Shown here one piece after another: positions 1-64,000 of a stretch of DNA of 64,000 nt. Source of the DNA: Leptothrix discophora (GTDB lineage: Bacteria; Pseudomonadota; Gammaproteobacteria; Burkholderiales; Burkholderiaceae_C); the NCBI RefSeq assembly GCF_030705305.1, contig NZ_JAUZEE010000001.1:496001-560000 (forward strand), in the 5' to 3' direction. Within the stretch, counting starts at the first letter, position 1. Each line of letters opens with the position of its first letter. The notes below the pieces were generated by a model, which was not told where the DNA came from, searched no databases, and saw only the letters and a list, made by a program, of their open reading frames with translations. Position numbers and translations under genes: made by a program.

Positions 1-252
1 GAAGCTGTTGCGTGCGGCGCGGGCCCAGTCGTCGGAGGTGAACAGGTTCTCGTACCACTGCAGGCTCCAGCCTGGCATCGGGTAGGCCAGGAAGGAGCTG
101 GCCGAGAACGACAGCGGCACGATCACCAGGATGGGCAGCAGCAGGAACAGCAGCATGGCCACGCCGAACAGCCGCAGCGCCCACCAGCCGAGCTGGTCGA
201 GCCGCGTGTAGTAGGCCGGGAAGATGGGCAGGGCGAGCGACTTCGGCAGCAT
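1..252 (-). CDS. ABC transporter permease, PotC/PotI type (partial)
   Basis: Inner-membrane permease of a polyamine-type ABC importer, cut off by the left edge of the window. The visible 84 codons start at an ATG (252). They give a cytoplasmic lead, one strongly hydrophobic segment at about residues 27-49, and a periplasmic stretch with a P-G-x-S-L-x-W-Y-x-N-L motif that is typical of the second permease (PotC/PotI) of this family. The gene is last in a minus-strand run of ATPase, binding protein and first permease, 24 bp after the upstream gene, so it is surely in the same operon. The MetI domain with the EAA loop lies outside the window. Confidence 0.85.
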   Translation of the reverse strand, partial: MLPKSLALPIFPAYYTRLDQLGWWALRLFGVAMLLFLLLPILVIVPLSFSASSFLAYPMPGWSLQWYENLFTSDDWARAARNSF

Positions 253-276
253 GGCGGTTCCCTTTCAGGCTCGGCC

Positions 277-1536
277 TCAGCCCAGGCTCAGCTCGGACTT
301 GACCAGCCGGCGGTAGACGCCGTAGAGCAGCAGCGTCGTCACCAGCAGCACCGCGCCGAGCGCGCAGGCCATGCCCCAGTTGATGTCGACGTTGGTGTAC
401 TGGGCGATGTAGTAGCTGAGCATCTGGTCGTCGGCGCCGCCGAGCAGCGCCGGCGTCACGTAGTAGCCGATGCTCAGGATGAAGACCAGCAAGGCGCCCG
501 CGCCGATGCCAGGGAAGGTCTGCGGCACGTAGACGCGGAAGAAGGCCGCCAGCGGCGCGCTGCCCAGCGAGACCGCCGCGCGCAGGTAGGTCGGCGGCAC
601 CGACTTCATGACGCTGTAGAGCGGCAGGATCATGAAGGGCAGCAGGATGTGGACCATCGCGATGACCACGCCGGTGCGGTTGAACAGCAGCGCGGCCGGC
701 TCGTTGAGCACCGACAGCGCCATCAGCGACTTGTTGACCAGGCCCTCGCGCTGCAGCAGCACGATCCAGGCGGCCACGCGCACCAGGATCGAGGTCCAGA
801 ACGGCACCAGCACCAGGATCATCAGCACGTTGGCCTTGCGCGCGGCCAGCGTCGACAGCCAGTAGGCCAGCGGATAGGCCAGCAGCAGGCACCAGACGGT
901 GACCAGCGCGCTGATCTCGAAGGTCCGCAGCAGGATGCGGCCGAAGACGCGCTGGTCCGGCTCGACGCGGGCGATGTCGCCGGCGGGCGTGCGGCGCAGG
1001 TCCAGCGAGGTCAGCAGGTAGTCGGGCGTCCAGGGCGAGGCGTTCTTGGCGATCGCCTGCCAGTACTTCAGGTCGGACCAGCGGGCGTCGAGCGCCAGCA
1101 TGCGTTCGCGGATCTGGTCGGGCGTCTGCGAGGCCAGGTCGGCGCCCCAGGTCTCGGGGTTGTGCACGGCCTTGTAGGTGCCCATGACGAGCGACCGGGC
1201 ACCCGAGGCCTCGGTGTTCAGGCGGCGCGCCAGTGCGCCGGCCTGCGCGCCTTCCTCGATCGCGGCGAGGTCCTGCGCGACGCCGGCAAACGCGGCGGCC
1301 GGTGGCTCGGCCTGGCGGTCCCAGCTCGACAGGGCCGCGCCGGTGCGCGTGAGGGCGCCGGCCACCTCGGGGTTCTCGACCGCGCGCAGCAGCAGCGCGC
1401 CGATCGGCACCAGCAGGGTGGCCAGCAGGAAGACCAGCAGCGGCAGCGTCAGGCCGATGGCCAGCCAGCGTTGACGCACCTGCACCCGCTTCAGGGAACG
1501 TCGCAGGGCAGGGGCATCGAGCACGGTGGCGGTCAT
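277..1536 (-). CDS. ABC transporter permease, PotB/PotH type
   Basis: First permease subunit of the polyamine-type importer, 419 aa. The ATG at 1536 (MTATVLDAP) is preferred; the open frame continues upstream but overlaps the binding-protein gene. One membrane helix at about residues 27-48 is followed by a periplasmic insert of roughly 140 residues, then the five-helix MetI-type core. The insert makes it longer than E. coli PotB (about 275-285 aa). As far as I know, this long form is common in proteobacterial opine/polyamine-type systems. It lies between the binding protein and the second permease. The substrate class rests on the family and on the neighbouring amino-acid catabolic genes. Confidence 0.88.
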   Translation of the reverse strand: MTATVLDAPALRRSLKRVQVRQRWLAIGLTLPLLVFLLATLLVPIGALLLRAVENPEVAGALTRTGAALSSWDRQAEPPAAAFAGVAQDLAAIEEGAQAGALARRLNTEASGARSLVMGTYKAVHNPETWGADLASQTPDQIRERMLALDARWSDLKYWQAIAKNASPWTPDYLLTSLDLRRTPAGDIARVEPDQRVFGRILLRTFEISALVTVWCLLLAYPLAYWLSTLAARKANVLMILVLVPFWTSILVRVAAWIVLLQREGLVNKSLMALSVLNEPAALLFNRTGVVIAMVHILLPFMILPLYSVMKSVPPTYLRAAVSLGSAPLAAFFRVYVPQTFPGIGAGALLVFILSIGYYVTPALLGGADDQMLSYYIAQYTNVDINWGMACALGAVLLVTTLLLYGVYRRLVKSELSLG

Positions 1537-1579
1537 CGGCGGGGCGCTTTCAGGCGGCGGGTCGTGGCGGGGACGGGCC

Positions 1580-2614
1580 TTACTGGGCCGCCCAGGAGGC
1601 GAAGCGCTTCTCGAGTTCCTCGCCGGCATCGGCCCAGAACTTGATGTTGAACTGCAGCGCGTCCTTGCTGTTGGCCGGCGAGGTCGGCAGCAGGTCCAGC
1701 ACCTTGGCGTCGAGCTTGGCCAGCGCCTTGTTGTTGGTCGGGCCGTAGCTGATGTTGCGGGCGTACTCGGCCTGGGCGTCCGGCGACGAGGCGAAGGCGA
1801 TGAACTTCATCGCGGCGTCCTTGTTGGGCGAGCCCTTGACGATGGTCCAGTAGTCCAGGTCGTAGATGCCGCCGGTCCAGGAGATCTTGAGGTTCTTGCC
1901 CTCGCGTTGCGCCGCGTCGATGCGGCCGTTGTAGGCGGTCGTCATCGTCACGTCGCCAGCGACCAGGAACTGCGGCGGCTGCGCGCCGGCTTCCCACCAC
2001 TGGATGCTCGGCTTGAGCTCGGTCAGCTTCTTGAACGCGCGGTCGGCACCGGCCTTGGTGGCCAGTTCCTTGTAGACGTCAGCGGACTTGACGCCGTCGG
2101 CCATCAGCGCGAACTCGAGGTTGTAGCGCGCGCCCTTGCGCAGGCCGCGCTTGCCGGCGTACTTCTTGACGTCCCAGAAGTCGGCCCAGGTCTTCGGGGC
2201 GTCCTTGAGCTTGTCGCCGTTGTAGGCCATGACGGTCGACCAGACGAACACGCCGATGCCGCACTCGTGCACGGCGGCCGGCTGGAAGTCGGCCTTGTTG
2301 CCGATCTTGCTGTAGTCGAGCTTCTCGAACAGGCCTTCGTCGCAGCCGCGGTTGACGTCCGGGCTCTCGACCTCGACGACGTCCCAGCTGATCTTCTTGG
2401 TCTCGACCATGGCCTTGATCTTGGCCTGCTCGCCGTTGTATTCGACGCCGACGATCTTGGCCGCGCCGGTCTTCTCGAAGGGCTCGAAATAGGCCTTCTT
2501 CTGCGCCGCGCCGTTGGCGCCGCCGAAGTTGACAACCGTCAGCTGGGACTGGGCCAGCGCGGGCAGGGCGATCAGGGCGGCGGCCGCGACGGACCAGTGG
2601 GCGATCTTCTTCAT
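1580..2614 (-). CDS. Periplasmic substrate-binding protein of polyamine-type ABC importer
   Basis: Extracellular solute-binding protein of the PotD/PotF class, 344 aa. Residues 1-21 form a signal peptide (MKK start, hydrophobic core, cleavage near ALA-QS). The mature part begins with a beta strand (LTVVNFGGANG) and has the WDVVEVE and AYNG segments seen in family 1 binding proteins. It would capture the substrate in the periplasm and deliver it to the two permeases encoded downstream. The ligand cannot be read from sequence. Putrescine, spermidine, cadaverine or an omega-amino acid such as 5-aminovalerate would fit the adjacent catabolic genes. Confidence 0.9.
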   Translation of the reverse strand: MKKIAHWSVAAAALIALPALAQSQLTVVNFGGANGAAQKKAYFEPFEKTGAAKIVGVEYNGEQAKIKAMVETKKISWDVVEVESPDVNRGCDEGLFEKLDYSKIGNKADFQPAAVHECGIGVFVWSTVMAYNGDKLKDAPKTWADFWDVKKYAGKRGLRKGARYNLEFALMADGVKSADVYKELATKAGADRAFKKLTELKPSIQWWEAGAQPPQFLVAGDVTMTTAYNGRIDAAQREGKNLKISWTGGIYDLDYWTIVKGSPNKDAAMKFIAFASSPDAQAEYARNISYGPTNNKALAKLDAKVLDLLPTSPANSKDALQFNIKFWADAGEELEKRFASWAAQ

Positions 2615-2671
2615 GCGAGCAACTCCTCGGGTTGGGGATGGGGGCAGGGTGGCCGGCTCGGGAGGGCCGGC

Positions 2672-3847
2672 TCAGGCATACACGCGCAGGAACGGTGTCG
2701 GGATGTGCAGGCCGATGCGCTGGCCGACCTGCGGGTGGGCCACGCCGGACAGCGGCAGCTTGACGGTGGCCGGCGCCTGGCCGGCGATGCGGCAGCGCAG
2801 GCGCAGGTGGTCACCGAAGTAGATGACGTCATCGACCTCGGCCGGCAGGGTGTTGGGCTGGCCCAGCGCATCGGGCTCGACGCGCACCTCGATGCGCTCG
2901 GGCCGCACCGAGGCCAGCACCGCCGTGCCATCGGCCACGCCGTTGACGTTGATGCCGGTCAGACGCGCGCCACCGGCGAGCCTCAGCTCGCACTGGCTGC
3001 CGGGCTGCACGGCATGGCCGGTGATCGCGCCCAGCGAGCCGGCCAGCGGCGTGCTGTCACCCACGAAGCCGGCCACGAAGCGGTTGGATGGCGTCTCGTA
3101 GAGCCGGTCGACGGCATCGAGCTGCTGGATCTCGCCGTCGTTGAACACGGCCACGCGGTCGCTCATGGTCAGGGCCTCGCCCTGGTCGTGGGTGACGTAG
3201 ACGAAGGTCACGCCGAGCTGGCGGTGCAGCGCCTTCAGCTCGATCTGCATGTGCTCGCGCAGCTGCTTGTCGAGCGCACCGAGCGGCTCGTCCATCAGCA
3301 CCAGCTGCGGCTCGAAGACGAGGGCGCGGGCCAGCGCGACACGCTGCTGCTGGCCGCCGGACAGCTGCGACGGGTAGCGCTGGTCGCGGCCGGTCAGCTG
3401 CACCATCGCCAGGGCCTTGGCGACGCGTTCGGCAACCTGCGCCTTCGGCACCTTGCGCACGGTCAGGGGATAGGCGACGTTGTCGGCGATCGACAGGTGC
3501 GGGAACAGCGCGTAGTTCTGGAACACCATGCCGAAGTTGCGCTTGTGCGGCGGCGTCCGGGTGATGGGCTGGCCGTTGAGCGTGATCTCGCCGGCGGTCG
3601 GCGACTCGAAGCCCGCCAGCATCATCAGGCAGGTCGTCTTGCCCGATCCGGACGGACCCAGCAGCGACAGGAACTCGCCGCGCCGGATGTCGAGGTCCAG
3701 GCCACGCACGACCAGGCTCTCGCCGTCGTAGGTCTTCTGCACGCCACGGAAGCGCACCAGCGTGTCGGCGTCGGCCAGGCCGCTGGCCGGCGGCGTCGCG
3801 GGCGTGGCATCGAGCGAGGGATGTCGAAGGATGGCGGCAGGTGGCAT
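2672..3847 (-). CDS. ABC transporter ATP-binding protein, PotA type
   Basis: ATPase that energises the importer, 391 aa from the ATG at 3847. Walker A is GPSGSGKT at residues 64-71, the signature is LSGGQQQRVALARAL, and Walker B ends in LMDEP. The C-terminal third (about residues 270-391) is the TOBE region of PotA/MalK-type subunits, which matches the length. It is the first gene of the operon ATPase, binding protein, permease, permease. The frame is open 18 codons further upstream, but that part lies in the promoter region. The 168-bp gap before it holds a strong inverted repeat and a 10-mer shared with the aminotransferase promoter. Confidence 0.92.
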   Translation of the reverse strand: MPPAAILRHPSLDATPATPPASGLADADTLVRFRGVQKTYDGESLVVRGLDLDIRRGEFLSLLGPSGSGKTTCLMMLAGFESPTAGEITLNGQPITRTPPHKRNFGMVFQNYALFPHLSIADNVAYPLTVRKVPKAQVAERVAKALAMVQLTGRDQRYPSQLSGGQQQRVALARALVFEPQLVLMDEPLGALDKQLREHMQIELKALHRQLGVTFVYVTHDQGEALTMSDRVAVFNDGEIQQLDAVDRLYETPSNRFVAGFVGDSTPLAGSLGAITGHAVQPGSQCELRLAGGARLTGINVNGVADGTAVLASVRPERIEVRVEPDALGQPNTLPAEVDDVIYFGDHLRLRCRIAGQAPATVKLPLSGVAHPQVGQRIGLHIPTPFLRVYA

Positions 3848-3897
3848 GGTGTTCTCAGGGTGAGCGCGGCGATGTTGCGACCGGGTGCGGCGGCGCG

Positions 3898-3907
3898 CCA
3901 TGTACAG
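3898..3907 (-). promoter_or_regulatory. Candidate MocR operator, copy 1 (CTGTACATGG)
   Basis: On the minus strand the 10-mer CTGTACATGG lies 50 bp upstream of the importer ATPase start codon. The identical 10-mer lies 56 bp upstream of the aminotransferase gene, in the same orientation relative to transcription. It contains the palindrome TGTACA, which is rare in DNA this rich in G and C. The inference is a binding site for the MocR regulator encoded at 7937-9346. Confidence 0.4.
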
Positions 3908-3930
3908 CCGGCCTCAGACAGCGGGCAGGC

Positions 3931-3954
3931 TGTATCGGGTGTGCAGCCGATACA
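3931..3954. promoter_or_regulatory. Inverted repeat TGTATCGG-N8-CCGATACA (candidate operator)
   Basis: Two perfect 8-bp arms, TGTATCGG (3931-3938) and CCGATACA (3947-3954), are separated by 8 bp. They lie 84 bp upstream of the importer operon and downstream of the CoA-transferase gene. No T-run follows on either strand, so it is more likely an operator for a dimeric regulator than a terminator. Which regulator binds is unknown. Confidence 0.5.
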
Positions 3955-4015
3955 CAGAAACAGGGGCTTGCACCGGACCGGCGGGCCGCCTTCGGGACAA
4001 GGTCGGCCCGCTGGC

Positions 4016-5221
4016 TCATCGCGTGGGCCACCCCTCGCCCCGGGCCAGCGCGGCGCGGATGGCGTCGCCTTGCTGGTCCAGTGCCGGAGGGGCCAGGTCG
4101 GCCAGCGCAGCCGCGCCGTCGAAGCGCATCGGGTTGCGCACCAGCGGCATGGGCGGGGCCGCCACGCGCGTGTCGGACGGCAGGTCCACACGCAAGCCGC
4201 GGGCCAGCACCTGCGGGTGCGCGAACACGCCCTGGATGTCCAGGATCGGTGCACAGGGCACGGCCTGGGGCTCCAGCAGGTCGACCCAGGCCTGCGTGGT
4301 GCGCGTGCGCAGCCAGTCGGCCAGGATGGGCACCAGCTCGTTGCGGTGCGCGACCCGCTGCGGGTTGCTGGCGTAGCGCGCATCGCGGGCCAGTTCGGCA
4401 TGGCCGGCCAGCTCGCAGAAGCGGGTGAACTGGCCGTCGTTGCCGATCGCCAGCACGAGGTGACCGTCGGCCGTCTCGAAGACCTGGTAGGGGACGATGT
4501 TCGGATGCGCGTTGCCCATGCGGCGCGGCACGCCGCCGCCGACGAGGTGGTTGCTGGCCTGGTTGGCGAGCATGGCGACCTGCACGTCCAGCAAGGCGGC
4601 ATCGATGTGCCGGCCGCGACCGGTGCGGCCACGTTCGACCAGCGCGGCCAGGATGGCGGTGCCGGCATAGACGCCGGTGAACAGGTCGGTCACCGCGACG
4701 CCGACCTTCTGCGGCTGCGAGCCCGGCGTGCCCTGCGCCTCGCCGGTCAGGCTCATCAGCCCGCCGGTGGCCTGGATCGCGAAGTCGTAGCCGGCGGCCT
4801 GCGCCAGCGGCCCGTCCTGGCCGTAGCCGGTGATCGAGCAATAGACCAGCCGTGGGTTGAGCGCCATCAGGCTGGCCGCGTCCAGGCCGTAGCGGGCGAG
4901 CTGGCCGACCTTGTAGTTCTCCAGCAGCACGTCGGCCTCGGCCGCCAGCTGTCGCACCATCGCCGCACCCTCGGGCGTTGCGAGGTCGATGGCGACCGAG
5001 CGCTTGCCCCGGTTCGCGCTCAGGTAGTAGGCCGACATGCGCGCATCGGCCGGCCCCCACCACGGCGGACCCCAGCCGCGCGTGTCGTCGCCGGCACCGG
5101 GTCGTTCGACCTTGATGACGTCCGCCCCGTAGTCCGCCAGCAGCTGGCCGGCCCAGGGACCCGCCAGCACCCGCGACAGGTCCAGCACGCGGATGCCGTC
5201 GAGCATCGAGGGGCGGTCCAT
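4016..5221 (-). CDS. Family III CoA-transferase, probably succinyl-CoA:glutarate type
   Basis: CaiB/BaiF-family CoA-transferase, 401 aa from the ATG at 5221. It has the usual N-terminal GIRVLDLSRVLAGPW motif, the VIKVERPGAGD segment, and a conserved Asp at residue 179 (VTDLFTG) in the position of the catalytic aspartate of formyl-CoA transferase. The ATG overlaps the TGA of glutaryl-CoA dehydrogenase by one base, so the two are translationally coupled. That pairing is typical of enzymes that make glutaryl-CoA from glutarate using succinyl-CoA. Acceptor specificity is inferred from the neighbour; the family as a whole accepts many acids. Confidence 0.88.
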   Translation of the reverse strand: MDRPSMLDGIRVLDLSRVLAGPWAGQLLADYGADVIKVERPGAGDDTRGWGPPWWGPADARMSAYYLSANRGKRSVAIDLATPEGAAMVRQLAAEADVLLENYKVGQLARYGLDAASLMALNPRLVYCSITGYGQDGPLAQAAGYDFAIQATGGLMSLTGEAQGTPGSQPQKVGVAVTDLFTGVYAGTAILAALVERGRTGRGRHIDAALLDVQVAMLANQASNHLVGGGVPRRMGNAHPNIVPYQVFETADGHLVLAIGNDGQFTRFCELAGHAELARDARYASNPQRVAHRNELVPILADWLRTRTTQAWVDLLEPQAVPCAPILDIQGVFAHPQVLARGLRVDLPSDTRVAAPPMPLVRNPMRFDGAAALADLAPPALDQQGDAIRAALARGEGWPTR

Positions 5222-6411
5222 CACGAGAACGCCTGGATGCCCGTGATCGCGCGGCCGAGGATCAGCGCGTGCACGTCGTGCGTGCCCTCGTAGGTGTTGA
5301 CCACCTCCAGGTTGACCAGGTGCCGGGCCACGCCGAACTCGTCGGAAATGCCGTTGCCGCCGAGCATGTCGCGCGCCATGCGGGCGATGTCGAGCGCCTT
5401 GCCGCAGCTGTTGCGCTTGAGGATGGACGTGGCCTCGACCGATGCCGTGCCGGCGTCCTTCAGGCGACCGAGCTGCAGGCAGCCCTGCAGGCCCAGCGCG
5501 ATGTCGGTCAGCATGTCGGCCAGCTTCTTCTGGATCAGCTGGTTGGCCGCCAGCGGACGGCCGAACTGCTTGCGCTCCAGCGTGTAGCTGCGGGCGCGGT
5601 GGAAGCAGTCCTCGGCCGCACCGAGTGCGCCCCAGGCGATGCCGTAGCGGGCGCTGTTCAGGCAGGTGAATGGACCCTTGAGGCCGCGCACATCGGGGAA
5701 GGCGTCCTCATCCGGGCAGAAGACCTCGTCCATCACGATCTCGCCGGTGATGCTCGCGCGCAGGCCGACCTTGCTGTTGATGGCCGGTGCGCTCAGGCCT
5801 GACGTGCCATGCCCGCCCTTGTTGAGGATGTAGCCCCGGATCGCGCCCTCGTCGTCCTTGGCCCAGACGACGAAGACGTCGGCGATGGGGCTGTTGGTGA
5901 TCCACATCTTCGCGCCCGAGAGCTTCCAGCCGCCCGGCACCTTGCAGGCCCGCGTGACCATGCTGCCGGGATCGGAGCCGTGGTCCGGCTCGGTCAGGCC
6001 GAAGCAGCCGACCCACTCGCCACGGGCCAGCTTCGGCAGGTACTTCTGCTTCTGCGCCTCGGTGCCGAAGGCCTCGATCGGCACCATCACCAGCGAGGAC
6101 TGCACGCTCATCATCGAGCGGTAGCCGGAGTCGATGCGCTCGACCTCGCGCGCCACCAGGCCGTAGCTGACGTAGTTGAGGCCGGAGCCACCGTAGGCTT
6201 CGGCGATGGTCGGGCCCAGCAGGCCCAGCTCGCCCATCTCGCTGAAGATGGCGCGGTCGGTCTTCTCGTGCCGGAAGGCTTCCAGCACGCGCGGCGCCAG
6301 GCGTTCCTGGCAGTAGGCATGCGCGGCATCGCGCACCGCGCGCTCGTCGGCGCTGAGCTGCGCGTCGAGGTTGAGGGGGTCTTCCCAGTTGAAGGCGGCG
6401 TGGCTGGCCAT
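5221..6411 (-). CDS. gcdH: Glutaryl-CoA dehydrogenase
   Basis: FAD-dependent acyl-CoA dehydrogenase, 396 aa, which oxidises and decarboxylates glutaryl-CoA to crotonyl-CoA. The ATG at 6411 (MASHAAFNW) is preferred over an upstream extension into the gap. The [17 protein letters not shown] stretch (91-107) and the [10 protein letters not shown] stretch, with the catalytic Glu at residue 375, are hallmarks of this enzyme and distinguish it from ordinary acyl-CoA dehydrogenases. The [12 protein letters not shown] flavin motif is present. The gene sits between the aminotransferase and the CoA-transferase, consistent with a pathway from 5-carbon amino acids to crotonyl-CoA. Confidence 0.95.
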
Positions 6412-6470
6412 GGATCGGTCTTTCCTTGCGGGTCGGTGACGGCGGGTGACGGTGGCGACGGCGGGGCGGT

Positions 6471-7769
6471 TCAGCCCAGCGCGGCGAAGCAGTCGCCGAT
6501 GATGGCCAGGCCCTCGTCGAGCACCGCATCGGAGACGGTCAGCGGCACCAGCACGCGGATCACGTTGGCATAGGTGCCGCAGGACAGCAGGATCAGGCCG
6601 CGGCGGGCGGCTTCCTTGACGACCGCACCGGTCAGCGCCGCGTCGGGCTGGTGCGGGTCGCCGTTCCTGCACAGCTCGATGGCGACCATCGCGCCGGGGC
6701 CGCGGACCTCGGCGATCACCGGGTGCTTCGCGGCGATGGCCGACAGGCCGGCCTTGAGGCGCTCACCGACCGCACGGCCGCGTTCGAGCAGCCCGTCCTG
6801 CTCGAACACGTCGAGAACGGCGAGCGCCGAGGCGCAGGCCAGCGGGTTGCCGGCATAGGTGCCGCCCAGGCCGCCGGGGCCGGGCGCGTCCATCATCTCG
6901 GCCCGGCCGATGACGGCCGACAGCGGCATGCCGCCGGCCAGCGACTTGGCCATGGTGATGAGGTCGGGCACGGCGGCCGGGCCCCACTGCTCGCAGGCCA
7001 GCCAGGTGCCGGTGCGGCCGGCGCCGGTCTGGACCTCGTCGGCGATCAGCACGATGCCGTGCTGGTCGCACAACGCGCGCAGGCGCTGCGCGAACTGGGG
7101 CGGCGCGACATAGAAGCCGCCTTCGCCCTGCACCGGCTCCAGGATGATGGCGGCGACGCGGGCGGCCTCGACGTCGTACTTGAAGATCGACTCGATCGAG
7201 GCCATCGCGTCGTCGACGCTGACGCCATGCAGCGCGCACGGGAACCTGGCGTGGTAGACCTCCGCCGGGAAGGGGCCGAAGCCGGTCTTGTAGGGTGCCA
7301 CCTTGCCGGTCAGCGCCATGCCCATCATCGTGCGGCCATGGAAGCCGCCGCCGAAGGCGATCAGCGCCTGGCGCTTCGTGTAGGCGCGGGCGACCTTGAC
7401 GGCGTTCTCCACGGCTTCCGCGCCGGTGGTCAGGAAGAAGCTCTTCTTGGCGAAGTCGCCGGGGGCCTTGGCGTTCAGGCGCTCTGCCAGTTCGACATAG
7501 GGCTCGTAGGCCAGGACCTGGAAGCAGGTGTGGGTGAACTTGTCGAGCTGGTCGGCGATGGCCTGAACCAGGCGCGGGTGGCGGTGGCCGGTGTTGAGCA
7601 CCGCGATGCCGCCGGCGAAGTCGATGTAGCGACGGCCCTCGACGTCCCAGACCTCGGCGTTCTCGGCCCGCTGCACGAAGATCTCGTGGCTCTGGCCGAG
7701 GCCGGCTGGCAGGGCGGCACGGCGGCGCGCCATGAGGGCGGCGTTGTTGAGGTGGGGTTCGCGTTGCAT
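6471..7769 (-). CDS. gabT: 4-aminobutyrate / 5-aminovalerate aminotransferase
   Basis: Class III PLP-dependent aminotransferase, 432 aa from the ATG at 7769. Diagnostic elements are [15 protein letters not shown] (phosphate binding), [20 protein letters not shown] (Asp 244) and [10 protein letters not shown] with the PLP lysine at 275. It transfers the omega-amino group of GABA or 5-aminovalerate to 2-oxoglutarate. The next genes downstream handle glutaryl-CoA, so the physiological substrate may be 5-aminovalerate (DavT), giving glutarate semialdehyde. The dehydrogenase that would make glutarate is not in the window. It is transcribed divergently from a MocR-type regulator. Confidence 0.9.
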
Positions 7770-7825
7770 CGTGGGACTCCGGGTGGCGACTGTCAGGGCA
7801 CTGTAGGGGCCGCACCCGCCGTCTA

Positions 7826-7835
7826 CCATGTACAG
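7826..7835 (-). promoter_or_regulatory. Candidate MocR operator, copy 2 (CTGTACATGG)
   Basis: This is the same 10-mer as at 3898-3907, read on the minus strand. It lies 56 bp upstream of the aminotransferase ATG, in the 167-bp divergent spacer shared with the MocR gene. A possible -10 (TACAGT, 7799-7804) follows downstream, which would put the 10-mer near -40, the usual position for an activator. Confidence 0.4.
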
Positions 7836-7936
7836 GCAGCCACCCCGCACCGATGCACTGTGCTGGGCCGTCGACCGGCACAGCCGCGCGGTCGGTCGGA
7901 CCTGGCACCTCCGCCTTCCCGCCTCACGCCCCCGCC

Positions 7937-9346
7937 ATGTTCACGCTCAACCCCAAGTCCGCCACGCCGCTGGTGGTCCAGATCGTCCAGGCCCTGAGCC
8001 GGCAGATCGAGGAGGGCGGCCTGCGTGCGGGCACCAAGGTGCCGTCGATCCGCCAGTTCGCGCATGCCCACCAGGTCAGCATCTTCACGGTGGTCGAGGC
8101 CTATGACCGGCTGGTCGCGCAAGGCTGGCTGGTGTCGCGGCCGCACTCGGGCTTCTTCGTGCGCAAGCGCAGCGAGGGCGCGGTCGCGGCGGTCGACGTG
8201 GCCTCGCCGGCCGGCATCGCGGGCACGTCCTTCGACTCGATGTGGTACCTGCGCAAGATCTTCGAGAACCGCCACCTGTCGATGAAGCCCGGCTGCGGCT
8301 GGCTGCCCGGCGACTGGCTGTTCGAGGATGGCCTCAAGCGCAGCCTGCGCGGCCTCGCCGGTGACGACGTCGACCTGGGCGGCTATGGCGATCCGAAGGG
8401 CTATCCCCCGCTGCGCCAGCTGATCCGCGACACGCTGGCCGAGCAGGAGGTCGCCGTCACGCCCGAACAGGTCCTGCTGACCCAGGGCAGCAGCCAGGCG
8501 CTGGACCTCTGCGCACGTCGCCTGGTGCGGCCCGGCGATGCCGTGCTGGTCGACGATCCGGGCTATGCCAACCTGCTGTTCTGCCTGCGCTTCCAGGGTG
8601 CCCGGCTGGTCGGCGTGCCGCGCACGCCGGGCGGCTACGACCTGGCCGCGCTGGAAGCCGCGCTGGTCGAGCACCAGCCGCGCGTGTTCTTCACCCAGCC
8701 CCGCCTGCAGAGCCCGACCGGATCGGTCGCCACGCTGGCCCAGCTGCACCGGGTGCTGCAGCTGGCCGAGAAGCATGACGTGCTGATCATCGAGAACGAC
8801 ATCTACGCCGACCTCGATCCGGAACCGCGCCCCTCGCTGGCCAGCCTGGACCAGCTCAACCGGGTCGTCCACGTGGGCAGCTACAGCAAGACCATCTCGC
8901 CCAACATCCGCGTGGGCCATCTGGTGGCGCACCCGGACCTGGTCGAGGACCTGGCCCAGCTGAAGATGATCGCCGGCCTGACCAGCTCCGAATTCGGCGA
9001 GCGGCTGGCCTATGGCGCGCTGACCGAGGGACGCTGGCGCAAGCACCTGAAGGCGCTGCGTGACCGCCTGGCCAAGGCCCACGAGCGGGTCGCCCAGCGG
9101 CTCGACGACCTGGGCTTCGAGATCTTCTGCGAGCCCAAGGCCGGCATGTTCCTGTGGGCCCGCCATGCCGACATGCCCGACGCGGTCCAGACCTCCAACC
9201 AGGCCGCCGAACACGACCTGCTGCTGGGCCCCGGCCACCTCTTCAGCGCCGACCTCGCACCGACGCCGTGGATGCGCTTCAACGTCGCCTACTGCGAGGA
9301 CGAGCGGCTCTACACCTTCCTCGAAAGCCGGCGTCAGGCGGTCTGA
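7937..9346 (+). CDS. MocR-family transcriptional regulator (GntR HTH plus aminotransferase domain)
   Basis: A 469-aa two-domain regulator. Residues 1-75 are a GntR winged helix-turn-helix (IRQFAHAHQVSIFTVVEAYDRL). About residues 110-465 form a fold-type I aminotransferase-like domain, with a PLP lysine in the GSYSKTISP motif. Such proteins bind PLP and an amino-acid effector and usually activate a divergent aminotransferase gene, as GabR does for gabT. The ATG at 7937 starts the protein right at the HTH domain; the open frame upstream runs through the promoter spacer. It is divergent from the aminotransferase/gcdH/CoA-transferase genes, which it probably controls. Confidence 0.9.
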   Translation: MFTLNPKSATPLVVQIVQALSRQIEEGGLRAGTKVPSIRQFAHAHQVSIFTVVEAYDRLVAQGWLVSRPHSGFFVRKRSEGAVAAVDVASPAGIAGTSFDSMWYLRKIFENRHLSMKPGCGWLPGDWLFEDGLKRSLRGLAGDDVDLGGYGDPKGYPPLRQLIRDTLAEQEVAVTPEQVLLTQGSSQALDLCARRLVRPGDAVLVDDPGYANLLFCLRFQGARLVGVPRTPGGYDLAALEAALVEHQPRVFFTQPRLQSPTGSVATLAQLHRVLQLAEKHDVLIIENDIYADLDPEPRPSLASLDQLNRVVHVGSYSKTISPNIRVGHLVAHPDLVEDLAQLKMIAGLTSSEFGERLAYGALTEGRWRKHLKALRDRLAKAHERVAQRLDDLGFEIFCEPKAGMFLWARHADMPDAVQTSNQAAEHDLLLGPGHLFSADLAPTPWMRFNVAYCEDERLYTFLESRRQAV

Positions 9347-9400
9347 CGCGGGGGCTGTCTCACGGGCGGCGCACGGGTCGTCGCCCGGGTGTCGGTCCTC

Positions 9401-10156
<756 letters not shown>

Positions 10157-10178
10157 ATTCCACCGAGACCGCAAGCCC

Positions 10179-12806
10179 ATGAAAGCCTCCGACATCCGCA
10201 ACACCTTCCTGAAGTTCTTCGAGAGCAAGGGCCACACCATCGTCAGCTCGTCGCCGGTGATCCCGGGTGACGACCCGACGCTGCTGTTCACCAATGCCGG
10301 CATGAACCAGTTCAAGGACGTGTTCCTGGGCTTCGACAAGCGCGCCTACACCCGCGCCACGACCAGCCAGAAGTGCATCCGCGCCGGCGGCAAGCACAAC
10401 GACCTCGACAACGTCGGCTACACCGCGCGCCACCACACGTTCTTCGAGATGCTGGGCAACTTCAGCTTCGGCGACTACTTCAAGCACGACGCCATCCAGT
10501 ACGCCTGGGAACTGCTGACCGTGCACTTCAAGCTGCCGGTCGACAAGCTCTGGGTGACCGTCTACGCCGAGGACGACGAGGCCTACGAGATCTGGAACAA
10601 GGTTGTCGGCGTGCCCGCCGAGCGCATCGTGCGCATCGGCGACAACAAGGGCGGCCGCTACATGTCCGACAACTTCTGGATGATGGGCGACACCGGCCCC
10701 TGCGGGCCCTGCACCGAGATCTTCTTCGACCACGGCGAAGGCATCCCCGGCGGCCCTCCCGGCAGCCCGGACGAGGACGGCGACCGCTACATCGAGATCT
10801 GGAACAACGTCTTCATGCAGTTCAACCGCACCGAGGACGGCGTGATGCACCGGCTGCCCAAGCCCTCGGTGGACACCGGCATGGGCCTGGAGCGCATCAC
10901 CGCGGTGCTGCAGCATGTGCACGGCAACTACGAGATCGACCTGTTCGTCGCGCTGCTGGCGGCGGCCAAGGCGGCGGTCGAGGCCAGCGGCGGCGCCGGC
11001 ATCGACCCCGACTCGCCCAGCCTGAAGGTCATCGCCGACCACATCCGTGCCTGCTCGTTCACGATCACCGACGGCGTCATCCCCGGCAACGAGGGCCGCG
11101 GCTACGTGCTGCGCCGGATCGCCCGCCGCGCGATCCGCCACGGCTACAAGCTCGGCGCGCGCAAGCCCTTCTTCCACCTGATCGTGGCCGAGCTGGTCGC
11201 GCAGATGGGCGAGGCCTACCCCGAGCTGCGCGCCGCCCAGGCCCGTGTCACCGAGGTGCTCAAGCAGGAGGAGGAACGCTTCTTTCTGACCATCCAGCAC
11301 GGCATGGAGATCCTCGAAGGCGCCCTGGCTGGCGGTGCGCAGACGATCGACGGCGAGACCGCCTTCAAGCTGCACGACACCTACGGCTTCCCGGTCGACC
11401 TGACCGCCGACGTCTGCCGCGAACGCGGCGTGAGCGTCGACCAGGCCGGCTTCGAGGCCGCCATGAACCGCCAGCGCGAGCAGGCCCGTGCGGCCGGCAA
11501 GTTCAAGATGGCTGCCGGCCTCGACTACACGGGCGTGGCCACCGCCTTCCACGGCTACGAGCACCTGGTCTGCGAGACCTCGACGGTCGTCGCGGTCTAT
11601 GTCGACGGCAGCCCGGTCGCAGCTGCCGAGGCCGGCGACGACGCCGTCATCGTGCTGGACCACACGCCCTTCTATGCCGAGAGCGGCGGCCAGGTCGGTG
11701 ACAGCGGCGAGCTGCGCAACGCCACCAGCCGCGTGCTGGTCGAGGACACGATCAAGATCCAGGCCGACGTGTTCGGCCACCATGGCCGCGTAATCGAGGG
11801 TTCGGTGAAGGTGGGTGACGTGTACGCGGCCCGCGTCGATGCCGAGCGGCGTGCCCGCACCGTGCGCAACCACAGCGCCACCCACCTGATGCACAAGGCG
11901 CTGCGCGAGGTGCTCGGCGGCCACGTCCAGCAGAAGGGCAGCCTGGTCAATGCCGAACGCACCCGCTTCGACTTCGCCCACCACGCGCCGATGAGCGACG
12001 AGGAGATCCGCCGCGTCGAGGCCCTCGTGAACGCCGAGATCCTGGCCAACGCCGCCGCGAACGCCCAGGTCATGGCACTGGAGGACGCGCAGAAGAGCGG
12101 CGCGATGATGCTGTTCGGCGAGAAGTACGGCGAGACCGTGCGGGTGCTGACCATCGGCTCCAGCAAGGAACTCTGCGGCGGCACGCACGTCGGCCGCACC
12201 GGTGACATCGGCCTGTTCAAGATCGTGGCCGAAAGCGGCGTCGCCGCCGGCATCCGGCGCGTCGAGGCGGTCACCGGCGACAACGCGCTGGCCTACCTGC
12301 AGGGTCTGGAGCGCACCGTGAACGACGTGGCCGGCGCGCTCAAGGCGGCGGTGCCCGAGGTGCCCGCGCGCATCGCCGGCCTGCAGGACCAGATCCGTGC
12401 GCTGGAGAAGGAGCTCGGCGCCCTCAAGGGCAAGCTGGCCTCGTCGCAGGGCGACGGCCTGGTCGCCCAGGCCGTCGACATCAAGGGCCTGAAGGTGCTG
12501 GCCGCGATGCTCGAAGGCGCGGACGCCACGACGCTGCGCGCCACGATGGACCAGCTCAAGAACAAGCTCAAGACCGCGGCCATCGTGCTGGCTGCGGTCG
12601 ACGGCGGCAAGGTCCAGCTGGCGGCCGGCGTGACGGCCGACGCGACGTCGAAGGTCAAGGCCGGCGAGCTGGTCAACTTCGTCGCCCAGCAGGTCGGCGG
12701 CAAGGGCGGTGGCAAGCCGGACCTGGCCATGGCCGGCGGCACCGATGCCAGCAAGCTGGCCGGGGCGCTGGCCAGCGTGCAGGCCTGGGTCGCCGAGCGT
12801 GTCTGA
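10179..12806 (+). CDS. alaS: Alanine--tRNA ligase
   Basis: Class II aminoacyl-tRNA synthetase that charges tRNA-Ala and clears mischarged Ser or Gly, 875 aa, the standard length. The ATG at 10179 gives the canonical start [19 protein letters not shown]; the open frame upstream overlaps the toxin gene. The catalytic domain fills residues 1-450. The editing site carries the zinc ligands in [12 protein letters not shown] and [14 protein letters not shown]. The C-terminal DHHA1 region (about 760-875) with a glycine-rich [15 protein letters not shown] motif is intact. The following gene starts inside its last codons. Confidence 0.98.
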
Positions 12807-13296
12807 GCGTCAGGCCGATCCGGCGGATGACCGCGACGACGACTGGGCGCCGGTCCAGTCGCCCAGGCTCTGGCGAGACGATTTGTGGACCGCCTGCGTC
12901 ATCAAGAACGAGGACGACGAAGGCTGGGCCGTGTCGATGACGCGGCGCGGCGAATCGGAACCGGTGCTTGTCGCGCCCTGGACCATGGGGCGCGACAAGA
13001 AGAACCCCAAGCCGCTGGACATCAACGCCTTCAACACCTGGATCAAGACCGCCCACGAGGTCCTGCGCCGGCATGAGCAGCAGCTGCACGCGCAACTGCA
13101 CCAGCAGCTGCGCGTGGACACGCCGGCCGGCCGGGTCGAGGTGAGGCTCGACATCGAGCCGGATGACGACATGCCCAGCGCCACGCTCAGCGCGCACGAT
13201 GCGTCCGGCGAGCTGCTCGGGCGCAAGAAGGTCGCGCCGGACTTCCGCCTCAGCCTGCGCAGCGCGCAGGCATGGCTGGAGACCCTGGACGCCTGA
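12799..13296 (+). CDS. Conserved hypothetical protein downstream of alaS
   Basis: A 165-aa acidic, soluble protein without a domain I can name. The GTG at 12799 overlaps the alaS stop by 8 bp, which implies coupled translation; the longer open frame is buried in alaS. The conserved-looking core is [16 protein letters not shown] followed by [15 protein letters not shown] and a helical segment rich in Gln/His (about residues 75-105). From memory, proteins of this type accompany alaS in Burkholderiales. No signal peptide or membrane helix is visible, so it is probably cytoplasmic. Function unknown. Confidence 0.75.
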
Positions 13297-13360
13297 TGAC
13301 CCTGCTGCCGGGTGGACACTCGGCGGCTTCCTCCCTCGCACCCTTCTGCAGGATCACCCC

Positions 13361-13885
13361 ATGACCACGACCACGCTGACCTCGGCCTTCCTGCCCATCT
13401 TCAAGCGCGCGCTGCGCAACCTGGACCATTTCCTCGACAAGGCCCAGGCCAGCGCCACGGCGCGCAAGTTCAGCCCGGACGTGCTGGCCCAGTCGCGCCT
13501 CGCGCCGGACATGCTGCCGCTGACCTCGCAGGTGCGCATCGCCTGCGACGCGGCCAAGCTGGGCGTGGCCCGCGTGGGCGGCCTGAGTGCGCCGAAGTTC
13601 GAGGACGGCGAGACCACGCTGGCCGAGCTGAAGACCCGCATCGCCAACACGCTGGCCTGGCTGGACAGCGTGCCGGCCGATGCGCTGGACGGCCGCGAGG
13701 ACCACGAGGTCACCTTCCCGGTGGGCCGCGAAGCCACCCGCACGCTCAAGGGCGCCGACTACCTGCGCCACTGGGCACTGCCCAACGTGATGTTCCACGT
13801 CACGACGACCTATGCGCTGCTGCGCCACAACGGTGTCGAGCTGGGCAAGCAGGACTTCCTGCTGGGGCCCGACGAGTCGATCTGA
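13361..13885 (+). CDS. DUF1993 family protein
   Basis: A 174-aa, mostly helical cytoplasmic protein. The ATG at 13361 opens with a run of threonines, then FLPIFKRALRNLDHFLDKA. The body contains QVRIACDAAK, the FEDGETTLAELKTRI segment and a C-terminal HWALPNVMFHVTTTYALLRHNGVELGK stretch, which match DUF1993 proteins. These resemble the DinB four-helix bundle in general shape, but no enzymatic role is established. It follows the alaS-linked hypothetical gene by 64 bp and ends just before a strong hairpin. Confidence 0.85.
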   Translation: MTTTTLTSAFLPIFKRALRNLDHFLDKAQASATARKFSPDVLAQSRLAPDMLPLTSQVRIACDAAKLGVARVGGLSAPKFEDGETTLAELKTRIANTLAWLDSVPADALDGREDHEVTFPVGREATRTLKGADYLRHWALPNVMFHVTTTYALLRHNGVELGKQDFLLGPDESI

Positions 13886-13892
13886 CCCGGCC

Positions 13893-13920
13893 GCATGGCC
13901 GGCCCATCGGCCGGCCATGC
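13893..13920. terminator. Hairpin between convergent genes
   Basis: A perfect 12-bp stem, GCATGGCCGGCC (13893-13904) and GGCCGGCCATGC (13909-13920), with a CATC loop lies between two converging genes. There is no T-run on either side, so it is a candidate bidirectional or Rho-assisted terminator. Confidence 0.55.
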
Positions 13921-13933
13921 GAGGGGCCGAGGG

Positions 13934-14422
13934 TCAATGGCCCATGTGCTTGGAATGGTCTTCCTTGGCGGGCATGCCGGCCATCGGGCGGACGCTCGCC
14001 TTGACGTTGATGCGCGAGCGCTTCTGGTCCTTGTCCTCGACCTCGAGGTCGACCGTCACGGTCGTGCCGGCCTTCATCGGCCGGGCCACGTCGATCAGCA
14101 TCAGGTGGTAGCCGCCCGGCTTGAGCTCGACCGGCTTGCCCGAGGGCAGATCGAGCGCGGGCACGGCGCGCATCTTCATCACGTCGCCCTCCATCGCCAT
14201 CTCATGGACCTCGACGACGCGGGCGTCGGGCGAGCTGGCGCCGACCAGCTTGAGGTCGCTGCCGGCGGTCAGCGTCATGAAGGCACCCGTGGTGCGCTGC
14301 GTGCCGATGGTCGGGCGCACCCAGGCGTCCTTGGCCTGCACGGTGGCTTGCGCGTGGGCGGTGCCGGCGAGGGTGGCCAGGCTGAGGGCGGCGGCCAGGG
14401 CCAGGGTCTTGATGTGGTTCAT
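13934..14422 (-). CDS. Periplasmic copper chaperone PCuAC family (copy 1)
   Basis: A 162-aa secreted Cu(I) carrier that hands copper to the CuA centre of cytochrome oxidase. The ATG at 14422 gives a signal peptide cleaved near AHA (residue 24). The copper motif is visible as EVHEM, then KMRAV about ten residues on, then GGYHLMLID. The tail ends in a His/Met-rich KEDHSKHMGH that could hold extra copper. It is the last gene of a minus-strand cluster with SCO and a second PCuAC protein. Confidence 0.9.
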   Translation of the reverse strand: MNHIKTLALAAALSLATLAGTAHAQATVQAKDAWVRPTIGTQRTTGAFMTLTAGSDLKLVGASSPDARVVEVHEMAMEGDVMKMRAVPALDLPSGKPVELKPGGYHLMLIDVARPMKAGTTVTVDLEVEDKDQKRSRINVKASVRPMAGMPAKEDHSKHMGH

Positions 14423-14480
14423 GGTCAGGTCCTTGAGGGAAGTCATTGGCGGTTCGGGGTTCGTGGGGGACGGCGCGCGC

Positions 14481-15089
14481 TCAGGCCGCGTCGAGCAGGA
14501 TCTTCAGGTCGTGGGCGATGTCGTCGGCGGTCTGGTTGTGGCGCACCGCCAGCCGCAGCTTGCCGGCCGTGTCGAAGACGTAGGACAGCGCGGTGTGGTC
14601 CATCGTGTAGCTCGAACCGGTCGGCACCTTGCTGAAGAAGACCTTGAAGTCGCGCGCGGTGGCGCGGGTCTGGGCCTCGTCGCCGCGCAGGGCCAGGAAG
14701 CTCGGGTCGAAGGCGACGGTGTAGCCCTTGAGCAGCTCGGCGGTGTCGCGTTCCGGGTCGACGGTGATGAAGACGACCTGCAGCTTGTCGGCGTCCTTGC
14801 CGAGCTGGCGACGGACCTCGATCGCGCGGGTCAGCGCGGTCGGGCAGACATCCGGGCACTGCGTGAAGCCGAAGAAGACCATCACCAGCCGGCCCTTGAA
14901 ATCGGCCAGCGTGCGGGTCTTGCCGTCCGGGTCGCTGAGCGAGAAGCCCTTGCCGTACTCGGCGTCGGTGATGTCGATGGTCTTGAACGGCGGCGGGGCC
15001 GACTTGCAGGCGCTCAGCGAGCTGCCGAAGGAAATGGCGACGGCGGTGGCGAGCAGGGTGCGGCTGAACGAGCGGCGGGCGAGGGTCAC
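14481..15089 (-). CDS. SCO1/SenC family copper-binding lipoprotein
   Basis: A 202-aa thioredoxin-fold protein for CuA assembly in cytochrome c oxidase. It starts at GTG (15089). Residues 1-28 form a signal sequence with a lipobox ending at Cys 28 (LSAC), so it should be anchored to the membrane and face the periplasm. The metal/redox site is CPDVC (Cys 78 and Cys 82) with the conserved His 165 in YTMDHTALSYVFD. The FFGFTQCPDVCPT and FITVDPERDT motifs are classic. It lies between two PCuAC genes, its usual functional partner. Confidence 0.94.
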   Translation of the reverse strand: MTLARRSFSRTLLATAVAISFGSSLSACKSAPPPFKTIDITDAEYGKGFSLSDPDGKTRTLADFKGRLVMVFFGFTQCPDVCPTALTRAIEVRRQLGKDADKLQVVFITVDPERDTAELLKGYTVAFDPSFLALRGDEAQTRATARDFKVFFSKVPTGSSYTMDHTALSYVFDTAGKLRLAVRHNQTADDIAHDLKILLDAA

Positions 15090-15150
15090 GGGTGATCTTC
15101 CTGGTGCGGGACGGGTGAGCGGTGGCGGCGTGATGGTGAGCCAGGCCGGG

Positions 15151-15678
15151 TCAGTGACCGGCGTGCTCGCCGTGGTTCTTGTCCATGTCGACGGTTGCGG
15201 CGCGGGGCTTCTGGACCCAGACCATGACCTCTTCCTTGCCGCCGCGCTCGAAGGTCAGCGTGACCGGGAAGCGGTCGCCTTCCTGCAGCGGCTTGCGCAG
15301 GTCGAGCAGCATGATGTGCAACTCGCCGCCGTGGCGCAGCGCGATCTGCTGGCCGGGCGCCAGGTCGATCGACGGGATGGCGCGCATCTTCATGATGTCG
15401 TTGACGGTCTTCATCTCGTGGAACTCGACCTTGCCGGCGACGGGCGTCTCGGCGGCGATCAGGCGGTCGGGCTTGCTGCCGGTGTTGGCCAGCGTGCGGA
15501 AGTAGAGCGCGCCCGAGCGCAGCCCCGGCGGCGTCGGCGTCGAATACGGATGGTCGATGCGGACATCGCCGGCGCGGCTGCCGTGGGCCAGTGCGGGCAG
15601 GGCGGCCAGGCTGCCGAGGGCAGCCGTCAACAGGACGGCGAAGGAGCGGCGCGTGGCCGTGTGTCGAAGGGCGTTCAT
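15151..15678 (-). CDS. Periplasmic copper chaperone PCuAC family (copy 2)
   Basis: A 175-aa secreted protein of the same family as the product of 13934-14422, but clearly diverged. The signal peptide ends near ALAHG (about residue 32). The copper site reads KVEFHEMKTV, IMKMRAI and GGELHIMLLD. The C-terminal tail DMDKNHGEHAGH is again rich in His. Two PCuAC paralogues flanking one SCO gene suggests division of labour or sequential copper transfer. Confidence 0.9.
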   Translation of the reverse strand: MNALRHTATRRSFAVLLTAALGSLAALPALAHGSRAGDVRIDHPYSTPTPPGLRSGALYFRTLANTGSKPDRLIAAETPVAGKVEFHEMKTVNDIMKMRAIPSIDLAPGQQIALRHGGELHIMLLDLRKPLQEGDRFPVTLTFERGGKEEVMVWVQKPRAATVDMDKNHGEHAGH

Positions 15679-15831
15679 GGTGTCGGTGTGCGTCGGACCG
15701 GTGCCACGTCGGGCGACCGTGTCGGTGGGGGCGCTCGTCGGAGCGGTGGGCGGCGCGCAGGCTCGGCCAGGCTCGACGAGGGGAATGCGTGCGGGCGGTG
15801 CAGGCCAGGTGGCCGACGCCCCAGGCCTGGG

Positions 15832-16269
15832 TCAGGCCTGTCGGTCGATCGGCGAGGGCGGCGCCCGCGCGCCGTGGGCCGCCGACCGTGGCGCCGCGGG
15901 GGCACGCCTGTCGACGCCAACCTGCAAGGCATCGGTCGGCAGCGTCGCGGCCGACCAGACCGACGGAAGCGCCGCCACGGCCGCCAGGCCGAGCGGCCAG
16001 CCGCAGTAGTCGCAGGCGGCGGCGAGGTGCGGCGCGGGCACATCGGCCGGCGCGGCGATGTCAGTGGCACGGGCTTCTGCGGCGACGGTGTCGGCGGCCG
16101 GCGGGCTGCACCAGCCGCGCGCGTCCAGGCCGGCGACCCAGGCCGCGTGGCGGGCATCACCGCCCTGAGCACGCACGATCGCATGGCTGATCGCCGGGGC
16201 GAGCAGCGGCATCAGGACCAGAAGGATCCCGAGCCAGGCGAGGTGGGCGCGCGTGCGCGGCGTGGTCAT
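15832..16269 (-). CDS. DUF2946 family protein
   Basis: A 145-aa protein from the ATG at 16269. Residues 10-32 form a membrane anchor or signal sequence (LAWLGILLVLMPLLAPAISHA). A short Cys pair, CDYC, near residue 88 sits before a second hydrophobic stretch. DUF2946 proteins commonly sit beside copper genes in proteobacteria, and here the gene heads the DUF2946, PCuAC, SCO, PCuAC run. A role in copper handling is inferred from context only. The Ala/Pro/Arg-rich tail is not informative. Confidence 0.72.
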   Translation of the reverse strand: MTTPRTRAHLAWLGILLVLMPLLAPAISHAIVRAQGGDARHAAWVAGLDARGWCSPPAADTVAAEARATDIAAPADVPAPHLAAACDYCGWPLGLAAVAALPSVWSAATLPTDALQVGVDRRAPAAPRSAAHGARAPPSPIDRQA

Positions 16270-16422
16270 GAGGAGATTGTGCGGGATCGACCGAGTTCGC
16301 TTGGGTTGGCCGCCGAACATCCGCTGCGCCAGTCGTGACGTTTGGTGCGGGCGGTGGCGTTGCCTGTGGGTCGACCGCGACAAGGGCGGTTTGACGGTGG
16401 CCGGCTGTGACGCATCCGGACG

Positions 16423-16449
16423 AAAAAAAACCCGGCCAAGAGCCGGGTT
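16423..16449 (-). terminator. Intrinsic terminator of the phasin gene
   Basis: Read on the minus strand, AACCCGGC (16449-16442) pairs with GCCGGGTT (16436-16429) around a five-base loop and runs straight into a T-tract of eight. This is a textbook Rho-independent terminator, about 155 bp after the phasin stop codon. Confidence 0.9.
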
Positions 16450-16454
16450 GGGAA

Positions 16455-16486
16455 GGTACCTGGAAAGCGAGCTTTCACGGGGTACC
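16455..16486. repeat. Nested inverted repeat in the phasin 3' region
   Basis: GGTACC (16455-16460) and GGTACC (16481-16486) enclose GAAAGC-GA-GCTTTC (16463-16476). All arms are self-complementary, so the transcript could form a hairpin between the phasin stop and its terminator. It may be an mRNA-stabilising structure. Confidence 0.5.
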
Positions 16487-16604
16487 GAGGAGACAACTGT
16501 TGGCGCGGACGCGTCCGTGCGGGTTCGTCAGGGGGCGGTGCCGGAAGGCGACCACCCGATGACGGCATCTTGACGCGTCACGCGGAAATCAGTCTTGCGC
16601 AGGA

Positions 16605-17174
16605 TCAAGCTGCGGTGCGGCGCTTCGGCGCGGCGGCGCTGGTCGCGGCCTTGGCGGCGGTCGTCGCGGTCTGGGTCAGTTGCTCGAAGCTGGCTTCGGC
16701 GGCGGTCTGGGCCTGCTTGGCAGCCTTCTGGGCCGACTCGACGGCGTTCTGGCCGGCGCTCAGGGCCGACTTGACGAAGGCCACGGCGCTTTCGCTGCCA
16801 GCCGGGGCGTTCTTCAGGGCCGACTCGATCAGCGAGGTGATCTGGGCTTGCGCAGCGGCGAACTGGGCTTCGGCCAGCTTGGCGACTTCGCCTTGGGTGG
16901 CGGTGGCGATCTCGTAGACCTGACGGCTGTACGAAGCGACCTTCTCGGTGGCCGGCTGGACCAGCGACGACTGGAGCGCCAGGACTTCCTGGGCGTCCTT
17001 GGCCGACAGCAGGGCCTTGGCGGTCTCGGTCGACTCGGCCAGCGTGGCGCGGCCGGCTTGCAGGTTCAGTTCGACCAGCTTCTCGACGCCTTCGAAGGCC
17101 TTGGTGCTCAGTTCGAGCACGGCTTCGAGGTTGGCCTTGCCGGCGGCGGCGAATTGCTCAGGGGACGTGGTCAT
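16605..17174 (-). CDS. phaP: Phasin family protein
   Basis: A 189-aa protein that coats polyhydroxyalkanoate granules. The ATG at 17174 ([22 protein letters not shown]) has a good ribosome-binding site (AAGGAG). The sequence is almost entirely amphipathic helix with the phasin pattern of Ala, Gln and Glu, including [15 protein letters not shown] and a long Ala/Lys tail ending KRRTAA. It has its own terminator and a strong promoter bracketed by two identical-type palindromes, so it is a single-gene unit. Confidence 0.93.
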
Positions 17175-17214
17175 CGAGGGCTCCTTGGTGAAATGACGGT
17201 GCTTCAGGCGTTTG

Positions 17215-17228
17215 TTGCACTGCAGCAA
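17215..17228. promoter_or_regulatory. Palindromic box 1 at the phasin promoter (candidate PhaR site)
   Basis: TTGCACTGCAGCAA lies just downstream of the phasin -10 element, around the expected transcription start. It shares TTGC-NNN-GCAGCAA with the box at 17273-17286. TGC-rich palindromes of this kind are bound by the PHA repressor PhaR in related bacteria; that assignment here is inferred. Confidence 0.6.
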
Positions 17229-17235
17229 TGTGGTC

Positions 17236-17263
17236 AGTATAGGAGCCCGGAACGCAAAATCAA
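17236..17263 (-). promoter_or_regulatory. Phasin promoter (-35 TTGATT, -10 TATACT)
   Basis: On the minus strand TTGATT (17263-17258) and TATACT (17241-17236) are separated by 16 bp. This is among the best sigma-70 promoters visible in the window and fits the abundance of phasins. Confidence 0.75.
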
Positions 17264-17272
17264 GCATTCATG

Positions 17273-17286
17273 TTGCAGCGCAGCAA
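17273..17286. promoter_or_regulatory. Palindromic box 2 at the phasin promoter (candidate PhaR site)
   Basis: TTGCAGCGCAGCAA lies just upstream of the phasin -35. Its centre is 58 bp from that of the first box, so a repressor could occupy both sides of the promoter. Confidence 0.6.
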
Positions 17287-17310
17287 GATTAGGGGGAAAG
17301 CTCTAGGCGA

Positions 17311-17325
17311 GCCCCGAAACGGGGC
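17311..17325 (+). other. Small hairpin before the deacetylase-family gene
   Basis: GCCCCG-AAA-CGGGGC, 18 bp before the ATG at 17344, would form a 6-bp GC hairpin in the leader. Its meaning is unknown. Confidence 0.35.
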
Positions 17326-17343
17326 GCCGGACACAATCGCGCC

Positions 17344-18309
17344 ATGCGACTTCACTACAGCGACCACTTCGTGCTGCCGCTGCCCGAGGGGCACCGTTTC
17401 CCGATGCGCAAGTACCGCGACCTGCACGACGCGCTGGCGCGGTCGTTGCCGGACGCCCGCTTCGTCGAGGCGCCGGCCGCGTCGCCGGGCGAACTGGCGC
17501 TGGCGCATGCGCCGTCCTTCGTCGACGCGGTGCTGCACGGCCACCTCGACGCTGCCCAGCAGCGCGAGATCGGCTTTCCCTGGTCGGCGCAGATGGCCGA
17601 GCGCTCGCGCCGTTCGGTCGGGGCGACGATCGCCGCCGCGCGGGCCGCCCTGCGCGAGGGCGTCTCGGCCAACCTGGCCGGCGGCACCCACCATGCCGGG
17701 GCCGAGTCCGGCAGCGGCTTCTGCGTCTTCAACGACGTGGCCGTGGCCGCCCGGCTGATGCAGGCCGAGGTCCACCGCCAGGCTCGCCGTCTGCTGCGCG
17801 TCGCGGTGATCGACCTGGACGTGCACCAGGGCAACGGCACGGCGGCGATCTTTGCCGACGACCCGACGGTCTGGACCCTGTCCCTGCACGGCCAGCACAA
17901 CTTCCCCTTCCGCAAGGTGGCCGGCGACGACGACGTGGCCTTGCCCGACGGCTGCGGCGACGACGACTACCTGGCTGCGCTGGAAGCGGCGCTGGCGCGG
18001 CTCTGGGCGCGCCATGCCGAGGCGCTGCCCGGCCTGGTCTTCTACAACGCTGGTGCCGACGTGCACGAAGGCGATCGCCTCGGCCGTCTGCGCCTGAGCG
18101 ACGCCGGCGTGGCCGAGCGCGACCGGCGCGTCTACGCGGCGCTGCGTGAGCGCGGCATTCCGGTGGCGGTCTGCATGGGCGGCGGCTACGGCAAGGATCT
18201 GGCGCGGACCGTCGCCGTGCAGCGCCGCACGCTGGAGCTGGCCTGGGACGACTGGCGGGCGCGCGGGGCGGTGGTCGACCCGACAGGAGACCCGGCCGAG
18301 CGCCGCTAG
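17344..18309 (+). CDS. Histone deacetylase-family hydrolase
   Basis: A 321-aa member of the zinc-dependent HDAC/AcuC/acetylpolyamine amidohydrolase superfamily. The catalytic His pair is at 116-117 (GGTHHAG). Zinc ligands are Asp 159 and His 161 in DLDVHQGNGT, with the third Asp in the NAGADVHEGDRLG loop. GGGYG near the end is the conserved glycine motif. It would remove an acyl group from a lysine or small amine. The substrate is not predictable. It is divergent from the phasin and shares its control region. Confidence 0.88.
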   Translation: MRLHYSDHFVLPLPEGHRFPMRKYRDLHDALARSLPDARFVEAPAASPGELALAHAPSFVDAVLHGHLDAAQQREIGFPWSAQMAERSRRSVGATIAAARAALREGVSANLAGGTHHAGAESGSGFCVFNDVAVAARLMQAEVHRQARRLLRVAVIDLDVHQGNGTAAIFADDPTVWTLSLHGQHNFPFRKVAGDDDVALPDGCGDDDYLAALEAALARLWARHAEALPGLVFYNAGADVHEGDRLGRLRLSDAGVAERDRRVYAALRERGIPVAVCMGGGYGKDLARTVAVQRRTLELAWDDWRARGAVVDPTGDPAERR

Positions 18310-18345
18310 CATCGGGCGCCCTTGCCGTCCCTGACCGGAGTGCCG

Positions 18346-19773
18346 ATGTCCCTGTTCCGCCGTCCTGCCCGATCGGGTGCCGCCCTGCTGGCCTGTCTGC
18401 TGATGGCCGCGCCCCCGGCCGCGCAGGCCGCCGACGTCGATGGCGCGGCCTTGTCCGGCGCCTGGGCGATCCCCTTCGCAGGGCTGCTGCTGTCGATCGC
18501 GCTGTGCCCGCTGCTGCTGCCCAAGGTCTGGCATCACCACTACGGGAAGATCACGGCGGGCTGGGCGCTGGCCTTCCTGCTGCCCTTCGCGGCGGTCTTC
18601 GGCCTCGGCCTGGCCGGCCAGGGCCTGGTGCATGCGCTGGTGGCGGAATACCTGCCCTTCATCGTCCTGCTGACCGCGCTCTACACGGTGGCCGGCGGCA
18701 TCCACATCCGCGGCAACTTCCACGGCAGCCCGTCGTTCAACGCGCTGCTGATGGCGATCGGCGCGGTGCTGGCGAGCTTCATGGGCACGACCGGCGCATC
18801 GATGCTGATGATCCGGCCGCTGATCCGGGCCAACGACCACCGCAGGCATGCCGCGCACGTGGTCGTGTTCTTCATCTTCATCGTCAGCAACGCCGGTGGC
18901 TCGTTGACCCCGCTGGGCGATCCGCCGCTGTTCCTGGGCTTCCTCAAGGGTGTCGACTTCTTCTGGACGCTGGGCCACGTCTTCCCGGAGACGCTGTTCC
19001 TGATCGGCGCGCTGCTGGCGATCTTCTGGCTGGTCGACAGCTGGTACGCGCGCCGCGAGGGCGGCCAGACGGTCGACCCGACACCCGACGACCGCCGCTT
19101 CGCGATCGAGGGCCGCGTCAACCTGCTGCTGCTGCTGGTGATCGTCGCCCTGGTGCTGATGAGCGGCACCTGGAAGCCGGGCATCGCCTGGCAGGTCGCC
19201 GGCGTCGAGGTCGGCCTGGCGCAGGTCGTGCGGGACGTGGCGCTGCTGGTGGTGATCGTCGCCTCGCTGCAGCTGACCGATCGCCGCGTGCACCAGGACA
19301 ACCAGTTCAACTGGGCGCCGATGCAGGAGGTGGCCAAGCTCTTTGCCGGCATCTTCCTGACCATCACGCCGGTGCTCGCCATGCTCAAGGCGGGCAGCGC
19401 GGGTGCCTTCGCGCCGGTCATCGACCTCGTCACCGGCCCGGACGGCCAGCCCATCCCGGCGATGTATTTCTGGGCCTCGGGCCTGCTGTCGTCCTTCCTC
19501 GACAACGCGCCGACCTACCTGGTCTTCTTCAACCTCGCCGGCGGCGATCCACAGGTCCTGATGACCACGCTGGCGCCGGTGCTGGCGGCGATCTCGGCCG
19601 GCTCGGTCTTCATGGGCGCGAACAGCTACATCGGCAACGCGCCCAACCTGATGGTCAAGGCCATCGCCGAGGACCGCGGCCTGAAGATGCCCAGCTTCTT
19701 CGGCTACATGGCCTGGAGCGGCGCGGTGCTGATCCCGCTGTTCATCGTCATGACCTTCATCTGGATGCGCTGA
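18346..19773 (+). CDS. Sodium:proton antiporter / citrate transporter-like membrane protein
   Basis: A 475-aa polytopic inner-membrane protein of the ion transporter superfamily (CitMHS/NhaD-like). A cleavable-looking signal (residues 1-30, AAQAAD) precedes 11 or so hydrophobic segments. Family motifs are MGTTGASMLMIRPLIRAN (about 145-162), SNAGGSLTPLGDPPLFLGF, and a matching second-half SSFLDNAPTYLVFFN and GANSYIGNAPNLMVKAIAED, which form the two inverted re-entrant loops. Proteins like this are usually labelled sodium:proton antiporters. The transported ion is not proved by sequence. Confidence 0.82.
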   Translation: MSLFRRPARSGAALLACLLMAAPPAAQAADVDGAALSGAWAIPFAGLLLSIALCPLLLPKVWHHHYGKITAGWALAFLLPFAAVFGLGLAGQGLVHALVAEYLPFIVLLTALYTVAGGIHIRGNFHGSPSFNALLMAIGAVLASFMGTTGASMLMIRPLIRANDHRRHAAHVVVFFIFIVSNAGGSLTPLGDPPLFLGFLKGVDFFWTLGHVFPETLFLIGALLAIFWLVDSWYARREGGQTVDPTPDDRRFAIEGRVNLLLLLVIVALVLMSGTWKPGIAWQVAGVEVGLAQVVRDVALLVVIVASLQLTDRRVHQDNQFNWAPMQEVAKLFAGIFLTITPVLAMLKAGSAGAFAPVIDLVTGPDGQPIPAMYFWASGLLSSFLDNAPTYLVFFNLAGGDPQVLMTTLAPVLAAISAGSVFMGANSYIGNAPNLMVKAIAEDRGLKMPSFFGYMAWSGAVLIPLFIVMTFIWMR

Positions 19774-19871
19774 CGCCGCGCTGCTGAAATCGCGTCCCGC
19801 ACGTCACCACGTCCCGCACGTTCCGCCCACCACCACGTCCTTTCCTTCCCACCCGAGCCCAGGAACCCGAC

Positions 19872-20870
19872 ATGTCCGCCAAGCCCCGCCTGCTGGTCGC
19901 CCGCAACGTCTTCACGCCGGTCCTCGACCGGCTGCGCGCGCATTTCGACCTCGAGGTCAACACCGACGACGCGGTCTGGAGCCGCGACACGCTGATCGCG
20001 CGCCTGCAGGGCTTCGATGCCGTCTTCGTCACCACCAGCGAGCCGATCGACCGCACCGTGCTGGCGGCCTGTCCGCAGCTCAAGGCGGTCTGCAGCATGG
20101 CGGTGGGCTACAACAACATCGACGTGCCGGCCTGCACCGAGCACGGCGTGCTGGCCAGCAACGCGCCGGACGTGCTGACCGAGACCACCGCCGACCTCGG
20201 CTTCGCGCTGATGATGGCCGCCGCCCGCCGCATCACCGAGAGCGAGCATTACCTGCGTGCCGGCCAGTGGCAGAAGTGGTCGGTCGACATGATGTGCGGC
20301 CAGGACGTGCATGGCCGCACGCTGGGCATCCTGGGCATGGGCCGGATCGGCCAGGCGATCGCGCGGCGCGGCGCGCTGGGCTTCGGCATGAAGGTGATCT
20401 ATCACAACCGCTCGAAGCTGGCGGCCGATGTCGAGCAGCCGCTGGGCGCACGCTGGGTCGACCTGGACGGCCTGCTGCGCGGGTCGGATCACCTGATCAT
20501 CGTGCTGCCCTACAGCCCGGCCTCGCACCACCTGATCGGCGCCGAGCAGATCGCGAAGATGAAGCCGACCGCCACGCTGACCAACGTCGCCCGCGGCGGC
20601 ATCGTCGACGACGCGGCACTGGCTCAGGCGCTGAGCCAGCGCGTCATCGCGGCGGCTGGCCTGGACGTGTTCGAGGGCGAGCCCGCCGTGCATCCCGACC
20701 TGCTGCGCGTGCCCAACGTCGTGCTGACGCCGCACATCGGCAGCGCCAGCATCCCGACCCGCATGGCCATGGCCAACCTGGCGGCCGACAACCTGATCGC
20801 CCGCTTCACCGGCGGGCGTCCGCCGACCGCGCTGAACCCCGAGGTGCTGCCGGAGGGGCAGCGCGCGTGA
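19872..20870 (+). CDS. ghrB: 2-hydroxyacid dehydrogenase, glyoxylate/hydroxypyruvate reductase type
   Basis: A 332-aa D-isomer-specific NAD(P)H-dependent dehydrogenase. The Rossmann motif is [15 protein letters not shown] (about 153-167). The catalytic trio follows the family pattern: Arg in [10 protein letters not shown], Glu in DVFEGEP, and His in [15 protein letters not shown] near residue 80 is typical of the GhrB/GyaR group that reduces glyoxylate and hydroxypyruvate. The next gene's GTG overlaps its TGA by two bases. Confidence 0.88.
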
Positions 20871-21772
20871 GCGTCGCGCAGCGCCTGATCGCAGGCCTCG
20901 TGCTGAGCCTTTCGGCCATGGCCGGCCAGGCCGCCGAGCCGCCGACCTATGCCGATCTGCAGCCCCTGCTCCAGCAGCGCTGCGTGGTCTGCCACAGCGG
21001 CGCGAGCGCGGCGGCGGGGCTGTCGCTGGACTCGCTGGCCGGCCTCCAGAAGGGCGGCACGCGCGGTGCGATCGTCGTCAGCGGTCAACCGGCGGCCAGC
21101 GAACTGGTCAAGCGCGTGAAGGGCCTCAGCCTGCCGCGCATGCCGCTGACCGGTCCGCCCTGGCTGGACGAGGCCGACATCGGTCGCATCGAACGCTGGA
21201 TCGCCGCCGGCCTGCCGGCCGGTGCGGCGGTGGCGCCGGCCGCACCCGTGGCCGCCTTGCGACCTGCCGCAGGCCAGCCAGCGACCTGGGCCCATGTCGC
21301 GCCGATCTTGGCGACGCGTTGCGCGAAGTGCCACAGCCCGCAGGGCCTGATGGGGCCCGCGCCGGAAGGCTACGTGCTCAACAGCTACGAGGCGGCGATC
21401 TCGGCCAATGACCGGGCCCGCATCGTGCCGGGCCGTCCGGAAGCCAGCGAACTGGTTCGCCGCATCAAGGGCCACGCCAGCCCGCGCATGCCCTTCGACG
21501 GCCCGCCCTGGCTGGGCGACGAACAGATCCGGCTGATCGAGGACTGGGTCCGCGAAGGCGCCCGAGATGCCACCGGCCGACCCGCGCCGATCCGGGGCGG
21601 GGCGCGCATCCGCCTGCGTGGCGTGATGTCGCCGGACGGCACGCTCGACGGCCTGGTGCTGCCCGGCGGCGGTCGACGCGACAGGATGCCGCGCCCTGGC
21701 GACGAGATGGAGCTGCGCGCCTGGCTGATGCCCGACGGCAGCCTCGACATCGAGCGGCTGCGGCGACGCTGA
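20867..21772 (+). CDS. Periplasmic two-haem cytochrome c-domain protein
   Basis: A 301-aa secreted protein starting at a GTG that overlaps the ghrB stop codon. Residues 1-22 are a signal peptide (ending GQAAE). Two haem sites, CVVCH and CAKCH, each open a repeat of about 90 residues with the shared blocks ASELV-(K/R)-R-(V/I)-KG, PRMP and GPPWL, so the protein arose by internal duplication of a planctomycete-type cytochrome c domain. The last 60 residues are a separate beta-rich tail. It could accept electrons in the periplasm; the partner is unknown. Confidence 0.85.
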
Positions 21773-21811
21773 GGACGCACCCTGGAACGGCCCGTGGGCC
21801 TGCCTGACGTG

Positions 21812-21839
21812 ACGAAGGGCGCCAATCGGCGCCCTTCGT
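21812..21839. terminator. Bidirectional hairpin terminator
   Basis: A perfect 12-bp stem, ACGAAGGGCGCC (21812-21823) and GGCGCCCTTCGT (21828-21839), with an AATC loop sits between the convergent cytochrome and iorB-type genes. The trailing T content is weak. Confidence 0.7.
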
Positions 21840-21866
21840 GCTTCAGGCGGCGTGGTGCCGACCGAC

Positions 21867-24035
21867 TCAGGTCTTGCGCAGCCGGGCCGGATCGATCGGC
21901 AGGCTGCGCAGGCGCTGGCCGGTCGCCGCCGCGATCGCGTTGACCACGGCCGGCGCAATCGGCGGCGTGCCGGGTTCGCCGATGCCGCCGGGCTTCTCGC
22001 GGCTGGCGAGGATGTGGACCTCGACCTTTGGCATCTCGTTCATGCGCAGCACCGGGTATTGATGGAAGTTGCCGGTGGTGACGCGACCGGCCTCGATCTC
22101 CAGCTTGCCGTGCAGCGCCGCACTCAGGCCGTAGACGATGCCGCCCTCGATCTGACGCTCGACGATGGCCGGATTGACCACCTGCCCGCAATCGACCGCC
22201 GCGACCACCCGGTGTACCCGCGGCGTGCCATCGGCCGCGACCGACACCTCGGCCACCTCGGCGACGTAGCTGCCGAAGCTCTGGCCGACCGCGATGCCGC
22301 GGAACACCCCGGCCGGCAGCGGGCTGCCCCAGCCGGCCTTCTGCGCCGCCGCCTCCAGCACGCCCCTGTAGCGCGGTTGCTGGCCGAGCAGGCTGCGCCG
22401 GAACTCGTAGGGATCCCGCCCGGCGGCAACGGCCAGCTCGTCGATGAAGCCCTCCATGAAGAAGATGTTCTGCGAGTGCCCGACCGAGCGCCAGAACCAC
22501 ACCTGCGGCCCCGGCTCCTGGCGGGCATAGGCCAGCCGCAGGTTGGGGATGTCGTAGGGCATGTCGGCGATGCCTTCGACCGCGAAAGCGTCGACGCCGT
22601 TTTCCGGGATCTTCATGAAGCCCGAGGCCGCCATGATGGACGGCGAGGCCACGTCCGCGCTGAGCGCCACGAGCTTGCCCGAGCCATCGAGCGCGCCGGT
22701 GAACCGGGCGGCGGCCGCCGGGCGGTAGTAGCCCGCCGCCATGTCGTCCTCGCGGGTGTAGATCAGCTTGACGGGCTTGCCGCTGAGCTTCGAGAGCAGC
22801 GTCGCGTCGATCGCGAAGTCGGGCGCGAAGCGCCGTCCGAAGCCGCCGCCCAGCATCATCGTGTGGACCTTCACCTTGGCCGGTGCGACCTGGGCGACCG
22901 AGCCGAGGATGCCTTGCGCCGGGCCCTGGCTCTGCGTGCCGGCCCAGATCTCGACCTCGTCGCCCTGGACCCTGGCGGTGCAGTTCATCGGCTCCATGCA
23001 GGCATGGGCCAGGTAGGGCGCGCTGTAGTCGGCCTCCAGCGTGCGGGCGGCCCCGGCCCGGCCGGCGGCCAGGTCACCGGCAGCCTTGGCGACCGACGGC
23101 GCACCGGCCCGGGCCGCGTCGCCCAGCATCTGCTCGACCTTGGCGGTCGACAGGGCAGCGCTGTCGCCCTGGTCCCAGTCGATCTTCAGCGCATCGCGGC
23201 CCTTGCGGGCGGTCCAGTAGCCGTCGGCCAGCACCGCCACGCCGTGCGGGATGCTGATGACCTGGCGCACGCCGGGCACGGCCTTGGCGGCGCTGTCGTC
23301 GAGCGTGCGGACCTTGGCGCCGGGCATGGGCGCGCGGGCCATCACCGCGACCAGCATGCCGCTCACCTGCGCGTCGATGCCGTACTTCGCGCTGCCGTCG
23401 AGCTTGGCCGGCGTGTCCAGGCGCTTCTTGGGCTGGCCCAGGATGCGGAAGTCCTTGCTGTCCTTGAGCGTCACGCGGGTGGGCACCGGCTGGCGCGCGG
23501 CCGCCTCGGCCAGTTCACCGTAGCGGGCCCGGCGCCTGCCGGGTCCGATGACCACGCCGGCTTCGGTGCGGCACTGCGTCGCGTCGACCTTCCAGCGCTC
23601 GGCCGCAGCGGCGACCAGCATCGCGCGGGCGGCGGCGCCGGCCTGGCGCAGCGGCTCCCAGTGGCCGCGCACCGTCGTGCTGCCGCCGGTGGCCTGCATG
23701 CCGAACATCGGGTTGTTGTAGGCCGGATCGGCCGGTGCCTGCTCGACCTTCACGCGGGCCCAGTCGGCGTCGAGTTCCTCGGCCAGCAGCATCGGGATGG
23801 CGGTCAGCACGCCCTGGCCCATCTCGGCGGAGCCGCAGATCACGGTGACCGTGTCGTCGCGGCCGATGCGGACCCAGGCGTTGAGCGCATGGGCCGGCGC
23901 CATCGTCGCCTGGCGGCCGGCGGCCCAGGCCGAGGCGGGCAGGGCGAAGCTCAGCATCAGCGCACCGGAGGCACCCAGGAAGGCGCGCCGATCGGGTGCT
24001 GGCTGGACGGTGTCGGCGGGTTGTCGGTGTGTCAT
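21867..24035 (-). CDS. Molybdopterin-binding subunit of an IorB-type aldehyde/N-heterocycle oxidoreductase
   Basis: A 722-aa molybdenum hydroxylase large subunit of the xanthine dehydrogenase family, isoquinoline 1-oxidoreductase beta type. The N-terminus carries a Tat signal ([15 protein letters not shown]), so it should be exported folded with its cofactor. Moco-binding motifs include [21 protein letters not shown] and [13 protein letters not shown]. The C-terminal region has [19 protein letters not shown] with the Glu that is catalytic in this family. It would hydroxylate an aldehyde or N-heterocycle. The gene follows the 2Fe-2S subunit by one base; no FAD subunit is present. Confidence 0.92.
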
Positions 24036-24036
24036 G

Positions 24037-24504
24037 TCAGGCCCCCTTTGCCAGCGTCCGGGCCGCGTCCTGGATGGCCGCGCGGATCTGGTTGTAGGTG
24101 CCGCAGCGACAGATGTTGCCGCTCATCGCGGCGTCGATGTCGGCCGCGCCGGGTTGGCGCTTGTCCTTGAGCAGCGCGCAGGCACTCATGATCTGGCCCG
24201 ACTGGCAGTAGCCGCACTGCGGCACGTCCAGCTTCATCCAGGCGGCCTGCACGGCCTTGCCGACCGGCTGGGCGCCGATGCCCTCGATCGTGACGACTTT
24301 CCGGCCCGCCACCGCCGACAGCGGCGTCTGGCAGGAGCGCACCGCCTGGCCGTCCAGATGGACCGTGCAGGCACCGCACAGCGCCATGCCGCAGCCGAAC
24401 TTGGTGCCGGTGAGCTGGAGGTTCTCCCGCAGCGCCCACAGCAGGGGCATCTCGGGGTCGGCGTCGACGCTGCGCGCCTGGCCGTTGACCTGGAACTGGA
24501 TCAT
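24037..24504 (-). CDS. 2Fe-2S subunit of the IorAB-type oxidoreductase
   Basis: A 155-aa small subunit carrying two [2Fe-2S] clusters. The ATG at 24504 ([13 protein letters not shown]) is clear. The plant-ferredoxin cluster is [15 protein letters not shown] with a further Cys (VRSC). The second cluster is [16 protein letters not shown] plus [16 protein letters not shown]. It passes electrons from the molybdenum site of the partner subunit. It has no signal peptide, so export would be as a complex with the Tat-targeted large subunit. Confidence 0.94.
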
Positions 24505-24530
24505 CCTTGTCTCCTCGTGTGGGGGGCCGC

Positions 24531-24553
24531 AGCGGCGCAACATACGCGCCGCT
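24531..24553. promoter_or_regulatory. Inverted repeat upstream of the iorA-type gene
   Basis: AGCGGCGC (24531-24538) and GCGCCGCT (24546-24553) form perfect 8-bp arms around a 7-bp spacer, 26 bp upstream of the ATG. It could be an operator or a leader hairpin; nothing distinguishes them. Confidence 0.4.
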
Positions 24554-24639
24554 CCAGGCAGCGTCAAACGGGCGCGAGACTGCCCCGAGGCAGGACGAGG
24601 GAACTGGGGCCAGCCCGCCAGCCAGGCGCGCTCCGGGCC

Positions 24640-25197
24640 TCAGACGCTCAACAGCTTGTGGACCAGTTCGGGCGTGGTCGCGGCCTCGTACTTGCGCATC
24701 AGCCGGGCCCGGTAGACGTCCACGGTGCGCGGGCTGATGGCCAGGCGCCGGCCGATCAGCTTGCTGGTCAGGCCCTCGATCAGCAGGGCGGCGATCTCGC
24801 GTTCGCGCGGCGTCAGGTCGGCCTTGAGCTGGCGCAGCGCCGACAGGTCCTCGAAGGTCCAGATGCCGGCCGCATGCGGCTGGGCCGGGTCGAGCGCGCG
24901 GCCCGAGACATGGCACCAGAACAGCTCGTCGCTGCCCGGTGCGCTGAGCCGGCGCATCACCCGCTCATCGGCATAACGACCGTCGCGGTCCAGGCTGGCG
25001 ACGATGCGTTCGCCGGTGCGCTCGAACTCGGCCGCGCTCGGATAGAGCACCTCGAAGCTCAGGCCGATCAGCTGCTCGCGCTGGGCCCCGAACATCGCCA
25101 GCATCTGCCGGTTGCAATCGACCATCAGGCGGTTGCGCGACAGCACCATGCCGATGGGCGCGAGGTCGAAGGCGGTGCGGTAGTCGAGGTCGGTCAT
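24640..25197 (-). CDS. PAS domain LuxR-family transcriptional regulator
   Basis: A 185-aa regulator. Residues 1-120 are a PAS sensor ([27 protein letters not shown] ... [12 protein letters not shown]). Residues 125-185 are a LuxR/FixJ helix-turn-helix ([43 protein letters not shown]). It has no receiver domain, so it probably senses a small ligand or redox state directly. It is divergent from scoAB, and the spacer between them carries three TACGTA boxes, a core motif bound by several LuxR/FixJ-type regulators. It is likely the regulator of scoAB. Confidence 0.88.
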
Positions 25198-25250
25198 GCA
25201 GGCTCCGGCGTCGGTCGAGGGATGGATTCGGGCTAACCCTGAGTCAATTC

Positions 25251-25279
25251 TACGTATCGGCTACGTAATGCCTTACGTA
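25251..25279. promoter_or_regulatory. Triple TACGTA array (candidate operator of the PAS-LuxR regulator)
   Basis: TACGTA occurs at 25251-25256, 25262-25267 and 25274-25279, with starts 11 and 12 bp apart, so all three lie on one face of the helix. They are in the 136-bp divergent spacer between the regulator and scoA. In DNA this rich in G and C the clustering is unlikely by chance. Confidence 0.65.
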
Positions 25280-25333
25280 GTACGCTGCACGCCGTTCCAG
25301 ACCTCCCCCGTCACCTTCTGTGGAGACCCACGC

Positions 25334-26038
25334 ATGAACAAGGTTTACCCGAGCGCGGCCGCCGCGCTGGACGGCATCGTCCGCGACGGACAGCTGATGG
25401 CCGTCGGCGGCTTCGGCCTGTGCGGCATCCCCGAGGCCCTGATCGACGCGCTGCAGGCCAGCGGCGTCAAGGACCTGACCGTCATCTCGAACAACGCCGG
25501 TGTCGACGGCTTCGGCTTGGGCAAGCTGCTGCAGACGCGCCAGATCCGCAAGATGATCTCGAGCTACGTCGGCGAGAACAAGGAATTCGAGCGCCAGTAC
25601 CTCAGCGGCGAGCTGCAGCTGGAGTTCACGCCCCAGGGCACGCTGGCCGAGAAGCTGCGGGCCGGCGGTGCGGGCATCCCGGCCTTCTTCACCAAGACCG
25701 GCGTGGGCACCATCGTGGCCGAAGGCAAGGAACTGCGCGAGTTCGACGGCCACACCTACGTGATGGAACGGGCGCTGACGCCGGACGTATCGCTGGTCAA
25801 GGCCTGGATGGCCGACAAGAGCGGCAACCTCGTGTTCCGCAAGACCGCGCGCAACTTCAATCCCAACGTGGCCCAGGCCGGCAAGATCACCGTGGTCGAG
25901 GTCGAGAAGATCGTCGAGACCGGCGCGCTTGATCCGGACCAGGTCCACCTGCCGGGCATCTTCGTGCACCGCATCGTGCTCAACGAGACCCCCGAGAAGC
26001 GCATCGAACAACGCACCGTCCGCAAGACGGCCGCGTGA
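25334..26038 (+). CDS. scoA: 3-oxoacid CoA-transferase subunit A
   Basis: A 234-aa alpha subunit of a family I CoA-transferase that activates acetoacetate with succinyl-CoA. The ATG at 25334 is chosen because upstream sequence is the operator region. [16 protein letters not shown] and the [15 protein letters not shown] segment are characteristic of succinyl-CoA:3-ketoacid transferases. [15 protein letters not shown] and a long MERAL...[15 protein letters not shown] stretch complete the fold. It is transcribed with scoB 20 bp downstream. Confidence 0.94.
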
Positions 26039-26058
26039 CCAGGACCCAGGAGCAAGAC

Positions 26059-26697
26059 ATGGCATGGACCCGAGACGAGATGGCCGCCCGCGCCGCGCGT
26101 GAGCTGCAGGACGGCTACTACGTGAACCTGGGCATCGGCCTGCCCACGCTGGTCGCCAACCACGTGCCCGAGGGCATGGAGGTCTGGCTGCAGAGCGAGA
26201 ACGGCCTGCTGGGCATCGGCCCCTTCCCGACCGAGGATGCAGTCGACGCCGACCTGATCAATGCCGGCAAGCAGACCGTCACGACGCTGCCGGGATCGAG
26301 CATCTTCAGCAGCGCGGACAGCTTCGGCATGATCCGCGGCGGCAAGATCAACCTCGCCATCCTCGGCGCGATGCAGGTCAGCGAACGCGGTGACCTGGCC
26401 AACTGGATGATCCCCGGCAAGATGGTCAAGGGCATGGGCGGCGCGATGGACCTGGTGGCCGGCGTCGGCCGCGTGGTCGTGCTGATGGAGCATGTCGCGA
26501 CCAAGAAGGACGGCACCACCGACCTGAAGATCCTGCCCCAGTGCACCCTGCCGCTGACCGGCGTGGGCGTGGTCAACCGCATCATCACGGACCTGGCGGT
26601 GCTGGACGTGACGCCCGAGGGCCTGAAGCTGGTCGAGGCCGCACCGGGCGTGAGCCGCGAGCAGATCCAGCAGGCGACCGGCGTCGTGGTGCACTGA
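26059..26697 (+). CDS. scoB: 3-oxoacid CoA-transferase subunit B
   Basis: A 212-aa beta subunit. The catalytic glutamate, which carries CoA as a thioester, is Glu 47 in [31 protein letters not shown] and [28 protein letters not shown] are family landmarks. The ATG at 26059 is preferred; the frame opens eight codons earlier. With scoA it converts acetoacetate and succinyl-CoA to acetoacetyl-CoA and succinate, linking ketone-body use, and possibly PHB breakdown, to the TCA cycle. Confidence 0.95.
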
Positions 26698-26719
26698 AGC
26701 CAGCGGCACGCCGAACGTG

Positions 26720-26747
26720 ACAAGGGCCGCAGCGATGCGGCCCTTGT
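26720..26747. terminator. Hairpin terminator after scoB
   Basis: A perfect 12-bp stem, ACAAGGGCCGCA (26720-26731) and TGCGGCCCTTGT (26736-26747), with a GCGA loop, 22 bp after the scoB stop and 28 bp before the end of the convergent toxin gene. Confidence 0.75.
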
Positions 26748-26775
26748 GCCTTGGCGGAGGGATCTGGCTCGCGGC

Positions 26776-27189
26776 TCAGGCCGTCGAACGGACCCAGTTC
26801 TCGATCCGCAGGCCGGGGTAGCCCGCGAAGTCGGCTTCGTTGTTGGTCACCAGAACGGCATCCAGCGCGAGGGCGTGCGCAGCGATGAGCTTGTCGAGCG
26901 CATCGCGCCGGCGTTCCCTTGCCGCCATCCGGACCGGACCGTAGGCCCTTGCGCATGCGGCATCGAAGGGCAGGGCTGGAATGTCCAGCAACAGGTCGTC
27001 CAGCGCGGCCCGGTTTCGCGCGGCGGCATCCCCTGAAGCCAGCACGCCGAACTCGAGTTCGGCGAGCGTGATCGGCGACATCACCACGTCGCCGACAAAA
27101 CACTGCGCGAATCTCTGCGCGACTTCCGGCGGACGATGCTTGATCAGGTAGATGCAGATGTTGGTGTCGAGCAGGTAGCGGGGTTTCAC
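26776..27189 (-). CDS. vapC: PIN-domain ribonuclease toxin, VapC family (second pair)
   Basis: A 137-aa VapC toxin starting at GTG, four bases of which (GTGA) overlap the antitoxin stop codon. PIN residues are Asp 8 (LLDTNICIYLIK), Glu in LAELEFGVL, Asp in DALDKLIAAHAL and Asp in NNEADFAGYPGL, all intact. The LLDTNICIYLIKHRP opening is typical of the VagC/VagD-type VapBC subgroup, which cleaves initiator tRNA in enterobacteria; that target is only an analogy here. Confidence 0.93.
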   Translation of the reverse strand: MKPRYLLDTNICIYLIKHRPPEVAQRFAQCFVGDVVMSPITLAELEFGVLASGDAAARNRAALDDLLLDIPALPFDAACARAYGPVRMAARERRRDALDKLIAAHALALDAVLVTNNEADFAGYPGLRIENWVRSTA

Positions 27190-27422
27190 AGCAATTCCCG
27201 ATCGCCCTCGACGTTGTCGCCGCGTCCGTCGGCCATGAAATCGGGGCTGAAGCGGGCCAGTTTGCCGAGCACGTCGCCAACCCGTCGACGGGTCGGGCGG
27301 ATGCGCAATTCATCGCCGTCGCGCTCGATCAGCAGGTCCATGTCCCAGCTGTCATAGGCCAGTTCGGCAGGAATGCGCACGGCCTGGGAATTGCCATTCT
27401 TGAAAAGTCGGGTGACGGGCAT
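27186..27422 (-). CDS. vapB: Antitoxin, VapB/VagC (AbrB-type) family
   Basis: A 78-aa antitoxin. The ATG at 27422 gives the diagnostic MPVTRLFKNGNSQAVRIPAE, a swapped-hairpin AbrB/SpoVT DNA-binding domain. The C-terminal tail (about 45-78) is the toxin-binding part, with the acidic/aromatic FSPDFMADGRGD segment. The longer open frame upstream runs through the promoter and operator. It should repress its own promoter through the palindrome at 27440-27455. Confidence 0.93.
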   Translation of the reverse strand: MPVTRLFKNGNSQAVRIPAELAYDSWDMDLLIERDGDELRIRPTRRRVGDVLGKLARFSPDFMADGRGDNVEGDRELL

Positions 27423-27439
27423 GTCGGGCTCCCTGGATG

Positions 27440-27458
27440 GATGTACGTGTACATCATA
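27440..27458 (-). promoter_or_regulatory. vapBC -10 and palindromic operator
   Basis: GATGTAC-GT-GTACATC (27440-27455) is a perfect 7-bp inverted repeat with a 2-bp centre. On the minus strand it overlaps a good -10, TATGAT (27458-27453), and lies 17 bp before the vapB ATG. This is the standard arrangement for autorepression. Confidence 0.7.
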
Positions 27459-27680
27459 AGGGGAGTCGGGCCGCGTTGGGAAGATCGGTGCGATCCGGGA
27501 CCGGGCGCGGGCGCTGTCGTGCCGGGCGGCATCGGGGCGGGTGACGATGTGGAGGGTGGCCATGGCTTGCCTTCGTGGAGAGAAGGCCGCAATCTCCGCC
27601 CGTCCCCGCAGGATGGGTATCACCCACAAGGGGGTGGCACCCGTCGTTTTTGGGGATGACGCCCATCAGCGGGCCAGCCG

Positions 27681-28472
27681 TCAGCCAGCCCGACGCCATG
27701 CCGGCACGGCCTGTTCGTGGACCTGCAGGGCCAGGGCGGCGGGATGGTCCGGCGCCAGCGTGGCGACCTCGCCGACCACCACGATGGCCGGGCTCACCAG
27801 GCCTTCCCGGGCGATGTCGGCCACGACCTCGCCCAGGCGGCTGTGCAGGTGACGCTGGGCCGGCGTGTGCGCAGCCTGCACGATGGACACCGGCATGTCG
27901 GCCGTCAGGCCGCCGGCGCGCAGGCCAGCGACGATGTCCTCCAGGCGCGCCAGGCCCATGTAGATCACCAGCGTCAGGCCGGTGCGGGCCAGCGCGGCCC
28001 AGTCGGGCGCGCGACCGTCGTCCTTGGCATGGCCGGTGACCAGCGCGACGCCGGGCGCGCAGCGGCGGTCGGTCACCGGGATGCCGATCGAGGCCGGCGC
28101 GGCGATGCCCGAGGTCAGGCCGCTGATCACCTCGACCGCCAGGCCGGCTTCGCGCAGCGCGCTGCATTCCTCGCCGCCGCGGCCGAACACGAAGGGGTCC
28201 CCGCCCTTCAGGCGCACCACCCGCTCACCGCGCAGCGCCTCGCTGACCAGGCGCTTGTGGATGAAGGCCTGCGGCGTGCTGACCTGGCCGCCGCGCTTGC
28301 CCACGCGGATCACGCGGGCGTCGCGGCGCAAGTAGCGCAGCACCTCGGGCTGGACCAGGTCGTCGACCAGCGCGACGGTGGCCCGCCGCAGCGCGCGCAC
28401 GGCCTTGATCGTGAGCAGTTCCGCGTCGCCGGGGCCGGCGCCGATGAGCGTGACGGGATAGATCGTGGTCAT
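27681..28472 (-). CDS. cobA: Uroporphyrinogen-III C-methyltransferase
   Basis: A 263-aa SAM-dependent enzyme that makes precorrin-2, the precursor of sirohaem. The ATG at 28472 is preferred; the open frame upstream overlaps nasA. Motifs are LIGAGPGDAELLTIKAVRAL, the VRLKGGDPFVFGRGGEE loop, GIPVTDR and VVVGEVATL. It lacks the N-terminal CysG dehydrogenase/ferrochelatase part, so it is the single-domain SUMT. As the last gene of the nitrate cluster it would supply sirohaem for a nitrite reductase, which is not encoded in the window. Confidence 0.94.
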   Translation of the reverse strand: MTTIYPVTLIGAGPGDAELLTIKAVRALRRATVALVDDLVQPEVLRYLRRDARVIRVGKRGGQVSTPQAFIHKRLVSEALRGERVVRLKGGDPFVFGRGGEECSALREAGLAVEVISGLTSGIAAPASIGIPVTDRRCAPGVALVTGHAKDDGRAPDWAALARTGLTLVIYMGLARLEDIVAGLRAGGLTADMPVSIVQAAHTPAQRHLHSRLGEVVADIAREGLVSPAIVVVGEVATLAPDHPAALALQVHEQAVPAWRRAG

Positions 28473-28519
28473 GGTGGCAACGGAGGTCGACGGTGGAACG
28501 GTGTGACCGCTGGCGCGTG

Positions 28520-31360
28520 TCAGGTGGTCGCGGAGGCCATGGGCACGATCGCCTTCGTGGCCGCCGTGCCCAGGCTGTGCTGGACCATGGTTCGCAGCCT
28601 GGGCAGGCAACTGCCACATTGCGTGCCGCACTTCAGGCTGGCCTGCAGGCGATCCAGGCGTTCGGCCGGCTCGCGGCAGGCCACCGGCATGGCGAGCAAG
28701 GCATCGCCGATGCGCTGCTCGCTGACGTCCAGGCAGGCGCAGACCTGCGGGCTGCGTGCGGCCATGGCGGTCGGGGCGTTGGGCGTGGCGGCCAGCAGCG
28801 CGCGGCCAATGGACGCGGCATCGCCGTCCTGCTGGAGCAGGTCGAGCATCCAGGTTGCGGCGCGCGTGTCGCCGGCCAGCAGGAAGGACGTCAGCCGGCC
28901 CGCCGCGTCGATGCTCACGGCGCGGTCTTGCCCCGCGTGCCGGTCGGCGTAGCGCAGGGCCTGCGGCGCGTCGAGCCGCAGCAGTGCCTGGGTGCTTGCC
29001 AGCCAGTCGGTCGTGAGCGGCTGGTCCGACGCCACCCGCAGCAGCAGGCCGACGCGGCCCTGCGGCTCGCGCCCGAAGGGCACGCAGCTGGCGTAGGTCA
29101 ACTGGGCCATCAGCGCCTGCAGGCCTTCGCGGGCGTCGACCCATGCGGATTCGGGCAGCCAGGCTGCGCCGACGGCCTGCCAGGGCAGCTCGGCCGGCTC
29201 GATGCGGACGGCGCTGTGCTTGAGCTCCGGCTGGCCCGATGCTGGGCAGCAGGCCGGCTGGGTCAGCGTGTTGACGCCGCCACTGCCGGCGCCGCCCAGC
29301 ACCTCGCTGCCCCAGTGCATGGCCAGGTGGGCCTGGGCATCGCCCGGCTCGTCGCTGGCCTGCACGGGCACGACCAGGCTGCCGCGCCGCGAGCTCACCC
29401 GCACCAGATGGCCGCTCGCGAGGCCCAGCCGGTCGAGATCACGCGGCGCCACCTGCAGGGCGGGTTCGGGCGTGTGCGCCAGCAGGCGGCCCAGCGTGCC
29501 GGTGCGGCTCATGCCGTGCCACTGGTCGCGCAGGCGGCCGCTGGTCAGGGCGAAAGGGAAGTCCGCATCCTGCGACTCGGCCGTGGCGCGCGGTGCCGGT
29601 GCGCTGAAGCGGGCACGGCCGTCGGGGGTCACGAACTGGCCGTCGGCGTAGAGCCGGGCCTTGCCGGTCGACTGGCCTTCCGGGCACGGCCATTGCACCG
29701 GTGCGCGGTCCAGCGCGGCCCAGTCCAGCCCGGTGATGTCGAGGTCGCGGCCGCGGGTCATCTCCCGGTGTTCGAGCCAGACCGATTCGGGCGTCGGGAA
29801 ATCGAACAGGGAGCGGCCGGCGTGTTCGGGCGTGCGCCGCGACGGCAGGCGGGCTTCCAGGCGCTGCGCCACGTCGCGGGCGATGCGCCAGTCGTGGCGG
29901 GCCTCGCCGGGTGCGGCGATGGCCGGGCGCACGCGGCTGATGCGGCGCTCGCTGTTGGTCACGCTGCCTTCCTTCTCGCCCCAGCTGCTGGCCGGCAGGA
30001 GCAGGTCGGCGTAGGGCGTCGTCGCGGTGTGGCGATAGGCTTCCTGCAGCACGACGAACTCGCAGCGTTCGAGCGCGCGGCGCACCAGCGTCTGGTCGGG
30101 CAGCGACTGGGCCGGGTTGGTGCAGGCGATCCACAGCGCACGGATCTCGCCCTCGGCCGCGGCCTCGAACATCTGCACCGCCGCCTTGCCCGGCTTGGCC
30201 GGCACGTCGGTGACGCCCCACAGCCGCGCCACCTCGGCACGGTGCGCGGCGTTGCCGAGGTCGCGGTGCGCACTCAGCAGCGTGGCCATGCCACCGACCT
30301 CGCGTCCGCCCATCGCGTTGGGCTGGCCGGTCAGCGACAGCGGCCCGGCGCCGGGCTGGCCGATCTGGCCGCAGGCCAGGTGCAGGTTGATCAGCGTGGT
30401 GTTCTTGTCGGTGCCGCTGCTGCTCTGGTTGAGGCCCTGGCAATACAGGCTCAGCGTCGGCTGGCGGCGCGTGGACACGCCCGCGGCATCGAGGCCGGCG
30501 AACCAGCGGGCGGCCTGCACCACGTCCGCCTCCGGCACGCCGCAGACCCGTGCGGCATGGGTTGGCGTGATGTCGCGCACGCGGTCGCGCAGCGCGTCGA
30601 AGCCGGTCGTGCGGGCGGCGATCCAGGCGGCGTCGTGCAGGCCTTCGGCCAGCATCACGTGCAGCATCGCGTGGTGCAGCGTGACGTCGCTGCCGGGCTG
30701 GATCGGCAGGTGCAGGTCGGCCACCGCGGCGGTCTCGGTTCGGCGCGGATCGACCACCACCAGCTTCATGTCGGGGTTGGCCGCGCGGGCGTCCTCCAGG
30801 CGGCGGAACAGCACCGGATGGGCCCAGGCCATGTTGCTGCCGGTGATGAAGACGGTGCGGGCGAGCGCCAGGTCCTCGTAGCAGGCAGGCGGCGCATCCG
30901 CCCCCAGGCTGGCCTTGTAGCCGGCCACCGCGCTGCTCATGCACAGGCGCGAGTTGGTGTCGACGTTGTTGGTGCCCAGCAGACCCTTGGCCAGCTTGTT
31001 GAAGACGTGGTAGTCCTCGGTCAGCAGCTGGCCCGAGAGGTAGAAGCCGACCGCGTCCGGGCCGTGGGCCTGGAGGGTCTGCGCGAACCGGTCGGCGACC
31101 TGGTCCAGCGCCGCGTCCCAGCCGATCGGCGCGAGCGGCTGGCCGCGCCCCGCGCGGGCCATCGGCCGGTGCAGGCGTGCAGTCTGCAGCAGCACCGGCG
31201 TGGCCGTCAGGTGCAGCGTGCTGCCCTTGGTGCACAGGCGGCCGAAGTTGGCCGGATGGTCCGGATCGCCGCGCACGCCGGTGATCCGGCCGGCCTCGTG
31301 CTCGATGACGACGCCGCAGCCGACGCCGCAGTAGGGGCAGGTGGAACGGGTCTCGGACAT
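28520..31360 (-). CDS. nasA: Assimilatory nitrate reductase catalytic subunit
   Basis: A 946-aa cytoplasmic molybdoenzyme that reduces nitrate to nitrite for assimilation. The N-terminal [4Fe-4S] site uses Cys 8, 11, 15 and 43 (CPYCGVGCGV). The bis-MGD domains follow, with the active-site Cys in NSRLCMSSAVAGYK and landmarks GSNMAWAHPVLFRRLE and NQSSSGTDKNTTLIN. The last 75 or so residues form a BFD-like [2Fe-2S] domain (VCACLDVSEQRIG ... CGTQCGSCLP), as in Klebsiella NasA. It has no Tat signal, consistent with an assimilatory enzyme. It lies 47 bp before cobA. Confidence 0.95.
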   Translation of the reverse strand: MSETRSTCPYCGVGCGVVIEHEAGRITGVRGDPDHPANFGRLCTKGSTLHLTATPVLLQTARLHRPMARAGRGQPLAPIGWDAALDQVADRFAQTLQAHGPDAVGFYLSGQLLTEDYHVFNKLAKGLLGTNNVDTNSRLCMSSAVAGYKASLGADAPPACYEDLALARTVFITGSNMAWAHPVLFRRLEDARAANPDMKLVVVDPRRTETAAVADLHLPIQPGSDVTLHHAMLHVMLAEGLHDAAWIAARTTGFDALRDRVRDITPTHAARVCGVPEADVVQAARWFAGLDAAGVSTRRQPTLSLYCQGLNQSSSGTDKNTTLINLHLACGQIGQPGAGPLSLTGQPNAMGGREVGGMATLLSAHRDLGNAAHRAEVARLWGVTDVPAKPGKAAVQMFEAAAEGEIRALWIACTNPAQSLPDQTLVRRALERCEFVVLQEAYRHTATTPYADLLLPASSWGEKEGSVTNSERRISRVRPAIAAPGEARHDWRIARDVAQRLEARLPSRRTPEHAGRSLFDFPTPESVWLEHREMTRGRDLDITGLDWAALDRAPVQWPCPEGQSTGKARLYADGQFVTPDGRARFSAPAPRATAESQDADFPFALTSGRLRDQWHGMSRTGTLGRLLAHTPEPALQVAPRDLDRLGLASGHLVRVSSRRGSLVVPVQASDEPGDAQAHLAMHWGSEVLGGAGSGGVNTLTQPACCPASGQPELKHSAVRIEPAELPWQAVGAAWLPESAWVDAREGLQALMAQLTYASCVPFGREPQGRVGLLLRVASDQPLTTDWLASTQALLRLDAPQALRYADRHAGQDRAVSIDAAGRLTSFLLAGDTRAATWMLDLLQQDGDAASIGRALLAATPNAPTAMAARSPQVCACLDVSEQRIGDALLAMPVACREPAERLDRLQASLKCGTQCGSCLPRLRTMVQHSLGTAATKAIVPMASATT

Positions 31361-31410
31361 GAGGCAGGAAGGGGCTGGACCTGGCGTCGGTCGCGGGTTG
31401 GGGAGGGCGA

Positions 31411-32661
31411 TCAGGCCGCCGCCGGCTCGGCCGCCGCCGCGCCGAACATCAGCGCATGGCGCAGCGCTCGCACGTTGCGGCCTTCGCGGATCAGCTGCAG
31501 ATACCAGGCGCCGTCGGAGGTGTCGCCATACAGGCAGGCGCCGACCAGCTTGTCCTGGTGCAGCACCAGCTTGCGGTAGACGCCGCCGGGCGGGTCGCTC
31601 AGCACGATCTCCTCATGGCCGTCGCCGCCCATGAAGTTGCCGGCCGAGTACAGCGAGATGCCGGTCACCTTGAGCTGCGTGCTGACCTGGCTGCCGGCAT
31701 AGCGGCCGATGCCGAACTCGGCCAGATGGGTCGCGCAGACACGGCCCTGCTCGAACACCGGGGCGACCAGGCCGTAGGCAATGCCCCGATGCGCCGCACA
31801 TTCGCCGACCGCGTAGATGCGCGGGTCGGTCACGCTCTGCAGCGTGTCGGTGACGACGATGCCGCGTTCGCAGCGCAGCCCGGCGGCCTCGGCCAGCGCG
31901 GTGTTCGGGCGGATGCCGGCGGCCATCACGACCAGGTCGGCGGGGATCTCGCGGGCGTCCTGGAAACGCACCGCACGGACCCGGCCCGCGTCGTTGCCGA
32001 GCAGTGCCTCGGTCTGCGCACCCATCTCGAAGCGCAGGCCACGGCTGACCAGCTCGGCCTGCAGCAGCGCGCCGGCCGCGGCGTCGAGCTGGCGGTCCAT
32101 CGGCCAGGCGGCCAGGTGGACCACCGTGACCTGCATGCCACGCAGGCTCAGGCCGTTGGCGGCCTCCAGGCCCAGCACGCCACCGCCGATGACCACCGCA
32201 TGGCGGTGCGTGCGGGCGGTCTCGATCATGGCCTGCGTGTCGGCGATGTCGCGGTAGGAGATCACCCCGTCCAGGTCGCGTCCGGGGATGGGCGGGATGA
32301 AGGGCGTCGAGCCGGTGGCGATCAGCAGCCGGTCATAGGGCGCCTCGGTGCCGTCGTCGGCCACCACCATGCGGCGCACGCGGTCGATGCGCTCGACCTT
32401 GCGGCCCAGGTGCAGGGTGATGCCGTGGCGTTCGTACCAGTCCAGCGGGTTCAGCACGATCTGCTCGATCGTCTGTTCGCCGGCCAGCACCGGGCTGAGC
32501 AGGATGCGGTTGTAGTTCGGGTGCGGCTCGGCGCCGAACACGGTGATGTCGTGCAGGCCGGGCGCGATCTTCAGCAGCTCCTCGATCGTGCGCACGCCGG
32601 CCATGCCGTTGCCGACAAGGACGAGGCGCTGTCGGCGGGCCGGAAGATCGTCGCGCTTCAT
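31411..32661 (-). CDS. nasC: NAD(P)H:FAD reductase subunit of assimilatory nitrate reductase
   Basis: A 416-aa FAD/NAD(P)-binding oxidoreductase. The first Rossmann motif is VLVGNGMAGVRTIEELL and the second is VVIGGGVLGLEAANGL. The sequence matches the N-terminal FAD half of NirB nitrite reductase, but the sirohaem/4Fe-4S half of that roughly 850-aa protein is absent. It is therefore the electron-feeding subunit (NasC type) for the nitrate reductase encoded next, not a nitrite reductase. Its ATG overlaps the ATPase stop (ATGA), so the two are coupled. Confidence 0.87.
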   Translation of the reverse strand: MKRDDLPARRQRLVLVGNGMAGVRTIEELLKIAPGLHDITVFGAEPHPNYNRILLSPVLAGEQTIEQIVLNPLDWYERHGITLHLGRKVERIDRVRRMVVADDGTEAPYDRLLIATGSTPFIPPIPGRDLDGVISYRDIADTQAMIETARTHRHAVVIGGGVLGLEAANGLSLRGMQVTVVHLAAWPMDRQLDAAAGALLQAELVSRGLRFEMGAQTEALLGNDAGRVRAVRFQDAREIPADLVVMAAGIRPNTALAEAAGLRCERGIVVTDTLQSVTDPRIYAVGECAAHRGIAYGLVAPVFEQGRVCATHLAEFGIGRYAGSQVSTQLKVTGISLYSAGNFMGGDGHEEIVLSDPPGGVYRKLVLHQDKLVGACLYGDTSDGAWYLQLIREGRNVRALRHALMFGAAAAEPAAA

Positions 32662-33488
32662 GCCGCGTGCGCCTCGACGTGGACCTGCTTGGCGTACAGG
32701 AACTCCAGCACCGCCTCGCGGGCCTGCAGGTAGCTCGCGTCGTGAGCCATCTCCAGGCGGTTGCGGGCGGCCTCGCGCAGCGGCGGCAGCGGCACGTCCA
32801 GCACCTCGCCGATGGTGGCGGCCGGGCCGTTGGTGAGCATGACGATGCGGTCGGACAGCAGCACCGCCTCGTCGACGTCGTGCGTCACCATCATCACGGT
32901 CGAGCCGGTGGCTGCGACGATCTTCATCAGCTCGTCCTGCAGCTTGGCGCGCGTCAGCGCATCGAGCGCGCCGAAGGGCTCGTCCATCAGCAGCATCTTG
33001 GGCTCCATGGCCAGCGCCCGGGCAATGCCCACCCGCTGCTTCATGCCGCCGGAGATCTCGCCCGGCCGCTTGTCGGCCGCGTGGGTCAGGCCGACCAGGT
33101 TCAGCGCCGCCTTGGCGCGCTCGCGCAGCTGGGCCTTCTTCTCGGTCGCGCCGAAGACGCGCTCGACCGCCAGCAGGACGTTCTCCAGGCAGGTCAGCCA
33201 GGGCAGCAGCGAGTGGTTCTGGAACACCACCGCCCGGTCCGGGCCGGGGCCGCGCAGTTCGCGGCCGTCGAGCAGCAGCACGCCGCTGGTCGGCGTGGTC
33301 AGGCCGGCCACCAGGTTCAGCAGCGTCGACTTGCCACAGCCGGAATGGCCGATCAGCGCGATGAACTCGCCGCGGGCGACGTCGAGGTTGACGTCGCGCA
33401 GCGCCACGAAGGGGCCCTTGCGGGTCGGGAAGGTCATGCCGACCTGGCTGATGCTCAGGAAGCGGCTCTGGTTGGGGATGGCGGTCAT
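32658..33488 (-). CDS. nrtD: Nitrate ABC transporter ATP-binding protein
   Basis: A 276-aa ATPase of the nitrate/sulfonate/taurine importer class. Walker A is GHSGCGKST (47-55), followed by VFQNHSLLPWLTCLENV, the ISGGMKQRVGIARAL signature and LLMDEPFGALDALTR. Length and motifs match NrtD/NasD rather than NrtC, since there is no fused binding domain. It powers nitrate/nitrite uptake together with the permease and binding protein encoded just upstream. Confidence 0.92.
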   Translation of the reverse strand: MTAIPNQSRFLSISQVGMTFPTRKGPFVALRDVNLDVARGEFIALIGHSGCGKSTLLNLVAGLTTPTSGVLLLDGRELRGPGPDRAVVFQNHSLLPWLTCLENVLLAVERVFGATEKKAQLRERAKAALNLVGLTHAADKRPGEISGGMKQRVGIARALAMEPKMLLMDEPFGALDALTRAKLQDELMKIVAATGSTVMMVTHDVDEAVLLSDRIVMLTNGPAATIGEVLDVPLPPLREAARNRLEMAHDASYLQAREAVLEFLYAKQVHVEAHAA

Positions 33489-33513
33489 CTCGATTCCTTG
33501 AAGGCGTGGCGGC

Positions 33514-34476
33514 TCAGCGGTACTCGAAGCGGCGGGCGATGGCGATCAGCAGGGCTTCGAGCAGCAGTCCGACGCCGCCGATCACGAAGATCGCGATCAG
33601 GATGTGGGCGACGTTGAGGTTGTTCCACTCGTCCCACAGCCAGAAGCCGATGCCCTGGCCGCCGGTCAGCATCTCGGCGGCGACGATCACCAGCCAGGCG
33701 GTGCCCACGGCCAGCCGCACGCCGGTCAGCATGTAGGGCAGCACGGCGGGGAACAGGATCTTGCGCATCACCGTCCACTCGCTGAGGTTGAGCACGCGGG
33801 CGACGTTGAGGTAGTCCTGCGGCACCTGCCGCACCCCGACCGCCGTGTTGATCACCATCGGCCAGATCGAGCAGATGAAGATGGTCCAGATGGCGGCCGG
33901 GTTGGCGGCCTTGAACACCATCAGGCCGATCGGCAGCCAGGCCAGCGGCGAGACCGGGCGCAGCAGGCTGATGATCGGATCGAGCATCTGGTTGAGGAAG
34001 CTGAAGCGGCCGATCGCGAAGCCCAGCGGGATGCCCACCAGCGCGGCCAGGCCGAAGCCCAGGGCGACACGCTGCAGCGAGGACAGCACGTTCCAGCCGA
34101 TGCCCTGGTCGTTCGGACCCTTGACGTAGAAGGGGTCGGCGAACAGCTTCACGGCGGCATCCCAGACCGGCAGCGGCCCGGGCAGCTGCTTGTCGCCCGT
34201 CTGGGCCACGAGTTGCCACACCAGCAGCATCAGCAGCAGGCCCAGCAGCGGCGCGACGAAGCGCGACAGCAGCATGCGGCGCTGGGCCCGCAGCAGGGCG
34301 GCGGTCTGCTCGCGGGCGACGGTGTCGCCCTGGGCATGGGCCACCGCCTCGGCCAGGTCGGCCGCAGCCGGATGGGCTGCAACGACGGGCTGCGGCGCGA
34401 GCACCACGGGGGCGCTGTCGTGGACCGTCGCGACGGTCGGCGTGAGGCCCGACAGGGCCAGCGTGGATGCGCTCAT
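33514..34476 (-). CDS. nrtB: Nitrate ABC transporter permease
   Basis: A 320-aa inner-membrane permease with a cytoplasmic N-terminal extension of about 70 residues, a first helix around LLGLLLMLLVWQLVA, and the BPD-type MetI core. The EAA-like segment ARVLNLSEWTVMRKILFPAVLPYMLTGVRLAVG and the C-terminal GIGFWLWDEWNNLNVAHILIAIFVIG are characteristic of NrtB. It lies 45 bp after the binding-protein gene and 25 bp before the ATPase gene. Confidence 0.92.
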   Translation of the reverse strand: MSASTLALSGLTPTVATVHDSAPVVLAPQPVVAAHPAAADLAEAVAHAQGDTVAREQTAALLRAQRRMLLSRFVAPLLGLLLMLLVWQLVAQTGDKQLPGPLPVWDAAVKLFADPFYVKGPNDQGIGWNVLSSLQRVALGFGLAALVGIPLGFAIGRFSFLNQMLDPIISLLRPVSPLAWLPIGLMVFKAANPAAIWTIFICSIWPMVINTAVGVRQVPQDYLNVARVLNLSEWTVMRKILFPAVLPYMLTGVRLAVGTAWLVIVAAEMLTGGQGIGFWLWDEWNNLNVAHILIAIFVIGGVGLLLEALLIAIARRFEYR

Positions 34477-34521
34477 GGGGTCGCTCCTGTGCAGTCGGTT
34501 GGAGGGGATTCGACCGGCCGC

Positions 34522-35757
34522 TCAGGCGGCCTTGATCTTGAAGCTGCCGGCGTACTTGGCCGGGTCCTTGCCGTCCCAGGTGACGCCGTCGATCATCTTG
34601 CTGCTGCGCATGTCGCTTTTTGGCAGGTTGATCTTCAGCTGGGTGGCCGCTTCCTTGTAGATCGCCGTCTGGTTGATCGCCTTGGCCACGCCCAGGTAGT
34701 CGACGTCGGTCTTGAGCAGGCCCCAGCGGCGGTGCTGGGTCAGGAACCACATGCCGTCCGACAGGTAGGGGTAGTTGACCGCGCCGTCGTTGAAGAACTT
34801 CATGTGGTTCGGGTCGTCCCAGGTCTTGCCCAGGCCGTTCTGGTAGCGGCCCAGGATGCGCTGGTTGATCACGTCCACGGTGGTGTTGACGAAGGACTTC
34901 TCGGCGATCGCCTCGGCCATCTTCATCTTGTTCTGCAGGCCGGTGTCGATCCAGCGGCCGGCCTCCAGGATGGCCATGACCATCGCACGGGCGGTGTTCG
35001 GGTTCTTCTGGACGAATTCGGCGGTGGTGCCGAGCACCTTCTCGGGGTGGTCGCGCCAGATGTCCTGGGTCGTCACGGCGGTGATGCCGATGCCGTCGGC
35101 GATGGCCCGGTGGTTCCAGGGCTCGCCCACGCAGTAGCCGTCCATGTTGCCCACGCGCATGTTGGCGACCATCTGCGGCGGCGGCACGGTGATGACCTTG
35201 GCGTCCTGCATCGGGTTGATGCCGTGGGCGGCCATCCAGTAGTACAGCCACATCGCGTGGGTGCCGGTCGGGAAGGTCTGCGCGAAGGTGTACTCGCGCG
35301 GCTCGGCCTTCATCACCTTGGCCAGGCCCGCGCCGTCGACCGCGCCCTTGTCGGCCAGCTTCTTCGACAGCGTGATCGCCTGGCCGTTGTGGTTCAGGGT
35401 CATCAGCACTGCCATGTCCTTTTTCGGTCCGCCGATGCCCAGGTGAACACCGTAGACGAGGCCGTAGAGCACATGCGCGGCATCCAGTTCGCCGTTGACG
35501 AGCTTGTCACGCACGGCGGCCCAGGACGACTCCTTGCTCGGGATGATCTTGATGCCGTACTTCTCGTCGAACTTCATCAGCGAGGCCATCACCACCGAGG
35601 CGCAATCGGTCAGCGGGATGAAGCCGATGCGGACTTCCTTCTTCTCGGGTGCGTCGGAACCTGCCGCCCAGGCGCCGGCCGAAAGGGCCGAGCCTGCTGC
35701 CACGGAAGCGGTGACCGCCGCCGTTTCCTTGATGAACTGCCTGCGGCCTTCGTTCAT
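34522..35757 (-). CDS. nrtA: Nitrate-binding periplasmic protein
   Basis: A 411-aa substrate-binding protein of the NrtA/CmpA family. The ATG at 35757 puts a Tat-type signal at the very start (MNEGRRQFIKETAAVTASVAAGSALSAGAWAAG); an ATG seven codons upstream (35778) has a stronger Shine-Dalgarno (GGAG) and cannot be excluded. The mature protein shows IGFIPLTDCASVVMAS, GNMDGYCVGEPWNHRAI and the TQDIWRDHPEKVLGTTAEFV stretch that line the nitrate site in this family. It is first in nrtA-nrtB-nrtD-nasC-nasA-cobA, behind a sigma-54 promoter and an attenuator leader. Confidence 0.93.
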   Translation of the reverse strand: MNEGRRQFIKETAAVTASVAAGSALSAGAWAAGSDAPEKKEVRIGFIPLTDCASVVMASLMKFDEKYGIKIIPSKESSWAAVRDKLVNGELDAAHVLYGLVYGVHLGIGGPKKDMAVLMTLNHNGQAITLSKKLADKGAVDGAGLAKVMKAEPREYTFAQTFPTGTHAMWLYYWMAAHGINPMQDAKVITVPPPQMVANMRVGNMDGYCVGEPWNHRAIADGIGITAVTTQDIWRDHPEKVLGTTAEFVQKNPNTARAMVMAILEAGRWIDTGLQNKMKMAEAIAEKSFVNTTVDVINQRILGRYQNGLGKTWDDPNHMKFFNDGAVNYPYLSDGMWFLTQHRRWGLLKTDVDYLGVAKAINQTAIYKEAATQLKINLPKSDMRSSKMIDGVTWDGKDPAKYAGSFKIKAA

Positions 35758-35802
35758 GGTTGCCTCACGCTTGAACATGTTCCATCTCCGATCAATGCCT
35801 GG

Positions 35803-35867
35803 AAAAACGAAAGGCGTCGCGACCTCGGACCGCCGCTGGAAGCGGGAGTCGCCGGTCGGACGCCTTT
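35803..35867 (-). terminator. Attenuator (intrinsic terminator) in the nrtA leader
   Basis: On the minus strand AAAGGCGTC (35867-35859) pairs with GACGCCTTT (35818-35810), extended inwards by CGACC with GGTCG, and is followed by CGTTTTT (35809-35803). It stops 25 bp short of the first possible nrtA start, so it must be bypassed for the operon to be expressed. Its 5' arm is the loop and 3' arm of the second ANTAR hairpin, making the two structures mutually exclusive. Confidence 0.8.
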
Positions 35868-35873
35868 GCCCGA
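35856..35873 (-). promoter_or_regulatory. ANTAR-type antiterminator hairpin P2
   Basis: The minus-strand RNA TCGGGC-[AAAGGC]-GTCCGA forms a 6-bp stem (one G-U pair) with a hexaloop having A at position 1 and G at position 4, the determinants recognised by ANTAR proteins such as NasR/NasT and EutV. Its 3' half overlaps the terminator stem. Confidence 0.75.
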
Positions 35874-35886
35874 TGCCTGTTGCCTT

Positions 35887-35904
35887 CGATGCGCCATTGC
35901 ACCG
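35887..35904 (-). promoter_or_regulatory. ANTAR-type antiterminator hairpin P1
   Basis: The minus-strand RNA CGGTGC-[AATGGC]-GCATCG forms a 6-bp stem (one G-U pair) with a hexaloop having A1 and G4. The loop differs from that of P2 by one base. It would begin about 8 nucleotides from the predicted 5' end of the transcript and is 13 nucleotides before P2. Confidence 0.75.
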
Positions 35905-35921
35905 GGGCCTGATGCAGTCAT

Positions 35922-35937
35922 TGCAGGAGCCGTGCCA
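35922..35937 (-). promoter_or_regulatory. Sigma-54 promoter of the nitrate operon
   Basis: The minus strand reads TGGCACGGCTCCTGCA: GG and GC separated by exactly 10 bp, and 13 of 16 positions near the TGGCACG-N4-TTGCA consensus. Transcription would start near 35911. Sigma-54 control implies activation by NtrC under nitrogen limitation. Confidence 0.75.
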
Positions 35938-35978
35938 GCCTGCGCAACAGCCGCTCCCCGGGCGCAAACCGGGGGTCG

Positions 35979-36033
35979 TTCAGAGGGAGTTCAGAGGGAG
36001 CCCAGAAGAAATCCAGAAGAAATCCAGAGGGAG
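35979..36033. repeat. Five tandem 11-bp repeats upstream of the sigma-54 promoter
   Basis: Consecutive 11-mers are TTCAGAGGGAG (twice), CCCAGAAGAAA, TCCAGAAGAAA and TCCAGAGGGAG. All share the CAGA core and are purine-rich on the plus strand. The 11-bp period is close to one helical turn. The array spans the gap between the promoter and the GCACC/GGTGC cluster. Confidence 0.85.
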
Positions 36034-36099
36034 GGCCGGTCTGGCGCGTCGGGCGGACCGGCACGGTGCCGGCCGCATGGTGCGCCGCGGCACCGCTTC

Positions 36100-36116
36100 T
36101 GCACCAGTCCGGCGCG
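36100..36116. promoter_or_regulatory. Candidate NtrC enhancer site
   Basis: TGCACC-AGTCC-GGCGCG matches the NtrC consensus TGCACC-N5-GGTGCA perfectly in the left half and at 4 of 6 bases in the right. It lies about 190 bp upstream of the predicted start. Further GGTGC/GCACC half-sites occur from 36061 to 36138. Confidence 0.4.
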
Positions 36117-36161
36117 ATCGGCGCATGGGCTTGGTGCATGGGGAAAACCCGATGCCGTGCG

Positions 36162-36941
36162 TCAGCCGCGACCGACGAAGGGCATCTTGGTCGCCATGAC
36201 GGTCGTGAACAGCACGTTGGCCGACAGCGGCAGGCGCGCCATCGTCATGAAGGTCTCGGTCACGGCCGACATGTCCATGCGCGCTTCCGGGCGGATGCTG
36301 CCGTCGGCCTGCAGGATGCCGGCGGCCATGCGCTCGGTCATCTCGCTGGCCACGTTGCCGATGTCGATCTGGCCGACCGCGATGTCGAAGGCCCGGCCGT
36401 CCAGCGCGGCCGACTTGGTCAGGCCGGTGATGGCGTGCTTGGTGGTCGTGTAGGCGATCGAGTTCGGGCGCGGCGCATGGGCCGAGATCGAGCCGTTGTT
36501 GATGATCCGTCCGCCCTGCGGCGACTGGGCACGCATCAGCGCGAAGGCGGCCGACAGGCAGTAGAAGGCGCCGTTGAGGTTGGTGTCGATCGAGCGCCGC
36601 CAGGCCGCGCCGTCGAGCAGGTCAGGGGTGCCGCCGGGCGGAAAGATGCCGGCGTTGTTGAACAGCAGGTCGAGCCGGCCGTGGCGGGCGCGGATGGCCT
36701 CGAACAGCGCGTTCACCGAGTCCTGGTTGCCGACATCGACGGCATGGGCCCAGGCGCGTGAGGCGCAACCGGGCTGCGCGGCATCGGCCTGGGCGATGGT
36801 GGCGTCCAGGCTGGCGACGGTGCGCCCGGCATGCACGACGGTCCAGCCTTCGTGCAGCAGGGCTTGCGCGCAGGCCTTGCCGATGCCGGAACCGGCGCCG
36901 GTGACGAGGGCGATGCGGGAGGGGGCAGGGGGCGTGGTCAT
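36162..36941 (-). CDS. Short-chain dehydrogenase/reductase
   Basis: A 259-aa classical SDR. Start at the ATG 36941 ([17 protein letters not shown]); the longer open frame crosses the divergent promoter region. The cofactor motif is TGAGSGIG (about 15-22), then LFNNAGI. The active site shows Asn (NLNGAF), Ser (NNGSIS), and Tyr/Lys in the YTTTKHA motif. Basic residues after the second strand (AGR) suggest NADP(H). The substrate is unknown. It is divergent from a small cupin gene, with 140 bp between them. Confidence 0.87.
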
Positions 36942-37081
36942 GGTCGGTCGGGGCGGGTGGGAAGGTGGTTGGCCAGGGGCCGGAGCGGCGCATTTTGGCG
37001 CCCGTCCACACGCTGTGGTGCGTGCTAAGGTGCGCGCCGTTTTCGGACCGCGCCCCGGCGCGGTCAGCCACAGGAGCACGC

Positions 37082-37474
37082 ATGACCGACACCCGCCACT
37101 TCACCCAGGTCCGCCTCGTGACCGGCCCGGACGGCTACGCCCGCTGGGAAGAAGCGCCGATCCCGCTGGACCAGGGCAAGCCGCAGGCGCGGTTGTCGGC
37201 GCTGATGGCCAGCGGCGGCTTCCAGCTGCGCGAGAGCCCGGTCGGCTTCCGCAGCGAGTTCCATTGCACCGGCGAGCCGCAGTGGCTGTTCGTGATCGGC
37301 GGGGCGATGGAGATCGGTCTGCAGGACGGCAGCTCGCGCGTCTTCCTGCCTGGCGACCACTTCTACTCGGCCGATGTCCTGCCCGCGGGCGCCACCTTCG
37401 ACCCGAAGGTGCATGGCCACTGGAGCCGCCAGCTCGGCCAGCTGCCGCTGCGCACGCTGTTCGTGCGCGCCTGA
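37082..37474 (+). CDS. Small single-domain cupin protein
   Basis: A 130-aa protein from the ATG at 37082 ([18 protein letters not shown]). The beta-barrel cupin pattern is visible as [40 protein letters not shown], with the expected Gly-rich turns. Only some of the usual metal ligands are present (His in FHCTGEP; the second motif has GDHFYS), so metal binding is possible but not certain. No signal peptide. No function can be assigned. It converges on the bpt gene. Confidence 0.78.
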
Positions 37475-37480
37475 CGTCGC

Positions 37481-38254
37481 TCAGCCGGCCAGGTCGATCG
37501 GCGTGGCGTCCATGCCGACGTGTCGTTGCCACTGGCCGTCGACCAGCCGCTCGTGGGGGTTGAACTGGGCCTTGTAGGCCATCTTGCGGCTGGCCTCGAT
37601 CCAGTAGCCGAGGTAGACATGCGGCAGGCCCAGCTCACGCGCCTGGGCGATCTGCCACATCACGTTGTAGGTGCCGTAGCTGGCATGGTCCTCGGGCGCG
37701 TAGAAGGTGTAGACCGCCGACAGGCCGTCGTTGAGCACGTCGAGGATGGACACCATCTTCAGCTCGCCGGGCGAGCTGTCGTCCGCCGGTGGCAAGCGGA
37801 ACTCGACCAGCCGCGAGTTGACGCGGCTCTGCAGCAGGAACTGGGTGTACTGGTCGATCGAGTCCTGGTCCATGCCGCCGCCGGCATGGCGCTCGTTCTG
37901 GTAGCGCAGATAGAGCGCGTAATGCTCCGGCACGAAGCCCAGCCGCATCACCCGCGTGACCAGGTCGCCATGCTGCTTCCAGGCCCGGCGCTGGGCCCGG
38001 CGCGGCACGAAGTCGGCCACCGGCACGCGCAGCGGCACGCAGCGCTGGCAGCCGTCGCAATAGGGCCGGTAGGTGAACATGCCGCTGCGCCGGAAGCCGG
38101 CCGCCACCAGGCCCGAGTAGGTGTCGGCATTGATCAGGTGCGACGGCGTGGCGACCTGCGAGCGGGCCATGCGGTCGCTCAGGTAGCTGCAGGGATACGG
38201 CGCGGTGGCGTAGAACTGCAGCTGGGCCAGGGGCAGGTCGGTCGGGTGCGTCAC
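37481..38254 (-). CDS. bpt: Aspartate/glutamate leucyltransferase (N-degron pathway)
   Basis: A 257-aa Bpt enzyme that attaches leucine from Leu-tRNA to proteins with N-terminal Asp or Glu, marking them for ClpAP via ClpS. It starts at GTG 38254, overlapping the aat stop as GTGA. The N-terminal ATE domain has CSYL (Cys near 22) and the paired [14 protein letters not shown] motif. The C-terminal GNAT-like domain contains [22 protein letters not shown], a diagnostic block for the family. It is coupled with aat, the other bacterial N-degron transferase. Confidence 0.95.
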
Positions 38255-39084
38255 GCGGTGTCGTTGGTAGACGTGATGAAGCCGGCGGGGCTGGTGCGCA
38301 GGTCGAGCCGCGACCAGTTCGCCGGATCATAGGACCAAGACTCCGGCGCTGGCAGGTCCACCACCGCGCTCAGGTGGCGCTCGAACCGCGCGCGGGGCAG
38401 GGGCGATGCGCCCATCGACGCGAGGTGCGCGGTCTCCTGCTGGCAGTCGATCCAGTCGATGCCGTGGGCTCGACAGAAAGCCACCAGCGCGGCCAGCGCG
38501 AACTTCGAGGCGTCGGTGCGGTGCGCGAACATCGATTCGCCGTAGAACATGCGGCCGATGTTCACGCCGTAGAGGCCGCCCACCAGTTCGCCGTCGACCC
38601 AGGTCTCGAAGGAATGGGCCCGACCGGCGCGGTGCATCCGGACATAGGCGTCGATCACCTCGTCGACGATCCAGGTGCCTTGCTGGCCCTCGCGCGGCGT
38701 GGCGCTGCAGTGGCGCATCACGCGCTCGAAGGCGCTGTCGACGCGGATCTCGCAACCCGGCGTGACCAGGAAGCGCTGCAACGCCTTGCGCAGCGAGCGG
38801 TGCAGGCGGAAGTTGGCGACCTGCAGGACCATGCGCGGGTCGGTGGTCCACCACAGCACCGGCTGGCCGGCGCTGTACCACGGGAAGATGCCCTGGCGAT
38901 AGGCCAGCGTCAGGCGCGCCACGCCGAGCCGCCCGCCGGCGCACAGCAGGCCGGGTGCATCGCTGTCCGGGCCGAGCGCGGCGGAGGTCGGCGGGAAGGG
39001 CCAGATCAGCGGCGCCTGGCCGGCACCTTCCAGGTCGTCGTCCGGTTCGTCATCCGGTTCGTCATCAGGCAGCCACGGGATCAC
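38251..39084 (-). CDS. aat: Leucyl/phenylalanyl-tRNA--protein transferase
   Basis: A 277-aa Aat enzyme that adds Leu or Phe to N-terminal Arg or Lys. The GTG at 39084 gives MIPWLPDD and avoids overlap with the upstream gene; the longer open frame does not. After an acidic linker of DDEP repeats (residues 6-17, encoded by a short tandem DNA repeat) comes the family core: [68 protein letters not shown] and [17 protein letters not shown]. The acidic leader is longer than in E. coli Aat. Confidence 0.95.
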
Positions 39085-39109
39085 GGCGAACCGATCGGAC
39101 CGGGCGCCA

Positions 39110-40261
39110 TCAGCGCAGCTGCAGGTCTTCACCGCCCCAGCGGATGCCCAGCGGCTCGATGTCGAGCCGCTTCGGGCCGGCCTCGACCGTGCCGGCCACC
39201 CAGGCCTCGATGCCCTGGGCACGCGAGATCTCGACGCAGCGCTGGGCGTCGTCGGCGGCCACGTAGAGCGCGAAGCCGGCGCCCATGTTGAGCGTGCTGT
39301 AGGCCTCGCGGTCGTCCTGGCGGGCCTGCTCCTGGATGAACTTCAGCACCGGCGGCACGCTGGGCAGCGTGTGGATGCGGTAGCTCAGTTCGGCCGGGTG
39401 GCGCAGCAGCTTGCGCCAGCCGTGGCCGGTGACGTTGGCGCAGTAGTGCGGCGTGATGCCGGCCTTCCAGAGCGCCTCGGTGACGGGCGAATAGAGCGTG
39501 GTCGGGGCCAGCAGCGCGTCGCCGTAGCTCAGGCCGGGCGCGACCTCGGTCAGGTAGCCCTGCGGCAGGCGTTCGACCAGCTTGCGCGCCAGGCTCAGGC
39601 CATTGGCATGGATGCCGCTGGAGGCCAGCAGCACGATCGCGTCGCCGGGGCCGAGCCGGTCGCCCAGCGACAGGCGTTGTTTCGGGTTGACCAGGCCGGT
39701 GCAGGACGCGGCCAGGTCGACCCGGCCACTCTCGACGATGCCGGCCAGTGCGGGCGTCTCGCCACCGCCCCAGGCGACCTGGCAGACCTCGCAGGCCTTC
39801 TTCCAGCCGGCCACCAGGGCCTGGGCGCGCTGGGCGTCGCCGAACCAGTCCGAGCCGCCGGCGGCCCAGTAGGCCTGCACCACCAGCGGCGTCGCGCCAA
39901 CGGTGATCAGGTCGTTGATCGCCATCGCGATGGTGTCCTGCGCGATCGCGTCGTAGCGGCTGACGCCGGTCAGGCGGGCCATCTCGTCGGCCACCAGGGT
40001 CTTGGTGCCCAGGCACTCGACGATCGAGGCGAGGTAGAACGGACCGACGTCGACCACGTAGGCCGATTCGCCGCGCGAGGCCAGGATCTCGCTGAAGCCG
40101 TGGTGCGCGAGCTGGCTCGCGGTGGAGGCCGCCGCGCGCTGCGCAGCGATCTTGAGCGGGTCGATCAGGTCGTAGTTGACGCCGGCCTGGTCGTAGCTCA
40201 GCGTGGTCGGGTTCGAGGACTGGGAGGCGTCGGCGTGGCCGTTCGTCGGTGCGGAATTCAT
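39110..40261 (-). CDS. PurM-like AIR synthase family protein
   Basis: A 383-aa member of the PurM/ThiL/HypE/SelD ATP-binding superfamily, most like phosphoribosylaminoimidazole synthase. It has SYDQAGVNYD (compare SYKDAGVDID of PurM), MAINDLITVGATPLVVQAYWA, GWKKACEVCQVAWGGGETPAL and LLASSGIHANGLSLARKL. The usual glycine-rich GGFGG block after the start is replaced by SEILASRGESAYVVDVGPFYLAS, so it is a divergent form. It may act as the purine AIR synthase or have another role. It sits 25 bp upstream of aat and is divergent from dnaX. Confidence 0.75.
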   Translation of the reverse strand: MNSAPTNGHADASQSSNPTTLSYDQAGVNYDLIDPLKIAAQRAAASTASQLAHHGFSEILASRGESAYVVDVGPFYLASIVECLGTKTLVADEMARLTGVSRYDAIAQDTIAMAINDLITVGATPLVVQAYWAAGGSDWFGDAQRAQALVAGWKKACEVCQVAWGGGETPALAGIVESGRVDLAASCTGLVNPKQRLSLGDRLGPGDAIVLLASSGIHANGLSLARKLVERLPQGYLTEVAPGLSYGDALLAPTTLYSPVTEALWKAGITPHYCANVTGHGWRKLLRHPAELSYRIHTLPSVPPVLKFIQEQARQDDREAYSTLNMGAGFALYVAADDAQRCVEISRAQGIEAWVAGTVEAGPKRLDIEPLGIRWGGEDLQLR

Positions 40262-40332
40262 GGGGCGGGATTATCGGCCAGCCAGCCTCCGTCGGGCTTC
40301 ATGACGCGTCGGCCGGCCAGGGGCGAGGCCCC

Positions 40333-40338
40333 TAGAAT
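40333..40338 (+). promoter_or_regulatory. Putative -10 element of dnaX
   Basis: TAGAAT lies 8 bp before the dnaX ATG, so the transcript would start almost at the start codon and have little or no leader. I see no clear -35 element. Confidence 0.35.
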
Positions 40339-40346
40339 CGCCGCCC

Positions 40347-42347
40347 ATGTCCTACGTCGTCCTGGCCCGCAAGTACCGTCCACGCACCTTCTCGGAGATG
40401 GTCGGCCAGGGCCATGTCGTCCAGGCCCTCACCAACGCGCTGACGCAGCAGCGGCTGCACCATGCCTACCTCTTCACCGGGACGCGTGGCGTGGGCAAGA
40501 CCACGGTCTCGCGCATCCTCGCCAAGAGCCTGAACTGCACCGGAACGGACGGCAACGGCGGCATCACCGCCACGCCCTGCGGCGTGTGCAGCGCCTGCCG
40601 CGACATCGATGCCGGCCGGCACGTCGACTACGTGGAACTGGACGCGGCCTCCAACCGCGGCGTCGACGAGATCAGCCAGCTGCTCGACCAGGCCGTCTAC
40701 AAGCCGGTCGTCGGCCGCTACAAGGTGTACATGATCGACGAGGTGCATATGCTCTCGACGACCGCCTTCAACGCGATGCTGAAGACGCTGGAGGAGCCGC
40801 CCGAATATCTCAAGTTCGTGCTGGCCACGACCGACCCGCAGAAGGTGCCGGTCACCGTGCTGAGCCGTTGCCTGCAGTTCAACCTGCGGCCCATGGCCGG
40901 CGAGACGGTGGCCGAGCACCTGCAGGCGGTCCTCGGTGCCGAACAGGTGCCGTTCGAGGAAACCGCGCTGCGGCTGATCGCCCGTGCGGCGCACGGCTCC
41001 ATGCGCGACGCCTTGTCGCTGACCGACCAGGCCATCGCCTATGCCGGCGGCGAGCTGGCCGAGGCGGCGGTGCGCCAGATGCTCGGCGCCGTCGACCGCA
41101 CGCATGCCGTGCGCATCGTCGAGGCGCTGGGTGCCGCCGATGGCGCCGGATTGGTCGACGCGGTCGAGCGTCTGCGCGGCCTGGGCCTCTCGGCGGCTGG
41201 CCTGCTGGAGGAACTCTGCGACCTGGCGCAGCGCCTGGCGGTGATCCTGGCGGTGCCGCAGGCGCTGGACCCGGCCGATCCCGAGGCCGCCACGCTGCAG
41301 GCCCTGGTGCCGCTGCTGTCGGCCGACGAGCTGCAACTGCTCTACAGCATCGCGCTGCACGGACGTGCCGAACTGGCGCTGGCGCCGGACGAGTACAGCG
41401 GCCTGACCATGGTCCTGCTGCGCCTGCTGGCCTTTCGCCCCCAGGGTCGTGGCCCGGGCGTGACGCTGCCCGCCACGGCACCGGCCATCGTTCCCGCCGC
41501 AACTAGGCCGGCCCCGGCCGCTGCGCCGCAACGCGGTCTGCTGCGCCCGTCGAGCGGGTTCCGCGCGGCGCCCGTGGCACCGGCGTCGGTCCCGCCTGCG
41601 GTGGAGGCGCCGCCCTGGGCCGATCAGGCCGTGGCGGCGGTCGATGTGGTCGATGTGATTGAGGCGGTTGAGGTGCTTGAGCGCGCGGCAGCGAAGCCCG
41701 CAAACCACTCTGCAGCGGAAGCCCCGGAGGCGCGGTTGCAGCAGGCAACGTTGGCCGCCGACCCTTCGCCAGAAGCCCCTGCGACCGACGAGCCCAGCTG
41801 GGTCCGCGACGAGGTTGACGAGGTCGAACCCGCGACCATGGCTGTGCCGTCCGCGCGGGCCGCAAGGCCCTCGGACGAGGACAGCGCACCGAGCGACACG
41901 GCCGCATCGGACATGTCCCGCGTGGCCCGCCTCACCGACATCCGCACGCCGCAGCAGGACCGCTGGATGCAGGCCATCGAGGCCCTGTTCGAGCGTGGCA
42001 GCGTCGCCGGCCTGGTTCGCGAGCTGGCCTGGCAGGCCGAATGCATCGGCTGCGACGAGGTCGACGGCCAGACCGTCTGGCGACTGAAGGTCGAGCGCGA
42101 ATCGTTGCGCCAGGCCAGCCACCGCGAGCGGCTCCAAGCCGCGCTGACGGCGCTGCTGGACCGGCCCCAGCGGCTCGAGGTCGATGCCGGCGTCGCCGTC
42201 GACAGCGCCGCTCGCCGCGACACCGCTGCCAGGGCCTTGCGCCAGGCGGCGGCCGAGGACCTGATCCACGCCGATCCGGTGGTGCGCCAGCTGCTGGCGA
42301 GCTTCCCGTCGGCGCGCATCGTGCCGGGCTCGATCCGGCCGCGTTGA
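40347..42347 (+). CDS. dnaX: DNA polymerase III subunits tau/gamma
   Basis: A 666-aa clamp-loader ATPase. Walker A is GTRGVGKT (45-52). A zinc module follows (CGVCSACRDI), then the DEVHML box and the sensor-1 region TTDPQKVPVTVLSRC. Domains I-III end near residue 370. An Ala/Pro/Val-rich linker (about 380-530) follows, then the tau-specific C-terminus that contacts DnaB and the polymerase. I could not find an A-rich slippery heptamer like that used in E. coli to make gamma. It forms the conserved unit dnaX-ybaB-recR. Confidence 0.97.
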   Translation: MSYVVLARKYRPRTFSEMVGQGHVVQALTNALTQQRLHHAYLFTGTRGVGKTTVSRILAKSLNCTGTDGNGGITATPCGVCSACRDIDAGRHVDYVELDAASNRGVDEISQLLDQAVYKPVVGRYKVYMIDEVHMLSTTAFNAMLKTLEEPPEYLKFVLATTDPQKVPVTVLSRCLQFNLRPMAGETVAEHLQAVLGAEQVPFEETALRLIARAAHGSMRDALSLTDQAIAYAGGELAEAAVRQMLGAVDRTHAVRIVEALGAADGAGLVDAVERLRGLGLSAAGLLEELCDLAQRLAVILAVPQALDPADPEAATLQALVPLLSADELQLLYSIALHGRAELALAPDEYSGLTMVLLRLLAFRPQGRGPGVTLPATAPAIVPAATRPAPAAAPQRGLLRPSSGFRAAPVAPASVPPAVEAPPWADQAVAAVDVVDVIEAVEVLERAAAKPANHSAAEAPEARLQQATLAADPSPEAPATDEPSWVRDEVDEVEPATMAVPSARAARPSDEDSAPSDTAASDMSRVARLTDIRTPQQDRWMQAIEALFERGSVAGLVRELAWQAECIGCDEVDGQTVWRLKVERESLRQASHRERLQAALTALLDRPQRLEVDAGVAVDSAARRDTAARALRQAAAEDLIHADPVVRQLLASFPSARIVPGSIRPR

Positions 42348-42443
42348 ACGCACGGGCCGGGCCGACCGGCGGCGGTTGCGCGATTCACCCTTTTCCCCGT
42401 CATTTCCGACACCGATCCACAAGACCCCCAAGAGGAAGCAACC

Positions 42444-42770
42444 ATGCTCAAAGGACAACTCGCCGGCCTGATGAAGCAGGCCCAGGCCATGCAGGACAAC
42501 CTCAAGAAGGCCCAGGACGAGCTCGCGCTGGTCGAGGTCGAGGGCCAGTCCGGCGCCGGCCTCGTCAAGGTCGTGATGACCTGCAAGCACGACGTCAAGC
42601 GCGTGGCCATCGACCCCAGCCTGTTGGCCGATGACAAGGACATGCTCGAGGACCTGGTCGCCGCCGCCTTCAACGACGCGGTGCGCCGCGCCGAGACGGT
42701 CAGCCAGGACAAGATGGGCAAGCTGACCGCCGGCATGCCGCTGCCCCCGGGCATGAAGTTCCCGTTCTGA
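42444..42770 (+). CDS. ybaB: Nucleoid-associated protein, YbaB/EbfC family
   Basis: A 108-aa DNA-binding protein. It shows the family pattern [27 protein letters not shown] (amphipathic N-terminal helix), the central [30 protein letters not shown] sheet and a C-terminal helix ending GMKFPF. It forms a tweezer-like dimer on DNA. It lies between dnaX and recR as in most proteobacteria, with a good ribosome-binding site (AAGAGGAAG) before the ATG. Confidence 0.96.
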
Positions 42771-42828
42771 TCGCGATGTCCGGCAGGATCGGGATGACGG
42801 CAAGGGCGCTGCGGCGCGGGCTCATCGC

Positions 42829-43440
42829 ATGAGCCCGTCCGGTCATCCCGTCGATGCGCTGGGTGCGCTGGTCGAGGCGCTCAAGCACCTGCCCGGCGTC
42901 GGCGCCAAGTCGGCCCAGCGCATGGCCTATCACCTGCTGCAGCACGACCGCCCGGCCGCGCAGCAGCTGGCCCATGCGCTGCAGACGGCGGTCTCGCAGG
43001 TGCGCCACTGCGCGCGCTGCCACACGTTCACCGAACAGCCGGTCTGCCTGACCTGCCTGGACCCGGCCCGCGATGCCCGCCAGCTCTGCGTCGTCGAGAC
43101 ACCGGCGGACCAGGCCGCGCTGGAGCGCACCGGCAGTTACCGGGGCCTGTACTTCGTGCTGATGGGCCGGCTCAGTCCGCTGGACGGCATCGGGGCCCAG
43201 GCCATCGGCCTGCCCGAGCTGATCGATCGCGTCTGGGACCGCGAGGGCGTGCCGGTCGAGGAAGTGATCGTCGCGACCAACTTCAACGCCGAAGGCGAGG
43301 TCACCGCCCACGTGATCGCCGAGGCGCTCAAGCCACGCGGCGTGCGGGTCACCCGGCTGGCGCGGGGCGTTCCTGTCGGCAGCGAACTCGAGTACGTCGA
43401 CCTCGGCACCATCGCGCACGCCTTGAGCGAACGCCGCTGA
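42829..43440 (+). CDS. recR: Recombination protein RecR
   Basis: A 203-aa protein that works with RecO to load RecA at gaps. The N-terminal helix-hairpin-helix is [20 protein letters not shown]. The four-Cys zinc finger is [17 protein letters not shown]. The TOPRIM domain (about 80-175) holds VVETPAD and [20 protein letters not shown], followed by the Walker-like tail [20 protein letters not shown]. The start is the ATG at 42829, 58 bp after ybaB. Confidence 0.97.
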
Positions 43441-43476
43441 GGGCGGCACGCCCGGCGATCGGGCGTCGATGCCGCG

Positions 43477-45225
43477 TCAGGGGCGTGCGTTGGCCAGCCG
43501 CAGGCTGGGGCTGCGCTGGCTCGCCGTCGCCTTCTTGCGTGCTGCGGTCGCGGGTTTGCCGGCACGCTGTGGCTTGCCGGTGGCTTCCGGCTTCCAGATC
43601 ACGAGTTGCTGGCCGGCACTCAGGCGCGATTTCTCGGTGATGCGGTTCCATTGCGCCAGCTGCGCCGCGCTGACGCGATGGCGCTGCGCGAGTGTCGACA
43701 CCGTGTCGCCCTTGCGGGCCTGGATCGCGACCTTGCGCAAGGCCGGACGGTCGGGTGCCAGCGCCATGTGCGCGTTGTCGGCGACATGCTCGGGCACGTC
43801 GGCCTCGCGCTGCGCGTGGCGCGGCACCAGCAGGGTCGAGCCGGCCTTGACCAGCATGCGCGGCGGGATGCGGTTGACATCGCGCAGCGTGGCCTCGGCG
43901 ACGCCGACGCGGCGCGCGGCATCGGCCGGCTTCATCGTGCTCGGCACGACCCAGGCGGTCCAGCTCGCAAGCGGGCCCACGTGGGCGTCGAGGCGGCGCT
44001 TGAAGCCTTCGGCGTTGTCGTAGGGCAGCAGGATCTGGGGCGTGCCGGCAGCCAGGATCACCGGCTTGTTCATCGACGGGTTCAGCGCCTTGAAGTCGTC
44101 GATCGGCATGTCGGCCAGCAGGGCGGCCAGCGCGACATCGATGTCGCGGCGGATCGGCACGCCCATGAAGTAGGGGTGGTTTTCCAGTACCGGGAGCGTG
44201 AGTCCGTAGGCTTGCGGCTGCAGAACGATGTTCTTGACCGCCTGCAGCTTGGGCACGTAGTGGCGTGTCTCGGCCGGCATGCGCAGGCTGGCGTAGTCGG
44301 TCGGCAGGCCGGCCTTGCGGTTGCGGGCGATCGCGCGCCGCACGTTGCCCTCGCCCCAGTTGTAGGCCGCCAGCGCGAGCTGCCAGTCGTTGAACTCGGC
44401 CTTCAGGCGACCGAGGTAGTCGAGCGCGGCACGGGTCGAGGCCAGCACGTCACGTCGGTCGTCGCGGAAGGCGTTCTGCGTCAGGTCGAAGTCACGCCCG
44501 GTCGAGGGGATGAACTGCCACATGCCAGAGGCCTTGGCGGTCGACATGGCCTGTGGGTTGAAGGCGCTCTCGATGAACGGCAGCAGGGCCAGTTCGGTGG
44601 GCATGTTGCGGCGCTGGACCTCCTGCACGATGTGGAAGAGGTAGCGGCCGCCGCGTGTGGTCATGCGCTCGACGTAGTCCGGTCGCGCGGCATACCAGCG
44701 CTCGTGCTCGGCGACGAGGCCAGCCATCGATCCGGCCAGGTCGGGAATGCCGTAGCCGTCGCGCACCCGTTGCCAGAGGTCCTGACGCAGCAGGTCCTGG
44801 TCGACGACGAGCTGAGGGTCGATGTCGTCGATCGGCTGGCCCGCTGCATCGGCACCCGTCTCGGGCTCGGCCGGCAACGCGTTCGCGGCACCGGCAGGAC
44901 CGGCCAGCACGCCGACTTCGACGTCCTTGTCGTTCCTGGCGACCTGCGGGTTTGCAGCCGGCACGGCCGAGGCCGCTGCCGCCACCGGACGAACCACCTC
45001 GGGCAGGCCCGGTACCGGCGCCAGGGGACCTTCGCGCGACGCCGGTGCGCGGCTCGACAGGGTGGTCAGCTGCGGTGGCGGCGGCGGCATGTCGCTGTCG
45101 GGCACCGGGACGGGGCCGGCGCACGCGCCCAGCAGCGCGGCGGCGAGTGTGGTGAGCAGCAGGGTTCCGGTCGCGGGCCGCCTGGCGGCAGGGCGTGTCG
45201 TGTTCACGTGGAGGGCTGTGGTCAT
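43477..45225 (-). CDS. mltD: Membrane-bound lytic murein transglycosylase D
   Basis: A 582-aa outer-membrane lipoprotein that cleaves peptidoglycan glycan strands. The lipobox LLGAC puts the lipidated Cys at residue 35. After a Pro/Ala-rich linker, the SLT domain has the catalytic Glu 219 in LLPFIESAFNPQAMSTAKASGMWQF and the LALAAYNWGEGNVRRAI block. C-terminal LysM repeats (about 425-470 and 510-553, WVVPSTMKPADAARRV and KGDTVSTLAQRHRVS) bind glycan. The basic tail is Lys/Arg/Ser rich. Its ATG overlaps the gloB stop (ATGA). Confidence 0.95.
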   Translation of the reverse strand: MTTALHVNTTRPAARRPATGTLLLTTLAAALLGACAGPVPVPDSDMPPPPPQLTTLSSRAPASREGPLAPVPGLPEVVRPVAAAASAVPAANPQVARNDKDVEVGVLAGPAGAANALPAEPETGADAAGQPIDDIDPQLVVDQDLLRQDLWQRVRDGYGIPDLAGSMAGLVAEHERWYAARPDYVERMTTRGGRYLFHIVQEVQRRNMPTELALLPFIESAFNPQAMSTAKASGMWQFIPSTGRDFDLTQNAFRDDRRDVLASTRAALDYLGRLKAEFNDWQLALAAYNWGEGNVRRAIARNRKAGLPTDYASLRMPAETRHYVPKLQAVKNIVLQPQAYGLTLPVLENHPYFMGVPIRRDIDVALAALLADMPIDDFKALNPSMNKPVILAAGTPQILLPYDNAEGFKRRLDAHVGPLASWTAWVVPSTMKPADAARRVGVAEATLRDVNRIPPRMLVKAGSTLLVPRHAQREADVPEHVADNAHMALAPDRPALRKVAIQARKGDTVSTLAQRHRVSAAQLAQWNRITEKSRLSAGQQLVIWKPEATGKPQRAGKPATAARKKATASQRSPSLRLANARP

Positions 45226-46004
45226 CGGAATTCGTTCTTCCAGGCCCGGATCGTCGCCAGGACGGAGACCGGGTCGGCCGGGTTGGCGCCGCGTGTGGCG
45301 GCGCTGGCCATCACCTGCGGCTGGTCGCAGCGCAGGTAGGGATTGATCTGGCGTTCCAGCGCGATGTGGCTGGGCAGCGTGGGGACACGTTCATCGCGCA
45401 GGGACTCGCAGCGGGACTGGTGGGCCTGGATCGCCGGGTTGTCGGGCTCGACCGCGCGCGCGAAGCGCAGATTCGCCAGGGTGTATTCATGGGCGCAGCA
45501 GACCCGCGTGTCGCTGGGCAGGGCGGCCAGCCGGCCGAGCGAGGCGTGCATCTGCGCGGGCGTGCCCTCGAACAGCCGGCCGCAGCCGGCCGAGAACAGG
45601 GTGTCGCCGCAGAACAGGATGGGCGGCTGGCCGTCGCGGGCTGGCACCACGTAGGCGACATGGCCGGCGGTGTGGCCGGGCACGTCGATGACATCGATGG
45701 CCAGGCCGCCGAGTGCGTCGATGCGAACGAGGTCGCCGTCGCTCACACGGGTGACCTCGACCGGGAGGGACTCCCTGGCCGGTCCCCACACCGGAGCCGG
45801 GTTCGAGGCCAGCAAGGCGCAGACGCCGCCGACGTGATCGCCGTGGTGGTGCGTCACTAGAATCGCCGCGAGTTCGAGGCTGTGCCGCTCGAGCGCAGCT
45901 CGCACCGGCTCGGCATCACCCGGGTCGACCACGAGGGCCTGATGGCCGTCGTGGAGCATCCAGATGTAGTTGTCGTCGAAGGCGGGTAGCGCGACCAGAT
46001 TCAT
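45222..46004 (-). CDS. gloB: Hydroxyacylglutathione hydrolase (glyoxalase II)
   Basis: A 260-aa metallo-beta-lactamase-fold thioesterase that hydrolyses S-lactoylglutathione in methylglyoxal detoxification. Metal ligands are in THHHGDHVGG, VPGHTAGHVAY, FCGDTLFSAGCGRLFEGT and CAHEYTLANLRFA. The C-terminal helical domain has the glutathione-contacting INPYLR-type motif. The opening [15 protein letters not shown] is canonical. The ATG overlaps the start codon of the divergent methyltransferase. Confidence 0.96.
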   Translation of the reverse strand: MNLVALPAFDDNYIWMLHDGHQALVVDPGDAEPVRAALERHSLELAAILVTHHHGDHVGGVCALLASNPAPVWGPARESLPVEVTRVSDGDLVRIDALGGLAIDVIDVPGHTAGHVAYVVPARDGQPPILFCGDTLFSAGCGRLFEGTPAQMHASLGRLAALPSDTRVCCAHEYTLANLRFARAVEPDNPAIQAHQSRCESLRDERVPTLPSHIALERQINPYLRCDQPQVMASAATRGANPADPVSVLATIRAWKNEFR

Positions 46005-46851
46005 GGCAAAAGAGTCCTCGATTATAGGGATTGACCATTGGCTGACGACCCCGCCGGGGCGCTACCTGGTGGCCTGGGAGCAGGCCCGCCTGGACCTGCT
46101 GGTCAGCAACCTCTTTGGCTATCACGCGGTGCAGCTGGGCTGGCCGGCCCTGCAGGGCCTGCGCTGCAACCGGATGTCGCACCGCTGGCTGGTGACCGAC
46201 GGCAGCGGCGACCTCGGGCTGGCCGCACGGGCGCCCGAGCCGGTCGACGAGACCGCGATCTTCCCACCGAGCCCGCTGCCGTTGTCGGTGCTGGCCGAAT
46301 ACGACGCGCTGCCCTTCCCGAGCAACAGCCTGGACCTGGTCGTGCTGCCGCACACGCTCGAACTGGCGGCCGACCCGCACGAGACCTTGCGCGAGGTCGA
46401 GCGGGTGTTGATGCCCGAAGGCCGCGTGATCATCCTGGGCTTCAACCCGGCCAGCCTGTGGGGCGCCTACAAGGCCGGCACCGACGTGGCCGCGCGTGTG
46501 GGCTGGATGCAGCCGTCGGTGCCCGGCGGCACCGAGCTGATCGGCTGGCGTCGGCTGCGCGACTGGCTGCGCCTGCTCGGCTTCGAGCACGAAGGCGGCC
46601 AGTTCGGCTGCTGGCGACCGCCGCTGGCCAGTTCGACCTGGCTGGAGCGCACCGCCTGGCTCGACCAGGCCGGTGCGCGCTGGTGGCCGGTGCTGGGCTC
46701 GGCCTACGTGATGGTGGCGGTCAAGCGGGTGCGGGCGATGCGGCTGGTCGGCAAGGCCTGGAAGCGCAAGGCCGCCAGCCAGACCGCAAGCCAGACCGCG
46801 CCGGCTGCCGTGGCCTCGCGCCACGGTGGGGCGGGCAACGGCCGCTGCTGA
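46003..46851 (+). CDS. SAM-dependent methyltransferase-like protein
   Basis: A 282-aa protein of class I methyltransferase type. The second half of the fold is clear: [53 protein letters not shown]. The first half lacks a recognisable glycine-rich SAM motif (there is [22 protein letters not shown] instead), so catalysis is uncertain. The ATG at 46003 sits inside a CATG shared with the gloB start; a later start cannot be excluded. It lies upstream of rnhA, the usual order in betaproteobacteria. The C-terminal tail is basic. Confidence 0.78.
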
Positions 46852-46939
46852 ATCGACCGGCGCGGCAACCGGGCCGGCGCCCGATCGGCTCGATCGGCTC
46901 GACCGATACTCGCGGGCCTGCTTGCTGACGACGCCCGAG

Positions 46940-47461
46940 ATGTCCACTTCACCTTCTTCGCAGACTTCACCGTCCCCCGACACGTCCACCGCGACCCGAC
47001 CGGCCGCACCCGCCATCGCCCTGCCGGAGGTCGTCGTCTACACCGACGGTGCCTGCAAGGGCAATCCCGGGCCGGGTGGCTGGGGTGCCTGGCTGGTCAG
47101 CGGCGGTCACGAGAAGGAACTGTGGGGCGGCGAGGCCGGCACGACCAACAACCGCATGGAGCTGACCGCCGTGATCGAGGCGCTGGCCAGCCTCAAGCGC
47201 ACCTGCCGCATCACCGTCTACACCGACAGCGAGTACGTGAAGAACGGCATCACCACCTGGATCCATGGCTGGAAGTCGCGCGGCTGGTTGACCTCGGACC
47301 GCAAGCCGGTGAAGAACGTCGACCTGTGGAAGCGACTGGACGGCCTGGCCGCGCTGCACCGCGTCGAATGGCGCTGGGTGCGCGGCCACAACGGCGATCC
47401 GGGCAACGAACGCGCCGACGCGCTGGCCAACCGCGGCGTTGACAGCGCCCGGCGCAGCTGA
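46940..47461 (+). CDS. rnhA: Ribonuclease HI
   Basis: A 173-aa enzyme that degrades RNA in RNA-DNA hybrids. Catalytic residues are Asp 36 ([15 protein letters not shown]), Glu 74 ([13 protein letters not shown]), Asp 96 ([12 protein letters not shown]) and the final Asp in [10 protein letters not shown], with the flexible His loop VRGHNGDPG. Compared with E. coli RNase HI (155 aa) it has about 28 extra Ser/Thr/Pro-rich residues at the N-terminus if the ATG at 46940 is used. Confidence 0.95.
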
Positions 47462-47623
47462 CGCCGGTCGCCTGCGTCTGTTCGTGGCGCCTGCGAGACG
47501 GGCCATGTTGCAGATGTCGTGCAAGCCCCGGTGCGGCGCGTCATGCGTGCCCGTGACAATCCATCCCTCGTGCGCCGACGGACCGACCGCGGCCGCCACC
47601 GATTCCCATCAGGATCCACGCCC

Positions 47624-48922
47624 GTGAAGATCACGCAAAAAGCTCTCGCCATCGCCGGCCTGGTCGTCTTGCTCGGAGCCGCCTACTGGGTCCAGAACCG
47701 TGGCGGCGCAACGGGCTCGAACAGTGCCGATGCGAGCGCCGCAGGCGCATCGTCCGCTGGAGGCGGAGCCAGCAGCAGCGCGGCCGGGGGGGCCGGCGGA
47801 TCAGCCGGCGGATCTGCTGGCCGACGCGGCGAAGGCGGGCCGGCGCCGGTCGAGGTCGCCAAGGTCGAGCAGCGCCGGCTCGAGGACGAGGTCCACGCGG
47901 TCGGCAGCATGCGTTCGAACCAGAGCGTCACCTTGCGTCCGGAGGTGGCCGGTCGCATCGTCGCCCTGAACTTCCGCGATGGCCAGCGCGTGCGCCGCGG
48001 CGAGCTGATGGTGCAGCTCGACGACAGCCTGCAGCAGGCCCAGCTGGCCCAGGCCAAGGCCCAGTCGGGCATCGCGGCCACCAACCTGCAGCGCAGCCGG
48101 GACCTGGCGGCGCAGAATTTCCTCAGCCCCAGCGCGGTCGACCAGGCCGCCGCCAGCCTCGCGGTGGCCGAGGCCCAGGTCAAGCTGGCCGAGGCCCAGG
48201 TCGGCCGCATGCGCATCCTGGCGCCCTTCGATGCGGTGACCGGCATCCGGCTGGTGAACGTCGGCGACTACCTCAAGGACGGCGCCGACATCGTCGGCCT
48301 GGAGGACACCAGCCGCATGCTCCTGGACTTCCGCCTGCCCGAGCGCGTGCTGGGCAGGCTCCGGGCCGGTGCCGCGATCGAGGCCGAGTTCGACGCGCTG
48401 CCTGACCAGACCTTCAAGGGCCAGGTCGAGGTCGTCGATGCCCAGGTCGACGCCAACGGACGCGCGCTGCTGGTGCGGGCCCGGCTCGCAAACCCGGGCC
48501 AGGTCCTCAAGTCCGGCATGTTCGCGCGCGTGCGCACCGTGATGGCCGTGCGCGAGAAGGCGATCGTCGTGCCCGAGGAAGCGCTCGTGCCGCAAGGCAA
48601 CAAGCAGTTCGTCTTCAAGGTCGAGCCCGCCGAGAAGGGCCAGCAGGCCCGTCGCGTCGAGGTTCAGATTGGCATGCGCCTGCCCGGCATCGTCGAGATC
48701 AAGGGCGACGTGCAGCCCGGCGACTCGGTCGTGACCGCCGGGCAGTCGCGGCTGGGCCGTGGTGATGCGCCGGCGCCGGTGCGCCTGGTCGACCTGTCCA
48801 GGCCGGGTGGCGCGCGGGGTGCGGCCGGCGCGGCATCCGGAGCGGCATCCGGCGCGGCCTCGGGCGCGGCCGGCAAGGCCGCCAGCGGCAACGTCGCGGC
48901 TGAGGTCGCCAAGGTTCCCTGA
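47624..48922 (+). CDS. RND efflux periplasmic adaptor subunit (membrane fusion protein)
   Basis: A 432-aa HlyD/AcrA-type adaptor starting at GTG 47624 (KITQKALAIAGLVVLLGAAYWVQNR), which gives a single N-terminal anchor. A low-complexity Gly/Ser/Ala spacer (about 28-65) follows. The lipoyl half-motifs (VTLRPEVAGRIVALNFRDGQRVRRGELMVQLDD), an alpha-hairpin and the beta-barrel domains come next. The last 45 residues are another low-complexity stretch with repeated Ala-Ala-Ser-Gly. It bridges the inner-membrane pump encoded 35 bp downstream to an outer-membrane channel not found here. Confidence 0.92.
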   Translation: MKITQKALAIAGLVVLLGAAYWVQNRGGATGSNSADASAAGASSAGGGASSSAAGGAGGSAGGSAGRRGEGGPAPVEVAKVEQRRLEDEVHAVGSMRSNQSVTLRPEVAGRIVALNFRDGQRVRRGELMVQLDDSLQQAQLAQAKAQSGIAATNLQRSRDLAAQNFLSPSAVDQAAASLAVAEAQVKLAEAQVGRMRILAPFDAVTGIRLVNVGDYLKDGADIVGLEDTSRMLLDFRLPERVLGRLRAGAAIEAEFDALPDQTFKGQVEVVDAQVDANGRALLVRARLANPGQVLKSGMFARVRTVMAVREKAIVVPEEALVPQGNKQFVFKVEPAEKGQQARRVEVQIGMRLPGIVEIKGDVQPGDSVVTAGQSRLGRGDAPAPVRLVDLSRPGGARGAAGAASGAASGAASGAAGKAASGNVAAEVAKVP

Positions 48923-48957
48923 GACGGCTTCGCAGCCCCACCACGCAGGAGCGCGCC

Positions 48958-51900
48958 ATGCGTCTGTCCGAAATCTCGATCCGCCGCCCCGTTTTCGCGA
49001 CCGTGATGTCGCTGATGCTGATCCTCGTCGGCGTGGTCTCGTACAGCCGGCTGCAGGTGCGCGAGTACCCGCGCATCGATGAGCCGGTCGTCACCGTCCG
49101 GACCAAGCTCACCGGCGCGTCGGCCGAGGTGATCGAGTCGCAGGTCAGCAAGCCGCTGGAGGACTCGATCGCGGGGATCGACGGCGTCGACATCGTGACC
49201 TCGATCTCGCGTGCGGAGCAAAGCCAGATCACGGTGCGCTTCAAGCTCGAGAAGAACCCCGATGACGCGGCCGCCGACGTGCGCGACCGGGTCTCGCGGG
49301 TGCGCGGCCGGTTGCCCGACGCCATCGACGAGCCGGTCATCGCCAAGGTCGAGGCCGACGCCACGCCGACCATCTTCCTGGCCTTCAGCAGCGAGACGCT
49401 GACCGCGCTGCAGATGACCGACGTGATCAACCGCGTCGTCAAGCCGCGCCTGCAGACCGTGCCCGGCGTGGCCGACGTGCAGATCAACGGCGACCGCACC
49501 TACGCGATGCGGATCTGGCTCGACCCGGACCGACTGGCCGCCTACCGCCTGACCACGCAGGACGTCGAGGACGCGCTGCGGCGCCAGAACCTGGAGGTGC
49601 CGGCCGGGCGCATCGAGAGCCGCCAGCGCGAGTTCAACGTGACCTCGCGCACCGACCTCAACACCGAGGCCCAGTTCGGCGAGGTCGCGCTCAAGGCGGT
49701 CAACGGCTACACCGTGCGGCTGCGTGACGTCGCCCGCATCGAGCAGGGACCGGCCAGCGAGCGTTCGATCGTGCGGCTGAACGGACAGCTCGCGATATCG
49801 ACCGGCGTGGTGCGCCAGGCGACGGCCAACCCGCTCGAGGTCTCGGCCGCCGTGCGGGCCATGATGCCGCGCCTGCAGCAGGACCTGCCGGCCGACCTCA
49901 AGGTCCTGGTGGCCAACGACAACGCCGTGTTCATCGACCGTTCCGTCGATTCGGTCTATCGCACCATCGCCGAGGCGGTGGTGCTGGTCGCGCTGGTGGT
50001 GTTCGTCTTCCTGCGCCACCTGCGTGCGGCCGTGATCCCGCTGGTCACGATCCCGGTCAGCCTGATCGGCGCCTTCGCGCTGATGGCCTCGGCCGGCTTC
50101 ACGATCAACACCTTGACGCTGCTGTCGCTGGTGCTGGCCATCGGCCTGGTGGTGGACGACGCGATCGTCGTGCTGGAGAACATCTTCCGCCACGTCGAGG
50201 AGGGCCTGGCACCGTTCCAGGCGGCACTGAAGGGCGCCAAGGAGATCGGCTTCGCGGTGGTGGCGATGACGATGACGCTGGCGGCCGTCTACGCCCCGCT
50301 GGCCTTCACGCCTGGCCGCACCGGCCGGCTGTTCGTGGAGTTCGCGCTGACGCTGGCCGGCGCGGTGATCGTCTCGGGCTTCGTCGCGCTGACGCTGACG
50401 CCGATGATGTGCAGCGTGCTGCTGCGCCACGAGCCCAAGCCCAACGTGTTCGACCGCGTGATCGAGGCCGGCCTGGACCGCCTGACCCGGGGCTATGCCG
50501 GCGCGCTGCGCTTCGTGCTGCACCAGCGCTGGATCGTGATGCTGGTCATGGTCGCCTCGGCCGGTGGCAGCTGGTGGCTGTTCAAGAACGCCAAGAGCGA
50601 GCTCGCGCCGATGGAGGACCGCGGCGTGATCATCACCAACATCAGCGCCCCGGACGGATCGACGCTGGCCTACACCGGCCGCTATGCCCGCGCGATCGAG
50701 CGCATCGCCGAGCAATACCCCGAGCTGGACCGCAACTTCGTCATCACCGGCAACCCGACGGTGGCGCAGGCCACCGCGATCCTGCGCACCGTCGACTGGT
50801 CCGAGCGCAACCGCACGACCCAGGAGATCGCGCGTGCGCTGCAGCCGCAGTTCGCCAGCCTGCCCGGCGTCACGGCCTTCCCGATCACGCCGCCCAGCCT
50901 GGGCCAGGGCTTCCGCGAGCGTTCGGTCAACTTCGTCGTCGTGACCAACGACAGCTACGCCAACCTGTCGCGCGTGAGCCAGCAGATCCTGGCCGAGATG
51001 GGCAAGAACCCCGGCATCGTCCAGCCCGACAGCGACCTTCGACTCAACAAGCCGGAGATCCTGATGGAAGTCGACCGCGACCGCGCGGCCGATGCCGGCG
51101 TGTCGGTGGATCAGGTGGCGCGCACGGTCGAGACCATGCTCGGCGGCCGGGCGGTGACCCGCTACAAGCGCGACGCCGACCAGTTCGACGTGCTGGTGCA
51201 GACCAGCGCCACCGGCCGCACCACGCCGGAGGACATCGAGCGCCTGTTCGTGCGTGGTCGCAACGACGCGATGGTGCCGCTGTCGTCGCTGGTCAAGGTG
51301 CGCGAGTCGGTCAGCCCGCGTGAACTGAACCACTTCAACCAGCGCCGATCGGTCTCGATCACGGCCAACCTCGCGCCCGGCTATTCGCTCGGCGAGGCGC
51401 TGACCTTCATGGACGAGACCGCGCGCAAGATCCTGCCGCCTGGCTACACGACCGAACTGAACGGCGTGAGCCGCGAGTTCCGAGCCTCCAGCGGTGCGCT
51501 CGGCCTGGTCTTCGTGCTCGCGCTGCTGTTCATCTTCCTGGTGCTGTCGGCACAGTTCGAGAGCTTCATCGATCCCTTCATCATCATGCTGGCGGTGCCG
51601 CTGTCGATGGTCGGTGCGCTGGCCGCGCTGCAGTGGAGCGGCGGCACGCTGAACGTCTATTCGCAGATCGGCCTGATCACGCTGGTCGGCCTGATCACCA
51701 AGCACGGCATCCTGATCGTGGAGTTCAGCAACCAGCTGCGCCAGCAGGGCAAGGCGGTCGTCGAGGCCACGCTGGAAGCGGCCACGCTGCGCCTGCGTCC
51801 CATCCTGATGACCACCGGCGCGATGGTGCTGGGTGCGCTGCCGTTGGCCCTGGCCAAGGGCGCCGGCGCCGAGAGCCGACAGCAGATCGGCTGGGTCATC

Positions 51901-52035
51901 GTCGGCGGCATGACGGTGGGCACGCTGCTGACGCTGTTCGTCGTGCCGACGGTCTACACGCTGCTGGCGCGCAAGGCGGTGCCCGGCGAGAAGACCACGC
52001 CGGAGTCGACCGAGCTGCCTGCGGCCGCGCACTGA
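48958..52035 (+). CDS. RND efflux transporter permease (HAE1 family)
   Basis: A 1025-aa proton-driven inner-membrane pump of the AcrB/MexB superfamily. It starts with the classic SEISIRRPVFATVMSLMLILVGVVSY. There are two large periplasmic domains, each preceded by a helix, and twelve predicted helices. The proton-relay motif GLVVDDAIVVLENIFRHVEEG in TM4 contains both aspartates. The second half has LITLVGLITKHGILIVEFSNQ. It forms an operon with the adaptor upstream. The substrate range is unknown. Confidence 0.95.
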   Translation: MRLSEISIRRPVFATVMSLMLILVGVVSYSRLQVREYPRIDEPVVTVRTKLTGASAEVIESQVSKPLEDSIAGIDGVDIVTSISRAEQSQITVRFKLEKNPDDAAADVRDRVSRVRGRLPDAIDEPVIAKVEADATPTIFLAFSSETLTALQMTDVINRVVKPRLQTVPGVADVQINGDRTYAMRIWLDPDRLAAYRLTTQDVEDALRRQNLEVPAGRIESRQREFNVTSRTDLNTEAQFGEVALKAVNGYTVRLRDVARIEQGPASERSIVRLNGQLAISTGVVRQATANPLEVSAAVRAMMPRLQQDLPADLKVLVANDNAVFIDRSVDSVYRTIAEAVVLVALVVFVFLRHLRAAVIPLVTIPVSLIGAFALMASAGFTINTLTLLSLVLAIGLVVDDAIVVLENIFRHVEEGLAPFQAALKGAKEIGFAVVAMTMTLAAVYAPLAFTPGRTGRLFVEFALTLAGAVIVSGFVALTLTPMMCSVLLRHEPKPNVFDRVIEAGLDRLTRGYAGALRFVLHQRWIVMLVMVASAGGSWWLFKNAKSELAPMEDRGVIITNISAPDGSTLAYTGRYARAIERIAEQYPELDRNFVITGNPTVAQATAILRTVDWSERNRTTQEIARALQPQFASLPGVTAFPITPPSLGQGFRERSVNFVVVTNDSYANLSRVSQQILAEMGKNPGIVQPDSDLRLNKPEILMEVDRDRAADAGVSVDQVARTVETMLGGRAVTRYKRDADQFDVLVQTSATGRTTPEDIERLFVRGRNDAMVPLSSLVKVRESVSPRELNHFNQRRSVSITANLAPGYSLGEALTFMDETARKILPPGYTTELNGVSREFRASSGALGLVFVLALLFIFLVLSAQFESFIDPFIIMLAVPLSMVGALAALQWSGGTLNVYSQIGLITLVGLITKHGILIVEFSNQLRQQGKAVVEATLEAATLRLRPILMTTGAMVLGALPLALAKGAGAESRQQIGWVIVGGMTVGTLLTLFVVPTVYTLLARKAVPGEKTTPESTELPAAAH

Positions 52036-52057
52036 GCGACGCCACGGCCCGGAAACA

Positions 52058-52085
52058 GGACGGCGCACCCGGGGGTGCGCCGTCC
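52058..52085. terminator. Hairpin terminator after the RND operon
   Basis: A 13-bp perfect inverted repeat, GGACGGCGCACCC (52058-52070) and GGGTGCGCCGTCC (52073-52085), lies between the convergent RND permease and U32 genes. No T-run follows. Confidence 0.65.
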
Positions 52086-52105
52086 GTGCTGCAGGGGATG
52101 TCGGC

Positions 52106-54142
52106 TCAGCGGGCCGGTGAGCCCGCCGGACGGGTCCTGTAGAAGGTCATCGGCACGCCTTCGGCCAGGCGCTGGCCCTCCTCGCGGCGGGCCTGGCTCA
52201 GCACGTTGGGCTTCATGCGGCCGACGACGTGCATCTCGCAGGGCTTGCAGTCGAAGCGCAGCGTCAGCACCTCGTCGCCGTGGCGGATCGTCATCGGCTC
52301 GGCCCGCACCGTGCCCTGCACGCCCTGGATGCCCTTGGCCTGCTTCGGGCACAGGCTCAGTGACCAGCGCACGCAGTGCTTGGTGATCATCAGGCTGGCC
52401 TCGCCGAGTTCCTCGTGGCTTTCGTAGGCCGCATCGATCACCCGCACGCCGTGGCGGGCGTAGAAGTCGTGCGCCTTCTGGTTGTAGACGTTGGCCAGGT
52501 AGCTCAGCGTGTCGTCGGGATAGGGCGCGGGCGGCTCGACCGCGGCATCGCGCGGCAGCGGCTGCAGGGCGGCCAGGCGGACGGCGTCGAGCGCCTCGAC
52601 CGCCGCGCGGCGCAGCGCGTTGAGCGCGCTGGCCGGCACGAACCAGGGTTGCGCGCAGGCGATGCGGATCTGGTGCGCGGCATAGATCGTCGCGCCGAGC
52701 TTGCCCAGTTGCTCGCGCAGCACCGATTCGGCCCGTGCCAGGTCGCGCGGTGGCTGGCGTTCGACCGCCAGCGTGGCGACGGCCTCGTGGCCGGCCTCGT
52801 CGGTCAGCGTCAGGGCCAGTCCGTGGTCGCGGTCGGCAAGCGTCATCCACAGGCCGATGCGACGCTCGGCCGAAGGCTTGTCCAGCAGGCGGTCCCAGGC
52901 CATGTCGCGGTTGCGCCGCAGCGCCACGTCGCGGCGCAGGTCCTTGTAGGACGGCAGCGGGTCCTTGGGAACGACGCGCCACACGCGCCGCGCCGCATCG
53001 GTCGATTCGGCCGTGTTGATCGGCAATCCGACCAGTTCGCCCTGCAGGTCCTGGTAGGTCAGGGCGTCGTTGTTGTTGAGCGGGCTGACGCCCTCGTCGA
53101 GCTGGACCTCGAGATGGTCCTTGCCGACCCGGGTGACCCAGCCCAGCGGTAGCCCGGCATGCTTGGGCGTGTCGAAGGCGCCGATGTCCATCTGCCGGCC
53201 GTTGACGAAGTAGTCGGTCGAGCCGCGGTTGAAGTTGCGGTCCGGGTCGGGCGTGAAGGTGTAGCGGCAATGGCCGTGCGAGGTGCGGGCCAGCTCGTGC
53301 CGCTGCGCCAGCAGCGCATCGAGCAGCTGGCGGTAGTGCGCCGTGATGTTCTTGACGTAGCCGAGGTCCTTGTAGCGGCCCTCGATCTTGAAGCTGCGGA
53401 TGCCGGCATCGACCAGTGCTGCCAGGTTGGCGCTCTGGTTGTTGTCCTTCATCGACAGCACGTGCTGCTCATGCGCGACGATGCGGCCCTGCGTGTCGGT
53501 CACGGTGTAGGGCAGGCGACAGGCCTGGGAGCAGTCACCGCGGTTGGCACTGCGGCCGTTGTGGGCGTGGCTCACGTAGCACTGGCCGCTGTAGGCCACG
53601 CACAGCGCGCCGTGCACGAAGAATTCCAGCGTCGCGCGCGGCACCTGGTCGGCGATGGCGCGGATCTGGCCCAGGTCCAGCTCGCGCGCCAGCACCATCT
53701 GCGAGAAGCCGACGTGCTGCAGGAAGCGCGCCTTCTCGACCGTGCGGATGTCGGTCTGCGTGCTCGCATGCAGCTGGATCGGCGGCAGGTCCAGTTCCAG
53801 CAGGCCCATGTCCTGCACGATCAGCGCGTCCACGCCGGCATCGTGCAACTGGTGGATCAGCCGGCGTGCCGGTTCCAGCTCGTCGTCGCGCAGGATGGTG
53901 TTGAGCGTGACGAAGATGCGCGCGTGGTAGCGGTGCGCATGGGCCACCAGCCGGGCGATGTCGGCCACGCTGTTGCCGGCGTTGTGGCGCGCACCGAAGT
54001 CCGGCCCGCCGATGTAGACCGCATCCGCGCCGTGGTTGACGGCCTCGATGCCGATGTCGGCGTCGCGGGCCGGCGCGAGCAGCTCCAGCTCGTGGGTGCG
54101 GGTGCGGATCGCGGCCCCGCGCGGTGCGGTCGTTGGCTTCAC
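52106..54142 (-). CDS. rlhA: Peptidase U32-family protein, RlhA-like
   Basis: A 678-aa U32 protein starting at GTG 54142, which overlaps the glnS stop as GTGA. The domain signature is ELLAPARDADIGIEAVNHGADAVYIGG, and the iron-sulfur/Cys cluster is in CVAYSGQCYVSHAHNGRSANRGDCSQACRLPY. Length and two-domain layout match E. coli RlhA (YdcP, about 650 aa), which hydroxylates C2501 of 23S rRNA using prephenate, rather than the shorter TrhP or UbiU. A late Cys-containing block (CKPCEMHVVGR) is also conserved. The specific substrate is inferred from length and similarity only. Confidence 0.83.
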   Translation of the reverse strand: MKPTTAPRGAAIRTRTHELELLAPARDADIGIEAVNHGADAVYIGGPDFGARHNAGNSVADIARLVAHAHRYHARIFVTLNTILRDDELEPARRLIHQLHDAGVDALIVQDMGLLELDLPPIQLHASTQTDIRTVEKARFLQHVGFSQMVLARELDLGQIRAIADQVPRATLEFFVHGALCVAYSGQCYVSHAHNGRSANRGDCSQACRLPYTVTDTQGRIVAHEQHVLSMKDNNQSANLAALVDAGIRSFKIEGRYKDLGYVKNITAHYRQLLDALLAQRHELARTSHGHCRYTFTPDPDRNFNRGSTDYFVNGRQMDIGAFDTPKHAGLPLGWVTRVGKDHLEVQLDEGVSPLNNNDALTYQDLQGELVGLPINTAESTDAARRVWRVVPKDPLPSYKDLRRDVALRRNRDMAWDRLLDKPSAERRIGLWMTLADRDHGLALTLTDEAGHEAVATLAVERQPPRDLARAESVLREQLGKLGATIYAAHQIRIACAQPWFVPASALNALRRAAVEALDAVRLAALQPLPRDAAVEPPAPYPDDTLSYLANVYNQKAHDFYARHGVRVIDAAYESHEELGEASLMITKHCVRWSLSLCPKQAKGIQGVQGTVRAEPMTIRHGDEVLTLRFDCKPCEMHVVGRMKPNVLSQARREEGQRLAEGVPMTFYRTRPAGSPAR

Positions 54143-55953
54143 TTGGTCCAGCCGTCCTTGAGTCCGGTGATGCGGTTGATCACCGGACTCTCGGCGCGGT
54201 GGTCGAGGCGGTCGGTGACGAAGTAGCCGTGGCGCTCGAACTGGAAGCGCTGGTCCGCCGCCAGGTCGCGCAGCGAAGGTTCGAGGTAGCCGGTGGTCAC
54301 GCGGCAGCTCGCCGGGTTCAGGGCTTCCAGGAAGTTCTTGCCGCCGGCATCGGGCTGCGGGTCGCTGAACAGGCGGTCGTACAGCCGCAGCTCGGCAGCC
54401 ACGCCGTCGTGGACGCCGACCCAGGTGATGACGCCCTTCACCTTGACGCTGTCGGCACCCGGCGTGCCGCTCTTGGTGTCGGGCACGACGCGGGCGAGCA
54501 CGGCGCTGACCTGGCCGTCGGCATCGCGCTCGGCGCCGGTGCACTCGATCACATAGCCGTACTTGAGGCGCACCTTGTTGCCGGGGAAGAGGCGGAAGAA
54601 GCCCTTGGGCGGCTGCTCGGCATAGTCGTCGCGCTCGATCCAGACCTCGCGGCCCAGGCCGAACTGGCGCTGGCCGAGTTCGGGGCGCTGCGGGTGCGCC
54701 GGGGCGCTGCAGGCCTCGGTGTGATCGTCGCTGCCGAAGACCTCGGCCCAGTTCGTCAGCACCAGCTTGACCGGATCGATCACGGCCATGGCACGCGCGG
54801 CCTTGCCTTCGAGGTCGTCGCGCAGCGCGATGTCCAGCCAGCTGTAGTCGATCCAGCTGTTGGCCTTGCTCGCGCCGGTGCGCTCGGCCAGCAGCTGCAG
54901 GCTTTCGGGCGTGTAGCCGCGCCGGCGCAGGCCGACGATGGTGGGCATGCGCGGGTCATCCCAGCCGCTCACATGGCCCTCGTCGACCAGCTGCTTGAGC
55001 TTGCGCTTGCTGGTGATGATGTAGGTCATGTTCAGCCGCGCGAACTCGTACTGCTTCGGCAGCGGCTGGGCCAGCAGGCCGCCTTCGGCCAGGCGTTCGA
55101 GCAGCCAGTCGTAGAAGGGCCGCTGGTCCTCGAACTCCAGCGTGCAGATCGAGTGCGTGATCTGCTCCAGCGCGTCCTCGATCGGATGCGCGAAGGTGTA
55201 CATCGGGTAGATGCACCAGGCGTTGCCGGTGGCGTGGTGCTCGGCGTGCTTGATGCGGTAGAGGGCCGGGTCGCGCAGGTTGATGTTGGGCGAGGCCATG
55301 TCGATCTTCGCGCGCAGCACCATCGCGCCGTCGGCATGGCGGCCCTCGCGCATCTCGCGGAAGCGGGCCAGGTTGTCGGCCGGGCTGCGACTGCGGTAGG
55401 GGCTGTCGGTGCCGGGCGTGGTGAAGTCGCCGCGGTTGCGCCGCATCTCCTCGGGCGTCTGCTCATCGACGTAGGCCAGGCCGCGCTCGATCAGGTGCTC
55501 GGCCGCGCGGTACATGAAGTCGAAGTAGCGGCTGGCGTAGTAGAGGTGGCTGCGGGTCTGGTCCGGCGAGGCCGGATCGGCCGCGTCCCAGCCGAAGCCG
55601 AGCCAGCGCACCGCGTCGAGGATGCCGTCGACGTATTCCTGCTCTTCCTTCTCCGGGTTGGTGTCGTCGAAGCGCATGTGGCAGACGCCACCGTAGTCGC
55701 GCGCCAGGCCGAAGTTCAGGCAGATGCTCTTGGCATGGCCAATGTGCAGGTAGCCGTTCGGCTCGGGCGGGAAACGGGTGCGCACGCGCGCTGCGTCCAG
55801 CGGGCCGGCGGCATGGTGGGCCGCGTCACCGGGCGTGCCGGCGAAGTGGCGCTGGGCGTAGGTGCCGGCCTCAAGGTCGCGCTCGATGATCGTGCGCAGG
55901 AAGTTGGCGGGCTTGACGGCGGCCGAGGCGGCGTCGCTGAAGGGTGCGCTCAT
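54139..55953 (-). CDS. glnS: Glutamine--tRNA ligase
   Basis: A 604-aa class I synthetase. The HIGH motif is at residues 70-73 (FPPEPNGYLHIGHAKSI); the KMSKS-equivalent is ITSKRKLKQLVDEGHVSGWDDPRMPT. The glutamine-specific DTNPEKEEQEYVDGI block and the C-terminal anticodon-binding beta-barrels are present. Its presence implies direct charging of tRNA-Gln rather than the transamidation route. The U32 gene starts within its stop codon. Confidence 0.97.
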   Translation of the reverse strand: MSAPFSDAASAAVKPANFLRTIIERDLEAGTYAQRHFAGTPGDAAHHAAGPLDAARVRTRFPPEPNGYLHIGHAKSICLNFGLARDYGGVCHMRFDDTNPEKEEQEYVDGILDAVRWLGFGWDAADPASPDQTRSHLYYASRYFDFMYRAAEHLIERGLAYVDEQTPEEMRRNRGDFTTPGTDSPYRSRSPADNLARFREMREGRHADGAMVLRAKIDMASPNINLRDPALYRIKHAEHHATGNAWCIYPMYTFAHPIEDALEQITHSICTLEFEDQRPFYDWLLERLAEGGLLAQPLPKQYEFARLNMTYIITSKRKLKQLVDEGHVSGWDDPRMPTIVGLRRRGYTPESLQLLAERTGASKANSWIDYSWLDIALRDDLEGKAARAMAVIDPVKLVLTNWAEVFGSDDHTEACSAPAHPQRPELGQRQFGLGREVWIERDDYAEQPPKGFFRLFPGNKVRLKYGYVIECTGAERDADGQVSAVLARVVPDTKSGTPGADSVKVKGVITWVGVHDGVAAELRLYDRLFSDPQPDAGGKNFLEALNPASCRVTTGYLEPSLRDLAADQRFQFERHGYFVTDRLDHRAESPVINRITGLKDGWTK

Positions 55954-56043
55954 GCGGGCTTTGGGTCTGGTTGGGGGTTCGCGGCCAGGCCCCGCGCCAG
56001 GGGCGGGCGAGGGCGCTTCGTGGCGCGAACGGATCCGTCGATT

Positions 56044-56529
56044 TTAGGGCTGCGACCCTGTGCGCAGGGCCTCGACGCGGCGGCGGTTCAAGCCGAGGTC
56101 GCCGTGGCCCAGCCGGGAGGCTGAGCGCACGTGGATCACGCCTGCGGCCGGGTCGGCCCACAGTTCGAGGTCGTCGACATAGCGCATCCACGGCGTCGTG
56201 AACTCGGCGCGCAGGTAGTCGTCACGCTGCTCGACCACGCGTGCGCCGGGCTGCGCGGCGATCCGCGCGGCCCAGCCGGCCATCGCCGCCGCCGGACTGC
56301 CGCGCAGCGAATAGGGATCGATGCGGGCATGGGCCCGCTGCGGGTGATCGGGGTAGAGATCGGCCTGGCTGCTGACGCTGTTGGGCGTGTTCGACGGCGG
56401 CTTGAGCCTGCCCTCGCGCACGCCCAGGTCGGTCGGCGGCCGGCCGCTGAAGGCGCCCAGCCGGGCGGCCACCAGCACCAGGCCGGCCAGGGCCAGCATG
56501 GCGAGGACGAGGCGCAGCAGCAGGGCCAT
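56044..56529 (-). CDS. DUF1499 family membrane-anchored protein
   Basis: A 161-aa protein from the ATG at 56529. Residues 1-25 form a membrane anchor (LLLRLVLAMLALAGLVLVAARLGAF). The DUF1499 body includes GVREGRLKPPSNTPNSVSSQ, VVEQRDDYLRAEFTTPWMRYVDDLELWAD and a closing VIHVRSASRLGHGDLGLNRRRVEALR. The function of the family is unknown. The gene starts 43 bp after the DUF853 gene ends, and the junction is occupied by a 15-bp tandem repeat. Confidence 0.85.
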   Translation of the reverse strand: MALLLRLVLAMLALAGLVLVAARLGAFSGRPPTDLGVREGRLKPPSNTPNSVSSQADLYPDHPQRAHARIDPYSLRGSPAAAMAGWAARIAAQPGARVVEQRDDYLRAEFTTPWMRYVDDLELWADPAAGVIHVRSASRLGHGDLGLNRRRVEALRTGSQP

Positions 56530-56538
56530 CGTGGCGAC

Positions 56539-56572
56539 GGCTTCAGCGATGCCAACTTCAGCGTCGCCGACT

Positions 56573-56583
<11 letters not shown>
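56539..56583. repeat. Three tandem 15-bp repeats at the DUF853/DUF1499 junction
   Basis: GGCTTCAGCGATGCC (56539), AACTTCAGCGTCGCC (56554) and GACTTCAGCGACGCC (56569) are contiguous and share CTTCAGCG-NNGCC. The last copy overlaps the stop codon of the DUF853 gene (56573-56575), and the array reaches to 10 bp before the DUF1499 start codon. Confidence 0.85.
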
Positions 56584-58168
<1,585 letters not shown>

Positions 58169-58315
58169 CGATGGGTCTCCGGAGGGTGAGGCTCAGGGCC
58201 AAAAGTAGAATGGCAGTCTATCGAAGAAACCCGGGGCACCGGCTCTGCGAGGGAGCGGTCCCGCCAGCCGCGTTCCGCTGCCGGCGCCCATCCGACGACG
58301 CATTCAGGAGCATCC

Positions 58316-59041
58316 ATGGCCGGTCATTCCAAGTGGGCCAACATCCAGCATCGCAAAGGCCGCCAGGACGAGAAGCGCGGCAAGGTCTGGACCCGCGTGA
58401 TCCGCGAGATCATGGTCGCCGCCCGCCAGGGTGGTGGCGACATCACCGCCAACCCGCGGCTGCGGCTGGCGGTCGAGAAGGCCAAGGCGGCCAACATGCC
58501 CGCCGACACGGTCAAGCGCAACATCGACAAGGCGACCGGCTCGCTCGAAGGCGTGACCTACGAGGAGATCCGCTACGAGGGCTACGGCATCGGCGGCGCG
58601 GCCATCATCGTCGACACCATGACCGACAACCGCGTGCGCACCGTCGCCGAGGTCCGGCATGCCTTCAGCAAGTACGGCGGCAACCTGGGCACCGAAGGCT
58701 CGGTGGCGTTCCAGTTCAAGCACTGCGGCCAGCTGGTGTACGCACCCGGCACGTCCGAGGACCAGGTCATGGAAGTGGCGCTGGAAGCCGGTGCCGACGA
58801 CGTCATCCGCGATGACGACGGTGCCATCGAGGTCCTGACCCCGCCGGCCTCGTTCGAGGCGGTCAAGGAAGCCCTGGAAGCGGCCGGCCTGAAGGCCGAG
58901 ATCGCCGAGGTCACCTGGCGTGCCGAGAACACCATCGCGCTGAGCGGCGACGATGCCGCGCGCATGCAGAAGCTGCTCGACGTCATCGAGGACCTCGACG
59001 ACGTCCAGGACGTCTTCCACAACGCCGAGATCGACGCTTGA
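58316..59041 (+). CDS. yebC: YebC/PmpR family regulatory protein
   Basis: A 241-aa protein with the invariant start [23 protein letters not shown] and a close ribosome-binding site (AGGAG). Conserved blocks include [37 protein letters not shown] and [18 protein letters not shown]. Described as a DNA-binding regulator in some bacteria and recently as a translation factor that relieves ribosome stalling; which applies here is open. In many bacteria it precedes ruvC; here it is followed by purD. Confidence 0.95.
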
Positions 59042-59097
59042 GCGTCGCACCTGTCCTGACGCCTCCCACTTCCCACAAGCTCCACAAGCGCTCCCCC

Positions 59098-60381
59098 ATG
59101 AAAGTCCTGGTGATCGGTTCCGGCGGCCGCGAGCACGCCCTGGCCTGGAAGCTCGCGGCCTCGCCGCGCGTGCAGAAGGTCTTCGTCGCGCCTGGCAACG
59201 GCGGCACGGCGCTCAGCCCGTCGCTGTACAGCGTCGCGCTGACCGACGTCAACGCGCTGGCCGACTTCGCGCAGGCCGAGAAGATCGGCCTGACCGTGGT
59301 CGGCCCGGAAGCCCCGCTGTCGCAAGGCGTGGTCGACGAGTTCCGTCGACGCGGCCTGCGCATCTTCGGCCCGACGAAGGCGGCTGCGCAGCTCGAAAGC
59401 TCCAAGGCCTTTGCCAAGGCCTTCATGAAGCGCCACGCCATCCCGACGGCGGCCTACGACACCTTCACCGATGCGGCCGCCGCTCACGCCTACGTCGACC
59501 AGATGGGCGCCCCGATCGTCATCAAGGCCGACGGCCTGGCCGCCGGCAAGGGCGTGGTCGTGGCGATGACGCTGGCCGAGGCCCACGAGGCGGTCGACTG
59601 GATGCTGGTCGACAACACGCTCGGGGTGCAGCACAACAGCGGCGGCGCGCGCGTGGTGATCGAGGAGTTCCTGCAGGGCGAGGAAGCCAGCTTCATCGTG
59701 CTGTGCGACGGCCGCAACGTGCTGCCGCTGGCGACCAGCCAGGACCACAAGCGCATCGGCGATGGCGACACCGGCCCGAACACCGGCGGCATGGGCGCCT
59801 ACTCGCCCGCGCCGGTGGTGACGCCCAACATCCACAACCGGGTGATGCACGAGATCATCGGCCCGACCATCGCCGGCATGGCCCGCGACGGTGTGCCCTT
59901 CACCGGCTTCCTGTACGCCGGCCTGATGATCGACGCGCAGGGCCAGGTCAAGACGCTCGAGTTCAACACACGCATGGGCGACCCCGAGACCCAGCCCATC
60001 CTGATGCGCCTGAAGAGCGACCTGCTGGAGGTGCTGCTGCACGCGACCGACGGCGCGCTCGACCAGGTCCAGCTGGACTGGGATCGCCGCGTCGCGCTGG
60101 GCGTCGTGCTGGCCGCTGGCGGCTACCCGAACGCGCCGCGCAAGGGCGACGTGATCCGTGGCCTGCCGGCCGAGGCGGAGGACTGCATGGTCTTCCACGC
60201 CGGCACCACGCTGGACGCGCAGGGCCAGGTCCTCACCAGCGGCGGGCGCGTGCTGTGCGTGACCGCCCTGGGCGACTCGGTCAAGGGCGCCCAGCAGCGC
60301 GCCTACCAGGGCCTGCAGGGCATCCACTTCGACGGCATGCAGTTCCGCCGCGACATCGGCCACCGCGCGATCAAGCGCTGA
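59098..60381 (+). CDS. purD: Phosphoribosylamine--glycine ligase
   Basis: A 427-aa ATP-grasp enzyme, the second step of purine synthesis. The ATG at 59098 gives [19 protein letters not shown]; the open frame upstream is intergenic. Motifs include [57 protein letters not shown] and [18 protein letters not shown] with the metal ligands. It heads the run purD-hemF-nadD-rsfS-rlmH-maf, with 16 bp before hemF. Confidence 0.97.
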
Positions 60382-60397
60382 ACCGGGAGCGGGCGAC

Positions 60398-61348
60398 ATG
60401 GCAGACGACACCACGCTGAGCAACGACACCGTCCGCAACTTCCTGCTGGGCCTGCAGGACAGCATCTGCAGCACGCTGCAGGCGCAGGACGGCCACGCCT
60501 TCATCACCGATGCCTGGGAGCGCCCGCCCGGCGGCAAGCTCGAAGGCAAGGGCATCACCCGGCTGGTCGAGGGTGGCGAGCTGCTGGAACGCGGCGGCTG
60601 CGCCTTCTCGCAGGTGCGCGGCACGGCGTTGCCGCCGTCGGCCACGCAGCACCGGCCCGAGCTGGCCGGCGCGCCGTTCGAGGCCATGGGCGTGTCGCTG
60701 GTCTTCCACCCGCGCAACCCGCACGTGCCGACCGTGCACATGAACGTGCGCATGCTGTCGGCCACGCCGACGCAGGGCCCGAACGCCGGCGTGCCGGTGC
60801 GCTGGTTCGGTGGTGGCATGGACCTGACGCCCTACTACGGCGTCGAGGAAGACGCGGTGCACTTCCACCAGGTCTGCCGCGACGCGCTGGCCCCGCATGG
60901 CGCCGCGCTCTACCCGCGCTTCAAGCGCTGGTGCGACGAGTACTTCTTCCTCAAGCACCGCAACGAGCCGCGCGGCATCGGCGGCATCTTCTTCGACGAC
61001 TTCGCCGAGCTGGGCCCGGACGGCAGCTTCGCGATGCTGCGCGACGTGGGCGATGCGCTGCTCAAGGGTTGGCTGCCGATCGCCCAGCGCCGCCGCGACA
61101 CGCCCTATGGCGAGCGCGAGCGTGACTTCCAGCGCTATCGGCGCGGCCGCTACGTCGAGTTCAACCTGGTCTGGGACCGCGGCACGCTGTTCGGCCTGCA
61201 GTCGGGCGGCCGCACCGAGTCCATCCTGATGTCGATGCCGCCGCAGGCCAACTGGCGCTACCAATGGTCGCCCGAGCCCGGCACGCCCGAGGCGCGGCTC
61301 TACAGCGACTTCCTGCGCCCGCGCGACTGGCTGGGCCTGGGCGAGTGA
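60398..61348 (+). CDS. hemF: Oxygen-dependent coproporphyrinogen III oxidase
   Basis: A 316-aa aerobic haem-synthesis enzyme that converts coproporphyrinogen III to protoporphyrinogen IX. Signature blocks are [34 protein letters not shown] and [31 protein letters not shown] single base separates its TGA from the nadD ATG. Confidence 0.97.
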
Positions 61349-61349
61349 G

Positions 61350-62066
61350 ATGACCGCGCCGGCGAGCGTCCGGCCGGTGCGCCGCATCGGCCTGTTCGGC
61401 GGCAGCTTCGACCCGGTCCACCAGGGCCACCGGGCCCTGGCCGACGCGGCCATGGCGCAGCTGGGTCTCGACGAGCTGCGCTGGGTCGTTGCCGGCCAGC
61501 CCTGGCAGAAGCAGGGCCGGTTGCTCGCGCCGGCCGCCGACCGCCTGGCCATGGTCGAGGCGGCCATCGCCGGGGCGCCGGGCCAGCGGGTCGAGCGCAT
61601 CGAGGTCGATCGGGCTGGCCCGAGCTACACCATCGACACAGTCACCGCGCTGCAGGCCGCCGCGGGGTCGGGCGACGACTGGTGGCTGCTGATCGGGCAG
61701 GACCAGCACGCCAACTTCTGCAGCTGGCGCGACTGGCCCGCGCTGCTCGGTCGGGTCGGCCTGGCGGTCGCCGCCCGTGACGGCATCGCGCCGCAGCCGC
61801 CGGCCGGGCTGGCCGCCGTGCCGCACCGCTGGCAGGTGCTGCACATGCCGGCCCATCCGGCCAGCGCGACGACCATCCGACGGCGGCTGGCGGGCGGAGA
61901 AGCCGCAACGCATCTCGCGCCCGACTGGCTTGCGCCCGGTGTGGCCGACCTCATCGAGCGGCGGGGGCTGTACCATCCCGTCCCCGCGCAGCCTGTGGAC
62001 AGGCCCGCATCGCCCGACGCCGGACCGATCTCCGCGTCCAACGGCGTCCCCCAACAGCGTCCCTGA
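61350..62066 (+). CDS. nadD: Nicotinate-nucleotide adenylyltransferase
   Basis: A 238-aa enzyme that makes nicotinate adenine dinucleotide in NAD synthesis. The nucleotidyltransferase motif is GLFGGSFDPVHQGHRALAD, and the second motif is ATTIRRRLAGGEAATHLAPDWLAPGVADLIERRGLY, equivalent to the ISSTxIR block (here SATTIR). The tail after residue 215 is unconserved. It precedes rsfS, the usual arrangement. Confidence 0.95.
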   Translation: MTAPASVRPVRRIGLFGGSFDPVHQGHRALADAAMAQLGLDELRWVVAGQPWQKQGRLLAPAADRLAMVEAAIAGAPGQRVERIEVDRAGPSYTIDTVTALQAAAGSGDDWWLLIGQDQHANFCSWRDWPALLGRVGLAVAARDGIAPQPPAGLAAVPHRWQVLHMPAHPASATTIRRRLAGGEAATHLAPDWLAPGVADLIERRGLYHPVPAQPVDRPASPDAGPISASNGVPQQRP

Positions 62067-62091
62067 CAAGAACGCACCAAACACCACCCGC

Positions 62092-63042
62092 ATGGACATC
62101 CGCAAGCTGCAACGTGCCATCGTCGACGGTCTCGAAGACGTCAAGGCGCAGGACATCGTCGTCTTCAACACCGAACACCTCTCGCCGCTGTTCGAGCGCG
62201 TGGTCATCGCCTCGGGCACCAGCAACCGCCAGGCCAACGCGCTGGCCGCCAGCGTGCGCGACGCGGTCCGCAGCGCCGGCGGCCAGGTGCTCAGCACCGA
62301 AGGCGGCGACAACGGCGAATGGATCATCGTGGACTGCGGCGCCGCCGTCGTGCACGTGATGCAGCCGGCGATCCGCCAGTACTACCACCTCGAGGAAATC
62401 TGGGGTGGCAAGCAGGTGCGCATCAAGCTCGGCACCGGCAAGAGCGGCCTGGTCAAGGCCAGCGAGCCGGTCGAGGAAGAAGACGAGACGCCTGCGCCGG
62501 CGCCCAAGCGCCGCAGCGCCAGAGCCGCTCGCGAGGACCACCTGACCGAGGCCGACAACGCGGTGCGCGCCTCGCAGACCCGGGTCGACGACGACGAGGA
62601 CGAACTGAGCCTGCGTGGCGCGGCCCGTCCGGCCCGCAAGACCTCGAAGACGGCCGCGCGCAAGCCGGCCTCCAAGACGGCCCCGAACGCCGGCAAGGCC
62701 GATGCACCGGGCACGGCGGTCGGTCGCAAGGCCGTGGCCCGCAAGACCACTGGCCGGCGCGCGCCGACCAACGTGCAGTCGCTGGTCGTGCTGCCCGAGG
62801 GCAAGGTCCTCAAGCGCAAGGCGCCCGCGACGGCGGTCAAGACCGCCACGCAGACGACGGCCCGCAAGGCCGCCGCGCGCAAGGCGGCTCCGGCAGCTGC
62901 TCCGGCAACGGCACCCGCACCGGTCCGCAAGGCGGCGGCCAAGGCACCGGCAAAGACGGCCGCGAAACCTGCTGCACCCAAGGCCGCCGCCAAGAACGCC
63001 GCCGCGAAGAAGGCCGCCCCGGCCCGCAAGCGCAGCACCTGA
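62092..63042 (+). CDS. rsfS: Ribosomal silencing factor with a long basic C-terminal tail
   Basis: A 316-aa protein. Residues 1-115 are a complete RsfS/Iojap domain ([70 protein letters not shown]), which binds uL14 and blocks subunit joining in starvation. Ordinary RsfS stops there. The remaining 200 residues are an acidic linker and then an Ala/Lys/Pro/Arg-rich region like bacterial histone H1-type tails (repeated [26 protein letters not shown]). The tail is in frame with no stop or shift, so it is part of the protein. Confidence 0.93.
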
Positions 63043-63091
63043 TCGACCGGCCGCCGCCCGGCGGCGCCCCTCCACCCGACACCGTCCCCGC

Positions 63092-63562
63092 GTGAAGCTG
63101 CTGCTCGTCGCCGTCGGCCAGCGCCTGCCCGGCTGGGCCGACGAGGCCTATGCGGACTACGCCAAGCGTTTTCCGCCCGAGCTCCGGCTGGAGCTGAAGG
63201 CGGTCAAGACCGAGTCGCGCCAGAGTGGCAAGCCGGTCGACGCCCTGATGGCCGCCGAGGCGCTGCGCATCGAGGCCGCGATCCCGAAGGGCGCGCGCCG
63301 GGTCGTGCTCGACGAGCGCGGCAGCCGCGTCACCACCGTGCAGCTGGCCGAGCGCCTGAAGGCCTGGCAGCTCGACGGCCGCGATGCCGCCCTGCTGGTC
63401 GGTGGCCCGGACGGACTGGACCCGGCCTTGCGCGCCAGCGCCGACGAGAGCCTGCGGCTGTCCGACCTGACCCTGCCGCACGCCTTCGTGCGGGTCATGC
63501 TGGCCGAGGCGCTGTACCGTGCCTGGACGCTGTCGATCGGACATCCCTACCACCGCGAATGA
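63092..63562 (+). CDS. rlmH: 23S rRNA pseudouridine-1915 N3-methyltransferase
   Basis: A 156-aa SPOUT methyltransferase. The GTG at 63092 gives [28 protein letters not shown], the canonical N-terminus and length. The knotted SAM site is [45 protein letters not shown], and the protein ends GHPYHRE as expected. It follows rsfS as in most bacteria. Confidence 0.97.
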
Positions 63563-63579
63563 ACCGAGGCCCGACCGCC

Positions 63580-64000
63580 ATGGCACGACCCGACTGGCTG
63601 TACCTCGCCTCCCAGAGCCCACGCCGCGCGCAGCTGCTCGACCAGCTCGGCGTCGTCCACCGCCCGCTGCTGCCGTCGCCTGACGAGGATGCCGAGGCGC
63701 TGGAGGCCGAGCGCCGTGGCGAGTCGCCGTCGGCCTACGTCCAGCGTGTGACCGCCGCCAAGCTCGATGCCGCTCGGCGTCGCCTGAAGGGGCTCGGCCT
63801 GCCGGGTGCGCCCATCCTCTGCGCCGACACGACGGTGGCGATCGGTCGGCGCATCCTGGCCAAGCCGGTCGATGCCGACCATGCCTGCGCGATGCTGGCC
63901 GAGCTGGCCGGTCGCGAGCACCGTGTGCTGACCGCCGTGGCGGTGGGCACGGCGCGCCGGACCGAGGCGGTGCTGCAGGTCTCGCGGGTGCGCTTCGAGC
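63580..64000 (+). CDS. maf: Maf family nucleotide pyrophosphatase (partial)
   Basis: The first 140 codons of a Maf protein, cut by the right edge. [18 protein letters not shown] (Ser, Arg, Arg) and [18 protein letters not shown] (catalytic Asp) are diagnostic. These enzymes hydrolyse non-canonical or pyrimidine nucleoside triphosphates. The ATG at 63580 is used; an in-frame ATG at 63559 overlaps the rlmH stop and would add seven residues. Confidence 0.93.

Follow-up and report, generated by a model that had tools for sequence, protein, structure and literature searches.

The stretch of DNA analysed here, the window, comprises 64,000 nucleotides of the Leptothrix discophora genome (G000; C11:496001-560000), a genome whose completeness was put at 100% by tool. 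On its minus strand lie genes for a nitrate-binding protein, permease and ATPase (nrtA, nrtB, nrtC/D), followed by a gene for a reductase that resembles the N-terminal part of NirB and a gene for a probable assimilatory nitrate reductase (Table 1). NCBIfam formate dehydrogenase and NasA/NasC models match the putative nitrate reductase, all below cut-off. Upstream of nrtA we identified a leader with a sigma-54 promoter motif, two hairpins (P1 and P2) and an intrinsic terminator.

Table 1. Features of the nrt locus in the window and of the related leader on contig C3
Feature	Position	Strand	Basis
Five tandem 11-nt units CTCCCTCTGGA / TTTCTTCTGGA / TTTCTTCTGGG / CTCCCTCTGAA / CTCCCTCTGAA	35979..36033	minus	read from sequence
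Best NtrC-like site, 10/12 specified letters of TGCACC-N5-GGTGCA	36100..36116	minus	weak for this single site
Sigma-54 (-24/-12) promoter motif TGGCACGGCTCCTGCA, GG-N10-GC	35922..35937	minus	read from sequence
P1 hairpin CGGTGC(AATGGC)GCATCG, 6 pairs	35887..35904	minus	hairpin search, fold; covariation in relatives
P2 hairpin TCGGGC(AAAGGC)GTCCGA, 6 pairs, overlaps terminator	35856..35873	minus	hairpin search, fold
Intrinsic terminator, U5 at 35807-35803	35803..35867	minus	predicted folds
nrtA, nitrate-binding protein (NMT1_2), ATG at 35778 or 35757	34522..35778	minus	domain match
nrtB, permease	33514..34476	minus	domain match
nrtC/D, ATPase	32658..33488	minus	domain match
FAD/NAD(P) reductase, resembles NirB N-terminal part	31411..32661	minus	below NCBIfam cut-off
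Probable assimilatory nitrate reductase, molybdopterin enzyme with BFD [2Fe-2S] domain	28520..31360	minus	domain match
Orphan leader: sigma-54 motif TGGCACGCGACGTGCA, long P1 stem, linker CTAGGTGGGACATTTT, P2 GGAC(AACGGC)GTCC, terminator U6	C3:24485-24627		

The original prediction had described a sigma-54 motif with GG-N10-GC spacing, two 6-bp hairpins with A1 and G4 in both hexaloops, and a terminator whose 5' arm is the loop and 3' arm of P2, and had likened the whole to the nasF architecture. Each of these elements was located: the motif reads TGGCACGGCTCCTGCA at 35937-35922, the hairpins with loops AATGGC and AAAGGC occupy 35904-35887 and 35873-35856, and the terminator stem spans 35867, where the P2 loop begins, to 35810, with CGTTTTT directly behind it at 35809-35803. 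Both hairpins have one G-U among their six pairs and a C:G closing pair. The likeness to nasF holds in the two A1/G4 hairpins, the overlap of P2 with the terminator and predicted folds in which P2 and the terminator are mutually exclusive. When the 443-nt leader was dinucleotide-shuffled 1000 times, a pair of A1/G4 hairpins with 6-bp stems within 60 nt never arose, and one with 5-bp stems arose twice. Across both strands of the window the leader is the one such pair at 6 bp (2 pairs at 5 bp), and TGGCAY-N6-TGC has a single occurrence. A simple terminator scan of the window did not list the leader terminator, probably because it allows short loops only, and Rfam at gathering thresholds gave no match anywhere in the window.

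With the transcription start placed at 35911 from the promoter motif, the nascent RNA up to just before the 3' arm of the terminator is predicted to fold into P1 and P2. The full leader has a minimum free energy of -54.6 kcal/mol with the terminator formed, as against -40.2 kcal/mol when P1 and P2 are imposed. As the terminator fold is 14 kcal/mol better once its 3' arm is available, termination is by prediction the default and the hairpins need help. The 109-nt leader was more stable than all 200 shuffles (z -3.6). The fold originally proposed, 35911 to 35758 (154 nt), reaches into the gene and stood out less (z -2.0, with 6 of 200 shuffles equally good).

We compared the leader with those of relatives using the best 80 of 590 NrtA loci, 79 of them readable; the remaining one, L021, is truncated where the gene begins. 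Of the 79, 78 have the sigma-54 pattern, as compared to 16 of 790 shuffles. The best NtrC-like site in the window lies 179 nt before the promoter motif. Over 78 promoters (the window and 77 loci drawn from the best 80 of 590 NrtA matches), NtrC-like half-sites number 2.27 per promoter in the 220 nt upstream of the motif versus 0.87 in shuffles, and a palindrome score of at least 10 was reached by 23 of the 78 promoters versus 44 of 1560 shuffles. These counts suggest, statistically, an NtrC site upstream of the promoter.

The tandem 11-nt units in front of the nrtA promoter are a possible activator site. Units of the form CTCCCTCTGNN stand upstream of sigma-54 motifs at two places in the genome, five at nrtA and two at nirB (G000:C27:80336-80355), and the exact two-unit core occurs at these two positions and in none of the 398 other family genomes. 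Once two mismatches are tolerated, a backward control pattern likewise hits the genome twice. We rejected the repeats as a conserved activator site, given their absence from all 398 other genomes and from nirB of the sister genome G481, and regard them as an oddity of the species.

P1, P2 and the terminator together were detected in the window and in 40 of the best 80 of 590 loci (0 of 1620 shuffles), and P2 with the terminator alone in 17 of the 80 (16 of 1620 shuffles), while neither class was found in 23 of the 80. These class counts are approximate, since the detector is crude: L006, L023, L037 and L075 were classed as hairpin-less yet show hairpins, and some positives have odd P2s. When P1 was chosen by its loop letters alone, AANGGCG was found upstream of P2 in 39 of the 50 loci with a P2 motif (from the best 80 of 590). 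Twenty-seven of these 39 form 5/5 pairs, 10 form 4 and 2 form 3, whereas of 16926 positions picked at random from these regions, 202 form 5/5 pairs. In an alignment of P1 and P2 from 23 of the 41 loci with a complete leader, all 9 pairs form in every row, 6 pairs have changed on both sides, and the covariation score is 0.617, as compared to 0.197 in shuffles, none of which (0 of 500) scored as high; the 18 omitted rows have mostly long, short or odd linkers and the included ones were preselected for pairing. The loop-letter test is the fairer of the two because the rows of the covariation alignment were chosen for pairing. The structure is thus kept in orthologous leaders through compensatory changes.

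Absence of an ANTAR gene goes along with absence of the hairpins. Among the 79 genomes (best 80 of 590 loci, with L021 left out), five have no ANTAR match (L011, L019, L028, L032 and L036). All five fall among the 22 hairpin-less loci and none among the 57 with hairpins (Fisher p 0.0012, kinship ignored); many of the genomes are MAGs, whose sequence may have gaps. The genomes of the remaining 17 hairpin-less loci do have an ANTAR gene. L019 has one A1/G4 hairpin without P2, and a U-run is kept in both L011 and L019, remnants that look like a decayed leader. In Piscinibacter aquaticus (G439), an ANTAR match spread over two frames lies just upstream of nrtA (L044 ~2526-2690) and hairpins were undetected.

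No ANTAR gene had been seen in the window, and the partner protein had been predicted to lie elsewhere in the genome. A genome search for ANTAR proteins bore this out, with a gene of the NasR type on a separate contig, C27. The genome has two ANTAR matches. One is this NIT-ANTAR protein of 465 aa (NIT, E 3.5e-42; ANTAR, E 4.7e-21), which matches the K. oxytoca NasR structure 4akk (E 6.2e-40); the other, a response regulator, matches ANTAR only in part. The NIT-ANTAR gene directly follows two ORFs that we named nirB and nirD from their translations, not by family scan. The sister genome G481 likewise has one NIT-ANTAR and one weak ANTAR match. We infer that the C27 NasR, although unlinked, is the partner of the window leader.

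The nirB gene itself has a leader (L085 1540-1640 / L003; L146 for G481) with a sigma-54-like motif AGGCACGCGCCTTGCG and two hexaloop hairpins, the loops being ATCGCA and GATGAC (AATGAC in G481); a clear U-run terminator was not found in it. The nirBD-nasR genes may be autoregulated.

From these observations the element is very probably a nitrate-responsive ANTAR-type transcription-attenuation leader before nrtABC, the NirB-like reductase and the probable nitrate reductase. Under nitrogen limitation, NtrC would activate the sigma-54 promoter. When nitrate is absent the RNA would fold into the terminator and transcription would end near 35803. Nitrate or nitrite, sensed by the NIT domain of the C27 NasR, would free its ANTAR domain; the freed NasR would then bind both loops, hold P1 and P2, and block the terminator, so that the operon is transcribed.

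We considered whether the leader might instead answer to a protein of the NasS-NasT type or another ANTAR protein. Relatives offer some precedent, with NasT-size ANTAR genes inside fetched nrtA loci (for example L010/G405, L025/G420 and L047/G442) and, within the genus, a REC-ANTAR gene directly upstream of nrtA in G480. The genome itself, however, has NasR and a partial ANTAR match, and G481 a NIT-ANTAR protein and a weak match. A NasS could hide among the seven proteins of the genome that match NMT1_2, yet a NasT would have to go with it. This reading is very unlikely here. A constitutive terminator or attenuator that works without a protein partner would agree with the great stability of the terminator and with the leaders of some relatives, in which an A1/G4 hairpin pair went undetected. 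We consider it extremely unlikely, as the loop letters are kept while the P1 stems change by compensation and the absence of an ANTAR gene coincides with absence of the hairpins.

Conservation of A1/G4 in close relatives, which the original prediction had expected, was found in part. In the nearest relative, G481 (NrtA 93% identical), the hairpins read CGGTGC(AATGGC)GTACCG and TCGGAC(AAAGGC)GTCCGA, with A1/G4 in both loops. Across the genus both loops are of this kind in just 5 of 13 nrtA leaders (the window's own, G481, G248, G170 and G479), a count that omits the second nrtA copy of G170. Seven have A1/G4 in P2 only (G058, G482, G483, G484, G485, G373 and G315) and one, G480, in P1 only, so that one loop is without A1 in 8 of 13. 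The second nrtA-like copy in G170 (L126, G170:C8) has its own leader containing GGACAACGGCGTCC.

The seven P2-only leaders are of another type, with a common linker CTAGGTGGGACA. Six of them have a mutase gene upstream and therefore occupy another chromosomal site, and in their genomes the strong ANTAR match is a protein different from NasR. We read the loss of A1/G4 in P1 of these seven as diversity within the genus, not as a refutation of the window leader. In a search with model R2 of 200 family genomes, leaders of this genus type gave strong matches in the 3 genus members sampled, and a further 9 matches were weak.

The ANTAR proteins of the genus are diverse as well. An NIT-ANTAR protein is present in the window's genome, G481 and G248. 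In all nine genomes with nrtA behind a genus-type leader (9/9), the strong ANTAR match has the ANTAR domain in mid-protein and no NIT signature. The one such protein that was scanned (L134:1030-2385, G058) has Pfam ANTAR, a C-terminal PilJ domain and a weak receiver-like N-part; proteins with ANTAR in the middle are also found in the eight other nrt-linked genus genomes and in G480, where such a protein comes second to the REC-ANTAR one. The PilJ domain is said, by the title of a cited paper, to bind nitrate in McpN. ANTAR-PilJ may be an ANTAR architecture that senses nitrate and is distinct from those of NasR and NasT, and no description of such a protein was found in the literature on ANTAR, PilJ and nitrate, as far as the accessible parts of those papers go.

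A model of the leader was also compared with the genome to which the window belongs. The best match was the nrtA leader (E 1.5e-8), itself one of the 23 model rows. The second, C11:764942 (E 0.004), lies in a repeat-rich coding-like region, has broken P2 pairs, and was set aside as chance. The third, with an E value of 0.2, is a complete leader on contig C3 (L102 1470-1612; also L112 and L113), and the 181-nt stretch around it folds with a z of -5.25. No nrt gene lies behind this orphan leader; the next genes are a gene for a hypothetical protein (hyp), which has no Pfam or NCBIfam match, and then coaX. Both coaX and the mutase gene at this site were named from translations.

By DNA search the genus-type leader is present in 13 of 13 genus genomes, and in four of these (the window's own, G481, G480 and G248) it lies away from nrtA. 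All four orphans have a divergent methylmalonyl-CoA-mutase-like gene on one side and hyp-coaX on the other. The linked relatives that were fetched, four in number (G058, G479, G315 and G482), share the gene order mutase, leader, nrtA, nrtC, coaX, with nrtB inferred from spacing and a hyp motif before coaX in 2 of 4. The orphan therefore stands where the nrt genes stand in these relatives. In a tree of mutase N-termini (9 of 13 rows, four having been dropped for lack of a usable frame), the orphan clades G000+G481 and G480+G248 are apart from five linked genomes (support 89/88 for these five); the tree is midpoint rooted only and does not fix the ancestral state.

Between the two orphan clades, parts of the leader are better kept than the surroundings. 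For G000 versus G480, identity is 0.93 over the linker and P2, 0.86 over the terminator 3' arm and U-run and 0.81 over the sigma-54 stretch, as compared to 0.51 and 0.36 in the 5' and 3' flanks, 0.52 over the P1 stretch and 0.44 in the terminator loop. Within the two sister pairs identity is 0.95 and 0.86 over the linker and P2, 0.91 and 0.86 over the terminator arm, and 0.64 and 0.41 in the 5' flanks. G000 and G481 share 0.80 of the 3' flank and 0.69 of the sigma-54 stretch; all four orphans retain the TGGCACG and TGC of that stretch.

P1 is paired in 13 of 13 genus-type leaders, those of the orphans among them, and 2 of its 12 pairs have changed on both sides. That number of double-changed pairs is common in shuffles (362/500), but none of the 500 reached the observed percentage paired, count of double-changed cells or covariation score. 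The orphan P1 hexaloops, CTCACG and GGTCCT, have lost A1/G4 (the folding program gives a tetraloop in 3 of 4), P2 is canonical, and in 4 of 4 orphans the P2 loop and 3' arm serve as the 5' arm of the terminator. For G000 and G481 the folding prediction gives P1 and P2 in the nascent RNA, for G480 and G248 a different fold. These features argue for a retained function of the orphan leader, which could act as a regulatory RNA or be a relic in decay. It would belong to the same class as the nrtA leader, the nrt genes behind it lost or never present.

That the orphan is a not-yet-decayed relic of a departed nrt module is plausible, though short of probable. It would fit the common site in the 4 of 4 linked relatives fetched, the lack of A1/G4 in every orphan P1 loop, and the sigma-54 stretch of G000 and G481, kept no better (0.69) than its flanks (0.64 and 0.80). 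Against a relic speak its persistence in two lineages, the conservation of the sigma-54 stretch, the linker with P2 and the terminator 3' arm over the flanks between G000 and G480, and a P1 that stays paired through base changes. Tentatively, the orphan could be a stand-alone small RNA of ~120 nt, driven by nitrogen starvation, that monitors the state of an ANTAR protein: it would compete for NasR or end in two nitrate-dependent forms (short without nitrate, extended with it) and so tune nitrate assimilation in trans. It would have persisted after nrtABC were lost in two lineages, or have been in place before they arrived in a third.

Read-through from the orphan leader might also make hyp and coaX responsive to nitrate and nitrogen. 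Both genes lie behind the leader in all four orphans, and coaX follows nrtC in the 4 of 4 linked relatives fetched (the hyp motif in 2 of 4). We regard this as rather unlikely, with ~165-200 nt between terminator and hyp, a hyp protein that neither Pfam nor NCBIfam recognises, and a coaX that is not known to us to be connected with nitrate. When the orphan linker was paired with the starts of nrtA, nirB, nasR, hyp and coaX, coaX alone stood out (7.7% of the background was as stable); this pairing was rejected because the seven other genomes examined lack the complementary stretch.

NasR acting on the nasF leader is the founding nitrate case. NalA, a second example, is reportedly treated in the studies Romeo 2012 and Nie 2024. 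The window leader is of this known nasF/NalA kind. As far as the accessible parts of the two sources describe it, the nasF leader of Klebsiella oxytoca likewise has two A1/G4 hexaloop hairpins, C:G closing pairs and a P2 that overlaps the terminator (PMC7496416, PMC3369931). In vitro, K. oxytoca NasR selects the same closing C:G pairs and A1/G4 letters as are seen here (PMC7496416), and the dual hairpin matches that described for EutV, AmiR and NasR (PMC3369931). Both systems also have an NIT-ANTAR protein and a nitrate assimilation operon; to judge from the same parts, they differ in that here nasR is away from the operon, beside nirBD on another contig, and the operon begins with nrtABC and has a separate NirB-like FAD subunit.

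NalA, the nirBD leader of Pseudomonas, is in the accessible part of its source an antitermination leader for nitrate assimilation that is fed by a sigma-54/NtrC promoter (PMC12830290), as the window leader would be. NalA answers to NasT with NasS (PMC12830290), whereas the full ANTAR partner found here is NasR. The EutX/Rli55 decoy RNA is an ANTAR-type RNA site without a regulated gene (PMC5821096), and the C3 orphan, with no nrt gene behind it, may be likewise. According to the part of that source available to us, the EutX site lies behind a riboswitch and has no terminator associated with it (PMC5821096), whereas the orphan P2 overlaps its own terminator, its P1 loop is without A1/G4 and its promoter motif is of the sigma-54 type. 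Because the EutX site is terminator-free and that of the orphan is not, we did not class the orphan with EutX.

An orphan twin and a change of ANTAR protein within one genus were not found in the open-access literature, judged mostly by listings. Nothing on such an RNA appeared, by title and start of abstract, in the literature on ANTAR, sRNA, sponge and nitrate, and no work on such a circuit was found, by title and abstract, in that on the Sphaerotilus group. The nrtA leader provides a complete, testable sigma-54 and NasR circuit in the Sphaerotilus group, with the likely partner protein named. Its orphan twin is a natural experiment, in which a persisting gene-less leader would be either a new trans-acting RNA or a measure of how slowly such a switch decays. 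The genus appears to swap ANTAR proteins (NasR, NasT and ANTAR-PilJ) around related leaders, which would let the rules of specificity be worked out.
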